Shown: positions 1 through 64,000 of the stretch, piece by piece | Position numbering within the stretch: the first letter of the stretch is position 1 | How the letters are laid out: every line of letters starts with the position of its first letter | Source of the DNA: Variovorax sp. DXTD-1 | GTDB taxonomy: Bacteria; Pseudomonadota; Gammaproteobacteria; Burkholderiales; Burkholderiaceae_C | NCBI RefSeq assembly: GCF_003984625.1 | Contig: NZ_RWKH01000004.1 | Span: 1-64,000 of the forward strand | Direction: 5' to 3' | Length of the DNA: 64,000 nucleotides | Translations under genes and position numbers: made by a program | Notes under the pieces: generated by a model | Told to the model about the DNA's origin: nothing | Database searches by the model: none | What the model saw: the letters and a program-made list of their open reading frames with translations, nothing else

Positions 1-45
1 TCTAGGCCTTGCCGCCAACCCCAGCGTCCTGAAAACGGACGCCCG

Positions 46-78
46 GCGCTGCCCCGAAAGAGGCGGCGCTATTTTTTT
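46..78 (+). terminator. Rho-independent terminator of an upstream gene
   Basis: An 8-bp GC-rich stem (46-53 with 62-69, one G-T wobble) encloses the loop CCGAAAGA and is followed by a run of seven T (72-78). This is the normal layout of an intrinsic terminator reading rightwards. The gene it would end lies before the window. Confidence 0.72.
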
Positions 79-152
79 GCGCGCGTTTAACCCTGCCTTC
101 GGTGCTGCCCCGTAGAAGCCCTACCGATCCACTCCCGGCAAGGAAGACCACC

Positions 153-1100
153 ATGACGCGCAGACTCATCTTCTCGACAGCCCTCGCATTGGCCGCCCTC
201 TCGGCCTGCGCCGAAAGCCCGATACGGCCGCCCTCGCCGCCTTTGACGTACGACCGCCTCGGCTCGCTCATGCAGGTGAGCGTGGTCGATCGCGCCACGG
301 GCCGCGAGTTGCCCATCTACCGCTACCGCGGTGAATACTGGGTGGCTGGCCGACCCGGCGCGCGTTACGCGATTCGTGCACGCAATGCGATGGGTGAACG
401 CGTCATGGCGGTGATGTCGGTGGATGGCGTGAACGTCGTCACCGGCGAAACCGCGGGCGTGCTGCAGAACGGCTACGTTTTTTCAGGCGGCGAGCGCAGC
501 GACATCACCGGCTGGCGCAAGAGCGATTCGCAGATTGCGGCCTTCGAATTCACGTCGATCGGCAATTCGTACGCGAGCCGCACCGGCCGGCCGGCCGACG
601 TGGGGGTGATCGGCGTCGCGCTGTTCCGCGAGCGGGTGCCTACCCCGCCTGCACAGTCTGCGCCGCCCATCGTGCTGCCGCAACGTGACGGCTTCGGCAG
701 CAACCGCGAGATGGAGCGCCGCAGCGAGGCGCCAGCCGCCGTTGCGGAGGCCGCGCCACCCGCGCCTGCGGCACAGTCCCGCTCCGCCGACAGCGCCTTG
801 GGCGCGGAATCTGCCGCATCGGCCAAGGGCGGGCTGGCCCGGCAATCGCCGCCCAGCCCAAGCCTGGGCACCGGCCACGGCCGGCGAGAGACATCGCATG
901 TGGGCCACACCACCTTCGAGCGCGCGCAGTCCACGCCCGACGAGATGGTTCGCATCCGCTACGACAGCCGCGAGAACCTCATCGCCTCGGGCGTGATTCC
1001 GGTGCCGCCGGCTCCGCCGCGCTGGCCCCGTCATGAAGGCCCGTCCGCCTTCCTGGATTCGGAGATGGGCTATGTGCCCGACCCGCCGGCCCGCTATTGA
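153..1100 (+). CDS. Hypothetical lipoprotein
   Basis: A 315-aa protein whose ATG at 153 follows the ribosome site AGGAAG at 141-146; an in-frame start at 102 is less likely. The N-terminus is a lipoprotein signal (two Arg, a hydrophobic stretch, lipobox LSAC), so it is probably anchored in the outer membrane or periplasmic face. Residues 25-165 look like a compact beta-rich domain. Residues 170-250 are low-complexity Ala/Pro/Ser sequence, and the C-terminal 60 residues are again more ordered and rich in Pro. No catalytic motif or named family is recognised. The last 7 bases overlap the tail of the convergent gene at 1094-1975. Confidence 0.8.
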   Translation: MTRRLIFSTALALAALSACAESPIRPPSPPLTYDRLGSLMQVSVVDRATGRELPIYRYRGEYWVAGRPGARYAIRARNAMGERVMAVMSVDGVNVVTGETAGVLQNGYVFSGGERSDITGWRKSDSQIAAFEFTSIGNSYASRTGRPADVGVIGVALFRERVPTPPAQSAPPIVLPQRDGFGSNREMERRSEAPAAVAEAAPPAPAAQSRSADSALGAESAASAKGGLARQSPPSPSLGTGHGRRETSHVGHTTFERAQSTPDEMVRIRYDSRENLIASGVIPVPPAPPRWPRHEGPSAFLDSEMGYVPDPPARY

Positions 1101-1975
1101 TTGAGCGTGCGCCGCATCTCGATGTGCGGGATGCCGGCTTCCTCGAAGGGCTCGCCATGCACGGTGTAGCCCAGCCGCGCATAGAAGCGCTCCGCGCTGC
1201 GCTGGGCGTGCAGGCCGATCTCGCGATCGCCGCGCGCCCTGGCGGCCTCCTCGAGCGCCTGCATCACCGCGGCGCCGTGTCCGCCGCTGCGCAGCGCGCG
1301 GTGCACGGCCATGCGCCCGAGCATCGCCGTGCCGTCGACGGCATCGAGCAGCCGGCCGGTCGCTATCACCTGGCCGAGCCGGTTGCGCGCCACCGCATGC
1401 AGCACCACCGCATCGTGCTCGTCCCACTCCAGTTCCTTGGGAATGTTCTGCTCCTCGATGAAGACTGCGCGCCGCAACGCACTTGCCCCTTCGCCAAGGG
1501 TTTTCCAGTCGCCCGTTTCCACGGTGCGCATCGGCTCGCCGGCCTCGAAGCCCGTGAGAATTTCGCGCAATAGGGCCGGCACCGGCTTGGAGGTCTGCGT
1601 GGCCGGGTCTGCAAACACATAGACCAGTTCGCAGCCCACCAGGTACTGGTCTTGCCGGAACAGCGCGCCTTGGAACACCATGGACGAATTGCCGATGCGC
1701 GCGCATTTCATGCCCACATCGATCACGTCGTCCATGCGGGCGGAGGCCTGAAAATCGACCGTCGCCTTGCGCACATACAGATCGCCGCCCAGCGCATGCA
1801 TCGCCTCTTCATAAGGCAGAGCAAGCGCGCGCCAGTAGTCGGCAATGGCGGTGTCGAAATACATCAGGTAGTGCGCGTTGAACACGATCTTCTGCATGTC
1901 GACCTCGGCCCAGCGCACGCGCAGGCGGTGGAAGAAACGGAAGTCTTTTCTCTGGGGTTCGGTTTCTTGGCTCAT
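1094..1975 (-). CDS. YbgC/FadM-type thioesterase fused to GNAT acetyltransferase
   Basis: A 293-aa two-domain protein. Residues 10-140 are a hotdog-fold acyl-CoA thioesterase of the YbgC/FadM (4-hydroxybenzoyl-CoA thioesterase-like) family. The active-site region RVRWAEVDMQKIVFNAHYL has the typical aspartate followed by a tyrosine-rich helix. Residues 150-293 are a GNAT N-acetyltransferase: AMLGRMAVHRALRSGGHGAA carries the acetyl-CoA pyrophosphate loop (R-S-G-G-H-G-A), and ARFYARLGY-like sequence near the end is typical of GNATs. The domains usually occur as separate proteins of about 135 and 145 aa. The gene starts inside the stop of the esterase gene upstream (ATGA overlap at 1972-1975), so the two are probably translated together. 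The substrate is unknown. Confidence 0.86.
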   Translation of the reverse strand: MSQETEPQRKDFRFFHRLRVRWAEVDMQKIVFNAHYLMYFDTAIADYWRALALPYEEAMHALGGDLYVRKATVDFQASARMDDVIDVGMKCARIGNSSMVFQGALFRQDQYLVGCELVYVFADPATQTSKPVPALLREILTGFEAGEPMRTVETGDWKTLGEGASALRRAVFIEEQNIPKELEWDEHDAVVLHAVARNRLGQVIATGRLLDAVDGTAMLGRMAVHRALRSGGHGAAVMQALEEAARARGDREIGLHAQRSAERFYARLGYTVHGEPFEEAGIPHIEMRRTLNQ

Positions 1976-2937
1976 GGCTTCAGTGCTTCTTTGAGTGCGC
2001 GCGCCGCATCGTTTTGCGCCTGCAGCGCTTCAGGAATGGCGCGGCCCATTTTCAGAAATTCGTGGATCACGCCGCGATAGATTTCGAGATCGACCGCCAC
2101 GCCCGCGGCACGCAGCTTGTCGGCATAGGCAATGCCTTCGTCCACCACCGGGTCGCATTCGGCCAGCCCGATCCAAGCCGGCGCCACGCCTTCGACATCG
2201 TCCGCCAGCAGCGGCGCAAAGCGCCAGTCGTCGCGGTCGGCCGGCGTGCGCACGTACTGGCCGAAGAAGTAGTCGATCAGCGCCTTGGTCAGCAGCGGCC
2301 CGTTGGCGTACAGCTGGTGCGAAGGGGTGTCCTGGTGGCCGGTGGTGCCGGGGTAGATCAGCATCTGCAGCGCGAGCGGCAGGCCCGCGTCGCGCGCAAG
2401 AATGGCGCACACCGCGGCCAGCGTGCCGCCGGCGCTGTCGCCGCCCACCGCAAGACGGTTGGTGTCGAGGCCGAGGCGCGCGCCTTCTTTCGCAACAAAG
2501 GCGAATGCGTCCCAGGCGTCATCGGAGGCGGTCGGAAACTTGTGCGCGGGCGCTAGCCGGTAGTCGACCGACACCACCGCGCAGCCGCTCTTCAGGCTGA
2601 GCACGCGGCAGAGCGTGTCGTGCGTGCGGATGTTGCCGACGGTGAAGCCGCCGCCATGAAAGTACACCAGCACCGGCAGCCTGGCCGACGACGGCGCGTA
2701 GAGCCGGGCCGGAATCTCGAAGCCGTCGCGGGCGGTAATGCTGAAGTCTTCGATGCGCGTGAGGTCCGGCTTGGGCACCTCGAGCACGCCGGCGCCCTTC
2801 TCGTAGGAAGCCTTGGCCTCGTCGGGCGTGAGCTGGTCCAGGCTCGGATGGCCCGCCCGGGCCATGCGCTCGACCACGCTCGCCATCTTGGCCGTCAGCA
2901 ATGTGCCCGACGCGACAGCGGCAAGGGTTTTGTTCAT
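1972..2937 (-). CDS. Alpha/beta hydrolase, hormone-sensitive-lipase-type esterase
   Basis: A 321-aa carboxylesterase/lipase of bacterial family IV. The oxyanion-hole motif HGGGF is at residues 94-98, the nucleophile elbow GDSAGG at 166-171 (Ser168), and the acid and base are probably Asp262 and His292. No clear signal peptide is seen, since the N-terminus is only weakly hydrophobic, so it is likely cytoplasmic. The ATG at 2937 is preferred over a TTG six bases upstream. It forms an operon with the thioesterase-GNAT fusion, hinting that the pair handles an acyl ester or its acyl-CoA product. The natural ester substrate cannot be told from sequence. Confidence 0.9.
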   Translation of the reverse strand: MNKTLAAVASGTLLTAKMASVVERMARAGHPSLDQLTPDEAKASYEKGAGVLEVPKPDLTRIEDFSITARDGFEIPARLYAPSSARLPVLVYFHGGGFTVGNIRTHDTLCRVLSLKSGCAVVSVDYRLAPAHKFPTASDDAWDAFAFVAKEGARLGLDTNRLAVGGDSAGGTLAAVCAILARDAGLPLALQMLIYPGTTGHQDTPSHQLYANGPLLTKALIDYFFGQYVRTPADRDDWRFAPLLADDVEGVAPAWIGLAECDPVVDEGIAYADKLRAAGVAVDLEIYRGVIHEFLKMGRAIPEALQAQNDAARALKEALKP

Positions 2938-3005
2938 GTGCAAGACTGTTTGCTCTTGTTAGATTCGAATGGTCGTCAATCGTACCGCCCCAAGCATCAA
3001 CGCCC

Positions 3006-4142
3006 ATGGCCCTCATCCAATACCTCACCCAGATCCAGTTCGAGTTCGGCGCCATCAAGCTGCTGTCCAGCGAATGCGCGCGCATAGGCATCACCCGCCC
3101 GCTGATCGTGACCGATGCGGGCGTGCGCGCCGCCGGCGTGCTGCAGAAGGCGCTCGACGCCGTGGACGATCTAGAGGTGGCAGTGTTCGACCAGACGCCT
3201 TCCAACCCGACCGAGGCGGCCGTTCGCGCGGCGGTCGAGCTGTATCGCAGCGCACGGTGCGACGGACTCATTGCAGTGGGCGGCGGCTCCGCCATCGACT
3301 GCGCCAAGGGCGTCGCCATTGCGGCCACGCACGAAGGCCCGCTCAAGACCTACGCCACCATCGAAGGCGGCTCACCGAAGATCACCGAGCGCGTGGTGCC
3401 GATCATTGCGGTGCCCACCACCAGCGGCACCGGCAGCGAGGTGGCGCGCGGCGCCATCGTCATCGTGGACGACCACCGCAAGCTGGGCTTTCACAGCTGG
3501 TTCCTCATGCCGAAAGCGGCCATTTGCGACCCCGAGCTCACGCTCGGCCTGCCACCCCGGCTCACGGCCGCTACGGGCATGGATGCCATTGCGCACTGCA
3601 TGGAAACGTTCATGTCGGCGGCCTTCAATCCGCCCGCCGACGGCATCGGGCTGGACGGACTGGAGCGCGCGTGGCTGCACATAGAGCGCGCCACAAAAGA
3701 CGGCAGCGACCGCGAAGCGCGCCTGAACCTGATGAGCGCATCGATGCAAGGCGCGATGGCTTTCCAGAAAGGCCTGGGTTGCGTGCATTCGCTGAGCCAC
3801 AGCCTGGGCGGTGTCGATCCGCGCCTGCACCACGGCACGCTCAACGCCCTCTTCCTGCCCGCGGTAATTCACTTCAATGCAGGTGCCGAGTCGGTGCAGA
3901 AAGAGCAGCGACTGCAGCGCATGGCGCAGGCCATGCACCTCGATTCGGCCGGTGATCTCGGCGACGCGATCCGCGACATGAATGCGCGCCTCGGCATGCC
4001 CAAGGGCCTGGCTGAAGTGGGCGTGACGCCCGACCTGTTCGAAAAGATCATCGACGGCGCCATGGCCGACCATTGCCACAAGACGAATCCGCGGCTGGCT
4101 ACGCGGGGCGACTACAAGGCGATGCTCGAAACTTCGATGTAG
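3006..4142 (+). CDS. Iron-containing (group III) alcohol dehydrogenase
   Basis: A 378-aa NAD(P)-dependent dehydrogenase of the Fe-ADH family, full length. The nucleotide-binding motif GGGSAID lies near residue 92, followed by the PTTSGTGSE signature near 140 and DPELTLGLP near 178. The metal site is supplied by D and H of GMDAIAHCMETF and the two histidines of GCVHSLSHSLGG and HHGTLNA. Metal type (Fe or Zn) and substrate (short alcohols, 4-hydroxybutyrate, lactaldehyde) are not fixed by these motifs. The ATG at 3006 matches the family start; upstream in-frame codons reach into the divergent promoter region. It is a single gene, divergent from the esterase operon with a 68-bp gap. Confidence 0.9.
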   Translation: MALIQYLTQIQFEFGAIKLLSSECARIGITRPLIVTDAGVRAAGVLQKALDAVDDLEVAVFDQTPSNPTEAAVRAAVELYRSARCDGLIAVGGGSAIDCAKGVAIAATHEGPLKTYATIEGGSPKITERVVPIIAVPTTSGTGSEVARGAIVIVDDHRKLGFHSWFLMPKAAICDPELTLGLPPRLTAATGMDAIAHCMETFMSAAFNPPADGIGLDGLERAWLHIERATKDGSDREARLNLMSASMQGAMAFQKGLGCVHSLSHSLGGVDPRLHHGTLNALFLPAVIHFNAGAESVQKEQRLQRMAQAMHLDSAGDLGDAIRDMNARLGMPKGLAEVGVTPDLFEKIIDGAMADHCHKTNPRLATRGDYKAMLETSM

Positions 4143-4213
4143 GGCTGTCTTTTTTCGGGGCACGTTGGGGGGTGTTTCGGGGGCGTTGTTGTTCAGGGCG
4201 CGCACCCGCCGAC

Positions 4214-4300
4214 GGGGTACCTTGCTCCGCGAATGTCCCCCGGCCTGCGGCCTCCTCCTTTATTTCGCTGCGCAAGGCACCCCGCCAGCGGGTGCCTTGC
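4214..4300 (-). repeat. Structured intergenic repeat, copy 1 (diverged)
   Basis: Written on the minus strand to match copies 2 and 3. It shares the core TCCGCGAATGTCCCCC...TCCTCCTTTATTTCGCTGCG (plus-strand reading here) with the other copies. Outer arms 4214-4225 and 4272-4283 pair with one mismatch; an inner hairpin GGCC-TGC-GGCC lies at 4242-4252. The right arm can also pair perfectly over 11 bases with 4290-4300. Stem bases differ from copy 2 yet still pair. Confidence 0.75.
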
Positions 4301-4325
4301 AAAGAACAGTCGTTGATCAGCGATA

Positions 4326-4447
4326 CACCAGCAGCGTGTCCCAGTGCACAGGGCATCGGGTGCTCCCCGCAGCGAAATAAAGGAGGAGCCGAAGGCGGGG
4401 GACATTCGCGGAGGGGAGCACCCGGTGGCCTTTGCACTCGCCCCGAA
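4326..4447 (+). repeat. Structured intergenic repeat, copy 2 (122 bp)
   Basis: A 122-bp unit found again at 44759-44880 with only five base differences by eye. Outer arms CGGGTGCTCCCC (4357-4368) and GGGGAGCACCCG (4413-4424) are perfectly complementary, and an inner hairpin GCC-GAA-GGC lies at 4388-4396. It sits in inverted orientation to copy 1, so a large cruciform is also possible. Confidence 0.88.
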
Positions 4448-4467
4448 TCAAAGGCTTCCCCTTGCAC

Positions 4468-4481
4468 GTCATGTATATGAC
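4468..4481. promoter_or_regulatory. Short palindrome upstream of vgrG
   Basis: GTCAT-GTAT-ATGAC, 5-bp perfect arms in an A+T-rich patch about 70 bases before the vgrG start. Position and symmetry suit a regulator site, but it is short and could be chance. Confidence 0.3.
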
Positions 4482-4551
4482 ATAAGGAATTTCTAGACTG
4501 GAACCCGAAGGCTTGCATCCGCAGAAGCCCCAAGGGTCAGGGAAATTCCGA

Positions 4552-6894
4552 ATGACGCGCACCGTCCAGGTTCACACCGTACTGAACGCCGAGCAGCTCA
4601 AGTTTCGCGCGATGCGGGGCCGGGAAGCACTGTCGCAGTTGTTCGAGTTCGAGGTCGACATGGTCAGCCCAAGCTTCAACCTCGACCTGAAGAAGCTGCT
4701 CGGTACCTCCTTGACCATCGAGGTGACCGACGGCGGCGCACCGCGCTTTCTCAACGGCACCGTGGTGCGTTTCGAACTCGTGGGCCGCGCCAACGAAACC
4801 GGCCGCCACTATGTGTACCGTGCGCTGGTGCAGCCCTGGCTCTGGTACCTCACGCGCACCACCGACTGCCGCATTTTCCAGAACAAGAGCGTGCCCGAGG
4901 TGCTCGACGAAGTGCTGGGAAAGTACGGCTTCGAATTCGAAAAGCGCCTGACGGGCAGCTATCGTCCCTGGGAATACTGCGTGCAATACCAGGAGAGCGA
5001 TTTCGCTTTCGTGAGCCGCCTCATGGAGCACGAAGGCATTGCCTACCATTTCGAGCACACCAGCAGTTCGCACCTGCTGGTGCTGGCCGACGACACCGGC
5101 GGCTACCGCAAGCTTCCGGGCTACGCCACCATTCCATACCGCCCGCGCGACCGTGTGCTTCATGCGATGGAGCCCTGCATCGACCAGTGGCGCGTGGCCG
5201 AGCAAATTACCTCCGGCCGCGTGATGCTCGACGACTTCGACTTCAAGAAATCGCGCGCCTCGCTGCAAAGCGTGCGTCAAGATCCCAAGGGCCACGACCA
5301 TTCGACCTATGAAGTCTATGAATGGTTGGGCGGCTACAGCGAGCACCAGCAAGGCGACACCTACGCGAAGATTCGGTTGCAGGAACTGCAGTGCGCACAC
5401 GAGCTTGCTGCGGGCCACACCAACGTGGTCGGCATGGCGCCGGGTTACCTGTTCGAGATGACGCACTGCCCGCGCGAGTCGGACAACCGCGAATACCTGG
5501 TCACCGAAACCCGCTACGACCTGCAAGAGCCCGAATACTCCACTGGCACCAACACAGAGTCGGTGTGCCAGTTCGACTTCACGGTGCTGCCCTCGAACGT
5601 GCCCTACCGTCCCGCGCGCAAGACACCCAAGCCACGCACCAACGGCCCGCAAACCGCCACGGTGGTCGGCCCGGAAGAAATCTGGACCGACCGCTTCGGC
5701 CGCGTGAAGCTGCAGTTCCGCTGGGACCGCTACGGCCAGTCGGACGAAAACAGCTCCTGCTGGGTGCGGGTGTCGAGCAACTGGGCCGGCGCCAACTACG
5801 GCACCATGCACATGCCGCGCGTGGGCCAGGAAGTGATCGTAGATTTCATCGGCGGCGAGCCCGACCGCCCCATCATCACCGGCCGCGTCTACAACAACGA
5901 CCAGATGCCGCCGTGGGAGTTGCCCGCAAACGCCACGGCCAGCGGCATTCTCACGCGCTCGAGCACGGGCGGTGCGGCCAACCAGGCCAACATGCTTCGC
6001 TTCGAAGACCGCAGCGGCGCCGAGCAGATCCTGCTGCACGCCGAGCGCAACCTCGACGTGGAGGTGGAAGCCGACGAAACGCACACCACAGACGGCACGC
6101 GCACCACGCTCATCAAGGGCCATGAATCGGCCACCTACAAGAGCGGCGAAACGCGCGACATTACCGCGGGCGCGAAAGAAACCATTACCGGCGGCGACAT
6201 GCGCGACGTGACTGGCGGCTTCAGCGAAACGGTCAGCGGCGGCGTTACCCAAACGATTTCGGGCGGCAAGAAGCGCACGCTCAGCGGCGGGCTGAACGAC
6301 ACGATCTCGGGCGGCGTCAACCTTGCGATCACCGGTGGCTTCCACGGCACCATCGATGGGCAGGAGATCCGCTTCGTGAGCGGCGGGCGCAACGACACCA
6401 TCGACACCTCGAACACCGTGCTGGTCAACGGCCCTTCGAACACCACGGTGACCGGCCCGACGGTGCACACCTCGCCGGATGTGACCTTCAACACGACGAA
6501 CCACATCCACAACACGACGCAGCACGTCATCAACACCAGCGTCTACAACACGACGTCGAACACCTACAACAACCTGACGGTCAACTACACCAACAACTCC
6601 GTCTCCTACACCAACAACTACTCCAAGAGCAGCGACTGGAGGTGGTTCCGCCTGGGCGGCACCGGCTTGAACATGGACGTGTCGGGCATTTCGCTGGGCG
6701 TGGTGGCCGTGCGTTCGATGGCCATCGGCGTGCAGGCGCAGGCCATCGGCGTGAAGCTGGAGGCTGTGGGCGTGGAGTGGAAGAACAAGGCCATGTCGCT
6801 GGGGGATGCCGGTGCGCTCATCCAGCTCGTGGGCACGGAGATCAAGACGGGCGGTCTGCGCGCCGGCATCCAGGCGCTCAAAATCCTGCTCTGA
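4552..6894 (+). CDS. vgrG: Type VI secretion tip protein VgrG (TssI)
   Basis: A 780-aa spike protein that trimerises at the tip of the T6SS tube and carries effectors. Residues 1-360 match the gp27-like hub. The gp5 OB-fold follows at about 365-460 (WTDRFGRVKLQFRWDR, GDxxDRPIITGRVYN-like sequence). From about 515 to 625 the chain is built of roughly 8-residue repeats ending in TGG or SGG, the pattern of the trimeric beta-needle. Residues 640-690 are strikingly Thr/Asn-rich. The last 80 residues hold a second regular repeat (VSGISLG..., MAIGVQA...) and no known toxin domain. ATG 4552 is chosen because of AGGGA 8 bases upstream; a TTG at 4513 is the alternative. First gene of a six-gene module. 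Confidence 0.95.
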   Translation: MTRTVQVHTVLNAEQLKFRAMRGREALSQLFEFEVDMVSPSFNLDLKKLLGTSLTIEVTDGGAPRFLNGTVVRFELVGRANETGRHYVYRALVQPWLWYLTRTTDCRIFQNKSVPEVLDEVLGKYGFEFEKRLTGSYRPWEYCVQYQESDFAFVSRLMEHEGIAYHFEHTSSSHLLVLADDTGGYRKLPGYATIPYRPRDRVLHAMEPCIDQWRVAEQITSGRVMLDDFDFKKSRASLQSVRQDPKGHDHSTYEVYEWLGGYSEHQQGDTYAKIRLQELQCAHELAAGHTNVVGMAPGYLFEMTHCPRESDNREYLVTETRYDLQEPEYSTGTNTESVCQFDFTVLPSNVPYRPARKTPKPRTNGPQTATVVGPEEIWTDRFGRVKLQFRWDRYGQSDENSSCWVRVSSNWAGANYGTMHMPRVGQEVIVDFIGGEPDRPIITGRVYNNDQMPPWELPANATASGILTRSSTGGAANQANMLRFEDRSGAEQILLHAERNLDVEVEADETHTTDGTRTTLIKGHESATYKSGETRDITAGAKETITGGDMRDVTGGFSETVSGGVTQTISGGKKRTLSGGLNDTISGGVNLAITGGFHGTIDGQEIRFVSGGRNDTIDTSNTVLVNGPSNTTVTGPTVHTSPDVTFNTTNHIHNTTQHVINTSVYNTTSNTYNNLTVNYTNNSVSYTNNYSKSSDWRWFRLGGTGLNMDVSGISLGVVAVRSMAIGVQAQAIGVKLEAVGVEWKNKAMSLGDAGALIQLVGTEIKTGGLRAGIQALKILL

Positions 6895-6897
6895 AGC

Positions 6898-7341
6898 GTG
6901 GAAAACGTGCTCGAGATCGTGCTGTGGGGAGTGTTCGGCATCGTCAGCCTGGGCGTGATCGTGCTCGCCGCCATCGTGCTCGCGGTGGCGCTGATGAGCC
7001 ATCGCGCCTATGCCGAGGAAGGCCGGCTGTGGCAGCAGCTGCAGGCCAGTGGGCGTCCGCTGCAGGGCGTCGCGGTTTCCCTGGTGCGCTCGCCCAGCGG
7101 CTACTCCCGGCGCGGCCCCATCGGGCAGCGCATGACGGCCGTGCAGCTGGGCGTCGCCTACGTCGATGCCGCCGGCATCGAGCAGCAAGCCACCTTGCGC
7201 ACGCTCATCGACAAGGACCTGCTGGCCCATTTTTCCGCGGGCCGGCCCGCCATTCATCTGCTGCAGGACCCGCAAGACCCGTCGCGGCTGGCCATCGACC
7301 GCAGGCACACCCCGCTGGAGATCCGCGGCGCAAGGCGCTGA
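6898..7341 (+). CDS. Hypothetical membrane-anchored protein in the vgrG module
   Basis: A 147-aa protein starting at GTG 6898, three bases after the vgrG stop, so it is almost certainly cotranscribed. Residues 5-32 form one strong transmembrane helix; the rest is a soluble domain of about 110 residues with alternating beta-like and helical stretches and no cysteine. The general layout (one N-terminal helix followed by a small beta domain) resembles DUF3592-type proteins, but I cannot assign it. In this position it could be an immunity protein, a VgrG partner or an accessory membrane factor; nothing in the sequence decides among these. Confidence 0.72.
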   Translation: MENVLEIVLWGVFGIVSLGVIVLAAIVLAVALMSHRAYAEEGRLWQQLQASGRPLQGVAVSLVRSPSGYSRRGPIGQRMTAVQLGVAYVDAAGIEQQATLRTLIDKDLLAHFSAGRPAIHLLQDPQDPSRLAIDRRHTPLEIRGARR

Positions 7342-7348
7342 TCCCGCC

Positions 7349-9997
7349 GTGAAAACCATCAAGCCCCTGCGCCTGAGCGTCCTGACTCGACCCTTCCTGC
7401 GCGCGCAAAGCCAGCGTCTCGCACTCACCGTGATCGGCATGCACACCCTCGGCGAAGGGGGCGTGCTGCTGCCGGAGACGGAGCTCTGGAAGACCGTCTC
7501 TGCCGAACTGGGAAACCAGTCCGCAATCGATCTCGGCATTCCCAAGCTGCGGCCCGAATTCCTGGTGAGCGGCCAGGCCTACACCTGCCACCAGCAGGAC
7601 AAGACGCGCTGCGCGGTCGACCTGCGCGTCGGCACCTTGCGGCGCCAGTTCCTCGTTTCGGGCGACCGCTACTGGCTGGATGGCCGCGCCACCGAGCCGC
7701 AGTCTTTCGACACCATGCGCCTGGACTGGCGACACGCGTTCGGTGGCCCCGGCTTTGCCGCCAACCCCGCGGGCATCGGGTACGCACCCGAGATGGTCAA
7801 TGGCCTGCTGGTGCAGCGGCTTCCCAACGTCGAACGCCCGGGCGACGGCGTGGACCGCCCCGACCGCAGGCCGGCCCCGGCCTGCCCGGCTGCGATGGAC
7901 GTCGATCTGCCCGAACGCCTGAAGCTGCTGGGAACGGACTACGGCGACCAGTGGCGCGAGACGCTTTACCCCGGCTTTGCGCGCGACATGGACTGGCAGT
8001 TCTTCAACGCCGCGGCTCCGGAACAACGCTGGAACGACGAACTGTCCATTCCCGCAGCCGCGCCCTACGAGATCTGGAACATGCACCCGGAGCATGCGGT
8101 GCTGCGCGGACGGCTTCCGGACTTGCGCGCACGCGGCTTCGTGGCGAGAAAGTCTGCGCGGCCCCTTGCGCTGGAAGAGGTGCCGCTGCGGCTGACCACC
8201 GCGTGGTTCTTCCCGCACATGGCGCAGGTCATGCTGATCTTTCACGGCGAGACGCTCATCGCCGAGGACGATGCCGCGGATATCACGCATGTCATGCCGG
8301 CGATGGAGGAGGCAGACAGCCCGCTGCGCCCCCTCTCCCACTACGAGAAGGTCTTCGAGAACCGCTGCAACCTGGAGAAAGGCGCCATCCATGCGCTGCT
8401 CGACGAGGAACTGCTGCCGGCCTCGGCCATCGGCCCCTGGTTGGACCAGATCGACGCGCGCGAATCGATCCTCGCAAGGAACATCAAGGACAAGGGCGAG
8501 CGCCTGCGCGCCGAATTGACGGCGCGCGGCCTGGAGGCCGGCCACAAGGCGCGCCATTTCCGGGAACGGCCCCTGCCGAAGCCTTTCGACAAGATGCCCA
8601 CGCTGGCCGAACTGCCCGAGTTCATCGACGAGACACGCGCCTACCAGCGCGAACAGCAACGCAAGCTGGAGGAAGCCAGGCAGGAGGTCGCGAAGGCGGC
8701 CCAAGACAACGCAACCGAATCGCGCAAGGCGGGCTTCGACAGCAGCCGGATCACCGACGAGGAAAGCCGGAACGCGCAGCTCAAGGGCCCGCCGAAATTC
8801 GAGGCCGAGACGATCGTCAAGGGCCTGGCCGGTATCGCCGCGGCCGCGGGCACTCCGGCCATGAGCGCCGCCGAGCACGCCGAGCTGCAGGCCCTCGGGC
8901 AGCGGGGGCGGCAGGACATGCTGACGCTGTACCGCATGGCGGCCCACCACCAGGCCGCTGCAGATCCGATGGCTGCCGAACAGAATGCGCAGACGCGCGA
9001 ACGCGTGCTCGCCGCCATGGCCGCGGACCGCGATCTGTCCGCCATGGATCTGACGGGCTGCGACCTGTCGGGCCTCGATCTGCGGGGCGCCCGCATGCAC
9101 CAGACCTTGCTCGAAGGCGCCCGCCTCCAGGGCACCCGCCTGGATGGCGCCGACCTGAGCCAATCGGTGCTGGTGCGCGCCGACCTGCGCCAGGCCTCGT
9201 TGACGGGCTGCAACCTGGAGCGTGCCAACCTCAGCCTCGCACGCTGCGAAAACACCAACTTCGCGCAGGCCCGCTTCGAGCGCACGCAAATGGAAAAGCT
9301 GCGCCTCGACGGCTGCTGTCTCGACGAAGCGAGATGGAGCCATCTGTTGCTGCAGGGGATCGAACTTGCGGATTGCAGCCTGCGGCGCGCCGACCTCCGC
9401 TACGTGAGCATGGCCGAACACTGCCGGCTGGCGCGCTGCGACTTCGGCGAGGCACGCCTGGAAAAGGTGCTGTTCGTGCAGGCCGAATTCGAGTCGGTGG
9501 ATTTTTCCGGCGCCACCGTCGAAGCCTGCAGCTGGGCCCACACTCCGCTGCACAAGGGCATCCGGTTCCGGCGTGCCCTGCTCAAGACCACCAGCTTCGT
9601 CGGCACCACGGATCTTCGCGAGGCCGACTTCGAGGATGCCACGCTGGTGCATTGCACCCTGCGCGAGCTGCCTCTCGATGGCGCGAACTTCAGGCGGGCT
9701 ACGCTCGATACCTGCGATTTCTCCTCCGCGTCGCTCAAGGGCGCGGACCTGCGCGCGGCGGCGGCGCCCGACAGCCTCTTCATCCGCGCCGATTTCACGC
9801 GCGCCTCCCTGCGGCTCGCCAATCTCATGAATGCCAACCTTCAGAAGGCCTGCCTGGTCGATGCCGACCTGGGCGAGGCCAACCTGTTCCGTGCCGATGT
9901 CTCCCAGGTTCTCATCAGCCCCGGCACGATCACCCTTGGCGCCCACATCGACCAGATGAAGACACTGCCGCGGCGCCCCGAGGCGGGCAGCGCGTGA
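7349..9997 (+). CDS. DUF2169 domain plus pentapeptide-repeat protein
   Basis: An 882-aa protein. Residues 1-330 are a DUF2169 domain (with the typical DWRHAFGGPGFAANPAGIGY), a family found beside vgrG and PAAR-like genes and thought to help load T6SS cargo. Residues 350-560 are charged and largely helical, with a Gln/Glu/Lys-rich coiled-coil stretch near 440-470. Residues 561-865 consist of dozens of pentapeptide repeats (A-D/N-L-x-x pattern, e.g. DLSGLDLRGARM), which fold as a four-sided right-handed beta-helix. No signal peptide or membrane segment. GTG at 7349 lies 7 bases after the previous stop; upstream codons in frame overlap the previous gene. It overlaps the next gene by GTGA. Confidence 0.88.
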   Translation: MKTIKPLRLSVLTRPFLRAQSQRLALTVIGMHTLGEGGVLLPETELWKTVSAELGNQSAIDLGIPKLRPEFLVSGQAYTCHQQDKTRCAVDLRVGTLRRQFLVSGDRYWLDGRATEPQSFDTMRLDWRHAFGGPGFAANPAGIGYAPEMVNGLLVQRLPNVERPGDGVDRPDRRPAPACPAAMDVDLPERLKLLGTDYGDQWRETLYPGFARDMDWQFFNAAAPEQRWNDELSIPAAAPYEIWNMHPEHAVLRGRLPDLRARGFVARKSARPLALEEVPLRLTTAWFFPHMAQVMLIFHGETLIAEDDAADITHVMPAMEEADSPLRPLSHYEKVFENRCNLEKGAIHALLDEELLPASAIGPWLDQIDARESILARNIKDKGERLRAELTARGLEAGHKARHFRERPLPKPFDKMPTLAELPEFIDETRAYQREQQRKLEEARQEVAKAAQDNATESRKAGFDSSRITDEESRNAQLKGPPKFEAETIVKGLAGIAAAAGTPAMSAAEHAELQALGQRGRQDMLTLYRMAAHHQAAADPMAAEQNAQTRERVLAAMAADRDLSAMDLTGCDLSGLDLRGARMHQTLLEGARLQGTRLDGADLSQSVLVRADLRQASLTGCNLERANLSLARCENTNFAQARFERTQMEKLRLDGCCLDEARWSHLLLQGIELADCSLRRADLRYVSMAEHCRLARCDFGEARLEKVLFVQAEFESVDFSGATVEACSWAHTPLHKGIRFRRALLKTTSFVGTTDLREADFEDATLVHCTLRELPLDGANFRRATLDTCDFSSASLKGADLRAAAAPDSLFIRADFTRASLRLANLMNANLQKACLVDADLGEANLFRADVSQVLISPGTITLGAHIDQMKTLPRRPEAGSA

Positions 9998-11106
9998 ACG
10001 CCGAGACGCTGGCAGCCCAGGTCCGCAACGGCGAGCCGATCCGCGAGAAGGATTTCAGCAACATGGACCTGAGAGGCATCGACCTGCGCGGCGGCGTGTT
10101 CAGCGGCTGCAGCTTCCGGGGCGTTCAGGCCGATGCCGCGCGCCTGGGCGAATCCCTCTTCGAGAAATGCCGCTTCGGCCAGGCGCAGTTGCCGGCGGCG
10201 GAGCTGACGCGCGCCGCCTTCCACGAGTGCAGCCTGCAGGATGCGGTGCTGGATGCGGCCTCCATGCCGCATTCGGTGTTCAGCGGCTGCAAGCTGTGGG
10301 GCATTCGGCTGGAAGAAGCCTTCATGGACCAGGCGAACTTCCATCAAAGCGAGCTGCGCAACGCCTGCCTGGACCGTGCCAGCCTCGACAAAGCCGTGTT
10401 CTCCGAGTGCGACTTGACGGGCGCGTCCTTCAATGGGGTGGCCTTCTCGTCAACCATCTTCTTTCGCGCAGCGCTGACGGGCACGCGCTACGCCGGAGCC
10501 AGCTTCACGAACGCGATTTTCAGCGAGGCGGATCTTGCGGGGCAAGACTTCTCCGGGCAGCAGTTCCACCTCTGCCAGTTCATCGACGCGGTGCTGGCGG
10601 CGTGCCGATTCCGCGATGCGCGCCTCACGCAGTGCAACTTCAAGGGGGCCGACCTGCGCAATGCGGTGCTGGCAGGGGCGCAGGCCATGCAGTGCCTGTT
10701 TCCCGAGGCGGACCTGCGCGGCGTCGATGCGCGGGGCGGCCACTTCCAGCAGAGCATCTGGGTCGACGCCCATCTCGACGGCGCAGACTTCTCGCAGGCG
10801 CAGCTCGAGCAAGGCGTCTTCCATCGCGCGCACTGCGGGCAGACCGCATTCGCCGGCAGCCGCTTGGACTACGCCGATTTTTCCTACGCCTCGCTGGTCC
10901 AGGCCGACTTCCGCGATGCCGCTTTCCTGCGCACCGTGTTTCATCGCGCCGACCTGGACGGCGCCAGGTTCAGTACCCGCCTGGGTACGCTGGAGCGGGA
11001 CCCTGCGCTGCACGAAGCCGAGAAGGTGGCGCTGCAGCAACCCGAGCGCCCATCCCGCCGGGACCGCGACATCCATGGCCGCCGCCCCAAGAAAGAAAGC
11101 CCATGA
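9994..11106 (+). CDS. Pentapeptide-repeat protein of the vgrG module
   Basis: A 370-aa protein that is almost entirely pentapeptide repeats from about residue 20 to 330, with many units of the form F/L-x-x-C-x-F. It is unusually rich in Cys at the repeat corner (GCSF, KCRF, ECSL, QCNF). The final 35 residues are basic and Pro/Arg-rich. It begins at GTG inside the stop of the DUF2169 gene and ends inside the ATGA of the DUF3540 gene, showing tight translational coupling on both sides. Pentapeptide proteins can mimic DNA (gyrase-binding Qnr/MfpA type) or act as rigid scaffolds; which applies here is not known. Confidence 0.87.
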   Translation: MNAETLAAQVRNGEPIREKDFSNMDLRGIDLRGGVFSGCSFRGVQADAARLGESLFEKCRFGQAQLPAAELTRAAFHECSLQDAVLDAASMPHSVFSGCKLWGIRLEEAFMDQANFHQSELRNACLDRASLDKAVFSECDLTGASFNGVAFSSTIFFRAALTGTRYAGASFTNAIFSEADLAGQDFSGQQFHLCQFIDAVLAACRFRDARLTQCNFKGADLRNAVLAGAQAMQCLFPEADLRGVDARGGHFQQSIWVDAHLDGADFSQAQLEQGVFHRAHCGQTAFAGSRLDYADFSYASLVQADFRDAAFLRTVFHRADLDGARFSTRLGTLERDPALHEAEKVALQQPERPSRRDRDIHGRRPKKESP

Positions 11107-11861
11107 CCTCCACCCGGAACACCACCCGGAACACCACCCGGACCACCGCCGGCGACACGATTGCCACTGCACGCCATGCAACGCAAGGCGTGCTGGATCC
11201 GCTGATGCAGCGCCCTTCGCATGCGGCCCGCGCGGACTCCGGCACCCGAACCGCCACGGTGATCGCCAGCGATGGCGATGCCTGGTTCGAGGTCGACTTC
11301 GACGACGGCCAGGGGTCGCTGCGCTGCCGGCGCGTCGCCAGCTGCCTGCTGCTGCCCGCGCCGGGGGATACGGTGCTGATCACCTCGACCCGCCAGGGCG
11401 ACAGCTTCGTCATCGCGGTGGTCGTCCAGGCCGACCCGCGGCAGGCGACGCTGGCCGTGGACGGCGACCTGACGCTGGTGTCGCGCTCGGGTGGCATCCG
11501 CGCGCACAGCGCCGGCCCGATGGCGCTGGAGTCGGACACCTCGATCGCCATGCAGTCGCCCGAGTGGCGCACACAGGCCCGGCGGGCCCATTGCGAGATC
11601 GGGGAGATGGACTACCAGGGCGCGCGCATCCGCTTCAGCGTGCTGGTGTCGCGCTTCGTCGGGCGCACCTGCGAGGTGGTGCTGGATCGCCTCAACCTGC
11701 TCACCCGCTCGAGCTTCCGCCTGACCGAGGAGATGGAACAGGTGCGTGCCGGCCAGATCGACATTCAGGCCGAGCAGACCTTGCGCCTGCATTCGAAGAA
11801 CACGCTGCTGACCAGCAAGGGGCTGGTCAAGGTCGATGCCGAGCAGATCCACATGGGTTGA
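11103..11861 (+). CDS. DUF3540 domain protein of the vgrG module
   Basis: A 252-aa protein of the DUF3540 family, commonly encoded between DUF2169/pentapeptide genes and a DUF4150 gene in T6SS islands. Residues 2-15 carry a Thr/Asn/Arg repeat (NTTR) encoded by a 12-bp tandem DNA repeat. Residues 45-120 form a small beta domain. Residues 120-250 show regular beta-strand repeats (VDGDLTLVSRSGGIRAHS, IDIQAEQTLRLHSKN) like the needle of VgrG, so it may form or cap part of the spike. Starts at ATG 11103 overlapping the previous stop. Biochemical role is not established by the sequence. Confidence 0.85.
   Translation: MTSTRNTTRNTTRTTAGDTIATARHATQGVLDPLMQRPSHAARADSGTRTATVIASDGDAWFEVDFDDGQGSLRCRRVASCLLLPAPGDTVLITSTRQGDSFVIAVVVQADPRQATLAVDGDLTLVSRSGGIRAHSAGPMALESDTSIAMQSPEWRTQARRAHCEIGEMDYQGARIRFSVLVSRFVGRTCEVVLDRLNLLTRSSFRLTEEMEQVRAGQIDIQAEQTLRLHSKNTLLTSKGLVKVDAEQIHMG
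11111..11146 (+). repeat. 12-bp tandem repeat, three units
   Basis: Units CACCCGGAACAC, CACCCGGAACAC and CACCCGGACCAC follow directly after the DUF3540 start codon. Loss or gain of a unit would keep the reading frame and change the number of NTTR peptides. Confidence 0.85.
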
Positions 11862-11878
11862 TTGAAGGAGCCTTACGC

Positions 11879-12265
11879 ATGTTTGCCAACGCACAGATGA
11901 TGGGAATGGACCTCGCATTTCCAGATGTCTGCAAGACGCCGCCGGCGCTGCCCATCCCTTACCCGAACTTCGCGCTCGGGCCTACGGCCATTCCCAATGC
12001 CTGGAACATCCTGTACGGCGGCACGCCGGCCCACAACCTGGCCACCACCACGCCCATCACCAACGGCGACAACGCGGGCGTGCTGATGGGCGTGGTGTCG
12101 CAGACCGTGATGGGGCCTTCGCGCCACATCACGGGTGCGTTCACCGTGCTGCTCAAGGGCACGCCCTGCACGCGCATGACCAGCCTGTCGGTGCAGAACC
12201 GCTGCAACATCGTGGGCATGCGGATCGTGCCGAGCCAGTTCAAGGTGCTGGTGCTGGCGGCCTGA
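11879..12265 (+). CDS. DUF4150 / PAAR-like T6SS tip protein
   Basis: A 128-aa protein matching the DUF4150 PAAR-like family. It has a Pro-rich N-terminal half (CKTPPALPIPYPNFALGPTA), a central NGDNAGVLMGVVSQTVMGPSRH, and the closing KGTPCTRMTSLSVQNRCN. PAAR-like proteins cap the VgrG spike and often carry C-terminal toxins. This one ends right after the domain, so it carries none. AAGGAG lies 8-13 bases before ATG 11879. It is the last gene of the module; the next gene is convergent and begins only 6 bases beyond its stop. Confidence 0.9.
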   Translation: MFANAQMMGMDLAFPDVCKTPPALPIPYPNFALGPTAIPNAWNILYGGTPAHNLATTTPITNGDNAGVLMGVVSQTVMGPSRHITGAFTVLLKGTPCTRMTSLSVQNRCNIVGMRIVPSQFKVLVLAA

Positions 12266-12271
12266 GGCTTT

Positions 12272-13255
12272 TTATTCCGCCTTCACGCCCGCGGTGCGAA
12301 TCACTTTCGCCCACTTGGCGGTCTCGGCGGTGATGAAAGCATCGAACTCCTCCGGCGTGCTGCCCGCCGGAATGGTGCCCATGGCGTCGAGCTTGGCGCG
12401 CGTCTCGTCGCTCTTGATGACGCGCGCCACCTCTTCCGACATGCGCTTGATGATGTCGCGCGGCGTGCCGGCCGGCGCCAGCATGCCGGCCCAGGTGCTG
12501 CCGGTGAAGCCGGCAAAGCCTTGTTCGATGAAGGTGGGCACATCGGGCGCGGCGGCCAGGCGCTTGTCTCCGGCCACGCCGATGAGCCGCACCTTCCCCG
12601 CCTTGGCCTGGTTGATAAGGCCCGTGGGCGCATCGAAGAACAGCTGGATCTGGCCGCCCATCAAATCCGTGAGCGCGGGCACCGCACCGCGGTATGGGAT
12701 GTGGATCATGTAGGTCTGCGTGAGCGACTTCCACAGCTCGGTAGTCAGGTGCGCGGCCGATCCGTTGCCCGAAGAACCGAAGCTCACCTTGCCCGGGTTG
12801 GCACGCGCGTAGTCGATGAGTTCGCGCGCGGTCTTGAACGGCGCATCGACGTTGACCGCCGCCAGCAGCGGCGACACGCCCATCAACGAAACGCCGCTCA
12901 AGTCCTTTTTCGGGTCGTACGGCAGCTTGGGGTACAGCGTAGTGTTGGCCGCGTAGGCCGCAATGACAACGCCGAAGGTGGTGCCGTCGGGCGCGGCCTT
13001 GGCAATGGCATCGACGCCAATCAGGCTGTTGGCACCGGGCTTGTTGTCGACGAGCACCGGCTGGCCGAGCCGCAACTGCAGGCCCACCTGCACCAGCCGT
13101 GCCATCTGGTCGGTAAAGCCGCCCGGCGTGTACGGCACGATGATGCGGATCGGTTTGTTGGGCCAGGCGCCTTGGGCCAGCGTCGGCATCGGGATGGTTG
13201 CCGCTGCTGCGGCGGCAAGGGTGAATCGGCGGCGTGAAATCGGAGCCTGCTGCAT
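12272..13255 (-). CDS. Bug/TctC-family periplasmic binding protein
   Basis: A 327-aa solute-binding protein of the tripartite tricarboxylate transporter class, which binds carboxylic acids in the periplasm. The leader contains SRRRFTLAAAAAA, a twin-arginine-type signal, with cleavage probably after TLAQG. The mature part has WPNKPIRIIVPYTPGGFTDQ and a downstream MGGQIQLFFDAPTGLI, both typical. An in-frame ATG at 13291 exists, but 13255 places the RR motif at the normal distance and has a purine-rich site upstream. There are no TctA/TctB membrane partners nearby, as is usual for the many orphan Bug proteins of this group. Ligand unknown. Confidence 0.88.
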   Translation of the reverse strand: MQQAPISRRRFTLAAAAAATIPMPTLAQGAWPNKPIRIIVPYTPGGFTDQMARLVQVGLQLRLGQPVLVDNKPGANSLIGVDAIAKAAPDGTTFGVVIAAYAANTTLYPKLPYDPKKDLSGVSLMGVSPLLAAVNVDAPFKTARELIDYARANPGKVSFGSSGNGSAAHLTTELWKSLTQTYMIHIPYRGAVPALTDLMGGQIQLFFDAPTGLINQAKAGKVRLIGVAGDKRLAAAPDVPTFIEQGFAGFTGSTWAGMLAPAGTPRDIIKRMSEEVARVIKSDETRAKLDAMGTIPAGSTPEEFDAFITAETAKWAKVIRTAGVKAE

Positions 13256-13344
13256 GGGGGCGGCTTTCTCTGAAAAGAGTGAACGGCCCATTCTCGAAGG
13301 CGCTGCGCGCCCACAGCCTCAGGGTTTGCCCCGGCGATACGTTT

Positions 13345-14418
13345 TCAGAGCGGCAGCAGGTCCTGCGTGCGGCCGGTTGAAAGCCACGCCTCGAACTCAT
13401 CCGACAGCCGCTGGGCCTCGCGCGTGGCCCTGCTCCAGGCGCCGATACGCGCCTGCGCGTCGTTCGCAAAACGGATGAAATCCTTGCGGTCGGGCAGCTT
13501 GCCGTTGGGGAGCGACCGCACCCAGTCGGCGTCCGGCGCAAGCACCACCATGCGGTCGAGGAAGCCCGTGGACTTGTGCCGCCAGCGCAGGCCCTTGTCG
13601 AGCCAGCCCGGCACCACGGCCTGCTGGAAATGCGGGTACAGCACGATGCCTTCGTCGGCCGGCTGGTAGTCCAGGTGCAGGTGATAGTCGGTGATGCCGC
13701 CGTCCCAATAGGCGCCGCGCGGCGCGCCCGGAATGTCGTGCACGGCGGCAAGCAGGAACGGAATCGAGCACGATGCCTGCAGCACCATGTTGAAGTTCTC
13801 TTCGCTGAGCGCGTGCTGCCGCGTTCGAAAGTCGTTGGTGCCGAAAGGCAGGGCCGCGCCGGGCGTGGAAAACACGCAGCGCTCCAGCCATGCGCCCAGG
13901 CTCTTGCGGTGCAGGCTGTTTGTGGCAAAGGCGCCCAGGTAGCCGAAAGGCGTGCGCGCCCTGCCCTCGCGCCCGAGGATGTGGCGGCCGCGAGAGGTCA
14001 CCACATGGAGCTTGTAGCGCGAGTGGTTGAGCACCTCGCCGATGCGCCCGCCGTAGAAGTCGTGCAGGCTCTCGGCAAAGCGCGCGCTCAGCTGGTCGGG
14101 GCGGAGGCGCTTCTGTCCCGGCGGCACTTCGAACTGCTGGCGCACGTAGTCGTGCTCAAAGCGCTCGAAGGCCTTCTGCGGATCGGACAGGCAGGCCGTC
14201 GAAAGCCGCCATGCCCCAATCGATGCGCCCACCAGGTGCACCTGCTGGCTCGATTGCGTAAGCCAGCGCCCGAAGATGAAGCGGTCGAGCGGGCCGAGGA
14301 TCAGCCCCTTGGGGCCGCCCGCGGCGCCGGGAATGGTGCGCACGTCCTGCGGGCGCAGGCCGTTCGCCTCGATGTGCTTGCGGGCCGCGGGGCCGGCATA
14401 GATGCGCAGTGCCTTCAT
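13345..14418 (-). CDS. Patatin-like phospholipase
   Basis: A 357-aa protein with patatin layout: an oxyanion Gly-rich turn (PGAAGGPKG, near residue 33), the serine elbow GASIGAW (near residue 65) and the DGGITDYH motif (near 235), giving a Ser-Asp catalytic dyad. It probably hydrolyses phospholipid or acyl esters and lacks a signal peptide. ATG 14418 (MKALRIYAGP) or an ATG two codons upstream (14424) are both possible; longer readings run into tex. It follows tex by 40 bases on the same strand and may be read through from it. A role in membrane remodelling is inferred from the family only. Confidence 0.85.
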   Translation of the reverse strand: MKALRIYAGPAARKHIEANGLRPQDVRTIPGAAGGPKGLILGPLDRFIFGRWLTQSSQQVHLVGASIGAWRLSTACLSDPQKAFERFEHDYVRQQFEVPPGQKRLRPDQLSARFAESLHDFYGGRIGEVLNHSRYKLHVVTSRGRHILGREGRARTPFGYLGAFATNSLHRKSLGAWLERCVFSTPGAALPFGTNDFRTRQHALSEENFNMVLQASCSIPFLLAAVHDIPGAPRGAYWDGGITDYHLHLDYQPADEGIVLYPHFQQAVVPGWLDKGLRWRHKSTGFLDRMVVLAPDADWVRSLPNGKLPDRKDFIRFANDAQARIGAWSRATREAQRLSDEFEAWLSTGRTQDLLPL

Positions 14419-14458
14419 CGTCATGCCGGCGGCATCAGCAAGAACCGTGCGGCACGGT

Positions 14459-16834
<2,376 letters not shown>

Positions 16835-16955
16835 GTCGGAGAGGATCCCTGGAACTGGCGACGCCGCTCGGACGCCTTGCGAATAAAGCCGGGAAGTTTG
16901 CCATAGGGTGCGCGCCGTTCCTTGGACACCTGGCACCTTGCGACAACGCCTGCCC

Positions 16956-17012
16956 TAGTGGAAAACCACTATGGGTTGAATTGGTATGCCATGCAAAATG
17001 TGGTCGAACCAC
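16956..17012. promoter_or_regulatory. UxuR/ExuR-like operator cluster
   Basis: Three TGG/CCA palindromes lie between tex and the GntR gene. TAGTGGAAAACCACTA (16956-16971) is perfect. AATTGGTATGCCATG (16979-16993) closely matches the E. coli UxuR/ExuR operator core (TTGGTATACCAA). GTGGTCGAACCAC (17000-17012) has 5-bp perfect arms. Together they suggest autoregulation and control of the operon that follows. Confidence 0.6.
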
Positions 17013-17022
17013 TTTGACCATC

Positions 17023-17760
17023 ATGGCACTCAAGCTCATTCACCCTTCTTCCACGACGATGTCGAAAATCGGCCGACCTCCGATGGAAAAGCCGTATCAG
17101 CGACTGGCCGCCAATATCCATGAATTGGTCAAACAGGGTGAAATTCTGGTTGGCCAGAGGCTGCCATCCGAAAGAGCACTGGCGGAGCGCTTCGACGTCA
17201 GCCGCACTTCGGTGCGCGAGGCCATCATTGCGCTGGAGCTTCAGGGCGTGGTTGAGGTGCGCGGCGGCTCCGGCATTTACATCTGCCAGGCGCAGGACGC
17301 GCTGACGCGGCTGCCCATGGCCCAGGAGACCGGCGCAGGCCCCTTCGAGTTGCTGCGCGCGCGCTGCCTGATCGAGTCCGAAATCGCATCGCTTGCGGCC
17401 ACCACGCGCAAGGACGCCGACCTGGACAAAATGTTCGGCGCGCTCGCCACCATGCGCGAGCAGATGCACGACAAGGAAGCCAACGAGGCGGCCGACCGCA
17501 TGTACCACCTGCACGTTGCCGAATCCACCGGCAACAGCGTGCTGCTGCAGACGGTGACGAATCTCTGGGATCAAGCCAAGGGCCCGATCTGGACCCAGAT
17601 CGAGCAGCACTTTCATTCGCCCGATCTGCGCCTGAAGTCGCAGAACGACCATCAGCGCATCTTCGCGGCGATCGTCACGGGCGACGCCGATGCCGCACGG
17701 CTGGCCATGCGGGCGCACCTGGAACGCGTCATCGGCGAATTCGCACAGAGCTGGCGCTAG
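17023..17760 (+). CDS. GntR/FadR-family regulator, UxuR/ExuR-like
   Basis: A 245-aa DNA-binding repressor. The winged helix occupies about residues 20-90; its recognition helix is in LAERFDVSRTSVREAI and its wing in GVVEVRGGSGIYI, nearly the same wording as in E. coli UxuR and ExuR. Residues 105-240 form the all-helical FCD ligand domain (conserved Asp/His pattern, DRMYHLHVAESTGNSVL). The start is uncertain: ATG at 17023, 17059 (MSKIGRPP) and 17083 are all in frame and none has a clear ribosome site. UxuR/ExuR relatives respond to fructuronate, galacturonate or their breakdown products, which fits the sugar-acid genes directly downstream (66-bp gap). Probably represses those genes and itself. 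Confidence 0.87.
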   Translation: MALKLIHPSSTTMSKIGRPPMEKPYQRLAANIHELVKQGEILVGQRLPSERALAERFDVSRTSVREAIIALELQGVVEVRGGSGIYICQAQDALTRLPMAQETGAGPFELLRARCLIESEIASLAATTRKDADLDKMFGALATMREQMHDKEANEAADRMYHLHVAESTGNSVLLQTVTNLWDQAKGPIWTQIEQHFHSPDLRLKSQNDHQRIFAAIVTGDADAARLAMRAHLERVIGEFAQSWR

Positions 17761-17826
17761 GCGCCCTGCCCCGCGCGCGGTGGTCCCGGCGCGCTTCACC
17801 CTTTCAAAAAAACGGAGACACCAACC

Positions 17827-18657
17827 ATGAAGCCCAACCTCGCCCATTGCCTTGGTGCATTGCTGCTTGCCGGCAGCTTCGGCGCTGCCCACGCGCAAGA
17901 GCCGCCCGCGCCCGGCACGAGCCCGCGCATCGATGCCATTCGCAAGGCCGGCGAACTGCGCGTCGGCGTGCTGCAGAACGCGCCCTGGCTGATCGAGAAC
18001 ACGACCGGCAACGGCGAACCGTGGAGCGGCCCGGCCTGGCTGCTGGCCAAGGAGTACGCCCGCGTGCTCGGCGTCAAGCTCAGCACGGTCCCCGTGTCGC
18101 ACGAGACCAAGGTGCCCGTGCTGGCATCGAACCAGGTCGACATGACCATCAGCCCGCTGGGCGAAACGCCCGAGCGGCTGAAGGTGGTCGACTTCGTCAT
18201 CTACTCCGCCACCAGCGTGTGCATGTTCGGCCGCGCCGACAACGCCAAGCTGGCAAAGGCAGCCTCGGTCGACGACCTCAACAGGCCCGACGTGACGATC
18301 GCCTACTTCACCGGCGGCGCCGAGGAAGGCTGGGTCAAGGAGCGCTTCCCCAAGGCCAAGCTGCGTGCCGTCGCCAGTTCCGGTGCCACGGCCCCGGTGG
18401 AAGAAATCATGGCGCGCCGCGCCGATGCGGCACCGATCAACAGCGTGCCGTGGGTCGGGCTGCAGCAGAAGGTGAAGGGCCTCGCGGTGCTGCCGAAGGA
18501 AAACAACTGCCAGGGCAGCACCGAGAAAGCCTCGCCGGTCGGCCTGGCCGTCGACAAGAACCAGCCCGCCTACCTCGAATGGCTGCGGCAGGTCGCCAAG
18601 GCCCGCAAGGCCCAGCTCGATGCCGACGAGGCCCGCGTCATCGGCGCACTGAAATAA
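17827..18657 (+). CDS. ABC transporter substrate-binding protein (family 3), first copy
   Basis: A 276-aa periplasmic binding protein of the polar amino-acid type. A Sec signal (residues 1-23, ending AHAQ) is followed by RIDAIRKAGELRVGVLQNAPW, the normal start of the family 3 fold. The ligand pocket region NQVDMTISPLGETPERLKVVDF matches the family signature, and two cysteines (VCMF and NNCQ) may form a disulfide. GGAG lies about 10 bases before the ATG. It is a paralogue of the next gene. Position at the head of a hexonate catabolic operon suggests that it binds a sugar acid rather than an amino acid, but this is inference from context. Confidence 0.88.
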   Translation: MKPNLAHCLGALLLAGSFGAAHAQEPPAPGTSPRIDAIRKAGELRVGVLQNAPWLIENTTGNGEPWSGPAWLLAKEYARVLGVKLSTVPVSHETKVPVLASNQVDMTISPLGETPERLKVVDFVIYSATSVCMFGRADNAKLAKAASVDDLNRPDVTIAYFTGGAEEGWVKERFPKAKLRAVASSGATAPVEEIMARRADAAPINSVPWVGLQQKVKGLAVLPKENNCQGSTEKASPVGLAVDKNQPAYLEWLRQVAKARKAQLDADEARVIGALK

Positions 18658-18698
18658 ACAAGTCACACATCAAGTCAACAGAAAAACCGGAGACCTTC

Positions 18699-19553
18699 AT
18701 GCCACACATCCTCCGCACTTTCCTCGGCCGCAAGCTGGCCCGCGCAGCGCTCGCGGCCGCCTGGGCCGGCACCTGCCTCGGCGCCCTGGCCCAGACGCCG
18801 CCGCCGCCCGGCGCGAGCCCGCGCCTCGACGCCATCCGCAAGGCCGGCGTGCTGCGTGTGGGCGTGGTCAACAACCCGCCCTGGCTCGCGCAGAACACCG
18901 CGGGCGACGGCGAGCCGTGGTCCGGCCCGTCGTGGACGCTGGGCAAGGAGTTTGCCAAGCTGCTGGGCGTGAAGGTGGAGCCCGTGCCGGTGAGCCACGA
19001 GACCAAGGTGCCGGCGCTCACGGCCAACCAGATGGACATCATGATCGGACCGCTGAACGAGACCGCGGAGCGCGCCAAGATCATCGACTTCGTCACCTTC
19101 TCGAGCACCGGCGTGTGCATGTTCGGCCGCGCCGACAACCCGAAGTTCACCAGCGCGCGCACGCTGGAAGACTTCAACAAGCCCGAGATCACCATGGCGT
19201 ATTTCTCAGGCGCGGGCGAGGAGCCGCTGGTGCGCCAGCAGTTCTCCAAGGCCAAGCTGCGCGGCGTGGCCAACTCCGGTTCGGTCGCGCCCATCGAAGA
19301 GGTGATGGCCGGCCGCTCCGACGTGGCGCCGCTCAACCGCATGCTGTGGCCCAACATCAGCAAGAAGGTCAAGGGCCTGGCCGTGTTCCCCAAGGAGAAC
19401 GACTGCCAGGACAGCAAGATCTTCCAGATCCAGACCGGCATGGGCGTGGCGAAGGACCAGCAGGTGTACCTCGACTGGCTGCGCGCCGTGGCCCAGCGCA
19501 TGCAGCCCGCGCTGAGCGAAGAAGAGCGCCGCATGACGCAGAACCTGAAGTAA
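18699..19553 (+). CDS. ABC transporter substrate-binding protein (family 3), second copy
   Basis: A 284-aa paralogue of the preceding protein, similar over its whole length: shared GNGEPWSGP/GDGEPWSGP, VPVSHETKVP, VCMFGRADN and KVKGLAV...KEN-C. Its signal peptide (residues 1-34, ending ALAQ) is different. The two genes look like a tandem duplication that has diverged, perhaps to widen the ligand range. The ATG at 18699 is 41 bases after the previous stop, with a purine-rich GGAGA just upstream. The product delivers ligand to the permease pair encoded at 20646-21987. Confidence 0.88.
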   Translation: MPHILRTFLGRKLARAALAAAWAGTCLGALAQTPPPPGASPRLDAIRKAGVLRVGVVNNPPWLAQNTAGDGEPWSGPSWTLGKEFAKLLGVKVEPVPVSHETKVPALTANQMDIMIGPLNETAERAKIIDFVTFSSTGVCMFGRADNPKFTSARTLEDFNKPEITMAYFSGAGEEPLVRQQFSKAKLRGVANSGSVAPIEEVMAGRSDVAPLNRMLWPNISKKVKGLAVFPKENDCQDSKIFQIQTGMGVAKDQQVYLDWLRAVAQRMQPALSEEERRMTQNLK

Positions 19554-19557
19554 CGCC

Positions 19558-20595
19558 ATGCTGAACTGCGAAATCCACGGCGCGCTCGACCTGCGCCTTG
19601 CCGAACGCCCGGCCGAACCATTGGCGCCCACCCAGGTGCGCGTGGCCGTCAAGGCGGTGGGCATCTGCGGCTCCGACCTGCACTACTACCGCCACGGCCG
19701 CGTCGGCGACTTCGTGATCCGCGCGCCGCTGACGCCGGGGCACGAGGCCTCGGGCCAGGTCATCGAAGTGGGCGCGCAGGTGAGCTCGGTGAAGCCGGGC
19801 GACCGCGTGGCCCTCAATCCCTCGCGCACCTGCGGCGTCTGCCGCTTCTGCCGCGCGGGCGCTTCCAACCACTGCGAGAACGTGCACTTCTTCGGCAGCG
19901 CCAGCCGCTGGCCCCACATGCAGGGCGCGATGCGCGAGCGGGTGGTGGTCGAAGCCACGCAGTGCCTGGCCGTGCCCGACACGCTGTCGTTCGAGCTGGC
20001 CGCCTTCGGCGAGCCGCTGGCCGTGGCGCTGCATGCGGTGCAGGAGGCCGGCTCACTGCTCGGCAAGACGGTGATGGTGGTGGGCGCGGGGCCAATCGGC
20101 GCGCTGATACTCATGGCCGCGAAGCTCGCGGGCGCAAGCCAGTTGATTGCAGTGGACATCGTGGACGAAACGCTCGCGGCCTGCACCCGTGTCGGCGCGA
20201 CGCGCACCATCAACGCGGCCACGCAGCCCGATGCGCTGCAGGCGCTGGCCGCGGACAAGGGGCAGGTCGATGCGAGCTTCGAGGTCTCGGGCCACTATGA
20301 CGGCCTGGCCAACTGCATCCGGTCGACGCGCCCGCGCGGCACCATCGTGCAGGTCGGCACGCTCGGCGGCAATAGCGAAGGCTGCCCGTTCAACCAGATC
20401 ATGGTCAAGAGCCTGCACCTCGTCGGCAGCTTCCGCTTCGTCGACGAATACGCCTGGGCGGTGGACTACCTGAGCCGCGGCGTGCTGGATGTGTCGCCCC
20501 TGCTGACCGAGGCGGTGCCGGTGGCACGCGTGCACGAGGCCTTCGCGCTGGCGGCGGACCGGCACCGCGCGATGAAGGTGCTCGTCACGTTCTGA
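19558..20595 (+). CDS. L-idonate / L-gulonate 5-dehydrogenase (zinc MDR)
   Basis: A 345-aa medium-chain zinc dehydrogenase. The catalytic zinc ligands are in GICGSDLHYY and TPGHEASG. The structural zinc lobe holds four Cys (CGVCRFCRAGASNHC), the NAD-binding turn is VVGAGPIGAL, and FFGSASRWPHMQG is a signature seen in L-idonate 5-dehydrogenases (IdnD) and RspB-like L-gulonate 5-dehydrogenases. It would oxidise L-idonate to 5-ketogluconate or L-gulonate to fructuronate. With ManD and the mannitol-dehydrogenase-family enzyme downstream, the gulonate reading gives a complete route. It begins four bases after the binding-protein stop. Confidence in the family is high, in the exact substrate moderate. 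Confidence 0.88.
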   Translation: MLNCEIHGALDLRLAERPAEPLAPTQVRVAVKAVGICGSDLHYYRHGRVGDFVIRAPLTPGHEASGQVIEVGAQVSSVKPGDRVALNPSRTCGVCRFCRAGASNHCENVHFFGSASRWPHMQGAMRERVVVEATQCLAVPDTLSFELAAFGEPLAVALHAVQEAGSLLGKTVMVVGAGPIGALILMAAKLAGASQLIAVDIVDETLAACTRVGATRTINAATQPDALQALAADKGQVDASFEVSGHYDGLANCIRSTRPRGTIVQVGTLGGNSEGCPFNQIMVKSLHLVGSFRFVDEYAWAVDYLSRGVLDVSPLLTEAVPVARVHEAFALAADRHRAMKVLVTF

Positions 20596-20645
20596 CGGCA
20601 GGGGTCGCCCGATCCCGCCGCCCTTCCCTCTCTCGCGGAGCTTTC

Positions 20646-21311
20646 ATGGAATTCGACTTTTCCCCGATTGCCGACAACTGGCGATTCTTCGCCAGCGGCC
20701 TGGGCGTCACGGTCGCGCTCAGCCTCATCAGCGCGGTCACCAGCATCCTCGCGGGGCTGGCGATCGCGCTGCTGCGGCTGTACGGCCCCGGCTGGCTGCG
20801 CCCGCTGCTCGTGTTCTACATCGACTCGATGCGTGCCATTCCGGTGCTGGTGGTGCTGGTGTGGATGTACTTCGCGTTCCCGCTGCTCGTGGGCTTCACC
20901 TTCGCGCCGTTCTGGGCCGCGGTGATCGCGCTGACGCTGCACATCGCAGCCTATGCGGCCGAGGTGATCCGCGCGGGCATCGAATCGATCCGGCCGGGCC
21001 AGACGCGTGCCGCATTGGCGCTGGGCATGTCGCGCGCGCAGCTGCTGCGCAAGGTGCTGCTGCCGCAGGCCACCATCCGCATGCTGCCGGCCTTCGGCTC
21101 GATCCTCACCATCGCCATCAAGGACACCGCCATTGCCACCGTGATTGCCGTGCCCGAGCTGATGCACCGCGCCGAAACCGTCGCAGGCCAGAGCTACCGG
21201 CCGGTGGAAGTGTTCACCGCGGTGATGGTGGCGTACTTCGTGATCCTGTTCCCGGTCACGCGCGGCATCGACAGGCTGTACCACCGGGTCGCGCACCTGG
21301 GACGTTCATGA
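20646..21311 (+). CDS. ABC transporter permease, polar amino-acid type (HisM class), first
   Basis: A 221-aa inner-membrane protein with about five transmembrane helices. The cytoplasmic EAA loop, which couples to the ATPase, is EVIRAGIESIRPGQTRAALALGMSR. N-terminal sequence FFASGLGVTVALSLISAVTSI matches the HisM/GlnP start. It pairs with the next permease as a heterodimer. GGAG is found before ATG 20646, and the gap to the dehydrogenase gene is 50 bases. In this operon the cargo is probably a hexonate. Confidence 0.9.
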   Translation: MEFDFSPIADNWRFFASGLGVTVALSLISAVTSILAGLAIALLRLYGPGWLRPLLVFYIDSMRAIPVLVVLVWMYFAFPLLVGFTFAPFWAAVIALTLHIAAYAAEVIRAGIESIRPGQTRAALALGMSRAQLLRKVLLPQATIRMLPAFGSILTIAIKDTAIATVIAVPELMHRAETVAGQSYRPVEVFTAVMVAYFVILFPVTRGIDRLYHRVAHLGRS

Positions 21312-21327
21312 TGAAGAGGGCCATCCC

Positions 21328-21987
21328 ATGACTTTCGACTGGTCCGTGATCTGGACGCACCGCCACGCCTTGCTCGAAGGCGCGGCGCTCACCGTGGGAC
21401 TCACGGTGCTGACCATGCTGCTGGCCGTGCCGGGCGGCATCGTGCTGGCGCTGATGCGGCTGTCGTCCAACAAGCTGCTGCAGTCCGCCTCGCTCGCCTT
21501 CGTGGAGTTCTTCCGCAACCTGCCGCTGATCCTGGTGATCTACTGGGTCTTCTACGTGATGCCGATGGCGGTGGAGTTCCAGCTCTCGCCGCTCGTCACC
21601 GCGCTGGTGGCGCTGGTGCTCAACATCTCGGCCTACAACGCCGAGACCTTCCGCGCCGGCATCAACTCCATCCGCAAGGGGCAGCTGGAGGCGGCGCTCG
21701 CCATGGGCATGTCGCGCCGCCAGGCCATGTTCAAGGTGGTCATCCCGCAGGCGGGCCGCCGCATCCTGCCGGTGATCGCGAGCACCTGGGTCTCGCTCTT
21801 CAAGGACACCTCGCTGGTGTCGGTCATCGCGGTGAGTGAGCTGGCCTATTCGGCAATGCAGATCCGCGCGCAGACCTTCCGCGTGCTGGAAATGCTCACC
21901 GCCATGGCCGTCCTCTACTGGCTGATGGGCTACCCGCAAGCCAAGCTGGTGGACTGGATCCACCGCACATATGGAGTCAAGGAATGA
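21328..21987 (+). CDS. ABC transporter permease, polar amino-acid type (HisM class), second
   Basis: A 219-aa permease, the partner of the previous one, with an EAA loop [25 protein letters not shown] and about five membrane helices. The N-terminus ([21 protein letters not shown]) is the usual one. It ends inside the start of the ATPase gene (ATGA overlap at 21984-21987), so permease and ATPase are made in step. No unusual residues are seen. Confidence 0.9.
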
Positions 21988-22769
21988 ACAACGACATCGC
22001 CCGCGCCCCTGCGCGCAAGAACGCCGACCAGCCGCCGGTGCTGGTCTACGAAGAGGTGCGCAAGCTCTATGGCGACTTCGTGGCGCTCAATGGCGTCTCG
22101 CTGCAGGTTCACAAGGGCGAGGTGATGTGCCTGATCGGCCCTTCCGGCTCGGGCAAGTCGACCCTGCTGCGCTGTACCAACGCGCTGGAAACCATCAACG
22201 GCGGGCGCGTGCTGATCGACGGCGTGCCGCTGCCCGTGCAGGAGTCGGCGGTGCGCAAGGTGCGACAGCGCATGGGCATGGTGTTCCAGAGCTTCGAGCT
22301 GTTTCCGCACAAGTCGGCGCTCGACAACGTGGCCATGGGCCCCATCACCGTGCTGGGCATGCGCGAGTCCGAGGCCAAGGCACGTGCCATGGCGCTGCTC
22401 GAGAAGGTCGGCCTGTCGGCCAAGGCGGGCAGCTTCCCGGCCAACCTCTCGGGCGGCCAGCAGCAGCGCGTGGCAATCGCCCGCGCCCTGGCCATGGAAC
22501 CCGAAGTGATGCTGTTCGACGAGCCCACCTCCGCGCTCGACCCCGAAACCGTGGGCGAAGTGCTCAGCGTGATGCAGAAGCTCGCGCAGGAGGGCATGAC
22601 CATGATCGTGGTCACGCATGAAATGGGTTTTGCGCGGCGCGTGGCCGACTGGGTGGTGGTGTTCGAGTCCGGCGCCATCATCGAACAGGGCCCACCGGCG
22701 CAGATCTTCGAACGCCCCATTGTGGAACGCACGCGCGACTTCCTCGGCCACCTCGGCTGGAACGGCTGA
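21984..22769 (+). CDS. ABC transporter ATPase, GlnQ class
   Basis: A 261-aa ATPase with all motifs intact: Walker [10 protein letters not shown] (near residue 52), Q-loop [10 protein letters not shown], signature LSGGQQQR (near 155), Walker [11 protein letters not shown] and switch histidine in [10 protein letters not shown]. It powers uptake through the two permeases. The first 17 residues before the domain are a short polar extension. Overlap with the permease gene and a 45-bp gap to manD place it in the middle of the operon. Confidence 0.93.
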
Positions 22770-22814
22770 CGAACGAACGCTGCCGCCGCATCCGCCATCT
22801 CTCTTGCTTCAACC

Positions 22815-24026
22815 ATGAAAATCACCAACGCCCGCGTTATCGTCTGCAGCCCCGGCCGCAACTTCGTCACCCTCAAGATCGAAACCGACGAGGGCCTGAC
22901 CGGCATCGGCGACGCCACGCTCAATGGGCGCGAACTCTCCGTGGCCGCCTACCTCACCGAGCACGTCATTCCCTGCCTGATCGGACGCGACGCGCACCAG
23001 ATCGAGGACATCTGGCAGTACCTCTACAAGGGCGCCTACTGGCGCCGCGGCCCGGTCACCATGACCGCCATCGCCGCGGTCGACACGGCCCTGTGGGACA
23101 TCAAGGCCAAGGCCGCCGGCCTGCCGCTGTACCAACTGCTGGGCGGCAAGAGCCGCACCGGCGTGATGGTCTACGGCCACGCCAACGGCAGCGACATCGA
23201 GCACACGGTGGACGAGGTGCTGCGCTATGCGGACGCCGGCTACAAGGCCATCCGCGCGCAAAGCGGCGTGCCGGGGCTGGAGAAGGTGTACGGCGTCGGC
23301 AAGGGCACGCTCTTCTACGAACCGGCCGACGCCGACCTGCCCTCCGAGCACGACTGGTCCACCGAGAAGTACCTGCGCCACACGCCCAAGCTGTTCGAGC
23401 GCATCCGCGAGAAGCTCGGCTTCGAGCACCATCTGCTGCACGACGTGCACCACCGCCTCACGCCCATCGAGGCGGGGCGCCTGGGCAAGTCGCTGGAGCC
23501 CTTCAACCTTTTCTGGATGGAGGACGCGACGCCGGCCGAGAACCAGGACGCCTTCCGCCTGATCCGCCAGCACACCACCACGCCGCTGGCGGTGGGCGAG
23601 ATCTTCAACTCCATCTGGGACTGCAAGGAGCTCATCGAGAACCAGCTGATCGACTACGTGCGCGCCACCGTGGTCCATGCCGGCGGCATCACGCACCTGC
23701 GCCGCATTGCCGACCTGGCCTCGCTCTACCAGGTGCGCACCGGCTGCCACGGCGCCACCGATCTGTCGCCGGTGTGCATGGGCGCGGCGCTGCACTTCGA
23801 CCTGTGGGTGCCGAACTTCGGCATCCAGGAATACATGCGCCACACCGAAGAAACCGACGCCGTGTTCCCGCACGCCTACACCTTCGACCAAGGCATGCTC
23901 TACCCGGGTGACGTGCCCGGCCATGGCGTGGAGATCGACGAGGCGCTGGCCGCGAAGTACCCCTACAAGCGCGCCTACCTGCCGGTGAACCGCCTGCAGC
24001 ACGACGGCACGCTGTGGAACTGGTGA
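22815..24026 (+). CDS. manD: D-mannonate dehydratase, ManD (enolase superfamily)
   Basis: A 403-aa enzyme, the standard ManD length. Mg2+ ligands are Asp210 (HDVHHRL), Glu236 (FWMEDATP) and Glu262 (VGEIFNS); acid/base residues are Tyr159, His212 and His312 ([10 protein letters not shown]). These fall at the same numbers as in characterised ManD proteins. It dehydrates D-mannonate to 2-keto-3-deoxygluconate. The ManD subgroup also contains low-efficiency and D-gluconate-acting members, and sequence motifs alone do not say which class this is; residue Ala314, just after His312-Gly, is one position to compare. Context with a 5-dehydrogenase and a fructuronate-reductase-like enzyme supports the mannonate role. 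Confidence 0.92.
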
Positions 24027-24031
24027 GCGCC

Positions 24032-25549
24032 ATGACCAGGCTGAATGCCGAGACGCTGGCCGCGCTGCCGCCCGCGGTGGCGCGCCCCGCCTACGACCGC
24101 GCCGCGCTCGAGGCCGGCATCGTCCACCTGGGTGTCGGCGCATTCCAGCGCGGTCACCTGGCCGCCGTCAACGAAGCCGCGCTGCATGCGAGTGGCGACC
24201 TGCGCTGGGGCATTGCGGGCGTATCGCTGCGCAGCGCCGAGACACGCGATGCGCTCGCGCCGCAGGACAGCCTCTACACGCTCGCGCTGCGCGACGTGGA
24301 CGAGGCCGGCAGGCCGCGCGCGTCGCTGCAGGTCATCGGCTGCCTGCTCGGCGTGCAGGTCGCCCCCGAGGACCCGGCGGCGGTGCTCGCGCGCATCGCC
24401 CATCCCGCGACCCGCATCGTGAGCCTCACCGTCACGGAAAAGGGCTATTGCCACGACCCGGCCACCGGTGCGCTGCGCGCCGACCATGCCGACGTGCTGC
24501 ACGACCTCGCGCGCCCCGATGCGCCGCGCGGCACGCTCGGCTTCCTGGTCTCGGGCCTGCGCCTGCGGCAGCTGCGCGGGCTGGCGCCGGTGACCTTGCT
24601 GTCGCTCGACAACCTGCCGTCCAACGGCCACCTGCTGCGCGGCCTCGTATTGGACTTCGCGCAGCGCGTCGATCCGCAGCTGGCACGCTGGATTGCAGAG
24701 CACTGCAGCTTTCCCTGCTCGATGGTGGACCGCATCGTGCCGCGCACCACCGACGCCGACCGCGCGCAGGTCAAAGCCGCGCTCGGGCTGGAGGACGCCT
24801 GGCCGGTGGTCTGCGAGCGCTTTCTCGAATGGGTGGTGGAAGATGACTTCGCCGCCGGCCGCCCCGCCTGGGATGCGGGCGGCGCACGCTTCGTGCCCGA
24901 CGCACGCCCCTTCGAGACACTCAAGCTGCGCATGGTCAACGGCGCTCATTCGGCGCTTGCGTACCTGGGCGCCATGGCAGGCCTCGACACGGTCGACCGC
25001 GCCGTCGCCACGCCCGCCCTGCACCGCTACCTCGATCGCCTGATGCGCGAGGAGATCGCATCCACGCTGCCGGCGCTGCCCGGGCTCGACCTCGATGCCT
25101 ACCGCCGGCGCCTGCTCGAGCGCTTCGCCAACCCGGCGCTCGCGCACCGCACTGCGCAGATCGCGATGGACGGTTCGCAGAAGCTGCCGCAGCGCCTGCT
25201 GGGCACGGTGCGCGAGCGCCTGGCCGCGGGCGCTTCGATCGACCGCCTTGCACTGGCCGTCGCGGCCTGGCTGCACTATCTGCGCGGCATCGACGAACTG
25301 GGCCGCCGCCACGAGATCCAGGACCCGTTGGCCGATGCACTGGCCGAACGCTGCGCGGCGGCCGAGCGCGCTGCAGCCGTGGTCGAACCGGCACAAGCCG
25401 ACGAAGCGCGCGTGGCCGTATTCGCGGCTTTCGCGCCGGTGTTCGGCAACGACCTGGCAAGCAGCCCGCGCTTCGTCTCGGCCGTGGCCACGCAGCTCCG
25501 TGCGCTGCGCGAGCTGGGCGTGCACAAGACGCTGGCCGCGCAGGCATAA
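24032..25549 (+). CDS. Mannitol dehydrogenase family protein, probable fructuronate reductase
   Basis: A 505-aa polyol-specific long-chain dehydrogenase. The N-terminal dinucleotide site is GIVHLGVGAFQRGHLA; the catalytic lysine region is KLRMVNGAHSALAYLG; VTEKGYCHDP and SLDNLPSNGHLL are family signatures. The family includes UxuB (D-fructuronate to D-mannonate), tagaturonate reductase, mannitol and arabinitol dehydrogenases. The neighbour ManD, which uses D-mannonate, makes fructuronate reductase the best reading. ATG 24032 comes 5 bases after the manD stop; upstream in-frame codons overlap manD. Last gene of the operon. No KDG kinase or aldolase lies nearby, so the end of the pathway must be encoded elsewhere. 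Confidence 0.86.
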   Translation: MTRLNAETLAALPPAVARPAYDRAALEAGIVHLGVGAFQRGHLAAVNEAALHASGDLRWGIAGVSLRSAETRDALAPQDSLYTLALRDVDEAGRPRASLQVIGCLLGVQVAPEDPAAVLARIAHPATRIVSLTVTEKGYCHDPATGALRADHADVLHDLARPDAPRGTLGFLVSGLRLRQLRGLAPVTLLSLDNLPSNGHLLRGLVLDFAQRVDPQLARWIAEHCSFPCSMVDRIVPRTTDADRAQVKAALGLEDAWPVVCERFLEWVVEDDFAAGRPAWDAGGARFVPDARPFETLKLRMVNGAHSALAYLGAMAGLDTVDRAVATPALHRYLDRLMREEIASTLPALPGLDLDAYRRRLLERFANPALAHRTAQIAMDGSQKLPQRLLGTVRERLAAGASIDRLALAVAAWLHYLRGIDELGRRHEIQDPLADALAERCAAAERAAAVVEPAQADEARVAVFAAFAPVFGNDLASSPRFVSAVATQLRALRELGVHKTLAAQA

Positions 25550-25587
25550 CGGGGCGGGCCACGGCCCGCGGTCACAATGCCGTGGCC

Positions 25588-26082
25588 ATGCGCTTCTTCA
25601 CCCGCTTCCTGCGCGCCCTTGCCGCGGCGCTGCTCGTGCCCATCCTGCTGTTCGAGGAATGGGGCTGGGAGCCGCTCGCCGCGCTGGCGCGCCGCTTGGC
25701 GCGGCTGCCGCTGTGGGCGCGGCTCGAAAACCGGCTGCGCGAACTGCCGCCGTGGGGCGCGCTGCTGGCCTTCCTGCTGCCGGTGCTCCTGTTGCTGCCG
25801 GTCAAGGTGCTCGCGCTCTTCCTGTTCGGCCGCGGCCATGCCGCAAGCGGCGTGACGGTGCTGGTCGCCGCCAAGCTGATCGGCACGGCCTTCGTCGCGC
25901 GCATCTTCCAGCTGGTCGAACCCGCGCTCATGCGCATCCCGCTGTTCGCACACTGGTATCCGCGCTGGAAAGGCTGGAAAAACCACGTGCTGGCGCTCGT
26001 TCGCGAGAGCCGCCCCTGGCGCGTGGTGCGGGCCCTCAACCGCCGGCTCGCACGGGGATGGCGGCGATTGCGCGAGGGGTGA
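25588..26082 (+). CDS. Hypothetical membrane protein
   Basis: A 164-aa protein (166 if GTG 25582 is used). Two or three hydrophobic segments are visible: 10-22, 55-80 (WGALLAFLLPVLLLLPVKVLALFL) and 85-105. The C-terminal 50 residues are strongly basic and Trp-rich (HWYPRWKGWKNHVLALVRESR). No family is recognised. It lies 38 bases after the sugar-acid operon and before the twin-box promoter, so it may be the operon's last reader or independent. Confidence 0.7.
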   Translation: MRFFTRFLRALAAALLVPILLFEEWGWEPLAALARRLARLPLWARLENRLRELPPWGALLAFLLPVLLLLPVKVLALFLFGRGHAASGVTVLVAAKLIGTAFVARIFQLVEPALMRIPLFAHWYPRWKGWKNHVLALVRESRPWRVVRALNRRLARGWRRLREG

Positions 26083-26089
26083 GCCCTTA

Positions 26090-26136
26090 TTTTTACCCGG
26101 GTATATTGTGTTTTTAGTTTTACCCGGATAATATAT
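26090..26136 (+). promoter_or_regulatory. Promoter with twin TACCCGG(G/A)TA boxes
   Basis: Perfect palindrome TACCCGGGTA at 26094-26103 and a near copy TACCCGGATA at 26121-26130, each preceded by TTTT and 27 bases apart. Between and across them are a possible -35 TTGTGT (26106-26111) and -10 GATAAT (26127-26132, 15-bp spacer). One box sits just upstream of -35 and the other on -10, the layout of a repressed promoter. The A+T-rich patch stands out from the surroundings. Confidence 0.55.
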
Positions 26137-26141
26137 GGCAC

Positions 26142-26504
26142 ATGAACATGCCCCAGGAGACGAGGCGCGCCCTCGCCAGGAAATACAAGGAAACGGTCCG
26201 CCCCGCGGGCGTCTTCGTCATCCGCAATACGCTCAGCGGCCGCCTCTACATGGCCGGCAGTCTCGACGTGGAGGGAGCGATGAACCGCGCCCGCTTCGAA
26301 CTCGGCCTGCGCTCGCACCGCAACAAGGCGCTGGTGCGCGACTGGGCCGCGCACGGCGCGGCGAACTTCAGCTTCGAGGTGGTCGACCGCATCAAGGAGC
26401 GCGACGACCCGGCCTTCGACCGCGCCGCGGAGCTCGAAAAACTTCTTGCGCTCTGGCGTGAGGAGCTTCAATGCCACGGCGACCGGAGCTACGACACGCC
26501 ATGA
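26142..26504 (+). CDS. GIY-YIG-like nuclease family protein
   Basis: A 120-aa protein with the GIY-YIG layout near residues 22-60: GVFVIRNTLSGRLYMAGS in place of the GIY...YIG strands, then a helix with the conserved Arg (MNRARFELG). The motif is degenerate (GVF, YMAG), as in the small GIY-YIG family proteins common in Bacillus and proteobacteria whose function is unknown. The C-terminus is a charged helix. It ends within the start of the truncated MarR gene (ATGA overlap) and starts just after the twin-box promoter. Whether it still cuts DNA is unknown. Confidence 0.72.
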   Translation: MNMPQETRRALARKYKETVRPAGVFVIRNTLSGRLYMAGSLDVEGAMNRARFELGLRSHRNKALVRDWAAHGAANFSFEVVDRIKERDDPAFDRAAELEKLLALWREELQCHGDRSYDTP

Positions 26505-26791
26505 GCATCGCTCCACTGGACTTGTTCCTCAACATCGGCCGTGCCCACGCCAGCCTGAACCTGAAGCTCCAGGAGGAACTGGGTGCTTTCCATGGCCTGG
26601 ACTACGAAGACGTCACGCTGCTTCATCGGCTCCTGAGCGCCGAAGACGGCTGCGTGTCGGCGGCCGACCTTGCGCGATCCCTGGGGTTGTCGATCTCGGC
26701 GTGGCTCCGGAAAGCCTGTCGCAAATCAACGTTGCGCTCCTTGCGCTTTGCCACGACGACGCGCCCTTCGCCTGAGCCTTTCAACGGGTAG
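26501..26791 (+). CDS. Truncated MarR-like regulator
   Basis: A 96-aa reading. Residues 5-68 match the first half of a MarR protein: dimer helix LDLFLNIGRAHASLNLKLQE, then LDYEDVTLLHRLLSAEDGCV and the helix-turn-helix start SAADLARSLGLS. MarR proteins are usually 130-160 aa, but here the recognition helix is cut short and the last 27 residues are an unrelated Arg/Ser/Thr-rich tail. A frameshift or deletion near 26700 is the likely cause. It is coupled to the GIY-YIG gene by an ATGA overlap. Probably non-functional as a complete regulator. Confidence 0.55.
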   Translation: MSIAPLDLFLNIGRAHASLNLKLQEELGAFHGLDYEDVTLLHRLLSAEDGCVSAADLARSLGLSISAWLRKACRKSTLRSLRFATTTRPSPEPFNG

Positions 26792-26827
26792 ATTACGCAC
26801 CCCGATGCGAGCGGTCCCGAAAGAATA

Positions 26828-27415
26828 ATGAAATCCAACATGCCATCCGACACGCCCCCCATCAACCTGGTTGTTTTCGCCGGCTTCAAGCGCATCGCCC
26901 ACGGAAGCGCCGCCGACGTGCTTGCGCATTTGCGCGAGCGCAAGGACGACTCACCCTATCTCGTGTTCAACGAACACACCGGTGAACAGCTCGACCTCGA
27001 TGTTCACAACCGGGGCGGTGCCGGTGCGCCTGCCGCCAACGCCGAGACTCACGAGGAAACCCCGCGCGGCGTGGGCCGCCCGAAGCTCGGAGTGGTCGCA
27101 CGCGAAGTCACCCTGCTGCCGCGCCATTGGGAATGGCTCAACCGCCAGCCCGGGGGCGCTTCGGTTGCATTGCGGCGGCTGGTCCAGGAAGCGAGCCGCG
27201 TCAATGCCGACCGCGACGCCGTGCGCGCATCGCGCGAAGCCGCCTACCGCTTCATGACCGCCATCGCTGGTGCCCTGCCCGGCTTCGAGGAAGCCACCCG
27301 CGCGCTGTTCGCCGGCGACCAAAACCGCTTCGAGGCGCTGATCGACTCCTGGCCCCCGGACTTGCGCATCCACCTTCATAAACTGTCTGCCGCCGCCTGG
27401 AGCACCACCGAATGA
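26828..27415 (+). CDS. DUF2239 family protein
   Basis: A 195-aa cytoplasmic protein of the DUF2239 family. The N-terminal part has INLVVFAGFKRIAHGSAADV and SPYLVFNEHTGEQLDLD; the C-terminal helical part contains GRPKLGVVAREVTLLPRHWEWL, which recalls small DNA-binding or antitoxin-like regions and is the family signature. Function is unknown. ATG 26828 follows GAAAGAA. It overlaps the MATE gene by ATGA (27412-27415), so both are translated together. Confidence 0.85.
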   Translation: MKSNMPSDTPPINLVVFAGFKRIAHGSAADVLAHLRERKDDSPYLVFNEHTGEQLDLDVHNRGGAGAPAANAETHEETPRGVGRPKLGVVAREVTLLPRHWEWLNRQPGGASVALRRLVQEASRVNADRDAVRASREAAYRFMTAIAGALPGFEEATRALFAGDQNRFEALIDSWPPDLRIHLHKLSAAAWSTTE

Positions 27416-28827
27416 GAGCAACCTCCGAGAACGCAGCCGCTGCCCACAGCGGGCTGCGCGGTACGCCAACCGCACCCGTCGGAGCGCCACGTGCACTATG
27501 GAAGACCTTCCTGCTCTTCCTGGCGCCGATGCTGCTCAGCAACATCCTGCAGTCGCTGTCGGGCACCATCAACAACATCTACATCGGGCAGATGATCGGC
27601 GTCAGCGCGCTGGCGGCCGTTTCGAGCTTCTTCCCGGTGATGTTCTTCTTCATCGCTTTCGTCATCGGCCTGGGCGCCGGAGCCTCGGTGCTCATCGGCC
27701 AGGCCTGGGGCGCGCGCGACGTCGCCAAGGCCAAGGCCGTGGCGGGCACCACGCTGGCGGTCGGCATCCTGCTGGGACTCGCCGTGGCGGTGTTCGGCGG
27801 CGCCTTCACCACGCCGCTGCTGGCATTGCTCGGCACGCCGCCGGACGTGCTGGCCGACTCCACCAGCTACGCCCGCATCATGCTGATCGCCATGCCGGGC
27901 CTGTTCGTCTTTCTGCTGTCCACCGCCATGCTGCGCGGTGTGGGCGACACGGTCACGCCGCTGCTCACGCTGATCATTTCCACGGTTGTGGGTCTCATCG
28001 TCACCCCGGCGCTCATTCGCGGCTGGGGCGGACTGCCGCAGCTCGGCGTTGCGAGCGGCGCCTGGGCTACCGTGGTGGCCTTCGTGGTTGCCACGCTGTG
28101 GATGGCGTGGCGCCTGCGCAGCCGCGGCAGTCCGCTGGCGCCCGATGCAGAGCTGATTCGCCACCTGCGCATCGACCCCAAGCTGCTGAAGGCGGTGCTC
28201 AAGGTCGGGGTGCCCACGGGCGTGCAGATGATCGTTGTGGCGCTCGCTGAAATTGCCCTGCTCTCACTGGTGAACGGCTACGGCTCCAGCGCCACCGCGG
28301 CGTATGGCGCGGTGAACCAGGTGGTGGCGTATGTGCAGTTCCCGGCCATCTCGATCGCCATCACGGCCTCGATCCTCGGCGCCCAGGCCATCGGTGCGGG
28401 CCGCGCGGACCGGCTTGGCGCCATTGCCAAGACCGCGCTGCTGATGAACCTGGCGCTCACGGGCGGGTTGGTGCTGCTGGGCTACCTGTTCTCACGCCAC
28501 CTCATGGGTTTTTTCATCACCAGCGCACCGGTGATCGAAATTGCGCAGACGCTGCTGCACATCATGCTGTGGAGCCTGGTGATCTTCGGCATGGCCGCAG
28601 CCATCTCGGGGATCATGCGGGCCAGCGGCTCGGTGCTGGTGCCCACGGCCATCTCGATCCTCTGCCTCATCGGCATCGAGGTGCCGGTGGCCTGGTTCAT
28701 GAGCCACCGCATCGGACTCAACGGCATCTGGTATGCCTACCCCGTCACGTTCGGGGCGATGCTGCTGCTGCAGACGGCCTACTACCGGCTGGTGTGGCGC
28801 AAGAAGGCGATCCGGCGTCTGGTGTAG
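27412..28827 (+). CDS. MATE family efflux transporter
   Basis: A 471-aa inner-membrane pump with about 12 helices in two similar halves. Typical family sequences include PMLLSNILQSLSGTINNIYIGQM in helix 1 and VPTGVQMIVVALAEIALLSLVNGYG at the start of the second half. It exports drugs or metabolites using H+ or Na+. The first 25 residues are a polar, Ala/Thr-rich extension before helix 1. Coupled to DUF2239 by overlap. Substrates cannot be predicted. Confidence 0.92.
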   Translation: MRATSENAAAAHSGLRGTPTAPVGAPRALWKTFLLFLAPMLLSNILQSLSGTINNIYIGQMIGVSALAAVSSFFPVMFFFIAFVIGLGAGASVLIGQAWGARDVAKAKAVAGTTLAVGILLGLAVAVFGGAFTTPLLALLGTPPDVLADSTSYARIMLIAMPGLFVFLLSTAMLRGVGDTVTPLLTLIISTVVGLIVTPALIRGWGGLPQLGVASGAWATVVAFVVATLWMAWRLRSRGSPLAPDAELIRHLRIDPKLLKAVLKVGVPTGVQMIVVALAEIALLSLVNGYGSSATAAYGAVNQVVAYVQFPAISIAITASILGAQAIGAGRADRLGAIAKTALLMNLALTGGLVLLGYLFSRHLMGFFITSAPVIEIAQTLLHIMLWSLVIFGMAAAISGIMRASGSVLVPTAISILCLIGIEVPVAWFMSHRIGLNGIWYAYPVTFGAMLLLQTAYYRLVWRKKAIRRLV

Positions 28828-28845
28828 CCGGCGCGGCGCCATGAA

Positions 28846-30465
28846 TCACCCGGCCGGCCCTCGGGAGGCCGGGGAGGCCTCTGCCGGTGCAGCTCCGCCG
28901 CGAATCATCAGCCACGCGCTCAAGGCGCTGAGCACCGCCAGCCCGGCGCTCAGCAGCATCACCCACCGAAAACCGGCAACGAACGATTCGGCCACGGCAC
29001 GCTTCAAGGCCGCGGCGGTTGCCGCATCGACACCCGGCGGCAGCGCGGCGCCGGCCAGCTTGTCGCGCTCGCCTTCCAGGAATGCCGACACCTCCGCTGA
29101 GGCCCCCATGCCGCGCAGGCTCTCGGCCAGTGCGCTGTCGAAAGCCCAGGCCATGACCAGGCCGAACACCGCAATGGCCAGCACCGCAGCAGCGCGAGAC
29201 ACAGCGTTGTTGACGCCTGAAGCAACGCCGGCCTGCTCGGGACCGACCGCGTTCATCACCGTGGTGGTGAGCGGCGCCACGGTCACGGTCATGCCGAAAC
29301 CCAGCACCACCACCGCCGGAAAGAAGCCGCTCCAATAGCTCGCGCCCACCCCGGGCACGGCGAACAACGCAAAGCCGACAGCGGCAATCGCGGGGCCGAT
29401 GACCAGCGGCAGCCGCGGGCCGAAGCGGTCCACCAGTTGGCCTGCCCAGCCCGAAAGCGCGAACATGATGAAGATGAACGGCAGCAGCGCCGCGCCCGCC
29501 ACGGTGGCGGAGTAGCCCTGCACCTGGATCAGGTTGAGCGGAAAGAAATACAGGCCGCCGCCGAGCGCGGCGTACAGCAGCAAGGTCAGCAGGTTGGCGC
29601 CGCTGAAGTTGCCGATGCGCAGCAGCGCCAGCGGCAGCATGGGGGTTTGCGCCTTGCGCTCCACGGCAATGAAGCCCGCGCTGGCCGCGATGCCGATGGC
29701 CATGGCGGCCACCACCGCGGGTGAATTCCAGTGCTGCGTGGGTGCCTCGATGAACGCATAGACGATGCCGCCCAGTCCGGCGGTTGCCAGCAGTGCGCCG
29801 AAAAAGTCGAGCCCACCGCTGGCCGACGAACCACGGCTTTCAGGCACATGCCGCCACACGATCCACAGCACCAGAAGCGCCATCGGCACGTTGATGAGAA
29901 AGGCCCAGGCCCACGAGAAATGGTCGACCAGAAAGCCGCCGAGCACCGGGCCCGCGGCCGCGGTAATGCCGCTGAAGCCCGACCAGACGCCGATGGCCTT
30001 GCCGCGTTCTTTTTCAGGAAACGCCGCGCTGATGAGCGCCAGGCTGCCGGGCACCAGCAAGGCCCCGCCGATGCCCTGCACGGCGCGGGCGGCAATCAGC
30101 TGCTGCACGTTGGCCGCAAGGCCGCAAGCCACCGATGCAACGGCGAAGATGCCGACGCCGACCGCGAAGATGCGGCGCCGCCCAAAATGGTCGCCGAGCG
30201 CGCCGCCCACCAGCAGCAGCGCGGCCAGCAGCAAGGCATACGACTCGACCACCCACTGCGCCTGGAATGCGGTCGCCCGCAGGTCGGCCTGGATGGCCGG
30301 CAGTGCCACGTTGACGACCGTGCCGTCGATGAAGGCCATGCTGGAGCCGATGACCGCGGCCGCCAGCACCCAGGGCTTGGAGGCATCGGGACACGTGGTC
30401 TCTTGTGCCTTGGCGCCATGCAGGATCAGCGCGTTCTCGCAGGGTGCCTTGCCGATCTGTGCCAT
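28846..30465 (-). CDS. DHA2 family MFS efflux transporter (EmrB/QacA-like)
   Basis: A 539-aa transporter with about 14 membrane helices. MFS motif A is GDHFGRRRIF; motif C (antiporter) is GFSGITAAAGPVLGGFLVDH; helix 1 has SSMAFIDGTVVNVALP. A drug or metabolite exporter running on proton exchange. The first 25 residues include two Cys before helix 1, a mildly unusual soluble lead. AGGAG is 8 bases before ATG. It lies 25 bases downstream of pqiC on the same strand and may be read with it. The 3' end faces the MATE gene. Confidence 0.92.
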   Translation of the reverse strand: MAQIGKAPCENALILHGAKAQETTCPDASKPWVLAAAVIGSSMAFIDGTVVNVALPAIQADLRATAFQAQWVVESYALLLAALLLVGGALGDHFGRRRIFAVGVGIFAVASVACGLAANVQQLIAARAVQGIGGALLVPGSLALISAAFPEKERGKAIGVWSGFSGITAAAGPVLGGFLVDHFSWAWAFLINVPMALLVLWIVWRHVPESRGSSASGGLDFFGALLATAGLGGIVYAFIEAPTQHWNSPAVVAAMAIGIAASAGFIAVERKAQTPMLPLALLRIGNFSGANLLTLLLYAALGGGLYFFPLNLIQVQGYSATVAGAALLPFIFIMFALSGWAGQLVDRFGPRLPLVIGPAIAAVGFALFAVPGVGASYWSGFFPAVVVLGFGMTVTVAPLTTTVMNAVGPEQAGVASGVNNAVSRAAAVLAIAVFGLVMAWAFDSALAESLRGMGASAEVSAFLEGERDKLAGAALPPGVDAATAAALKRAVAESFVAGFRWVMLLSAGLAVLSALSAWLMIRGGAAPAEASPASRGPAG

Positions 30466-30490
30466 GGCGTTCGCTCCTGGCTAGGGTAGT

Positions 30491-31126
30491 TCAGGCCGGG
30501 CAGGTCGTCGCCGCCGGGTTCGCCCTTCCCGCGCTCACGCTGCGTGCAATGGCCGCCGCGGCTGCCGCCGTGATGCGCTGCGCGGCCTGCGCCACCGCGT
30601 CGATGCCGCTTGCGACGCCCTCGCCCACGTTCAGCTGGCAGACCATGGTGCGGGTCTCGTCGGTGCGCCGCAGCGTCCAGCTGAAGCCGGCGTCCACGCG
30701 GCCGCCATCGACTGCGTCGAACTGGCGCACCTGCACCGCGATGCGCCACACGGGCTGCGATGTTTGCCGGCCGCCCTTGGTGACGTCGAGCGCGCCGAGC
30801 CTGGCCGCGATGCCGCTGGCGAGTGCATCCTGCAGTTCGCTTTCGAACGACGCGGCCCAGCGGTGCTGCTCGAGCACGTCGACCTGCACGCTGCCGTTGG
30901 AGCGCCCCACCACCATCTGCGGCCTTGCAAGCCGTTCGGGCACCGCCACCGGTGCCAGCTCTATGTAGATCGGCGCGGCGGTGCCGATGGTCGAAGGCGC
31001 GGCTTCGGCGGCGGGCACCGTGCTGGCCAGCGTGTAGTAGTTGTCGGGCTTGCTCGCGCAGCCCGCAAGGACGATCAGCGCGGCCGCAGCGGCACCGAGA
31101 AGGGGCGGTGTTGTCTTTTTCTTCAT
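30491..31126 (-). CDS. pqiC: PqiC-type outer-membrane lipoprotein (ABC auxiliary)
   Basis: A 211-aa lipoprotein. The signal has a basic start (MKKKTTPP), a hydrophobic core and lipobox LAGC, followed by NYYTLAS, the typical start of the DUF330/ABC-type auxiliary lipoprotein family. It is expected to sit in the outer membrane and receive the PqiB needle. The gene overlaps pqiB by ATGA (31123-31126), as in other pqi operons. Confidence 0.9.
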   Translation of the reverse strand: MKKKTTPPLLGAAAAALIVLAGCASKPDNYYTLASTVPAAEAAPSTIGTAAPIYIELAPVAVPERLARPQMVVGRSNGSVQVDVLEQHRWAASFESELQDALASGIAARLGALDVTKGGRQTSQPVWRIAVQVRQFDAVDGGRVDAGFSWTLRRTDETRTMVCQLNVGEGVASGIDAVAQAAQRITAAAAAAIARSVSAGRANPAATTCPA

Positions 31127-32766
31127 TTCTTGTCGTCCGGTTTGCCGCGCAGCAGCGACTCGGGATGCCGCTCGAGGTAATCGGTCAGCACGCGCACGGA
31201 GCCGGCGGCGCGGGTCAGCTCGCGCAGCGTCTGGCGCATGTCCTGCTGCAGCGGCGAATCGTCGGCCAGCGTGCGTTCAGCGTTGTTGACGGTCTTGCGC
31301 ACGTCCTTCATGGCGGCGGCAAGCTCGGGCGTTACGTCGGTGTTGATGCGCGTTACCGCCTGCTCGGTGCTGGTGAGCGTCTTGTTCAGCGTGGTGAGCG
31401 TGGTGCGCAGGTCGGCGGCAATCTGCTCGTACGGCACCTTGTTGAGCTTGCTCGCAATCTCCTGCACCTGGGACTGGATCTCGTCGAGGCTGTTGGCCAT
31501 GGTGGGCAGCTCGATCGGGTTCTTCGTCACGTCGATCTTCGCCGGCGGCGCCTTCGGGAAAAAGTCGAGCGCCACGTACACCTGCCCTGTCAGCAGATTG
31601 CCGTTGCGCAGCTGTGCGCGCAGGCCCTTTTCGGCCAGAAAGCGCAGGCGCTCCTGCTGCGTGGCGCGCGATTCCGCGCCGCTTTCGCCGGCGCGGCGGC
31701 GCAGGCGGTCGGGGTAGACCTGCACCAGCACCGGCATGCGGAACTCCCGCTCGGCGCGATCGAACTCCACGCCGATGGACTTGACCTCACCGATCACCAC
31801 GCCGCGGAAGTCGACCGGTGCGCCCGGCGTGAGGCCGCGCAGCGACTGGTTGAAGTACATCAGCAGCGTTTGCGGCGGACCGTCAGGCTCCTTCATGGCC
31901 GTGGTTTCGTCTTCGGCGAGCGTAAAGGCCGTGTTCTCCTTGGCCAGCGGCCCCATGGCGTCTTCCGGCGCCTTGAAGGCAATGCCGCCCAGCAAGATGG
32001 TGGCAAGCGATTGCGTGCGCAAGGTGAAGCCGCTCGCGCTCAGCTGCGCATCGATGCCGCTTGCCTGCCAGAAGCGCGTGTTCACGCCCACGAACTTGTC
32101 GTAAGGTGCATTGACGAAGATGCGCAGCGTCACGCCGCGGCCGTCGCCATCGAGTTCATAGGCGGCCACCTGGCCCACCTTGATGCGCCTGAAGTACACC
32201 GGCGAGCCCACGTCGAGCGAACCGATGTCCGTGGCGCGCAGCAAGAACTGCTGGCCCGACGCATCGCGCGTGACGATGGGCGGCACTTCGAGGCCCTTGA
32301 ACTCGCTCGCGGTTTCGGTCGATACGCCCGCATCGGCGCCGATGTATGCGCCCGAGAGCAAGGTGCTCAGGCCCGAAATGCCGGAGGTGTCGAGCCGCGG
32401 CCGCACCACCCAGAAGCGCGAGTCTTCGGCGGTGAAGCTCTTGGCCTCGTTGTTCAGCTGCACAATCACGCGCACGTGCGAGCGGTCACGCGCAAGCCGC
32501 AGGCTCTGCACGGTGCCGATCTGCACGTCCTTGTACTTGACGGCGGTCTTGCCGGCTTCCAGGCCTTCGGCGGTATTGAAGGTGAGCACGATCTCGGGCC
32601 CGCGCTCCATCAGTATCTTGGCGATCAGCATCACGCCGACCAGCGCGGCCACGATGGGAATCAGCCAGATCAGCGAAGGCAGCCACTGGCGCCGGCGCAC
32701 CACGCGCGGCGGAGGCAAGCCGGGCGGGGCCTGGTTGTCGTTCGGTTTGACGTCTTCTTCACTCAT
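31123..32766 (-). CDS. pqiB: PqiB, MCE-domain lipid transport protein
   Basis: A 547-aa protein with one N-terminal helix (LPSLIWLIPIVAALVGVMLIA) and three MCE/MlaD domains at about 55-150, 170-235 and 290-400 (FNTAEGLEAGKTAVKYKDVQIG; VGSPVYFRRIKVGQVAAYEL; TPGAPVDFRGVVIGEVKSIG). A long C-terminal helix (about 440-530) forms the tube seen in PqiB. It bridges inner and outer membranes and moves lipids with PqiA and PqiC. It overlaps both neighbours by ATGA, and length matches the E. coli protein (546 aa). Confidence 0.94.
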   Translation of the reverse strand: MSEEDVKPNDNQAPPGLPPPRVVRRRQWLPSLIWLIPIVAALVGVMLIAKILMERGPEIVLTFNTAEGLEAGKTAVKYKDVQIGTVQSLRLARDRSHVRVIVQLNNEAKSFTAEDSRFWVVRPRLDTSGISGLSTLLSGAYIGADAGVSTETASEFKGLEVPPIVTRDASGQQFLLRATDIGSLDVGSPVYFRRIKVGQVAAYELDGDGRGVTLRIFVNAPYDKFVGVNTRFWQASGIDAQLSASGFTLRTQSLATILLGGIAFKAPEDAMGPLAKENTAFTLAEDETTAMKEPDGPPQTLLMYFNQSLRGLTPGAPVDFRGVVIGEVKSIGVEFDRAEREFRMPVLVQVYPDRLRRRAGESGAESRATQQERLRFLAEKGLRAQLRNGNLLTGQVYVALDFFPKAPPAKIDVTKNPIELPTMANSLDEIQSQVQEIASKLNKVPYEQIAADLRTTLTTLNKTLTSTEQAVTRINTDVTPELAAAMKDVRKTVNNAERTLADDSPLQQDMRQTLRELTRAAGSVRVLTDYLERHPESLLRGKPDDKK

Positions 32767-33476
32767 GCTGGCTTTTCTTCCCTGTTGTCACTTGCCGGTT
32801 CATTTCGCTGCCGTTCGGCTTGCTGTTGCTCTTTGCTGTCCCATGTGAGCCTGGGGTCGAAGCTCAGCGAGGCGAGCATGGTCAGCACCACTACCGAGCC
32901 GAAGGCCGCAATGCCCACGCCCGCATTGATGACCGCAAAGCCCTGGATCTGCACCAGCCCGGTGAGCAGCGACACCACGAACACATCGAGCATCGACCAG
33001 CGGCCGATGATCTCGACGATGTGATAGAGCTTGGCCCGCTCGGGCCTTCGCCAATCGCTCGCGCGCTGCGCCAGCAAGGCGAGCAAGATCAGTACCGTGA
33101 GTTTGAAAAGCGGCACCAGGAAGCTTGCGATGAAGATGATCGCCGCGAGCCCGTAGGCACCCGACACCCAGAAATAGATCACGCCGCTCAGGATGGTGTC
33201 GTACTGCGCGCCGAACAGCGTGCGCGTGATCATCACCGGCAGCAGGTTGGCCGGTATGTACATGATGCAGGCCGCAATCAGGAAGGCCCAGGTGCGTTTG
33301 AGGCTGTAGGGCTTGCGCGTGTACAGGCGGGTGCCGCAGCGGCCGCAGGGCTCGCCCTCGGCCGCGTCGCGCCAGACGGCGTCGCAATGCGGGCAGGCCA
33401 CAAGGCCGAGCGAGGCGGCCGTGGCCGCCGGGGTTTCGTCGCCGTCGTCATGCGCATGGAGAAAGGGGCCGATCAC
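32763..33476 (-). CDS. pqiA: PqiA, second half (C-terminal PqiA domain)
   Basis: A 237-aa membrane protein that starts with GTG inside the stop of the preceding pqiA half (GTGA overlap) after a strong AAGGAGG site. It has a zinc ribbon (CPHCDAVW...CGRCGTRLY) near residues 30-55 and four membrane helices. In E. coli PqiA is a single chain of about 417 aa with two such domains; here they are separate genes. The inner-membrane partner of PqiB. The C-terminal 20 residues are polar, Glu/Gln-rich. Confidence 0.9.
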   Translation of the reverse strand: MIGPFLHAHDDGDETPAATAASLGLVACPHCDAVWRDAAEGEPCGRCGTRLYTRKPYSLKRTWAFLIAACIMYIPANLLPVMITRTLFGAQYDTILSGVIYFWVSGAYGLAAIIFIASFLVPLFKLTVLILLALLAQRASDWRRPERAKLYHIVEIIGRWSMLDVFVVSLLTGLVQIQGFAVINAGVGIAAFGSVVVLTMLASLSFDPRLTWDSKEQQQAERQRNEPASDNREEKPA

Positions 33477-34105
33477 GCAGCGCCCTCCTTCGGTTCGCCG
33501 GGCGGGCGAAAGGTCATTTCCCAAAAAGCATTGGGGTTGAACGAGAGCACGGCGGTGAGCAGGACCGTGAGCGCCATGAAGGCCCACAGCGCCGGCCCGG
33601 CCACCACGGTGGCCATGCTCGACAGTTTGACGATGGCCACCAGCACGCCGAGCAGGAACACCTCGACCATGCCCCAGGGCCGGAGCATCTGCATGGCGCG
33701 CACCAGAATGGCAAAGCCGGCCGGCCGGTGCTCGCGCTGGAGCGGAATGAGCAGGTAAGCCAGGATGCAAAGCTGCAGCAGCGGAAACAAAAGCGTCGTC
33801 GCCAGCACCAGCAGCGCCACCAGCGACATGCCCTCGGTGCTCAGCACCAGCACGGCGCCAGCCAGCGTGGTCTGGCTGCGCAGGCCCTGCAGTTCGATCT
33901 CGACGATCGGAAACAGGTTGGCAATGGCAAACATGATGAGCGAGGCCACCGTCAGCGGCAGGATGCGGCGCTGCTGGTCGCCGGCGTGGCGATAAAGCTC
34001 GGTGCCGCAGCGGGCGCAGCGCGAAACCTCGCGCGGCTTCAGGGGCGTGCGGCTGAAGACCGCATCGCAGCCCGGGCAAACCACGGTTTCAGGTACTTCC
34101 GTCAT
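33473..34105 (-). CDS. pqiA: PqiA, first half (N-terminal PqiA domain)
   Basis: A 210-aa inner-membrane protein with a zinc ribbon (CPGCDAVFSRTPLKPREVSRC then CGTELY) and four helices. The family sequence FAIANLFPIVEIELQGL is present. The ATG at 34105 is chosen since the zinc ribbon then starts near residue 10; upstream in-frame codons overlap the neighbouring transporter. First gene of a pqiA1-pqiA2-pqiB-pqiC operon, in which every junction is a 4-base overlap. Confidence 0.9.
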   Translation of the reverse strand: MTEVPETVVCPGCDAVFSRTPLKPREVSRCARCGTELYRHAGDQQRRILPLTVASLIMFAIANLFPIVEIELQGLRSQTTLAGAVLVLSTEGMSLVALLVLATTLLFPLLQLCILAYLLIPLQREHRPAGFAILVRAMQMLRPWGMVEVFLLGVLVAIVKLSSMATVVAGPALWAFMALTVLLTAVLSFNPNAFWEMTFRPPGEPKEGAA

Positions 34106-34125
34106 GGGGCCGTACCCTACCCTAT

Positions 34126-35580
34126 TCAGCCATGGTGCCCTGTCGTCTTGAGCCGCAGGCTGCTGAAAATTGCCGCAACGCCGGCGCAACAGGCCGCCAG
34201 CACCAGTGCCACCACCGGCCCGTGGCCGCCGTGCGGGCTCCATACGCTGAACACGCCCGCCAGCACCACCGCCCCCAGCGTCTGGCCCGTGAGCCGCGCC
34301 GTGCCCAGCATGCCGCTGGCCGCGCCGCTACGGTGCGCCGGCGGCGAGGTCACGATGGTGTGGTTGTTCGGCGACTGGAACAAGCCGAACCCGAGGCCGC
34401 ACAGCGCCATGCGCCACGCGATGTCGGCATTGCCCGGGTGCGCCGGCAGCGCGGCCAGCAACGCCAGCCCGATGGCGAGCAGGCCCAGCCCGATGCCGCC
34501 GAGCAGCCCGTCCGGGTAGCGCCCGATCAGTCTTCCCGCCAGCGGGGCCATGGCGACGATGGCCAGTGGCCAGGCGGTAATGAGCAACCCGGCCTCGATA
34601 TGGCTGCGGCCGTACACGTCGAGCAGCAGGAACGGCAGCGCGATATAGGCCAGCATCTGCGCGCAGAAAGCGGCGACCGAGGTGCCCATGGAAAGCGCGA
34701 ACACCGGAATGCGCAGCAGGTCGATGGGAAAAAGCGGCACCGCCAGCGTTCGCTGCCGCCGCAGATAGAAGTAGCCTACCGCCACGCCGGCCAGCAGGAT
34801 GAGCCAGGCGGAGGCATGCGACCCACCGGCCGCCGCGCCGCCCTCGCGCACGCCAAGGCGGTCGACCCCCAGGAACACCAGCGAGAACATCAGCACGTTC
34901 AGCGCCACGTCGACCGGCGAGAAGCGCAGGCCCGCTGCCGGCGCCACGCGGTTGAACGGCAGCGCCTTCATGCCCAGCGCGAACACGAGCAGCCCGAGCG
35001 GCACATTGATGGCAAAGAGCCACGGCCACGAAGCCACAGACAGAATGGCCGCCGCCACCGAGGGCCCCGCCACCGAAGACGTGGCCACCACCATCGAATT
35101 GATGGCCATGCCGCGCCCCAGCAGCGCCGAGGGAAAGGTCAGCCGCACCAGCGCCGCATTCACGCTCATGATGCCCGCCGCCCCCAGGCCCTGGAAGGTG
35201 CGGGCGGCAATCAAGGTACCGAGCGAATCGGCGAAAGTGGCGCCGATGGATGCCACCGTGAACACCGCCATGCCCACCAGGTAGACGCGCCGGTAGCCCA
35301 CCAGGTCGCCCAGCGACGCCAGCGGCAGCAGCATGACCAGCGTGGCGATCTGGTACGCGTTGACCACCCAGATCGCATGCGAGGGGCTGGCCTGGAGCTC
35401 GCGCGCGATGCCCGGCAGCGCCAGGTTGACGATGGTGCCGTCGAGCACGGCCACCATGATGCCCAGGATGATGACCAGCATCGCGCGGCGGCGCGCGGGT
35501 TGCTCGAGCCCGTCGACTTGCTGCGTGGCCTGGCTGGTCTTGGGCACCGCGGCCTCGGTGCCTGCACGCGTGGTGTTCAA
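34126..35580 (-). CDS. MFS transporter, DHA2-like (14 helices)
   Basis: A 484-aa exporter: helix 1 region LVIILGIMVAVLDGTIVNLALP, motif A GDLVGYRRVYLVG, motif C-like SSVAGPSVAAAILS. The reading starts at TTG 35580, which overlaps the stop of the upstream transporter (TTGA). The first 33 residues are polar before helix 1, and a GTG at residue 12 is the alternative start. It is probably cotranscribed with the Bcr/CflA-like gene. Substrate unknown. Confidence 0.88.
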   Translation of the reverse strand: MNTTRAGTEAAVPKTSQATQQVDGLEQPARRRAMLVIILGIMVAVLDGTIVNLALPGIARELQASPSHAIWVVNAYQIATLVMLLPLASLGDLVGYRRVYLVGMAVFTVASIGATFADSLGTLIAARTFQGLGAAGIMSVNAALVRLTFPSALLGRGMAINSMVVATSSVAGPSVAAAILSVASWPWLFAINVPLGLLVFALGMKALPFNRVAPAAGLRFSPVDVALNVLMFSLVFLGVDRLGVREGGAAAGGSHASAWLILLAGVAVGYFYLRRQRTLAVPLFPIDLLRIPVFALSMGTSVAAFCAQMLAYIALPFLLLDVYGRSHIEAGLLITAWPLAIVAMAPLAGRLIGRYPDGLLGGIGLGLLAIGLALLAALPAHPGNADIAWRMALCGLGFGLFQSPNNHTIVTSPPAHRSGAASGMLGTARLTGQTLGAVVLAGVFSVWSPHGGHGPVVALVLAACCAGVAAIFSSLRLKTTGHHG

Positions 35581-36800
35581 GCCTCTTGCGCTCCCTGTGC
35601 GCTACGGGTGGGTTGCGAGGGCACGCGCCCCAGCGTGAGCCAGGTGAGCACCAGCGCAATGAGCGCGCCGCCGGCCATGCCGGTCACCATCGGCAGCGGG
35701 CGCCCGTCGGTAAAGAGGCCCACCACTGCCATGGCCAGCGCGCCGGTCAGCATCTGCAGCGTGCCGAGCAATGCCGAGGCCGTGCCGGCAATGGCGCCGT
35801 GCATTTCGAGCGCCAGCACGCCGGTGGTCGGGATCACCAGGCCCATGAAGCCCGAGGCGATGAAGTAGAGAACGATCAGCACCCAGAGGCTGTCGCCGCC
35901 CGTCGCAAAGTAAGTGAACATGGCGACCATGGCCGCGCACGAGGCCACCACGCCGAACTTGACGAGGCCCACCAGCCCGAAGCGCTCGCCGAGCGAACCC
36001 GTGAGCTGCGAGGCGCCGATGAAGGCCGCCGCGTTCACGCCAAAGGCCACGCTGTACATCGCGGGCGACAGGCCGTAGTGGTCGATCATCACGAACGACG
36101 AATTCGCCAGGTAGGTGAAAAAGCCCGCCATCGCAAAGCTGCCGATGAACACCAGCCCAAGGTAGTGCCAGTCGCGCAGCAGCAGCCAGTAGGCCGACAA
36201 GGCGCTGCCGAGGCTGCTTTCCACGCGCTGCGATGGAGGCCGCGTTTCCTGCAACTGCGTGACCATCATCGCCAGGCCTGCCGCCGCGGCAATGGTCACG
36301 GCCCAGAACACGCCGCGCCAGCCCGTGACCGCAATCACGGCGCTGCCCGCCAGCGGCGCGAGGATGGGCGACACGCTGAACACCAGCATCAGCAGCGACA
36401 TGAGCCGCGCCGCATCGGTGCCGGTGTGCAGGTCGCGCACCACCGCGCGCGGAATCGCCATGCCCGCCGCCGCCCCCAGGCCTTGCACGAAGCGCAGCAC
36501 GATCAGCGTATGGATGTCGGTGGCCAGCGCGCAGCCGATGCTCGCAAGCGCAAACAGCACCAGCCCGGCATAGAGCGGCGGCTTGCGCCCGACCATGTCG
36601 GAGATCGGTCCGTACAGCAGCTGGCCGGCGCCCAGCGAAAGAAAGAACGCCGTGAGGCTCATCTGCACCGCGCCGATGTCCGCGCGCAAGCTCTGGCCGA
36701 TGGCAGGCAGCGCCGGCAGGTACATGTCGATGGCGAAGGGTCCGATGGCGGAGAGCAGGCCCAGCAACAGGGCCATCTTGAAGAAGGGAGAAGAACGCAT
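35577..36800 (-). CDS. Bcr/CflA-family multidrug MFS transporter
   Basis: A 407-aa 12-helix transporter. Helix 1 reads LLGLLSAIGPFAIDMYLPALP, the hallmark of Bcr/CflA proteins. Motif A is GPISDMVGRKPPLYAG, and the helix 4-5 region has AMPRAVVRDL-like sequence (IPRAVVRDLH). Relatives export bicyclomycin, chloramphenicol or Cys/peptides. It ends in the TTG start of the next pump. The upstream 213 bases to the next gene contain its promoter, not clearly defined. Confidence 0.92.
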   Translation of the reverse strand: MRSSPFFKMALLLGLLSAIGPFAIDMYLPALPAIGQSLRADIGAVQMSLTAFFLSLGAGQLLYGPISDMVGRKPPLYAGLVLFALASIGCALATDIHTLIVLRFVQGLGAAAGMAIPRAVVRDLHTGTDAARLMSLLMLVFSVSPILAPLAGSAVIAVTGWRGVFWAVTIAAAAGLAMMVTQLQETRPPSQRVESSLGSALSAYWLLLRDWHYLGLVFIGSFAMAGFFTYLANSSFVMIDHYGLSPAMYSVAFGVNAAAFIGASQLTGSLGERFGLVGLVKFGVVASCAAMVAMFTYFATGGDSLWVLIVLYFIASGFMGLVIPTTGVLALEMHGAIAGTASALLGTLQMLTGALAMAVVGLFTDGRPLPMVTGMAGGALIALVLTWLTLGRVPSQPTRSAQGAQEA

Positions 36801-37013
36801 CGACCGATTGTCGCCAAGCGCGGCGGTTGGTGCAGGCGTGGGGTCGGCGCCCGGCCGTTGCCAATTCTGGCGAAAGAGTACGAACTTGGTATTCAGCTGG
36901 TTCCCGCCGGCGCCATCCTGGATATTCGCGACGACGCAAACGGCGGCTACGCTATCGGCTTCCCGGAATATTCAGAACGATTCACAACAACAGTCTCCTG
37001 GAGGGAGTTAGCC
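36801..37013. other. Divergent intergenic region
   Basis: 213 bases between the Bcr/CflA-like gene (minus) and a small membrane protein (plus). A strong ribosome site GGAGGGAG lies 8 bases before 37014. The frame of the next gene stays open leftward through it, but no ATG/GTG/TTG with a ribosome site is seen and the base use is less GC-rich than in neighbouring genes, so I leave it non-coding. Confidence 0.4.
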
Positions 37014-37442
37014 ATGGCCGTCGCGCGCACGATCCATAAAGACCTTTTTCGCGTGTTCTTGCTGACCCTGGTGTCGCTCTTCGCCATTCCGGCGGCGACA
37101 CTGGTTTTCACCGAATACGCGCTGCGCTCGCAAGACGCCGAGTTCTTGCAGGCGATCGAAGCGCGCATCGCGGCCGACACCCGCCTCGACGGCGGCTCGA
37201 CGATCGGATGGGACGAGGTCAAGAACCTGACCTTCCAGGACAACGCCTTCGCCGACATGCTGATCGTCACCCACCACGACAAGGGCATGCTGGGTGCGCG
37301 CACCACCAAGGTGAAGGTGGGTGGCCTCGGCAAGCAGAAGGACAACTTCAAGGGTGCCGTCGGCCGCTACTGGCAGCGGCACCAAATCATGAGGGCCGAG
37401 CAGGCGGCGTCGACTCGGGCCGAAGAGGAAGTACCCGCATGA
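37014..37442 (+). CDS. Hypothetical single-pass membrane protein
   Basis: A 142-aa protein with one membrane helix at about 12-34 (RVFLLTLVSLFAIPAATLVF), followed by a soluble domain whose middle has many charged residues (RIAADTRLDGGSTIGWDEV). No Cys and no known motif. A very good ribosome site (GGAGGGAG) supports the start at 37014. It overlaps the next gene by ATGA, so the two products are probably partners. Not recognised. Confidence 0.72.
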   Translation: MAVARTIHKDLFRVFLLTLVSLFAIPAATLVFTEYALRSQDAEFLQAIEARIAADTRLDGGSTIGWDEVKNLTFQDNAFADMLIVTHHDKGMLGARTTKVKVGGLGKQKDNFKGAVGRYWQRHQIMRAEQAASTRAEEEVPA

Positions 37443-37849
37443 AATCCGGCAAGCTTCCCGCGCTGCTCGTCGTTCTGGCCGTGGCGTACTTCCTGACCAG
37501 CCTCGGGCACTTCACCCACAACGCGGAGTTCATCTGCGAGTACCCGAACCTGCCGGCCTCGTTCACCAGCGCAAGGATCTACGCGGCCTGGGCGGCAATT
37601 ACATCGGTGGGCGTGCTCGGCTTCTTCTTGCTCATTGGCAAGAAGTGGATCGCCACGGGTCTCGTCCTGGTTGCTGCATACGCCGTGCTCGGATTCGACG
37701 GCCTCGGCCACTATGCACTCGCACCGTTCGAGTGGCATACGCGCATGGCCAATGTCACCATCCTCGCGGAAGTGGTCGCCGCGGCGCTCCTGTTGTCGGC
37801 CACGGTGTACCAGCTGGTAGCGCGCCTGCGCCAGCCGGCAAGTATCTGA
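37439..37849 (+). CDS. Hypothetical four-helix membrane protein
   Basis: A 136-aa protein with four hydrophobic segments (about 6-26, 44-66, 71-93 and 107-128) and short loops. Histidines lie at the ends of helix 1 (SLGHFTHNAEF) and helix 3 (GLGHYALAPFEWH), which could bind a metal or heme, but this is only a suggestion. It begins within the stop of the previous gene. No family recognised. Confidence 0.72.
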   Translation: MKSGKLPALLVVLAVAYFLTSLGHFTHNAEFICEYPNLPASFTSARIYAAWAAITSVGVLGFFLLIGKKWIATGLVLVAAYAVLGFDGLGHYALAPFEWHTRMANVTILAEVVAAALLLSATVYQLVARLRQPASI

Positions 37850-37870
37850 AGAAGAGTTCGGCCAGGGCTT

Positions 37871-38449
37871 CTAGAACAACGACGCCATGCCGTTCGGCCG
37901 CGCGCCCTCGATGTCGAGCATGCGCAGTTTCGTCAGCGCGCCGCCGCCCGCGGAAAAGCCGCCGGGCTTGTTGCCCGCGGCCAGCACGCGATGGCACGGC
38001 ACCACCGGCGCGAAGGGGTTGTGGCCCATGGCCTGCCCTACCGCGCGCGAAAGGCCCTTGTCGCCCAGCTCGGCCGCGATTTCGCCGTAGGTGCGCGTCT
38101 GGCCGGGCGGAATGCGGCGCGCAATGGCATAGATGCGCTGATGGAATTCCGACACGTGGCTCATGTCGAGCTCGATGTTGCCCAGGTCGTCGGGGGCACC
38201 TTGCAGCAGGGCCTGGATGGCCGCGACCGCCTTCTGCGCGCTCTCCGGTGGCGCCGCCTCTGGAAGATCCGGAAAGCGGCGCCGCATGCGCGCCCGGGTG
38301 GCGGCCGCCCCGCTTTCTTCAGGCAGTTGCACACCGATGAGCCCGCGCGGGCTCCAGGCCAGCGCGCAGGTGCCTATGGCAGTGTCGAACAGCGCAAAGC
38401 CGGGTTCCGCCGCAACTGCTGCTGTTGTCACTGCTGCTTTATCGTTCAT
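37871..38449 (-). CDS. ogt: Methylated-DNA-[protein]-cysteine S-methyltransferase
   Basis: A 192-aa DNA repair protein that removes alkyl groups from O6-alkylguanine by a one-time transfer to Cys. The active-site motif VPCHRV is at about residue 152, the helix-turn-helix with arginine finger is in YGEIAAELGDKGLSRAVGQAMGHNP, and the N-terminal domain of about 80 residues lacks the Ada zinc site, so this is an Ogt-type enzyme. ATG 38449 is preferred; upstream codons overlap the neighbour. It stands alone, 31 bases from the dehydrogenase gene on the same strand. Confidence 0.92.
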   Translation of the reverse strand: MNDKAAVTTAAVAAEPGFALFDTAIGTCALAWSPRGLIGVQLPEESGAAATRARMRRRFPDLPEAAPPESAQKAVAAIQALLQGAPDDLGNIELDMSHVSEFHQRIYAIARRIPPGQTRTYGEIAAELGDKGLSRAVGQAMGHNPFAPVVPCHRVLAAGNKPGGFSAGGGALTKLRMLDIEGARPNGMASLF

Positions 38450-38480
38450 TGCGCCATTTTGTGCCACCCGCGATAGCCGT

Positions 38481-41400
38481 TCAATCGACCAGGGCTGCCG
38501 GCGCCAGGTGCCGCTCGAGCAGTACGGCCACATGCACCGCTTCGCGCTGCGCGCCGTCGCCGATCTGGTGGCGGCAGCTGGTGCCGTCGGCCACCACTAT
38601 TGCGTTCGGCTTCGCGCGGATCGCCGGCAGCAGGCTGGCCTCGGCCATCTGCATCGATACGTCGATATGTCGCGCCTCATAGCCGAAGCTGCCGGCCATG
38701 CCGCAGCACGAGCTTTCGATCAGCTCGGGCTCAGCGCCGGGAATGAGCCGCAGCACCTCGAGCACCGGGCTCACTGCGCCGAAGGCCTTCTGGTGGCAAT
38801 GGCCGTGCAGCAGGATCGGCGCCGTCGCGGGGGTGAGCGCAAGCGCGAAGCGGCCGGCCTTCATCTCGCGCGCAATGAACTCTTCGAACAGCAGCGCCTG
38901 CCTGGCGACTGTTCCGGCCTTCTTGCCGAAGCCCATCACCAGGGTTTCGTCGCGCAGCGTAAGCAGGCATGAGGGCTCGAGCCCGACGATGGGAATGCCC
39001 GCCTCCGCCAGCGGCTTGAGCGCGTCGATCAGTGCCTCGGCACGGCGCTTGGCTTCGGCCACCATGCCGCTGGCCAGGAAGGTGCGGCCGCAGCAGTGGT
39101 GTCCGCCGCTTTTTTCGACCGTGTGCAGCGTGTAGCCCGCGGCCTTGAGCACGCGTGCCGCGGCCAACGCGTTCTCGCTTTCGAAAGTGCCGTTGAAGGT
39201 ATCCACGAAAAGCACCGCGGCCTTGCCGCCGTTCGCCTGTACCGACAGCACCGCCTCGCGGCCGGCGAACATGCCGTGCAGCTCGGCCTTGGCGCGCCAG
39301 AAGGTGTCGGAACGCCATTCCGGCAGCGAGCGGCGAGCGGAAAAGCCCAGCAGTTTTTCGCCGAGCCAGGCCGCCCCGGGCATGGTGTTGCGCAGGTTCA
39401 TGAGCCAGGGCATGCGGCTGGCCGTACGGGCGTAGTCGGGCATGTAGGCCACGATCTTGTCCTTCAGCGTGTGGCCGTGGCGCTTCTTGTAGTGATCGAG
39501 AAACTCGATCTTCATCTTCGCCATGTCCACGCCGGTCGGGCAGTCGCGCTTGCAGCCCTTGCAGCCGACGCACAGGTCCATGGTCTCGTGCATCTCTTCG
39601 CTGGTGAAGGCGTCCGGGCCGAGCTGGCCCGAGAGCGCAAGCCGCAGCGTGTTGGCGCGGCCGCGCGTGAGGTGCTGCTCGTCGCGCGTCACGCGGTAGC
39701 TCGGGCACATGGTGCCGGCGTCGAACTTTCTGCAGTGGCCGTTGTTGTTGCACATCTCTGCGGCCTTGGCGAGGCCGCCGGTGCTGTCGCCGCCGGTACC
39801 GGGGGCGCTGGTTTGCTCGGTGACCGGGTCGGCATTGACGTTCCAGGCCGACCAGTCGAGCACGGGCTTGAGCTCGATGCGCTTGTAGGGCTTGGGCGCA
39901 GTGGGTGGCGCAAAGCGGAACAGTGCGCCGTCGTCCATGCGCGGCGTGTCGACGATCTTGCCGGGGTTGAACAGGTTGGCCGGGTCGAGCTTCTGCTTGA
40001 TGGCGCGAAACGCCTCGTTGATGGCCGGGCCGAACTGCCACTCGATCCATTCGCCGCGGCACAGGCCGTCGCCGTGCTCGCCGCTGAAGGCGCCCTTGTA
40101 CTTGCGCACCAGCGCCGCGGCCTCTTCGGCAATGGCGCGCATCTTAGTGCCGCCGTCTGCGCGCATGTCCAGAATCGGCCGCACGTGCAGCGTGCCGACC
40201 GAGGCATGCGCATACCAGGTGCCGCGGCTGCCATGCCTGGCGAACACCTCGGTCAATGCATCGGTGTATTCGGCCAGGTGCTCGAGCGGCACGGCACAGT
40301 CCTCGATGAAGCTCACAGGCTTGCCGTCGCCCTTCAGGCTCATCATGATGTTGAGGCCGGCCTTGCGCACTTCCCACAGGTTTTTCTGTCGCGCGTCGTC
40401 GGGCATTTCGACCACGCTGCCGGGCAGGCCGAGGTCGCCCATCAGCTCGACCAGCTGCTTAAGCCGCGGCAGCAGCCCGGCCTTTTCGGCGCCGGCAAAC
40501 TCGACCAGCAAAATGGCCGCCGGCTTGCCGATGAGTGCGGTCTCCACGGTCGGCTTGAAGGCCGGGTTGGCAAGGCTGAGCTCGATCATCGTGCGGTCGA
40601 CCAGCTCCACCGCCGTGGGGCCCAGCTTCACGATGTGCTGCGCCGCGTCCATGGCCGAATGAAAGGTCGGAAAGTTCACGATGCCCAGCACCTTGGCGCG
40701 CGGCAGCGGCGCCAGCTTGAGCGTGAGGCTCCTGGTGTAGGCCAGCGTACCTTCGGCGCCGATCAAGAGGTGCGCAAGGTTCACGCTGCCGTCGGCGGTG
40801 TAGGGGCGCTCGTTCTGGTTGTCGAAGATGTCGAGGTTGTAGCCGGCCACCCGGCGCAGCACCTTGGGCCAGTGGGCGTGGATCTGCTCGCGATGCTCCA
40901 CCGCCAGCCCGTGCACGAATTGCGCGATGCCGGCCGCGCGCGCGCCCAGCCTCGCCTGCGGCCCGAACTCCACCAGTTCGCCGCTCGAAAGCCACGCGCT
41001 CACCCCCAGCACGTTGTGCACCATGTTGCCGTAGGCGATGGAGCGCGAACCGCAGGAGTTGTTGCCCGCCATGCCGCCCAGCGTGGCCTGCGCGCTGGTC
41101 GACACATCGACCGGATACCAGAGGCCATGCGGCTTGAGCTGCGCGTTCAGGTGGTCCAGCACCAGGCCGGGTTCGACGGTGGCGGTGCCCTCCTCCACGT
41201 TCACGTCGAGCACGCGGCGGAAATGCTTGCTGTTGTCGATCACCAGCGCGGCGCCGGTGGTCTGGCCGCACTGGCTGGTGCCGCCGCCGCGGGCGAGCAC
41301 AGGCACCTTCAGGTCGCGCGCAATGTCGATGGCAGTGGCAATGTCTTGCTCATTGGTCGGCACGAACGCGCCGACAGGCGTGATCTGGTAGATCGACGCA

Positions 41401-41549
41401 TCGGTGGCGTAGCGCCCGCGCGACCCGTCGTCGAACAGCACCTCGCCCTGCGTTTCGGCACGCAGCCGTCGTGCAAGCGCATCGCAAGTCTCGTTGGGTG
41501 GAAGAACGGTTCCGGCGGGCTGGATGTGGCTGGCGGGATCGACGCGCAT
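38481..41549 (-). CDS. FAD-linked and (Fe-S)-binding 2-hydroxyacid dehydrogenase (YdiJ/GlcD-type)
   Basis: A 1022-aa fusion. Residues 50-230 are the FAD-binding PCMH domain (VLARGGGTSQCGQTTG), 230-540 the FAD-oxidase C domain, and about 600-680 the ferredoxin part (CVGCKGCKRDCP). At 830-1000 two CCG domains carry HHCCGRTF and SSCCGMAGSFG. E. coli YdiJ (D-2-hydroxyglutarate dehydrogenase, similar length) shares this order; others in the group oxidise D-lactate or glycolate. The adjacent glyoxylate aminotransferase makes glycolate a good candidate, but D-2-hydroxyglutarate fits equally by domain layout. ATG 41549 lies 8 bases after the GntR stop, so regulator and enzyme form one operon. Confidence 0.9.
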   Translation of the reverse strand: MRVDPASHIQPAGTVLPPNETCDALARRLRAETQGEVLFDDGSRGRYATDASIYQITPVGAFVPTNEQDIATAIDIARDLKVPVLARGGGTSQCGQTTGAALVIDNSKHFRRVLDVNVEEGTATVEPGLVLDHLNAQLKPHGLWYPVDVSTSAQATLGGMAGNNSCGSRSIAYGNMVHNVLGVSAWLSSGELVEFGPQARLGARAAGIAQFVHGLAVEHREQIHAHWPKVLRRVAGYNLDIFDNQNERPYTADGSVNLAHLLIGAEGTLAYTRSLTLKLAPLPRAKVLGIVNFPTFHSAMDAAQHIVKLGPTAVELVDRTMIELSLANPAFKPTVETALIGKPAAILLVEFAGAEKAGLLPRLKQLVELMGDLGLPGSVVEMPDDARQKNLWEVRKAGLNIMMSLKGDGKPVSFIEDCAVPLEHLAEYTDALTEVFARHGSRGTWYAHASVGTLHVRPILDMRADGGTKMRAIAEEAAALVRKYKGAFSGEHGDGLCRGEWIEWQFGPAINEAFRAIKQKLDPANLFNPGKIVDTPRMDDGALFRFAPPTAPKPYKRIELKPVLDWSAWNVNADPVTEQTSAPGTGGDSTGGLAKAAEMCNNNGHCRKFDAGTMCPSYRVTRDEQHLTRGRANTLRLALSGQLGPDAFTSEEMHETMDLCVGCKGCKRDCPTGVDMAKMKIEFLDHYKKRHGHTLKDKIVAYMPDYARTASRMPWLMNLRNTMPGAAWLGEKLLGFSARRSLPEWRSDTFWRAKAELHGMFAGREAVLSVQANGGKAAVLFVDTFNGTFESENALAAARVLKAAGYTLHTVEKSGGHHCCGRTFLASGMVAEAKRRAEALIDALKPLAEAGIPIVGLEPSCLLTLRDETLVMGFGKKAGTVARQALLFEEFIAREMKAGRFALALTPATAPILLHGHCHQKAFGAVSPVLEVLRLIPGAEPELIESSCCGMAGSFGYEARHIDVSMQMAEASLLPAIRAKPNAIVVADGTSCRHQIGDGAQREAVHVAVLLERHLAPAALVD

Positions 41550-41557
41550 GGTGTGGC

Positions 41558-42253
41558 TCAGCTCGCTTTGTGGACCTGGGGATAGATTTCGCCGGCGCGC
41601 ATCAGCTCCAGCACCGTGTCGCGCTTGCGCATCAGGTGCGCGACCATCACCTTGCGCATCGCTGGTGCGTCGCGTGCGGCCAGCGCGCCGACCATCTGCT
41701 CGTGCTCTTCGACCGCATGCTTCCACTTGGCCTCGTTCTGGTTGGTTCGAAAGCGCAGCGACTGCACGCGGGCGTTGATCGAGCGGTAGGTGCTGGCCAG
41801 CACCGGGTTGCCCGCGGCCTCGTTGATGGCTGTGTGGATGCGCGCGTTGAGGCGGTAGTAGCCCGAGAGGTCGCGCCGCGCGAAGCAGGCCATCATTTCG
41901 TAATGCAGTGCGCGCACCTCGGCCAGTTGCTCGTCGGTGATGCGCTTGGCCGCCAGCTCGCCCGACATGCCTTCGAGCATGGCCAGCACCTCGAAGGTGT
42001 CGAGCACGTCGGCTTCGGTGAGCTTCACCGCCACGGCGCCGCGGTTGGGCAACAGGTCCACCAGCCCTTCGGCCCCGAGCAGCTTGATGGCCTCGCGCAA
42101 CGGTGTGCGCGACACGCGCAGCTGGAGGCAGAGCTCGCGTTCGTTGAGCTTGGCGCCCGGTGCGATGTGCCCTTCGACCAGCATCGTGCGCAGGCGCGAA
42201 GCCACCTGGTCGTGCAGCGCGAGGCGCGAGATTTCAATGATGTCTGCGGTCAT
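41558..42253 (-). CDS. GntR/FCD-family transcriptional regulator
   Basis: A 231-aa regulator. The winged helix is at residues 10-75 with GAKLNERELCLQLRVSRTPLREAIKLL. Residues 90-220 form the FCD ligand domain with its metal-type His pattern (LNARIHTAINEAAGNP and a second His in VEEHEQMV). Relatives answer to small organic acids. An upstream TTG/ATG at 42274 is possible, but 42253 sits better against the family. It is divergent from the aminotransferase gene with two identical operator candidates in the gap and likely controls both sides. Confidence 0.9.
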   Translation of the reverse strand: MTADIIEISRLALHDQVASRLRTMLVEGHIAPGAKLNERELCLQLRVSRTPLREAIKLLGAEGLVDLLPNRGAVAVKLTEADVLDTFEVLAMLEGMSGELAAKRITDEQLAEVRALHYEMMACFARRDLSGYYRLNARIHTAINEAAGNPVLASTYRSINARVQSLRFRTNQNEAKWKHAVEEHEQMVGALAARDAPAMRKVMVAHLMRKRDTVLELMRAGEIYPQVHKAS

Positions 42254-42273
42254 GTCTGTTTCCCTTGAATGCA

Positions 42274-42353
42274 TTTTGAATGCAAAAACCTACACCTGCA
42301 ATCCTGACATTTAAGGGTAAACCTTCATGCCATATTCAATTTTGAATGCAAAA
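42274..42353. promoter_or_regulatory. Two identical TTTTGAATGCAAAA boxes
   Basis: The 14-mer TTTTGAATGCAAAA occurs at 42274-42287 and again at 42340-42353 in the divergent gap between the GntR gene and the aminotransferase gene. The first is extended by an upstream GAATGC, giving TGCAT-N5-ATGCA symmetry. One box lies near each gene start, as expected of an autoregulated divergent pair. Confidence 0.65.
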
Positions 42354-42373
42354 CTGAACGCGAAAGGACCGCC

Positions 42374-43615
42374 ATGCTGCAACTCGACATCCATCCCACC
42401 GGCCGCCACTTCCTCCAGATTCCCGGCCCGAGCCCGGTGCCCGACCGCATCCTGCGGGCCATGAGCCTGCCGACCATCGACCACCGCGGGCCCGAGTTCG
42501 GCGCGCTGGGTCTCAAGGTGCTCGGCGGCATCAGGCAGATCTTCAAGACAAAGCACCCGGTCGCGATCTACCCCGCTTCCGGCACGGGTGCATGGGAGGC
42601 CGCGCTCGCCAACACGCTGAGTCCGGGCGACCATGTGCTGATGTTCGAAACCGGCCACTTCGCATCGCTGTGGCAGAAGATGGCCGCGCGGCTTGGCCTT
42701 TCCACCGAATTCCTCGCCTGGACGGGCAAGGACGAGCACCTGCCCGCCGCGCCCGGCTGGCGACGCGGCGTGCAGGCCGACCTGATCGAGGCCCGTCTGC
42801 GCAAGGACACCGAAAGGAAGATCAAGGCCGTGTGCGTGGTGCACAACGAAACCTCCACCGGCGTGACCTCCGACATCGCTTCGGTGCGCAAGGCGATCGA
42901 TGCGGCGGGGCACCCGGCGCTGCTGATGGTCGACAGCATCTCGGGCTTGGCGAGTGCCGATTTCCGGCACGACGAGTGGGGTGTGGACGTCACCATCAGC
43001 GGCTCGCAAAAGGGTTTGATGCTGCCGCCCGGCATCAGCTTCAACGCGCTCTCGCCGCGTGCGCTCGAAGCCTCGAAAACCGCCAGGCTGCCGCGCGCCT
43101 TCTGGGCCTGGGACGAGATCGTGGAGATGAACAAGGACGGCTACTGGCCCTACACGCCCAACACCAACCTGCTCTACGGCCTCTCGGAATCGCTCGACAT
43201 GCTGCTCGGCGAAGGACTGGACAACGTGTTTGCGCGCCACCAGCGCTGGGCTGCCGGCGTGCGCGCGGCGGTCAACGCCTGGGGCCTGCCGATCCAATGC
43301 GCCGACCCGGCGGTGTACTCGCCCGTGCTCACCGGCGTGATCACGCCTGAAGGCGTCGATGCCGACGCGCTGCGCCGCCTGATTCACCAGCGCTTCGATC
43401 TTTCGCTGGGCACCGGCCTCGGCAAGCTCAAGGGCCGCATGTTCCGCATGGGCCATCTGGGCGACAGCAACGACCTGACGCTGGTCGCCATGGTGGCGGG
43501 CGTCGAAATGGGCATGAAGCTCGCGGGCATCAAGCTGGCAGGCAGCGGCGTGCACGCGGCCATGGACCACTTCGCGAGCCACGCCGCATCCCCGGCACTG
43601 CAAAACGCCGCGTAG
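42374..43615 (+). CDS. Alanine/serine-glyoxylate aminotransferase family protein
   Basis: A 413-aa class V PLP aminotransferase. The N-terminus LQIPGPSPVPDRILRAMSLPTIDHRGPEF is the AGXT/SgaA signature. PLP-binding lysine is in ISGSQKGLMLPPG near residue 214, and the substrate site HNETSTGV is near 158. It probably converts glyoxylate to glycine using serine or alanine as donor. AAAGGA is found before ATG 42374. It is divergent from the GntR-dehydrogenase operon, whose product may supply glyoxylate. Other members act on phosphonates or purine breakdown products, so the substrate is inferred. Confidence 0.88.
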   Translation: MLQLDIHPTGRHFLQIPGPSPVPDRILRAMSLPTIDHRGPEFGALGLKVLGGIRQIFKTKHPVAIYPASGTGAWEAALANTLSPGDHVLMFETGHFASLWQKMAARLGLSTEFLAWTGKDEHLPAAPGWRRGVQADLIEARLRKDTERKIKAVCVVHNETSTGVTSDIASVRKAIDAAGHPALLMVDSISGLASADFRHDEWGVDVTISGSQKGLMLPPGISFNALSPRALEASKTARLPRAFWAWDEIVEMNKDGYWPYTPNTNLLYGLSESLDMLLGEGLDNVFARHQRWAAGVRAAVNAWGLPIQCADPAVYSPVLTGVITPEGVDADALRRLIHQRFDLSLGTGLGKLKGRMFRMGHLGDSNDLTLVAMVAGVEMGMKLAGIKLAGSGVHAAMDHFASHAASPALQNAA

Positions 43616-43679
43616 CGCACGAACCTGTTCACACCCGGCCGCAACGCGTCGCTCGAACGGCGCGGCGGCCGACACCCTT

Positions 43680-43698
43680 GCCTGACGTCCAGTCAGGC
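43680..43698 (+). terminator. Stem-loop between aminotransferase and Bug gene
   Basis: GCCTGAC-GTCCA-GTCAGGC, a perfect 7-bp stem with a 5-base loop. No T run follows, so it is either a Rho-type pause, an mRNA-stabilising hairpin or a protein site. Confidence 0.4.
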
Positions 43699-43731
43699 AC
43701 GCATCGGACCCACCACACACTGGAGACAAAG

Positions 43732-44712
43732 ATGATGCAGAGACGTTCGCTGATTCAAGCCGCGGGTGCCGCGGCCGCCACGCTGGGTGTGCCCCGGCTC
43801 TTTGCGCAGGAGTGGCCCAGCGGGCCGGTGCGCATCGTGGTGGGGTTTCCGCCGGGAGGGGGCACCGATGCGCTTGCGCGCGTGGTGGCGCAAAAGCTCA
43901 CGACGATGTGGAACCAGCAGGTCATCGTCGAGAACAAGGGCGGCGTAGCGGGCGTGCTGGCGGCCGAATACGTCTCGCAGCAGCCCAGCGACGGCAGCAC
44001 GCTGCTCATGGCGCACATCAACAGCCACGCGCTCGCGCCCAGCCTGCAGCCCAAGCTGCGCTACAGCGTGGAGCGCGACTTCGTGCCGATCGTGCTCGTG
44101 GGTGTCACGCCCAACCTGCTGATTGCCAGCCCGGCGCAAAAGGCGCTCACGGTGAACGACATCGTGGCCGCCTGCAAGGCATCGCCGGGCACGGTGAGCT
44201 TCGGCTCCGCGGGCGCCGGCTCGGCGCAGCACCTGGCGCTTGAAATGTTCAAGCTGCAGGCCAAGGTGGATGCGCTGCATGTGCCGTACAAAGGCAGCGG
44301 CCCGCTCTTGGCCGACCTGATGGGCGGCCAGATCCAATACAGCTTCGAGACCATGACCGCAGCCACGCCGCACGTAAAAAGCGGCCGCGTCCTTGCCGTG
44401 GCGCAGACCCGAGCCAAACGAGCCAAGGGCCACCCCAACGTTCCCACCATGCAGGAGCAGGGCTTCGCCGGTTTCGAGGCCACCACCTGGTACGGCCTGG
44501 CAGGCCCCGGCAAGCTGCCGGCGAGTGTGGCCGAGAAGGTGAATCGCGATGTCAACACGGTGCTCGCGATGCCCGACGTGCAGGAAAAGCTCGACACCTA
44601 TGGCGCGGAAGACGGTGGCGGCTCGCAAGACAAGTTCAAGCAGTTCATCGCCACTGAAATTGCCAAGTGGGCCAAGGTGGTGAAGGATGGCAAGGTGCAT
44701 GTGGACACTTGA
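43732..44712 (+). CDS. Bug/TctC-family periplasmic binding protein
   Basis: A 326-aa binding protein. The leader MMQRRSLIQAAGAAAATLGV holds an RR-type signal with cleavage probably after LFAQ. Mature part: WPSGPVRIVVGFPPGGGTDALAR and MGGQIQYSFETMTAATPHV, both family signatures. GGAGAC is 5 bases before the start. It follows the aminotransferase gene by 116 bases and may take up a carboxylate related to glyoxylate metabolism. No TctAB partner is nearby. Confidence 0.88.
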   Translation: MMQRRSLIQAAGAAAATLGVPRLFAQEWPSGPVRIVVGFPPGGGTDALARVVAQKLTTMWNQQVIVENKGGVAGVLAAEYVSQQPSDGSTLLMAHINSHALAPSLQPKLRYSVERDFVPIVLVGVTPNLLIASPAQKALTVNDIVAACKASPGTVSFGSAGAGSAQHLALEMFKLQAKVDALHVPYKGSGPLLADLMGGQIQYSFETMTAATPHVKSGRVLAVAQTRAKRAKGHPNVPTMQEQGFAGFEATTWYGLAGPGKLPASVAEKVNRDVNTVLAMPDVQEKLDTYGAEDGGGSQDKFKQFIATEIAKWAKVVKDGKVHVDT

Positions 44713-44758
44713 CGTGGTGCCTCTTCGGGGTTCCCGGGCTTAGGGATTCGGGGCGGCG

Positions 44759-44880
44759 CACCAGCAGCGTGCCCCAGTGCACAGGGCATCGGGTGCTCCC
44801 CGCAGCGAAATAAAGGAGGAGCCGAAGGCGGGGGACATTCGCGGAGGAGAGTACCCGGTGGCCTTTGCACAAGCCCCGAA
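44759..44880 (+). repeat. Structured intergenic repeat, copy 3 (122 bp)
   Basis: Matches 4326-4447 at all but five of 122 bases by eye, in the same orientation. Outer arms 44790-44801 and 44846-44857 pair with one G-T wobble and one mismatch; the inner hairpin GCC-GAA-GGC is unchanged. It ends 21 bases before the start of the next gene. Confidence 0.88.
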
Positions 44881-44901
44881 CGCAACTGACAAAATCGCCA
44901 A

Positions 44902-45672
44902 ATGAATTCACCAATGACAGCCCTCGCTGATGCGCTCGTTGCCGCGCGCCAATCCAACCGCACACTCGACGCTGCGCCCTTGGCCGACGCGCTCCAAGAT
45001 GCAGCGCAAGCCTACGAAGTGCAGGACGCAGTCGCTTCCGCACTTGGTTGGTTCAAATCCGGCGAGGTGCCGGGCTGCTGGAAATCCGGCGGCGGCTCGC
45101 GCAGCGCAACGCTCACGCATGCGCCGCTGCCTCCACACGGCGTGCGCACGAGTCCGGCGGACTTCGGTGACCTCGTCTTTCACGCACCCGGCATAGAGGC
45201 CGAAATCGCATTGCGGCTCGGGCAGGACGTAACGCCTGCCATGGCCGCGAAGCTCGACCACGGCGATGCGGCTTCGCTGATCGATGCCATGGCGGTCTCG
45301 GTGGAGATTGTCGATTCACGCTGGCAAGACCTGGCCGCCACGCCCGCCCTTCTGCGCCTTGCCGATTCGCAAGTGCACGGCGCACTGGTGCTCGGCGAAT
45401 GGCAACCCTATGCGGTGGTCGACTGGGCTTCGCAACACTGCGAAACCAAAGTCGGCAATTCGGAAACGGTGGTGCGCGAAGGCACTCATCCGCTGGCCGA
45501 CCCGGCGTGGCTGCTGCCCATATGGCTGCGCCACATCACGCGACACGGGCAAACCGCGCCGGCCGGCACTGTCGTCACCACGGGCTCTTGGGTCGGCATC
45601 GTGCCTTGCCGGCGGGGCGATCAGGTAACCGCGGAATTTGCGGGCATCGGCTCGGTCCGCTTGATCGTGTAG
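44902..45672 (+). CDS. 2-keto-4-pentenoate hydratase-like protein (FAH fold)
   Basis: A 256-aa member of the MhpD/fumarylacetoacetate hydrolase superfamily. Metal ligands are likely in PGIEAEIALRLG (two Glu). The closing motif VTTGSWVGIVPCRRGDQVTAEFAGIGSV is usual for hydratases/decarboxylases acting on 2-keto-acids from aromatic ring cleavage. No ring-cleavage genes are nearby, so its role here is open. Starts at ATG 44902, just after repeat copy 3. Its last 52 bases overlap the tail of the convergent LysR gene. Confidence 0.82.
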   Translation: MNSPMTALADALVAARQSNRTLDAAPLADALQDAAQAYEVQDAVASALGWFKSGEVPGCWKSGGGSRSATLTHAPLPPHGVRTSPADFGDLVFHAPGIEAEIALRLGQDVTPAMAAKLDHGDAASLIDAMAVSVEIVDSRWQDLAATPALLRLADSQVHGALVLGEWQPYAVVDWASQHCETKVGNSETVVREGTHPLADPAWLLPIWLRHITRHGQTAPAGTVVTTGSWVGIVPCRRGDQVTAEFAGIGSVRLIV

Positions 45673-46583
45673 CGCCCTCCTCCCACGCCCGAGCACGCCA
45701 CCAGAAAGTCGAGCACCGCGCGCACGCGCGCTGGCAAGGTGCCGGCCTTGCCGATGTACACCGCGTGGATCGGCTCCACCTCGGCGGGGTTGAATTCCTG
45801 CAGCAGCGGCACCAGTCGGCCCGCATCGATGTCGTGCTGGATGTGATACAGCGACAGCCGAGCCACGCCCGCGCCGGCAATGGCCAGTTGCCGCAGGGTT
45901 TCGCCATCGCCCGCGCGCACCGGCCCGGCCACGGGCAACGAGATCATTCGCCCATCGACCCGCAACGGCCAATCAGGCGTATTGCGCCGGTAGCTCCAGC
46001 CCAGCCTGTTGTGCGCTTCCAGTTCCTGCTGCGTGCGCGGCGTGCCGTACTTGGCAAGGTAATCGGGCGAGGCCACGATGGCCTGGCTGGTTTCGCCCAA
46101 GCGCCGTGCCACCAGGTCTGACGACGGCAGTTGGCCCCAGCGGATTGCGATGTCCGCGCGCTCGTCCATCAGGTCGACGATGCGGTCGGTCAGCGCAATG
46201 TCCAGCGTGATCTGCGGATGCAGCTCGAGCAGGCGCGGAACCAGCGGTACCAGCTTGTGGTGCCCGAAAGACACGCTGGCGTTGATGCTCACCCGCCCGC
46301 GCGGCGCGGCGCCCGCGGCGGCGCAGCGCTCGGCCTCGTCCATGTCGGCCAGCACGCGCGTGCTGCGCTCGTAGAAATGCAGGCCTTCGGGCGTGAGCTG
46401 CAGCTTGCGCGTGGAGCGATGCACCAGCTGAATGCCCAGGCGCAATTCGAGCCGCGCGACGAGCTTGCTCACCGCGGAAGGCGTCATGTCGAGCAGGCGC
46501 GCCGCGGCGGAAAAGCCGCCGGATTCGACCACCTGTACGAAGGCTTCCATTTCACCGGAGCGGTTCACATCGATACGCGGCAT
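45621..46583 (-). CDS. LysR-family regulator
   Basis: A 320-aa LysR protein. The helix-turn-helix is at about 10-65 (FSAAARLLDMTPSAVSKLVARLE, then LVHRSTRKLQLTPEG). The C-terminal effector domain (90-300) has LPSSDLVARRLGETSQAIVASPDYL and the RIDGR-like end segment. It belongs to the group that usually controls a neighbouring, divergently transcribed gene, here the MFS pump at 46682. The C-terminal 20 residues (GGGRYTIKRTEPMPANS...) extend over the end of the hydratase gene. Confidence 0.9.
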   Translation of the reverse strand: MPRIDVNRSGEMEAFVQVVESGGFSAAARLLDMTPSAVSKLVARLELRLGIQLVHRSTRKLQLTPEGLHFYERSTRVLADMDEAERCAAAGAAPRGRVSINASVSFGHHKLVPLVPRLLELHPQITLDIALTDRIVDLMDERADIAIRWGQLPSSDLVARRLGETSQAIVASPDYLAKYGTPRTQQELEAHNRLGWSYRRNTPDWPLRVDGRMISLPVAGPVRAGDGETLRQLAIAGAGVARLSLYHIQHDIDAGRLVPLLQEFNPAEVEPIHAVYIGKAGTLPARVRAVLDFLVACSGVGGGRYTIKRTEPMPANSAVT

Positions 46584-46604
46584 GGCGGTTCCTCGGCTCT
46601 CAGC

Positions 46605-46621
46605 TGTGACTTCAATTCACA
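46605..46621. promoter_or_regulatory. Palindrome TGTGA-N7-TCACA, possible LysR site
   Basis: Perfect 5-bp arms around CTTCAAT in the divergent gap between the LysR gene and the MFS gene. The size suits the T-N11-A class of LysR sites; a Crp site would need a 6-base spacer. Confidence 0.45.
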
Positions 46622-46681
46622 AGTCTATGTACAGGCGGCATTCTAGTCATCCATGGGGATAACCCGCACAGTAGAGCCATC

Positions 46682-47878
46682 ATGCCAATTGCTCTACTCG
46701 CCCTTACCGCCGGTGCCTTCGGAATAGGCACTACCGAATTCGTCATCATGGGCCTGCTGATGCAGGTTTCGGCGGATCTTCATGTCTCCATCACCGCCGC
46801 CGGCTTACTGATCTCGGGCTATGCGCTCGGCGTTGCGGTCGGCGCGCCCATGCTCACCATTGCCACCCGCAAGCTGCCGCGCAAGACCGTGCTGCTCGCG
46901 CTGATGGCGATCTTCACGCTCGGCAACCTGGCCTGCGCGCTCGCGCCCAACTACGAGCTGCTGATGGCCGCGCGCGTGATCACATCGCTCGCGCATGGCA
47001 CCTTCTTCGGCGTGGGCTCGGTCGTGGCCACGGGCCTCGTGGCGCCGGAACGCCGCGCCTCGGCCATCGCCATCATGTTCACCGGGCTGACTGCCGCCAC
47101 GCTGCTCGGCGTGCCGGCCGGTGCCTGGCTGGGGCTGCAGTATGGCTGGCGCGCCACCTTCTGGGCCGTGACGTTGATCGGCGTGCTGGCCTTTGCGGTG
47201 CTTGCGCTGTTCGTGCCTCGCGTCGAGGGCGAGACCAAGCCGGCGCCGCTGCGCGACGAGCTTGCGGTGCTCGCACGGCCCCAGGTGCTGCTGGGCCTGG
47301 CAATGACTGTGCTCGGCTTTGCGGGCGTGTTCGTGGTGTTCACCTACATCCAGCCCTTGCTGACGCAAGTCACCGGCCTGCCTGAATCGGCGGTGTCGCC
47401 GATCTTGCTGGTGTTCGGCGGCGGCCTTGCGGTGGGCAACATCCTGGGCGGCAAGCTGGCCGACCGCGCAACGATGCCCGCCGTGCTCGGCACGCTGGTG
47501 GCATTGGCCGCCGTGCTCGGCGCGATGCAGTTCACCATCGGCACGCCGTTCACCGCCGTGGTGTTCGTCGGCCTGCTCGGCATCGCTTCCTTCGCGACGG
47601 TGGCGCCGATGCAGCTGCGCGTGCTCGAGAAGGCCTCGGGTGCCGGGCAGAACCTGGCCTCGAGCCTCAACATTGCGGCCTTCAACCTCGGCAACGCACT
47701 CGGCGCATGGGCCGGCGGCGCGGTCATCGACCACGGACCTGGCCTGCGCTCTCTCGGCTGGGTGGCTGCGCTGCTCACGCTCGTGGGCTTGGTGATCGCA
47801 CTCTGGAGCCGCTCGCTCGACCGGCGCGAGAGCAACAACGGCGCTCCGGCCGACTGCGCCTCTTCGGCGCAAGCCTGA
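46682..47878 (+). CDS. MFS transporter, AraJ-like (DHA1)
   Basis: A 398-aa 12-helix exporter. The N-terminus LLALTAGAFGIGTTEFVIMGLL is the hallmark of the AraJ/YdhP sugar or drug efflux group. Other markers are GAPMLTIATRKLPRKTVLLALMA (motif A region) and GLTAATLLGVPAGAWLG (motif C region). It is followed at 40 bases by the aldo/keto reductase gene and is probably cotranscribed. Likely controlled by the divergent LysR protein. Confidence 0.9.
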   Translation: MPIALLALTAGAFGIGTTEFVIMGLLMQVSADLHVSITAAGLLISGYALGVAVGAPMLTIATRKLPRKTVLLALMAIFTLGNLACALAPNYELLMAARVITSLAHGTFFGVGSVVATGLVAPERRASAIAIMFTGLTAATLLGVPAGAWLGLQYGWRATFWAVTLIGVLAFAVLALFVPRVEGETKPAPLRDELAVLARPQVLLGLAMTVLGFAGVFVVFTYIQPLLTQVTGLPESAVSPILLVFGGGLAVGNILGGKLADRATMPAVLGTLVALAAVLGAMQFTIGTPFTAVVFVGLLGIASFATVAPMQLRVLEKASGAGQNLASSLNIAAFNLGNALGAWAGGAVIDHGPGLRSLGWVAALLTLVGLVIALWSRSLDRRESNNGAPADCASSAQA

Positions 47879-47917
47879 ACCCCAACTCAACGACAACAAC
47901 AAGGCAAGGACACCATC

Positions 47918-48949
47918 ATGGAACAACGCTTTCTCGGCCGCTCCGGCTTCAAGGTCCCCGCACTCGGCTTCGGCGCCGGCACTTTCGGCGGGCAAGGCCC
48001 ACTCTTCAGTGCCTGGGGCAACACCGACGTCGAGGGCGCGCGCGGCATCGTCGACCTGGCGCTCGATGCCGGTGTGACGCTGTTCGACACGGCCGACGTG
48101 TATTCGAGCGGCGCATCGGAATCGATACTCGGCGCCGCGCTCAAGGGCCGGCGCGACAAGGCCATCATCTCGACCAAGCTCTCGCTGCGCGCGGGCGACG
48201 GGCCGAACGACGTCGGTGCCTCGCGCCATCATCTCATCGCCGCAACGGAGGCCGCGCTCAAGCGCCTGGACACCGACTACATCGACATCCTGCAGCTGCA
48301 CGCCTTCGATGCGATGACGCCGGTCGAGATGGTGCTCGACACGCTCGACGACCTGGTGCGCGCGGGCAAGGTACGGCTCATCGGCGCGTCCAACTTCTCG
48401 GGCTGGCAGCTGATGAAGTCGCTTGCCGCTTCCGACCGGCTCGGGCTGCAGCGCTTCGTGGCCAACCAGACCTACTACTCCCTCATCGGCCGCGACTACG
48501 AGTTCGAACTGATGCCGCTCGGCATGGACCAGGGCCTGGGTGCCATCGTCTGGAGCCCACTCGGCTGGGGCCGCCTCACCGGCAAGGTGCGGCGCGGCCA
48601 GCCGCTGCCCGCGGGCAGCCGCCTGCATGAAACCGCCGGCTTCGCACCGCCCGTGGACGACGAGCGCCTGTACCGCGTGGTCGATGCCATGGACCAAGTC
48701 GCCGAGGAAACCGGCAAGACGCTGCCGCAGATTGCGCTCAACTGGCTGCTGCAGCGGCCCACCGTGTCGAGCGTGCTGATCGGTGCGCGCAACGAAGAGC
48801 AGTTCAAGCAGAACCTTGGCGCGCTCGGCTGGCAGCTCAGCGCGGAGCAGATCAAGCGGCTCGATGCGGCCAGCGCCGTGACGCCGCCCTACCCTTACTA
48901 CCCGTACTGGAACGGGCAGTTCGCCGAGCGCAGCCCTGTGGCGGTGTGA
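47918..48949 (+). CDS. Aldo/keto reductase
   Basis: A 343-aa NADPH-dependent TIM-barrel reductase. Catalytic tetrad: Asp and Tyr in LFDTADVYSSGASE, Lys in IISTKLSLR, His in DILQLHAFD. NADPH phosphate site is near SSVLIGARNEEQFKQNLGA. It lowers aldehydes or ketones to alcohols and is close to the YajO/voltage-gated channel beta-subunit-like group. AAGGA lies before the ATG. Pairing with an MFS pump and LysR suggests detoxification or sugar handling. Confidence 0.9.
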   Translation: MEQRFLGRSGFKVPALGFGAGTFGGQGPLFSAWGNTDVEGARGIVDLALDAGVTLFDTADVYSSGASESILGAALKGRRDKAIISTKLSLRAGDGPNDVGASRHHLIAATEAALKRLDTDYIDILQLHAFDAMTPVEMVLDTLDDLVRAGKVRLIGASNFSGWQLMKSLAASDRLGLQRFVANQTYYSLIGRDYEFELMPLGMDQGLGAIVWSPLGWGRLTGKVRRGQPLPAGSRLHETAGFAPPVDDERLYRVVDAMDQVAEETGKTLPQIALNWLLQRPTVSSVLIGARNEEQFKQNLGALGWQLSAEQIKRLDAASAVTPPYPYYPYWNGQFAERSPVAV

Positions 48950-48971
48950 GCCGGCCGAGGTAGATGAACGC

Positions 48972-49676
48972 CTAGGCGAGTGCAGCGTCGACAGAGCGCT
49001 CATTCGCCACCGTGCCACTGAGCTGGTCCACCAGCCGGTCGACTTCCTGCTCGGCCATGCGAAGCGATTGCGCGAGCTCCTCGCCGCCGAATTCGTCGGA
49101 CTCCACCGCGGCTTCGTACACATCGGTAATGCCGATGTAGCCGAACACGGAACGCACCGAGCGTTCAGTGTGGTTCAGGTGCGCGATGCGTCCGCCCGGA
49201 CCATAGCCGTGGTCGCCGCGCGCACCGAGCAGCACCATGCGCTTGCCCGCATCCGCAAGCATCGGCCAGTACGGTACGGCGCCGCGCGCCCGGTCGAAGC
49301 CAAAGGTGCGGCCCACGCGCACGATGTTGTCGATGTAGGCCTTGAACTGCGCGGGCACGCTGAAGTTGTACATCGGCAAGCCCACCACGATCACGTCGGC
49401 GGCAACCAACTGGTCGACGAGCCGTTCGCTCTCGGCCAGTGCCTCGGCCATCCAGGGCTCACGCTCGGCAGGCGGAGTGAAAGCCGCATGAATCCAGCGG
49501 CCGTTGACGTGTGCCGGCGGGTGCTGGCCCACGTCGAGGTAGTCGATGCGATCGTTCGGGCGGGCCTGGCGCCAACGCTCGACAAAGCGCGCGGAAAGCC
49601 GGCGCGTGTGCGAGCCGTGAGGGTCGATGCCTGAAAGCCCGGGGCGGGCGCTGGTGTCGATATGGAGAAGGTTCAT
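48972..49676 (-). CDS. FMN-dependent NADH-azoreductase family protein
   Basis: A 234-aa flavodoxin-fold enzyme. It has the FMN phosphate site in LLHIDTSARPGLSGIDPHGSHTRRLS and MYNFSVPAQFKAYIDNIVRVGRTF, the AzoR/quinone-reductase signature. It reduces quinones or azo compounds with NADH. ATG 49676 is preferred to a TTG at 49685. It is divergent from a GcvA-like LysR gene, probably its regulator. Confidence 0.9.
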   Translation of the reverse strand: MNLLHIDTSARPGLSGIDPHGSHTRRLSARFVERWRQARPNDRIDYLDVGQHPPAHVNGRWIHAAFTPPAEREPWMAEALAESERLVDQLVAADVIVVGLPMYNFSVPAQFKAYIDNIVRVGRTFGFDRARGAVPYWPMLADAGKRMVLLGARGDHGYGPGGRIAHLNHTERSVRSVFGYIGITDVYEAAVESDEFGGEELAQSLRMAEQEVDRLVDQLSGTVANERSVDAALA

Positions 49677-49786
49677 GGTCGTCAATGAGTGAGTTGATCT
49701 GCTCTGTCTGATGCGTTCAAAATGACTGCACAGGCCTTTAATCTAGATACGACGACAGACTTCTACAAACGATCATTTCTCCATCA

Positions 49787-50716
49787 ATGAATGAAATCAG
49801 CTCACCCGTTCGCCGACCGCGCAGCTTGCCACCCCTGCTCTCGCTGCGGGCATTCGAAGCGGCGGCCGCGCACCTGAGCTTCCAGCGTGCGGCACACGAG
49901 CTTTCCGTGACGCCATCGGCCATCAGCCACCAGGTGCGCGCGCTCGAAGAAACGCTCGGCCGGCCGCTGTTTCGCCGGCTCACGCGGCAGCTGGCTTTGA
50001 CACCCGCGGGCCAGCGGCTTTTCGACGACCTGCGCGCGGGCTTCGACGCGCTTGAAGCCGGAATCGAAAGGTTGCGCCAGCCTGCCGCACTGCAGGCCGT
50101 CACGCTCACCACCAACACCGCCTTCGCCGCCCGTTGGGTGCTGCCGCGCATGGCCGGCTTTCGCAAGGCGTGCCCCGGCATCGAGCTGCGGCTGCATGCC
50201 AGCGACACCCTGGTCGACCTGGCGCGCGGCGATGCCGATATTGCGGTGCGCTCCGGCAGCGGCAATTGGCCCGGGCTCGCGGTGAGCGAGCTGATGGCCG
50301 AGCAGTACGCGCCGCTGTGCAGCCCGATGCTCGGCCTGAAGCGCGCGAGCGAGCTGCCGAAGCACCAGCTGATTCACGCCGACTGGCAACCCGGCGCGGC
50401 GGCGCCCGCAACCTGGCCGCGTTGGTTTCGCGAGGCCGGCATTGCACCGCCGCGGGGCCAATCGATGAAGGCCACGGGCCTGTCGTTCTCCGACGAAACC
50501 CACGCCATCCTCGCCGCCCTCGCGGGCCATGGTGTGGCGCTGCTCAGCCTCACACTCGCGGCCGAAGAGCTTCGCAGCGGCGCGCTGGTGCAACCCTTCG
50601 GGCCCGCGCTCGATACCGGAAGCTACTTTCTCGCGACGGCGCACGGACGCGAAAATGAACCGGCGATTCGCGGCGTCTGGGACTGGATCGCGTCGCAGGC
50701 CGCGGCCCCTGCTTGA
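49787..50716 (+). CDS. LysR-family regulator, GcvA-like
   Basis: A 309-aa regulator. The start LPPLLSLRAFEAAAAHLSF and the helix AAHELSVTPSAISHQVRALEE are typical of GcvA/AmpR-like LysR proteins. The effector domain (95-295) carries VLPRMAGFRKACPGIELRLHAS. A 110-bp gap separates it from the divergent azoreductase gene, which it likely controls. No clear operator could be picked out. Confidence 0.9.
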   Translation: MNEISSPVRRPRSLPPLLSLRAFEAAAAHLSFQRAAHELSVTPSAISHQVRALEETLGRPLFRRLTRQLALTPAGQRLFDDLRAGFDALEAGIERLRQPAALQAVTLTTNTAFAARWVLPRMAGFRKACPGIELRLHASDTLVDLARGDADIAVRSGSGNWPGLAVSELMAEQYAPLCSPMLGLKRASELPKHQLIHADWQPGAAAPATWPRWFREAGIAPPRGQSMKATGLSFSDETHAILAALAGHGVALLSLTLAAEELRSGALVQPFGPALDTGSYFLATAHGRENEPAIRGVWDWIASQAAAPA

Positions 50717-50763
50717 TGCAGCCTCACATACCTGAAAGGCACCCAGCCGGCGGCCTGAAAGCT

Positions 50764-51402
50764 TCAGCGCAGCGGCAGCTCGATGCAGCCTGCAAGCGGC
50801 ACCGCGGTGACGCGTTCGCTGCTCGCAACGACGACGGCGCGGCCGGGCTGCGCGGCGCGGCGGGCCAGCGCATTCCACAGGTGATGAATCGATCGGGCAT
50901 CGAGCGCACCCGTAGGCTCGTCGAGCAGCACCAGCGGACGTCCCGATGCCAGTGCTGCCGCCAGCCACACCTTGCGCTTCGAGCCGGTCGAGAGCATGTA
51001 CATCGGTTTCTCGAGATGCGGGGTCAGTGCAAAGCCTTCGACGAGGGCTTGCCATGAAGCCTCATCGAAACCCGCATCACCTTCGCTGAGCGTTGCCGTG
51101 CATGCGTGGGCGGTGACCTGGTCGAAGGCTTCCGTCGTTGGGTCGCAGAAGAAGACGTTCCGGCGATAGGCATCGGGTGCGAGGTCGAGCCGCGCGCCCA
51201 CTGCCGTCAGCCGCCCGGTCGCAGCCAGCGCGCCGGCCATCACGCGAAGCAAGGTGGACTTTCCGGTGCCGGTGTCGCCATACAGCAGCGTGACGCCCTC
51301 CCCAATGGCCACGGACCAACCGGACGCCAGCGCGGGCTGGTCCGGATATGCGAAGCCCAGGTCCTGAAGTTGAAGGATCGAGGGAGAAGTGGAAGGATTC
51401 AT
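50764..51402 (-). CDS. Stand-alone ABC-type ATPase
   Basis: A 212-aa ATPase. Walker A is GDTGTGKST (near residue 43), Walker B is PLVLLDEPTGALD. The signature position reads MLSTGSKRKVWLAAAL, so the usual LSGGQ is replaced by LSTGS, as in CcmA-like minimal ATPases. The switch region (VVVASSERV) lacks the usual His. No permease gene lies beside it. It follows the SDR gene by 23 bases on the same strand. Function unknown; a heme-exporter-like or regulatory ATPase are both possible. Confidence 0.78.
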   Translation of the reverse strand: MNPSTSPSILQLQDLGFAYPDQPALASGWSVAIGEGVTLLYGDTGTGKSTLLRVMAGALAATGRLTAVGARLDLAPDAYRRNVFFCDPTTEAFDQVTAHACTATLSEGDAGFDEASWQALVEGFALTPHLEKPMYMLSTGSKRKVWLAAALASGRPLVLLDEPTGALDARSIHHLWNALARRAAQPGRAVVVASSERVTAVPLAGCIELPLR

Positions 51403-51425
51403 GCCCCGGTTGTAGCCGCAAACGA

Positions 51426-52331
51426 TCAAGCCGCCCGCAACTGCTCCCGCAACTTCTGCCCGATCTCGGGCCGCTCGAGAAACGGGTCCGCGGGATTCTT
51501 GACCGCCACGATGTTCTCCATGCGGCTGCGCACATTGCCCAGTGCCTTCGGATGGCTGAACACATAGAACTGGTTGTCGCTGATGGCCTCGAACACCTTC
51601 GACGCCACCTCTGCCGCCGTGATCTTGCCGCTGCTCACCGCCTTGTTGCTCATGGCCTGGCCGATCAGCTGGCTCTTGGTGAGCTCGGTCTCCTTCGGCG
51701 CATTCGGGCGATTGCGCTCGCTGCTCGTGATGCCCGTGGGCACGAAGTAGGGGCACAGCAGGCTCGCGCCGATCTGGTCGGTGACCAGGTTCAGGTCCTG
51801 GTAAAGCGTTTCGGTCAGGCTCACCACCGCGGCCTTGGCCGCGTTGTAGATGCCCATGTTGGGCGGCGTGAGCAGGCCCGCCATGCTGGCCGTGTTGGTG
51901 ATGTGGCCGCGGTAGCCCGGGTCCTTGGCGGCGGCTTCGAGCATCATCGGCGTGAACAGGCGCACGCCGTGAATCACGCCCCACAAGTCGACGCCCAGCA
52001 CCCATTCCCAATCGGCCACGGTGTTTTCCCACACCAGGCCGCCCGCGCCCACGCCCGCGTTGTTGAACACGAAGTGCGGCGCGCCGAAGCGTTCTTTCAC
52101 CGCAAGGGCCAGCGCCTCCATCTGCGCCGCGTCGGACACGTCGACCTTGCGGGCCAGCACCTGCGCGCCGGCGGCTTCCATCTCGGCCTGGGCCTTGTCG
52201 AGCGCGTCTTGCTGCACATCGACCAGCACCAGGTTCATGCCGCGCGCGGCTCCGATGCGTGCGCACTCCAGCCCAAAGCCCGAGCCTGCGCCGGTGAGTA
52301 CGGCCGTCTTGCCCTTGAAGTCCTGAATCAT
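51426..52331 (-). CDS. SDR family oxidoreductase
   Basis: A 301-aa short-chain dehydrogenase. Cofactor site TGAGSGFG, then NNAGVG, catalytic Ser in TASMAG and YxxxK in GIYNAAKAAV. Asp-Val-Gln after the second strand (LVLVDVQ) suggests NAD preference. The C-terminal 70 residues, with FLERPEIGQKLREQLRA, make it longer than the basic 250-aa form. Member of a run of minus-strand lipid and ketone genes; the substrate is unknown. Confidence 0.88.
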   Translation of the reverse strand: MIQDFKGKTAVLTGAGSGFGLECARIGAARGMNLVLVDVQQDALDKAQAEMEAAGAQVLARKVDVSDAAQMEALALAVKERFGAPHFVFNNAGVGAGGLVWENTVADWEWVLGVDLWGVIHGVRLFTPMMLEAAAKDPGYRGHITNTASMAGLLTPPNMGIYNAAKAAVVSLTETLYQDLNLVTDQIGASLLCPYFVPTGITSSERNRPNAPKETELTKSQLIGQAMSNKAVSSGKITAAEVASKVFEAISDNQFYVFSHPKALGNVRSRMENIVAVKNPADPFLERPEIGQKLREQLRAA

Positions 52332-52443
52332 TTGCCGGTGTCCTTCTTGCGTTGAAAGTTTGTCTCTGACTGACGTTGATGCGGCAATTGAAATACGAAA
52401 AGCGCTGCGGCGCAGTCACGAAGGTGCCCCGCGCAACAAGCTT

Positions 52444-53382
52444 TCAGGCTTCGGCTTGCTTCAGCACGTAGCCGATGCGCGGAAAATGCACGTGCACCGT
52501 GCCCACGCGCTCGTGGCTGCGCTCCAGCGTGTAGTGCGTGCGCGTGGCGGCGACCAGCGTGCCGGGTGTTTCCTCGAGGCCGAAGCTCTCGGCGCGAACC
52601 GTGACGGCGCTTCCCAGCGGAATGCCGTGGTCGTCCTGGAAGGTGCTGTCCGTCAGCAGCGTGTGCGGCGTTGCGGCCTTGGCAATGGCAATGGCCTCGT
52701 CGGGGTTCGATTTTTCAGGCGCGCCGTGGCCGATGGCGGCCATGCGGTCCATCCAGTCGACCACGGCGGGCGTAAGGTCGAGAATGCCCCGCACCGAGTC
52801 GATGCGGCGCGTGTACCAGAGCGGGTGGTACGCCGAAAAATCGGCAATGCACGGCACGCCGCCCAGCAGGTACGGCTTGTCGTCGAGCATGTCGGACAGG
52901 CGGCGCAGGTAAGACTTGTACGCACTGGTCGCGTCGGCCGGGCGCAGCCGCGTCATGTTGCCGGTACTCATCTTCGCGCGGTCTTCGCCGAAAGCCTTGA
53001 CCGCCTCGGGCGGCGCCTTGGCAAACACCTCGGCCACGCCGCGTGGCTGCAGGTTCCAGGCCATCGCGGCCCAGAACAGCGTGGTGTCGGCCCACTGCGA
53101 GAGGATGCGCGACATGCCCTTTTCGGGCTCCGGGTAGAGCGTGGCTTCGGGCTGGAGATGCTCCAGCACATCGGCGATGAGTGCGCTGTCGCAGTAGATG
53201 TCGGCGCCGATCTGCAGGAACGGCGTCTTGCGATAACCGCCGGTGAGTATTCCCACCTCGGGCTTGGGCATGATGGCCGGGATGAGGACGGACTTCCACG
53301 GCAGCTTCTTGGCGCCGAGGATGAGCCGCACCTTCTCGGAAAACGGCGAAGTGTTGTAGTGGTGGAGGATGAGTTCGGCCAT
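52444..53382 (-). CDS. Glutathione S-transferase family protein
   Basis: A 312-aa protein. Residues 1-80 are a GST N-terminal thioredoxin-like domain (LILHHYNTSPFSEKVRLILG with a Ser-Pro-Phe in the active site, and the cis-Pro in KTPFLQIG, then DSALIADVLE). Residues 90-220 are the helical C-terminal domain. The last 90 residues (from about 225) form an additional beta-rich region not found in ordinary GSTs of 200-220 aa. Position in a beta-oxidation cluster suggests conjugation or isomerisation of a fatty-acid product. Confidence 0.86.
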   Translation of the reverse strand: MAELILHHYNTSPFSEKVRLILGAKKLPWKSVLIPAIMPKPEVGILTGGYRKTPFLQIGADIYCDSALIADVLEHLQPEATLYPEPEKGMSRILSQWADTTLFWAAMAWNLQPRGVAEVFAKAPPEAVKAFGEDRAKMSTGNMTRLRPADATSAYKSYLRRLSDMLDDKPYLLGGVPCIADFSAYHPLWYTRRIDSVRGILDLTPAVVDWMDRMAAIGHGAPEKSNPDEAIAIAKAATPHTLLTDSTFQDDHGIPLGSAVTVRAESFGLEETPGTLVAATRTHYTLERSHERVGTVHVHFPRIGYVLKQAEA

Positions 53383-53427
53383 CGGCGTCCTTGTATTCTT
53401 TCTTTGAATTGTTTGCGGAAGCTGCGA

Positions 53428-55080
53428 TCAACGAGGGCTGGCGCGCTCGATGATCGAATCGAAATCGGTGCCCGCGCCCAGCGTGCCGAATGCGTTGCCC
53501 CAATCGCCGCCCAGGCGCGATGCGCAAAACGCGCCTACAACCGCGGGCGGCGCGGTCTGCGCAAGCAACGCAGCTTGCACCGCCAGGGCCACGTCCTGTG
53601 CCAGACGGCGCGCCTCGGTTTCGGAGGCCATCGCCTCGATGCGTGCAGGCAGCGCTTCGGCCAGCCGGTCGAGCGCGGCGTGCTGGCCGCGTGCAGGCGC
53701 CAGCTCTTGGGCGAGGGCCGCTACCGCATCGCCCTTGCGCAGGCCGCGCAGCATGTCGAGCGCCATGATGTTGCCCGCGCCTTCCCAGATCGAGTTGAGC
53801 GGCATCTCGCGGTAGATGCGGGCCATGGTGCCTTCGCCGCCCTCCTCCACATAGCCGTTGCCGCCCAGGCATTCCATGGTCTCTTGCGCAAAGTGGCTGC
53901 CGCGCTTGCAGATCCAGAACTTGGCGACCGGTGTGAGCAGGCGCGCCATCAGGCGCTCATGTTGGTCGCCCTGGTGGTCGAAGGCGCGGGCCAGGCGAAT
54001 CGCCAGCGCGGTCGAGGCTTCGCTTTCGAGCGCGAGGTCGGCCAGCACGTTCTTCATGAGCGGCTGCTCGACCAGCGGCTTGCCGAAGGCGGTGCGCTGC
54101 ACGGTGTGATGGATGGCCAGGCTCAGCGCCTGGCGCATCAGCCCACTGGTGCCAAGCGCGCAGTCGAGCCGCGTCATCGTGCCCATCTCGAGAATCTGCG
54201 GAATGCCTCGGCCCTCTTCGCCCACGAGCCAGGCGCTGGCGCCATGGAACTCGACCTCCGAGCTTGCGTTGGCCTTGTTGCCGAGCTTGTCCTTCAGCCG
54301 CTGGATGTGGATGGCGTTGCGCGTGCCTTCGCCCATCCACTCCGGCAGCACGCGCGGCAGGAAGAAGCAGCTCAGCCCGGCAGGCGCCTGCGCCAGCACC
54401 AGGAAGGCGTCGCACATCGGCGCCGAGAAGAACCATTTGTGCCCTGTAATGGCGTAGCGTTCGCCCCAGGCGTCGCCGCCTTCGCGCACGGCGCGGGTGG
54501 TGTTGGCCCGCACGTCGGAGCCGCCCTGCTTCTCGGTCATGCCCATGCCCATGGTCACGCCGGGTTTGTCCTTGAAGGACTTGAGCACCGGGTCGTACCA
54601 GAGACTGCCGAGCTTCGGGCCCCAGTCGGCATACACGGCCGCATTGCCGCGCAGCGCGGGCGTGGCCGCGTACGTCATCGAGATTGGGCAAAGGACCGAT
54701 GGCTCCAGCTCGGTGAAGAGCATGAAACCGGTGGCGCGCTGCACGTGCGGCGAAGCCGAAGTGCCGTTCCAGGGCGTGCCATGCAGGCCCGCGCCGACCG
54801 CGGCCTTCATCAGCGCGTGGTAGCTCGGATGGAACTCCACCTCGTCGATGCGCCGGCCGAAGCGGTCGTGCGTATGCAACTCGGGCGGGCGGGTGTTGGC
54901 GAGCCGCGCATGCGTCTGCATGCCGGCCGAGCCGAGGGTGGCACCCAGTTCATTCAGTGGTGCCAGCTGAAGCGATGGCGCATTGAACTTCAACGCATCG
55001 CGCAGGGGCCTGTTGGTTTCGAAGAGGTTGTAGTCCACCAGCGGTGCGGGCTGGTTGAATACCTCGTGCGTCGTTTCCAT
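53428..55080 (-). CDS. Acyl-CoA dehydrogenase, AidB-like
   Basis: A 550-aa flavoprotein. It begins FNQPAPLVDYNLFETNRPLRDAL, a marker of AidB-type proteins, and has the FAD site GMGMTEKQGGSDVRANTTRA and KWFFSAPMCDAFLVLAQAP. The C-terminal portion contains CLGGNGYVEEGGEGTMARIYREM. AidB in E. coli is induced by alkylating agents, but related enzymes act on isovaleryl-CoA and similar substrates. In this cluster a metabolic role is more likely. 33 bases from the CurA-like gene. Confidence 0.88.
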   Translation of the reverse strand: METTHEVFNQPAPLVDYNLFETNRPLRDALKFNAPSLQLAPLNELGATLGSAGMQTHARLANTRPPELHTHDRFGRRIDEVEFHPSYHALMKAAVGAGLHGTPWNGTSASPHVQRATGFMLFTELEPSVLCPISMTYAATPALRGNAAVYADWGPKLGSLWYDPVLKSFKDKPGVTMGMGMTEKQGGSDVRANTTRAVREGGDAWGERYAITGHKWFFSAPMCDAFLVLAQAPAGLSCFFLPRVLPEWMGEGTRNAIHIQRLKDKLGNKANASSEVEFHGASAWLVGEEGRGIPQILEMGTMTRLDCALGTSGLMRQALSLAIHHTVQRTAFGKPLVEQPLMKNVLADLALESEASTALAIRLARAFDHQGDQHERLMARLLTPVAKFWICKRGSHFAQETMECLGGNGYVEEGGEGTMARIYREMPLNSIWEGAGNIMALDMLRGLRKGDAVAALAQELAPARGQHAALDRLAEALPARIEAMASETEARRLAQDVALAVQAALLAQTAPPAVVGAFCASRLGGDWGNAFGTLGAGTDFDSIIERASPR

Positions 55081-55113
55081 AACCGGCCTCCTTGCCGTGC
55101 GTTCAGTTCATCA

Positions 55114-56130
55114 TCAGATCAGCTTGACCAGTTGCTTGCCGAAATTCTTGCCTTTGAGCAAACCCAGGAAGGCGTCAGGGGCGGACTCGATGCCCTGCGC
55201 AATCGACTCACGCGGCTTGAGCTTGCCGGCGGCCACCAGCGCGCCGAGCTCGGCCAAGGCCTCGGGCCACACTTCCATGTGCTCGCTGACGATGAAGCCT
55301 TCGATCTTCATGCGGTTGATGAGGATCAGCGCCGGGTTCGCGAGCGGCAGCGGCTGGCCGTCGTAGCCCGCGATCATTCCGCACAGTGCCACGCGCGCAA
55401 AGGCATTGGCGCGCAGCAGCACGGCGTCGAAGATATAGCCGCCCACGTTCTCGAAGTAGCCGTCGATGCCGTTCGGGCAGGCTTCCTTGAGCGCGGCGCT
55501 CATGCTCTTCACATCGGGGTGCTGGCGGTAGTCGATGCAGGCGTCGAAGCCCAGTTCGTCGGTCACGTACTTGCACTTGTCGGGGCCGCCCGCTATGCCG
55601 ACGACCCGGCAGCCGCGCGCCTTGGCCAGCGCGCCGAACGCGCTGCCCACTGCGCCGCTGGCGGCGGTAACCACCATCGTCTCGCCGGCCTTCGGGGCAA
55701 TGATCTTTACCAGCCCATACCAGGCCGTGACGCCCGGCATGCCGACCGCGCCGAGGTAGTGCGACAGCGGCACGCGGGTGGTGTCGACCTTCTTCAGCGC
55801 GCCGGGCTGCGATGCATCGACCACGCTGTATTCCTGCCAGCCGCCAAAGCCCACGACCTTGTCGCCGGGAGTGAACTTGGGATGCCTGCTTTCCACCACT
55901 TCACCGGCGGTGCCGCCCTGCATCACCTGGCCGAGCGGCTGGGGCTGCGCATAGCTCTTGGAGTCGTTCATGCGGCCGCGCATGTACGGGTCCAGGCTCA
56001 TGTAGTGGTGGCGCACCAGCACCTGGTTCTCGGCCAGCGCCGGCGTTTCGGCGGTCACGAGCTTGAAGTTGCTGGCAACGGCTTCGCCATCGGGGCGGTT
56101 GTCGAGGTGGATCTGCTTGTTGGTGGGCAT
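55114..56130 (-). CDS. NADP-dependent oxidoreductase, CurA/leukotriene-B4 dehydrogenase type
   Basis: A 338-aa zinc-free medium-chain reductase. NADPH-binding turn is VTAASGAVGSAFGALAKARG; also LVRHHYMSLDPYMRGRMND and GYFENVGGYIFDAVLLRANAF, both typical. It reduces conjugated double bonds of enones. Start at ATG 56130 after GGAG. It is part of the minus-strand cluster (33 bases to each neighbour). Confidence 0.92.
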   Translation of the reverse strand: MPTNKQIHLDNRPDGEAVASNFKLVTAETPALAENQVLVRHHYMSLDPYMRGRMNDSKSYAQPQPLGQVMQGGTAGEVVESRHPKFTPGDKVVGFGGWQEYSVVDASQPGALKKVDTTRVPLSHYLGAVGMPGVTAWYGLVKIIAPKAGETMVVTAASGAVGSAFGALAKARGCRVVGIAGGPDKCKYVTDELGFDACIDYRQHPDVKSMSAALKEACPNGIDGYFENVGGYIFDAVLLRANAFARVALCGMIAGYDGQPLPLANPALILINRMKIEGFIVSEHMEVWPEALAELGALVAAGKLKPRESIAQGIESAPDAFLGLLKGKNFGKQLVKLI

Positions 56131-56163
56131 GTATGGGCTCCTGGAGATTCGTTCGGTGGTCGG

Positions 56164-56625
56164 TCAGTCGGTCGAAGGCGGGCGCATCGCGTTCGCGCTG
56201 GCGGGCCCTGTAGGCAGCCGGCGCTTCACGTACTTGAAGGTGCCGGTGGCATGGGCGCACACGCGTTCCTGCTCGTCGTAGATCTTGGCTTCTGTAAAAG
56301 CCAGCGTCGCGGTGCGATGAATGAGCGTGCCGCGCGCGTGCAAGGGGCCGACCGAAGGCTGCATGAAGCTGGTCTTCATCTCGATGGTGACCACGCCGGT
56401 TTCGGGCGCCACGCTGCGCGCTGCAGCCGCCATGGTGATGTCGAGCAGCGTCATGCAGGCGCCGCCGTGGGTCACGTCGAAGGTGTTCAGATGCTCGGGC
56501 TTGGCGGTGTAGACGATCTCGGACTCGCCGCCCTCGAACCTGGTGAGCTCGAAGCCCAGGTGGCGCGCGAACGGAATCTGGCTCGTGTACGAGCGGATGT
56601 TGATGTCGGTGGAGTCTTCAGTCAT
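56164..56625 (-). CDS. PaaI-family hotdog thioesterase
   Basis: A 153-aa acyl-CoA thioesterase of the PaaI group. The catalytic helix is HGGACMTLLDITMAAAARS, followed by ETGVVTIEMKTSFMQPSVG and GTLIHRTATLAFTEAKIYDEQ. It removes CoA from acyl- or aryl-acyl-CoA dead ends. It ends 33 bases before the CurA-like gene and starts 12 bases after the SDR gene. Confidence 0.9.
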   Translation of the reverse strand: MTEDSTDINIRSYTSQIPFARHLGFELTRFEGGESEIVYTAKPEHLNTFDVTHGGACMTLLDITMAAAARSVAPETGVVTIEMKTSFMQPSVGPLHARGTLIHRTATLAFTEAKIYDEQERVCAHATGTFKYVKRRLPTGPASANAMRPPSTD

Positions 56626-56637
56626 TACGCACCAAGC

Positions 56638-57432
56638 TTACGCACCAAGCACCACGCTCACACCGCCGTCCACTGCGAGCCACTGCCCCGTGATGTGCTT
56701 GCCGGCATCGCTTGCGTACAGCAGCGTCAAGCCTTTCAGGTCTTCTTCGTCGCCAAGGCGGCCGAGCGGCGCATGCGAGGCCATCTTTTCCTCGCCCAGC
56801 GACTTGATCAGGCCGGCGGCCATCTTCGTCATGAAGAAGCCGGGGCAGATCGCGTTCACGTTGATGTTGTACTTGCCCCATTCGGCGGCCAGCGTGCGCG
56901 TGAAGCCGATCACCGCCGTCTTCGAGGTGTTGTAGGCCAGCGTCTGCATCTCGGGCGGGTTGCCGTTCAGGCCCGCGATGGACGCGATGTTGATGATGCG
57001 GCCCGTCTTCTTGGGAATCATGTAGCTGTTGGCGACATGCTGCGACAGGATGAAATAGCCGCGCACGTTGAGGTTCATCACCTTGTCCCACGCCTCGACG
57101 GGGTGGCTCTCGGCCGGCGCGCCCCAGCTGGCACCCGCGTTGTTCACGAGGATGTCGATGGCGCCCATGCGCTGCAGCGTTTCATCGGCCAGGCGGCGCG
57201 TGTCTTCTTCCTTCGAGCAATCGGCGGCGATCCAGCGCGCATCGATGCCGGCCGATTGCAGCTCGGCCGCGGCCTGCTCCAGGTCTTCGGCCTTGCGCGA
57301 ACTCAGCATGATCTTCGCGCCCGCCTCGCCCAGCGCATGCGCCATCTGCAGGCCAAGGCCACGCGAGCCGCCGGTGATGAGGGCGGTCTTGCCGGTAAGG
57401 TCGAACAGCTGCTTGGTGGTGCGAGGGGTCAT
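56638..57432 (-). CDS. SDR family oxidoreductase
   Basis: A 264-aa short-chain dehydrogenase. Cofactor site TGGSRGLG with LSSRKAED after the second strand (Arg suggests NADP), NNAGASWG, Ser in NIASIAG and YxxxK in YNTSKTAV. It resembles RhlG and gluconate-5-dehydrogenase relatives. It is likely a 3-oxoacyl or 3-hydroxyacyl reductase in this cluster. A 40-bp gap separates it from the small membrane protein gene. Confidence 0.9.
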   Translation of the reverse strand: MTPRTTKQLFDLTGKTALITGGSRGLGLQMAHALGEAGAKIMLSSRKAEDLEQAAAELQSAGIDARWIAADCSKEEDTRRLADETLQRMGAIDILVNNAGASWGAPAESHPVEAWDKVMNLNVRGYFILSQHVANSYMIPKKTGRIINIASIAGLNGNPPEMQTLAYNTSKTAVIGFTRTLAAEWGKYNINVNAICPGFFMTKMAAGLIKSLGEEKMASHAPLGRLGDEEDLKGLTLLYASDAGKHITGQWLAVDGGVSVVLGA

Positions 57433-57472
57433 TGGGTGTCTCCGGTTTTCAGATATTCAGTTGTGATGGCTG

Positions 57473-57721
57473 CTACTTGTCACCCAGCCGCGACCGCACA
57501 TAAATGAGCACCACGCCCACGAGCGCAACCACCGCGCCGGGCACGGCCATCGACCAGCCGAGCGCGGGCTCTGTGCGGCCCGTGGCAATGCCCAGGATCA
57601 CGACAAACAGGCCGCCGTAGATCAGGATCCAGATCCACTTCTCGAGCCGCGCGTGCGGCTTGGGTGGCTTGGGTGGCTTGGCGGGGTTGGGGGTGTTGTT
57701 GTTGGGGGCGGCGTTGGCCAT
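57473..57721 (-). CDS. Small two-helix membrane protein
   Basis: An 82-aa protein. The N-terminus is Asn/Pro/Lys-rich (NNNTPNPAKPPKPPKPHARL) and cytoplasmic; two helices follow at about 30-47 and 56-76. No family recognised. ATG 57721, or TTG 57727, overlaps the acyl-CoA dehydrogenase stop, so it is coupled to it. Possibly a membrane anchor for the acyl-CoA enzymes, but this is speculation. Confidence 0.7.
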   Translation of the reverse strand: MANAAPNNNTPNPAKPPKPPKPHARLEKWIWILIYGGLFVVILGIATGRTEPALGWSMAVPGAVVALVGVVLIYVRSRLGDK

Positions 57722-57723
57722 CT

Positions 57724-59577
<1,854 letters not shown>

Positions 59578-59597
59578 GATCGGATCTCGATGTTGAG

Positions 59598-59706
59598 GCT
59601 ACCGGCTTTGACCGGTAGCGCTCGTCGGCCGGCGGAGCCAGGCCCGTTCGTGAAACACCGCGGAACCGGCTTTGCCGGGCCGCCGGTGTTGCCCCCGGAA
59701 GGGGGT
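59598..59706 (-). other. Structured intergenic segment (nested hairpins)
   Basis: Between the thiolase stop and the acyl-CoA dehydrogenase start: GCTACCGG-CTTTGA-CCGGTAGC (59598-59619, 8-bp perfect stem), then a longer nested stem (59654-59690) and CCCCC-GGAA-GGGGG (59692-59705). No T tract. It could slow transcription, protect an mRNA end or be one copy of a genome-wide repeat; only one copy is in this window. Confidence 0.5.
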
Positions 59707-59747
59707 TGGCGGAGGCGACACGCAGTGCGCCGCAGACTGGGGGAGAG

Positions 59748-60923
59748 TCAAATGATTTCGAAGACGCCCGCTGCACCCATGCCGCCGCCAATGCACATCG
59801 TGACCAGCACTTTCTTCGCGCCGCGGCGCTTGCCTTCGATGAGCGCGTGGCCCGTCAGGCGCTGTCCGCTCACGCCGTACGGGTGGCCCACGGCGATGGC
59901 GCCGCCGTCCACGTTCAGGCGGTCGCCCGGAATGCCGAGCTTGTCGCGGCAGTAGATCACCTGCACGGCGAAGGCTTCGTTCAGTTCCCACAGGTCGATG
60001 TCGTTGACCGTGAGGCCCAGGCGCTTGAGCACCTTCGGAATCGCGAAGACCGGGCCGATGCCCATTTCGTCGGGCTCGCAGCCGGCCACGGCAAAGCCGA
60101 GGAAGCGGCCGATCGGCTTCAGGCCCTTTTGCTGGGCGTACTTCTCGTCGACCACCACGCAGGCGCCTCCGCCGTCGGAGAACTGGCTGGCATTGCCGGC
60201 CGAGATGAGGCCGCCGGGCAGTGCCGGGCGAATGCCGCTGATGCCTTCCTTGGTGGTGCCGGCGCGAATGCCTTCGTCGTTCTCGACGGTGACTTCGCGG
60301 GTAGCAAGGCCCATCACGGGGTCGGCCACGCCGGCCAGCACGGTAATGGGGGCGATCTCGTCCTTGAAGCGGCCGGCTTCGAGCGCAGCGGTGGCCTTCT
60401 GCTGGCTGGCGGCGCCGTACTCGTCCATGGCGTCGCGGCCGATGTTGTAGCGCTTGGCGACCTGCTCGGCCGTTTGCAGCATGTTCCAGTAGATCTCGGG
60501 CTTGTGCTTCACGAGCCAGGGGTCGGCCAGCATGTGCTTGTTGGCTTCGTTCTGCACGCACGAAATGCTCTCGACGCCGCCGGCCACGTACACCTCGCCT
60601 TCGCCCGCGATGATGCGCTGCGCGGCGGTGGCAATGGTCTGCAGGCCCGAGGAGCAGAAGCGGTTGATCGTCATGCCCGAGGTGGTGACCGGACAACCGG
60701 CGCGCAGCGCGATCTGGCGTGCGATGTTGGAGCCGGTGGCGCCTTCGGGCGTTGCGCAGCCCATGATCACGTCATCGACTTCGGCGGCTTCGATGCCGGC
60801 GCGCGAGATGGCGTGCTGCACCGCATGGCCGCCGAGCGTGGCGCCGTGCGTCATGTTGAAGGCACCCTTCCAGCTCTTCGCGAGCGGCGTGCGGGCAGTG
60901 GAAACAATGACGGCGCTGGTCAT
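59748..60923 (-). CDS. Acetyl-CoA C-acyltransferase (thiolase)
   Basis: A 391-aa thiolase, normal length. Nucleophile Cys is in [10 protein letters not shown] (near residue 90), the conserved His in [20 protein letters not shown], and the second Cys in [11 protein letters not shown]. It splits 3-ketoacyl-CoA into acetyl-CoA and a shortened acyl-CoA, or runs in reverse. It probably works with the FadB/J-like protein two genes upstream. Confidence 0.94.
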
Positions 60924-60966
60924 GGTGAGGTCCTTTGAAGATGGAAGGGAAAAAGAGTTGTTGTCG

Positions 60967-62442
60967 TCATTGCGCCGGCGCAGCGTTGGTGTTGCGCAGG
61001 AGCTGGTGATAGAAGCCGATCATCTCGCCGTAGTTGGAGATGGCGAGGCGTTCGTTGTTGCCGTGGAAGCGCGCGAGGTCTTCGCTCTTCATGCGGAACG
61101 GCGAAAAGCGGTAGACGGCGTCGCTCACCAGGCTGAAGTGGCGCGAATCGGTGGCGGCGGTCATGAGGCCGGGGGCCACTACCACATCGGGGAACGACTG
61201 GCGCACCGCCTGCTGGATGGCGCGGTAGCCCGTGCTGTCGGTCGGCGAGACCGGAGACGGCTCGGAGTTGCCGGGGTAGCGCTTGATCTGGATCTCGTCG
61301 TTGCCGAGTGCCTTGCGCAGATGCGCCTCTACGCTGTCGATGCTGTCGCCCGGCAGGATGCGGAAGTTGACGGCAGCCTCGGCACGGCCGGGCAGCACGT
61401 TGTCCTTGTTGCCGGCGCGCACGATGGTCAATGCGGTGGTCGTGCGAAGCATGGCGTTGCTGCTCGGGCTCTTCTGGAGTTGGCTGCGCACCAGTGGTTC
61501 GGTGAGCCACAGGTTGCAGAGCATCACGCGGTTCATGCTGCTCATCTCCGGCGCGAGGGCACCGAACATCTGGGCTGCCACGCCTTTGATGCCGCCGGGC
61601 ATCGGGTTGGCTTCAAGCCGTGCAAGCGCGGCGCTCATGCTGCCGATGGCACTGCGCTGCGGTGGCATCGACGAGTGGCCGGGGGCGGTGTCGAGCGAAA
61701 GAAAGAAGGTGCCATAGCCCTTCTCGGCCAGGCCGATGAGCGCAGCCGGTTTCGAAAGGCCGGGCAGCACGCCGTCGAGAATCAGCAGGCCTTCATCGAG
61801 CACCCAATCGAGGCGCACGTTGCGCGACTTCAGCAGCTCGGCAATCGGCCGCGCACCGCGCAGGCCGCTCACCTCTTCGTCATCGCCCATCACGAGATAC
61901 ACGGTCTGCTTGGGCTTGTAGCCGCTGCCGATCAGCAGCTCGATGGCTTCCATCTGCGCGAACAGGTTGCTCTTGTTGTCGAGCGTGCCGCGGCCCCAGA
62001 CGAAGCCGTCCTTGATCTCGCCGGCGAAGGGGTCGACCGTCCAGGCCTTCTCGGTGCCGGGCGCAATGGGCACCATGTCCTGGTGCGCCATCAGCGCGAT
62101 GGGCTTGGCCGAGGCGTCGGTGCCAGTCCATGTGTAGAGCAGCGCCCGCTGCCCCACCACTTCCTTCTTGAGGGTGGCGTGGACCTTGGGGAACTGCTGT
62201 TCGAGGTAGGCGTGCAGCTTGTCGAACTCGGCCAGGTTGGCGGCCGGATCGTCGAGGCTGGACACCGTGCGGATCGGAATCGCGCCGGCCAGCCGCTTGG
62301 CTGCGGCCTGCAGGTCCATCTCGAGTTTGGGTGCGGGCGCCACCGCCAGCTGCTGCGATGGCGTGGTCCAGGTCTTGACCGCCACGGCCGCCACCAGTGC
62401 CACAAGCACCAGCAGCAGCCCGAGAAAGATGCGTTTCAACAT
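60967..62442 (-). CDS. M20 family metallopeptidase with N-terminal membrane anchor
   Basis: A 491-aa protein. One N-terminal hydrophobic segment ([18 protein letters not shown]) exports or anchors it. Zinc ligands and base: HQD in [27 protein letters not shown], and the Glu pair in MGDDEEVSG; the last His is in the [21 protein letters not shown] region. It resembles carboxypeptidase S and PM20D1, which act on N-acyl amino acids. In a fatty-acid cluster, release of acyl chains from N-acyl amino acids is an attractive but untested idea. 26-43 bases from both neighbours. Confidence 0.88.
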
Positions 62443-62468
62443 AGGCGGTCAGGGTTCCGGGCCTGCTG

Positions 62469-64000
62469 TCAACTGAACTGCTTGCCTTCGGCGACCAGTT
62501 TCTGGATCAGCGGCGCGGGCTGCCAGAACTCGGCGTCGTCGCGCGGGTTCCTGGCAAAGCGCTTCATGGTTTCGGCCACGTTGTAGAGGCCGACCTGCGA
62601 TGCGTAGTGCATCGGGCCGCCGCGCCAGATCGGGAAGCCATAGCCGGTGAGGTACACCATGTCGATGTCGCCCGACTTGGAAGCGATGCCGTCTTCCAGG
62701 ATGTGCGCGCCTTCGTTCACGAGGGCATACACCAGGCGTTGCACGATTTCTTCGTCGGAGATCTTGCGCGGCGTGATGCCCAGTTCCTTGCGATGGTCCT
62801 CGATCATCCTGTTGACGAGATCCGACGGAATTGCATCGCGCTTGCCGGCCTGGTAGTCGTACCACCCCGCCCCGGTCTTCTGGCCGAAGCGGCCCAGCTC
62901 GCACAGCTTGTCGGCGGTGCGGCTGTACTTCATGTTCGGATGCTCCACGGCGCGGCGCTTGCGAATGGCCCAGCCGATGTCGTTGCCGGCCAGGTCGCCC
63001 ATGCGAAACGGGCCCATGGCAAAACCGAACTTCTCGACGGCCTTGTCGACCTGCTGCGGCGTGGCGCCTTCGTCCAGCAGGAAGCCGGCCTGGCGCGAGT
63101 ACTGCTCGATCATGCGGTTGCCGATGAAGCCGTCGCACACGCCCGAGACCACCGCCGTCTTCTTGATCTTCTTGCCAATGTCCATGACGGTGGCGAGAAC
63201 ATCCTTGGCCGTTTGCTTGCCGCGCACCACTTCGAGCAGCTTCATCACGTTGGCGGGGCTGAAGAAGTGCATGCCGACCACGTCCTGCGGACGCTCGGTG
63301 AACGATGCGATCTTGTCGACGTCGAGCGTCGATGTGTTGGAAGCCAGGATGGCGCCCTTCTTGGCCACGCGGTCGAGCTCCTTGAACACCTTCTCCTTCA
63401 CGCCGAGTTCCTCGAACACGGCTTCGATGATCAGGTCGGCGTCCTTCAGGTCGTCGTAGCTCAGCGTGGTGCTCAAAAGCGCCATGCGCTGCTCGTACTT
63501 GTCCTGCTTGAGCTTGCCCTTCTTGACCTGGGCTTCGTAGTTCTTCTTGATGGTGGCAACGCCGCGGTCAAGCGCCTCTTGCTTCATCTCGAGAATCTTC
63601 ACGGGGATGCCCGCGTTCAGGAAGTTCATCGAAATGCCGCCGCCCATGGTGCCGGCGCCGATCACGCCGACCGACTTGACTTCGCGCTTGGGCGTGTCGT
63701 CGGCCACGTCGGGAATCTTGGATGCCGCGCGCTCGGCCATGAACAGGTGGCGCAGGGCCAGCGATTCGGGCGTGAACATGAGTGCGGTGAAAAGACGGCG
63801 CTCTTCGGCCATGCCCTCGTCGAACTTCATCTTGGTTGCGGCCTGCACGGCATCGACGCATTTCAGCGGCGCCGGGTAGTTCTTCGACATGCCGCCGACC
63901 ATGTTCTTGGCGAACTGGAAGTAGGCGTCGCCCTGCGGATGCTTGCAAGGCAGATTGCGTACCAGCGGCAGTGCTTCACCGGTCTTGCCCGCGACGCTCT
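62469..64000 (-). CDS. 3-hydroxyacyl-CoA dehydrogenase / enoyl-CoA hydratase (FadB/FadJ-like), 5' part missing
   Basis: The visible 510 codons are open to the window edge, so the N-terminal hydratase half is outside. NAD site: VKSVGVIGAGTMGGGIS. Catalytic His and Glu are in VVGMHFFSPANVMKLLEVV; ISSNTSTL-like ASNTSTLDVDKI precedes it. C-terminal dehydrogenase repeats are complete, with FMKRFARNPRDDAEFW-like end. It catalyses hydration of enoyl-CoA and oxidation of 3-hydroxyacyl-CoA. The first gene of the cluster seen here; its own start lies beyond base 64000. Confidence 0.93.
   Translation of the reverse strand, partial: SVAGKTGEALPLVRNLPCKHPQGDAYFQFAKNMVGGMSKNYPAPLKCVDAVQAATKMKFDEGMAEERRLFTALMFTPESLALRHLFMAERAASKIPDVADDTPKREVKSVGVIGAGTMGGGISMNFLNAGIPVKILEMKQEALDRGVATIKKNYEAQVKKGKLKQDKYEQRMALLSTTLSYDDLKDADLIIEAVFEELGVKEKVFKELDRVAKKGAILASNTSTLDVDKIASFTERPQDVVGMHFFSPANVMKLLEVVRGKQTAKDVLATVMDIGKKIKKTAVVSGVCDGFIGNRMIEQYSRQAGFLLDEGATPQQVDKAVEKFGFAMGPFRMGDLAGNDIGWAIRKRRAVEHPNMKYSRTADKLCELGRFGQKTGAGWYDYQAGKRDAIPSDLVNRMIEDHRKELGITPRKISDEEIVQRLVYALVNEGAHILEDGIASKSGDIDMVYLTGYGFPIWRGGPMHYASQVGLYNVAETMKRFARNPRDDAEFWQPAPLIQKLVAEGKQFS

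What the first reader, a model, noticed from the sequence alone, without database searches (positions are those of the whole stretch)
4552..12265. Orphan vgrG delivery module with no recognisable toxin or immunity gene
Six tightly linked genes (4-base or shorter gaps at most junctions) encode the spike (VgrG), a DUF4150 tip, DUF2169, DUF3540 and two pentapeptide proteins, yet no toxin domain is seen in any of them and the PAAR-like protein stops right after its domain. Established: DUF2169, DUF3540 and DUF4150 occur together in T6SS islands, usually beside an effector. Inference: the cargo is one of the unassigned proteins (the pentapeptide proteins or the 147-aa membrane protein) or is encoded elsewhere.
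Basis: partly seen in the sequence, partly recalled or inferred. Interest (0 to 1): 0.7.

Follow-up and report, generated by a model that had tools for sequence, protein, structure and literature searches.

The report
Spike module carrying a hidden immunity gene
A six-gene bacterial weapon module that looked as if it had no toxin or antidote probably uses the changeable tip of its own injection spike as the toxin, with the small membrane protein encoded next to it as the matching antidote, and related bacteria swap this pair at the same chromosomal site.

Summary
The six genes are real. They form a class III Tvp module (VgrG; DUF2169-pentapeptide = TvpAB; pentapeptide = TvpB; DUF3540 = TvpC; tip-only DUF4150), published for Serratia marcescens in 2026 (PMC13373197). 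The pentapeptide, DUF2169 and DUF3540 proteins are therefore most likely spike chaperones, not cargo.

The 147-aa membrane protein sits where Serratia encodes Vai1, the immunity protein against its VgrG1, and a profile of its relatives matches the presumed Vai1 orthologue (hhalign 97.4%; 46.9 bits against at most 6.7 in shuffled controls). The likely toxin is the last ~80 residues of VgrG. These have no known domain, are the most variable part of the module and co-vary with the small protein (24 and 25 families at 60% identity, adjusted Rand index 0.97).

At this chromosomal site 34 Variovorax genomes carry five versions of the tail/small-protein/Tvp block between conserved flanks, scattered over the flank tree (15 changes; minimum 4). 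In enterics, displaced antidote-like genes pile up behind the new one.

Toxicity was not tested. A published rival makes TvpB the effector and TvpC its immunity protein. Predicted membrane topology disagrees with Vai1 for most relatives.

The parts
4552..6894 (+). VgrG spike, 780 aa; residues 24-574 are the canonical hub, OB and gp5-like parts
   Evidence: Pfam PF05954, PF04717, PF22178; TIGR03361 622 bits; start and stop read
6652..6891 (+). polymorphic VgrG tail (last 80 residues): candidate toxin and specificity part
   Evidence: identity to three same-locus alleles (L093, L130, L168) is 0.6-1.0 per 20 residues before it and 0.1-0.4 within it; co-varies with the 147-aa protein
6898..7341 (+). 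147-aa membrane protein: candidate Vai1-type immunity protein (N-terminal helix plus OB-like beta domain)
   Evidence: Vai1 position; profile match to the presumed Vai1 orthologue; model pLDDT 77
7349..9997 (+). TvpAB: DUF2169 fused to pentapeptide repeats, 882 aa; spike-tip chaperone
   Evidence: PF09937 229.8 bits, PF00805
9994..11106 (+). TvpB: pentapeptide-repeat protein, 370 aa
   Evidence: PF00805, PF13599
11103..11861 (+). TvpC: DUF3540, 252 aa; VgrG-mimicking assembly template
   Evidence: PF12059 174.1 bits; role from PMC13373197
11879..12265 (+). tip-only DUF4150/PIPY PAAR-like cap, 128 aa, with PIPY motif
   Evidence: PF13665 125.6 bits; PIPY read
6640..11300 (+). exchanged block (VgrG tail, 147-aa gene, tvpAB, tvpB, start of tvpC); approximate borders
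   Evidence: blastn against 13 same-locus loci of other alleles: about 86-91% up to 6639-6713, then 64-71% or no match, then about 78-87% again from about 11300-11600 (in L114 and L150 one joined run from about 10520); block 67.6% against 88-91% for flanks, VgrG core and cap in different-allele pairs
2901..4142 (+). upstream conserved flank (dehydrogenase-like reading frame), marks the shared chromosomal site
   Evidence: name by eye only
12272..13291 (-). downstream conserved flank, TctC-type receptor
   Evidence: PF03401 225.3 bits

Best explanation
This is an orphan class III Tvp spike module whose toxin is the end of the spike. Likely sequence of events: TvpAB, TvpB and TvpC hold the DUF4150 cap in a pre-complex; VgrG then takes TvpC's place; the capped spike is loaded on one of the genome's T6SSs and fired. 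In the target the last ~80 residues of VgrG, presumably a continuation of the beta-prism, harm the inner membrane. The 147-aa membrane-anchored OB-like protein is the immunity protein and acts only against the cognate tail. Tail, immunity gene and Tvp chaperones are exchanged between species as one block. Shown here: gene content, relationship to Vai1, co-variation, allelic exchange, immunity-like arrays in enterics. Taken from print: chaperone roles and Vai1 immunity (S. marcescens). Inferred: toxicity of this tail, membrane as target, protection by this 147-aa protein.
For: Gene order and domains match class III Tvp (PMC13373197). In Serratia the gene right after vgrG1 (Vai1) gives immunity, pulls down only VgrG1, and no separate effector was found (section read). 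The Serratia gene in that place in L236 (taken as Vai1 by position and TM start at residue 7) matches the profile of 41 such proteins (40 from the genus) at 97.4% probability over 82 columns. A beta-domain-only profile gives it 46.9 bits; best of 1400 shuffles 6.7, best of 70 reversed 3.5; 52 of 70 enteric proteins beat all controls. Both sides show weak DUF3592 matches (8 of 41). 88 of 98 assessable modules of the first set have such a gene; the longest frame there starts with a TM segment in 83 of 88 (in 88 of 88 when the choice of frame favours TM). Median identity: VgrG tail 21%, small protein 27%, VgrG core 61%, cap 75% (82 modules). Tail-small partial correlation 0.52 was the largest of 36; families at 60%: 24 and 25, ARI 0.97. 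34 same-site genomes, five alleles; different-allele pairs 90.5% in the upstream flank, 67.6% in the block; 15 allele changes on the flank tree against a minimum of 4. Window allele: block more alike than upstream flank in 33 of 36 pairs. Enteric arrays: 15 of 23 loci have two or more such frames. L200's three genes recur as genes 3-5 in L202 (91, 82, 97%) and as genes 3, 6, 7 in L205 (90, 79, 93%), behind other first genes and other tails.
Against: No toxicity or protection was tested. In Serratia the isolated VgrG1 C-terminus was not specifically toxic. Tail hydrophobicity does not differ between modules with and without the small gene, and several tails with a partner end in charged or polar residues, which speaks against one shared membrane-peptide mechanism. 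Charge flanks suggest that the beta domain of 74 of 88 small proteins faces the cytoplasm, unlike Vai1 (crude). Many class III modules lack the gene: 10 of 98 in the first set, 10 of 12 clear cases among 14 lower-scoring genus loci, and 25 of 48 named loci, 20 of them Xenorhabdus; so the spike can work without it. The exchanged block includes TvpAB and TvpB, so fit to the chaperones could explain part of the co-variation. 231 of 3321 pairs join small proteins 40-60% alike with tails under 40% alike, and at 40% identity the family match falls to ARI 0.24. The alleles are somewhat clustered on the flank tree (as few changes in 2 of 200 shuffles).
Confidence: 0.7

Rival explanations
1. The pentapeptide protein TvpB is the secreted effector, DUF2169 its chaperone and DUF3540 its immunity protein, as reported for TseG/TecG/TsiG of Pantoea ananatis DZ-12.
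For: Reported for the same gene set (seen second-hand in passages of PMC12873547, and PMC12421835; the original, PMC10933656, is not held). TvpB and TvpC also change between alleles.
Against: In Serratia TvpAB, TvpB, TvpC and Paar1 are all needed for killing and Hcp secretion by the VgrG1 route, and its authors never detected TvpAB or TvpB secreted. TvpC is described as structurally like VgrG and as central to the pre-complex. TvpB-TvpC partial correlation 0.27 against 0.52 for tail-small. The extra genes in the enteric arrays parsed here are mostly small membrane proteins of the gap-gene families.
Confidence: 0.12
2. The module has no cargo of its own: it is a spare spike that delivers Hcp-borne or other effectors, and the 147-aa protein helps anchor or assemble it at the membrane. 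Tail and small protein co-vary because they fit one assembly.
For: VgrG1 of Serratia also carries Hcp-dependent cargo. TvpAB and TvpB wrap the spike tip in the published model, and they move with the tail. Many class III modules have no small gene.
Against: Vai1 protects targets and is encoded in the same place. Arrays of up to ten divergent frames, with displaced copies kept behind a new first gene, fit immunity and not an assembly part. The small gene is missing in many modules that keep the chaperones.
Confidence: 0.15
3. The 147-aa protein is itself the injected membrane toxin.
For: Small, membrane-associated, variable, encoded in the spike operon.
Against: Its Serratia relative is the immunity protein, shown by deletion and complementation in print. 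Arrays of such genes would be arrays of toxins without antidotes.
Confidence: 0.03

Closest known systems
Class III Tvp system with VgrG1-Paar1 and Vai1, Serratia marcescens Db10 (Monlezun et al. 2026, PMC13373197)
   Same: VgrG, small membrane gene, TvpAB (DUF2169-pentapeptide), TvpB, TvpC (DUF3540), tip-only DUF4150, in this order; small protein related in its beta domain to the presumed Vai1 orthologue
   Different: One small gene instead of two (Vai1 and SMDB11_2246); orphan island outside the two T6SS clusters seen; low direct sequence similarity; predicted topology differs for most relatives; allelic exchange and arrays have no counterpart in the main text searched (0 hits for 'polymorph' and 'array')
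DUF2169/PIPY (DUF4150) spike-tip complexes, synteny type C (Sachar et al. 2025, PMC11883445)
   Same: DUF2169 with C-terminal pentapeptide, DUF3540, DUF4150, VgrG (passages read); PIPY motif (abstract)
   Different: Function there was tested in P. aeruginosa and V. parahaemolyticus, which the Tvp paper places in another class; the small membrane gene is not mentioned in the passages seen
Immunity gene arrays by effector displacement in Vibrio cholerae T6SS (Kirchberger et al. 2017, PMC5361080, abstract read)
   Same: New effector-immunity pairs displace old effectors while old immunity genes stay; homologous recombination
   Different: There separate effector genes are replaced; here the changing part is the end of the VgrG spike with no known domain
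TseG/TecG/TsiG of Pantoea ananatis DZ-12 (Zhao et al. 2024; seen second-hand)
   Same: Same pentapeptide, DUF2169 and DUF3540 genes
   Different: Assigns effector and immunity roles to what the Tvp work describes as assembly factors

Membership tests
Class III Tvp system | DUF2169 protein with C-terminal pentapeptide repeats (TvpAB) | tested here: met
   protein 3
Class III Tvp system | separate pentapeptide protein (TvpB) | tested here: met
   protein 4
Class III Tvp system | DUF3540 TvpC | tested here: met
   protein 5
Class III Tvp system | DUF4150 cap and VgrG of 700-800 aa in one gene run | tested here: met
   128-aa cap, 780-aa VgrG
Class III Tvp system | long VgrG beta-prism; pre-complex with TvpC then replaced by VgrG | not testable with these tools
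   needs complexes or proteins; not modelled here
Vai1-type immunity protein | encoded directly after vgrG | tested here: met
   starts 3 bases after the VgrG stop
Vai1-type immunity protein | N-terminal membrane helix followed by a beta domain | tested here: met
   models of both proteins, pLDDT 77 and 78; N-terminal hydrophobic segment also in 83 of 88 longest frames of relatives
Vai1-type immunity protein | sequence relationship to Vai1 | tested here: met
   through the family profile: hhalign 97.4%, 46.9 bits. Vai1 is taken from S. marcescens 106R by position; the Db10 sequence was not compared
Vai1-type immunity protein | DUF3192 domain as stated for Vai1 | tested here: inconclusive
   DUF3192 is not among the families listed for 41 relatives nor for the Serratia orthologue, which matches DUF3592 below cut-off
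Vai1-type immunity protein | body in the periplasm | tested here: inconclusive
   crude charge rule favours the opposite in 74 of 88 relatives
Vai1-type immunity protein | protects against the spike of sister cells | not testable with these tools
   needs co-culture
VgrG with C-terminal toxin domain | recognised toxin domain after the gp5-like part | tested here: not met
   no such domain in Pfam or NCBIfam
TseG/TsiG effector-immunity pair | pentapeptide protein secreted, DUF3540 gives immunity | not testable with these tools
   genes present; role not tested

The most novel reading that the evidence does not exclude
The ends of class III VgrG spikes are a large polymorphic toxin family without any known toxin domain. 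The last ~80 residues of the spike are the toxin and carry the specificity, each variant is paired with its own membrane-anchored OB-like immunity protein, and bacteria from Variovorax to the enterics gain new variants by exchanging the tail with its immunity gene and chaperones, keeping old immunity genes as arrays.
Probability: 0.5. Interest if true: 0.85.

Novelty: new variant of a known kind. Interest (0 to 1): 0.66.

Why it matters
The 2026 Serratia work left open what the Vai1-neutralised toxin is, since VgrG1 has no toxin domain and its isolated C-terminus was not specifically toxic. The comparisons here point to the last ~80 residues of the spike and supply natural sets of tail/immunity alleles at one chromosomal site, so the question can be tested directly. 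If right, many VgrG genes now read as plain structural parts are toxins, and the small 'hypothetical' genes behind them are immunity genes.
Full report
What is there. The window is part of contig C34 of a genome of 5.25 Mb. Of the homologues of the 147-aa protein, the four whose name gives an organism are from Variovorax. No toxin domain was found in Pfam or NCBIfam.

The same kind of module elsewhere in the genome. DUF3540 occurs three times. The C44 copy sits behind tssF, tssG and a ClpV-like gene and is followed by a PP2C phosphatase gene, with a 140-aa membrane gene in the same place as the 147-aa one. The C18 copy, near another tssF, has no small gene; next to it lies a second VgrG with a DUF4150 protein that does carry an extension, a 161-aa gene and a DUF2169 gene without pentapeptides. 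So this genome holds both styles: DUF4150 with an extension, and tip-only DUF4150 with DUF3540.

What print says. Monlezun, Earl and Coulthurst (PMC13373197; [quoted passage not shown] The gene directly behind vgrG1 encodes Vai1, with an N-terminal membrane helix, which protects against a VgrG1-dependent activity that depolarises the inner membrane. Vai1 pulls down only VgrG1, and VgrG1 has no recognised toxin domain. Sachar et al. (PMC11883445; abstract and passages) show that DUF2169 proteins act as chaperones of DUF4150 (PIPY) tips; the window's tip has the PIPY motif.

The 147-aa protein is Vai1-like. I collected 100 regions around DUF3540 (91 from the genus, 9 from other families of the order) plus the three own copies. 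Of 103, three had no DUF2169 found and two no VgrG in range; of the remaining 98, 88 hold a suitable reading frame between vgrG and tvpAB and 10 hold none. Where several frames overlapped I favoured the one with a membrane segment (88 of 88); taking simply the longest frame, it is the same frame in 83 of 88, and the longest frame starts with a membrane segment in 83 of 88. The sample leaned to high scorers: of 14 further genus regions two have such a gene, ten have none, one is cut and one unclear. Among 54 named loci read (one more left out), 48 could be judged: 23 with and 25 without, 20 of the latter Xenorhabdus. S. marcescens 106R (L236) has a 129-aa gene directly behind vgrG with its membrane segment starting at residue 7, followed by a 166-aa gene, as described for Vai1 and its neighbour; I take it as the Vai1 orthologue by position. 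The profile of 41 such proteins (A1; 40 from the genus) aligns with it over 82 columns at 97.4%. A profile of the beta domain alone ranks the three Serratia orthologues first among 70 enteric gap proteins (49.6, 48.4, 46.9 bits), against 6.7 for the best of 1400 shuffled and 3.5 for the best of 70 reversed sequences; 52 of 70 beat every control. Both sides show weak matches to DUF3592 (8 of 41; below cut-off in five of seven scanned); DUF3192 did not come up. Models of both (pLDDT 77 and 78) have a long N-terminal helix and an OB-like beta domain; structure matches are weak.

The VgrG tail and the small protein go together. In 82 complete modules the last 80 residues of VgrG (median identity 21%) and the small protein (27%) are the most variable parts; the VgrG core is at 61% and the tip at 75%. 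Their pairwise identities correlate at 0.90. With all other parts held constant the partial correlation is 0.52, the largest of 36 pairs, above TvpAB-PPR with TvpB (0.47). No permutation of 500 reached the partial value 0.61 obtained with three parts held constant. At 60% identity there are 24 tail and 25 small-protein families with an adjusted Rand index of 0.97; this falls to 0.69 at 50% and 0.24 at 40%, where single linkage chains families. 512 of 3321 pairs share at least 85% of the VgrG core but under 40% of the tail. No pair has tails at 60% or more with small proteins under 40%, or small proteins at 60% or more with tails under 35%; but 231 pairs join small proteins 40-60% alike with tails under 40%. 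Along VgrG the link to the small protein peaks at residues -80 to -41 (partial 0.42-0.43).

Alleles at one site. The upstream and/or downstream flank of the window island is shared by 33 of 120 fetched regions, each from a different genome; with the window that makes 34. They carry five kinds of tail, small gene and Tvp block: A (window) 10, B 11, C 6, D 4, E 3. Between different alleles the upstream flank is 90.5%, the VgrG core 89.0%, the tip 90.3% and the downstream flank 88.3% identical, but the block only 67.6% (medians, 437 pairs). Within allele A the block (94.1%) is more alike than the upstream flank (90.5%) in 33 of 36 pairs, which points to recent spread of this allele by recombination; this is not so for B to E, where it holds in 1 of 79 pairs. 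On a tree of the upstream flank (33 rows) the alleles need 15 changes, against a minimum of 4 and a shuffled mean of 18.9 (as few in 2 of 200 shuffles, so they are somewhat clustered); every allele group is rejected as one clade (p-AU from below 1e-80 to 0.03, quick tree). The flank itself may recombine, so this shows uncoupling, not a species history.

Arrays in enterics. Of the 23 named loci with gap genes, 15 have two or more frames of 85-150 aa, up to ten. In Phytobacter diazotrophicus (L200) there are three. The same three stand as genes 3, 4 and 5 in Kosakonia sp. S29 (L202; 91, 82, 97%) and as genes 3, 6 and 7 in P. ursingii (L205; 90, 79, 93%), behind other first genes and behind VgrGs that are 96-98% identical in their N-terminal part but change towards the end. 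The first gene of Pantoea allii (L201) is the second of P. ananatis (L199; 83%) while the tails share 17%. First-gene and tail identity correlate (rho 0.44, 253 non-independent pairs). This resembles what Kirchberger et al. describe for V. cholerae immunity arrays (PMC5361080, abstract).

Limits. Nothing here shows toxicity. Tail hydrophobicity does not separate modules with and without the gene, and some partnered tails end in charged or polar residues, so the published idea of a hydrophobic end peptide need not hold for all. The last residues keep a common register (Leu at -5 in 48 of 69 representative tails, with or without partner) and may simply dock the tip. The charge rule puts the beta domain of 74 of 88 small proteins inside the cell, unlike Vai1. 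A competing report makes the pentapeptide protein (TseG) the effector and DUF3540 (TsiG) its immunity protein; I could read it only through other papers.

Verdict. An orphan class III Tvp module with a Vai1-type immunity gene, and with the spike's own end as the probable toxin: a member of a system published in 2026, in a clearly allelic, exchangeable form that I did not find described.

Noticed in passing
L185-L188, L190, L192, L196, L197 (Variovorax DUF3540 modules): A second type of class III module whose VgrG carries a long C-terminal extension ending in low-complexity Gly-, Pro- or Ser/acid-rich sequence, with tvpAB following at once and no small membrane gene; a further VgrG follows in five of them (L185-L188, L196). 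The extension may be a different cargo.
   Followed up: no
L009:7212-10488 (own genome, C18): DUF4150 protein with a C-terminal extension without a Pfam toxin match, a 161-aa acidic neighbour and a DUF2169 gene without pentapeptides: looks like an ordinary effector-immunity-chaperone set.
   Followed up: partly
window 13348-14592 (-): Patatin-like protein, PF01734 at 27.6 bits against a cut-off of 27.7; beyond the downstream TctC flank gene of the island, not obviously part of it.
   Followed up: partly
L202, L205: The enteric small-gene arrays can alternate between two protein families in regular order (families 0,1,0,1,0 in L202 and 0,1,0,1,0,1,0 in L205), which single insertions do not obviously explain.
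   Followed up: no
L172, L173: Tails of allele types C and D also occur in modules where no window flank was found in the fetched stretch, so the same alleles may move between sites.
   Followed up: no
the 20 Xenorhabdus loci among L223-L253: None has a reading frame of 60 aa or more between vgrG and tvpAB; some genomes carry two such modules.
   Followed up: no
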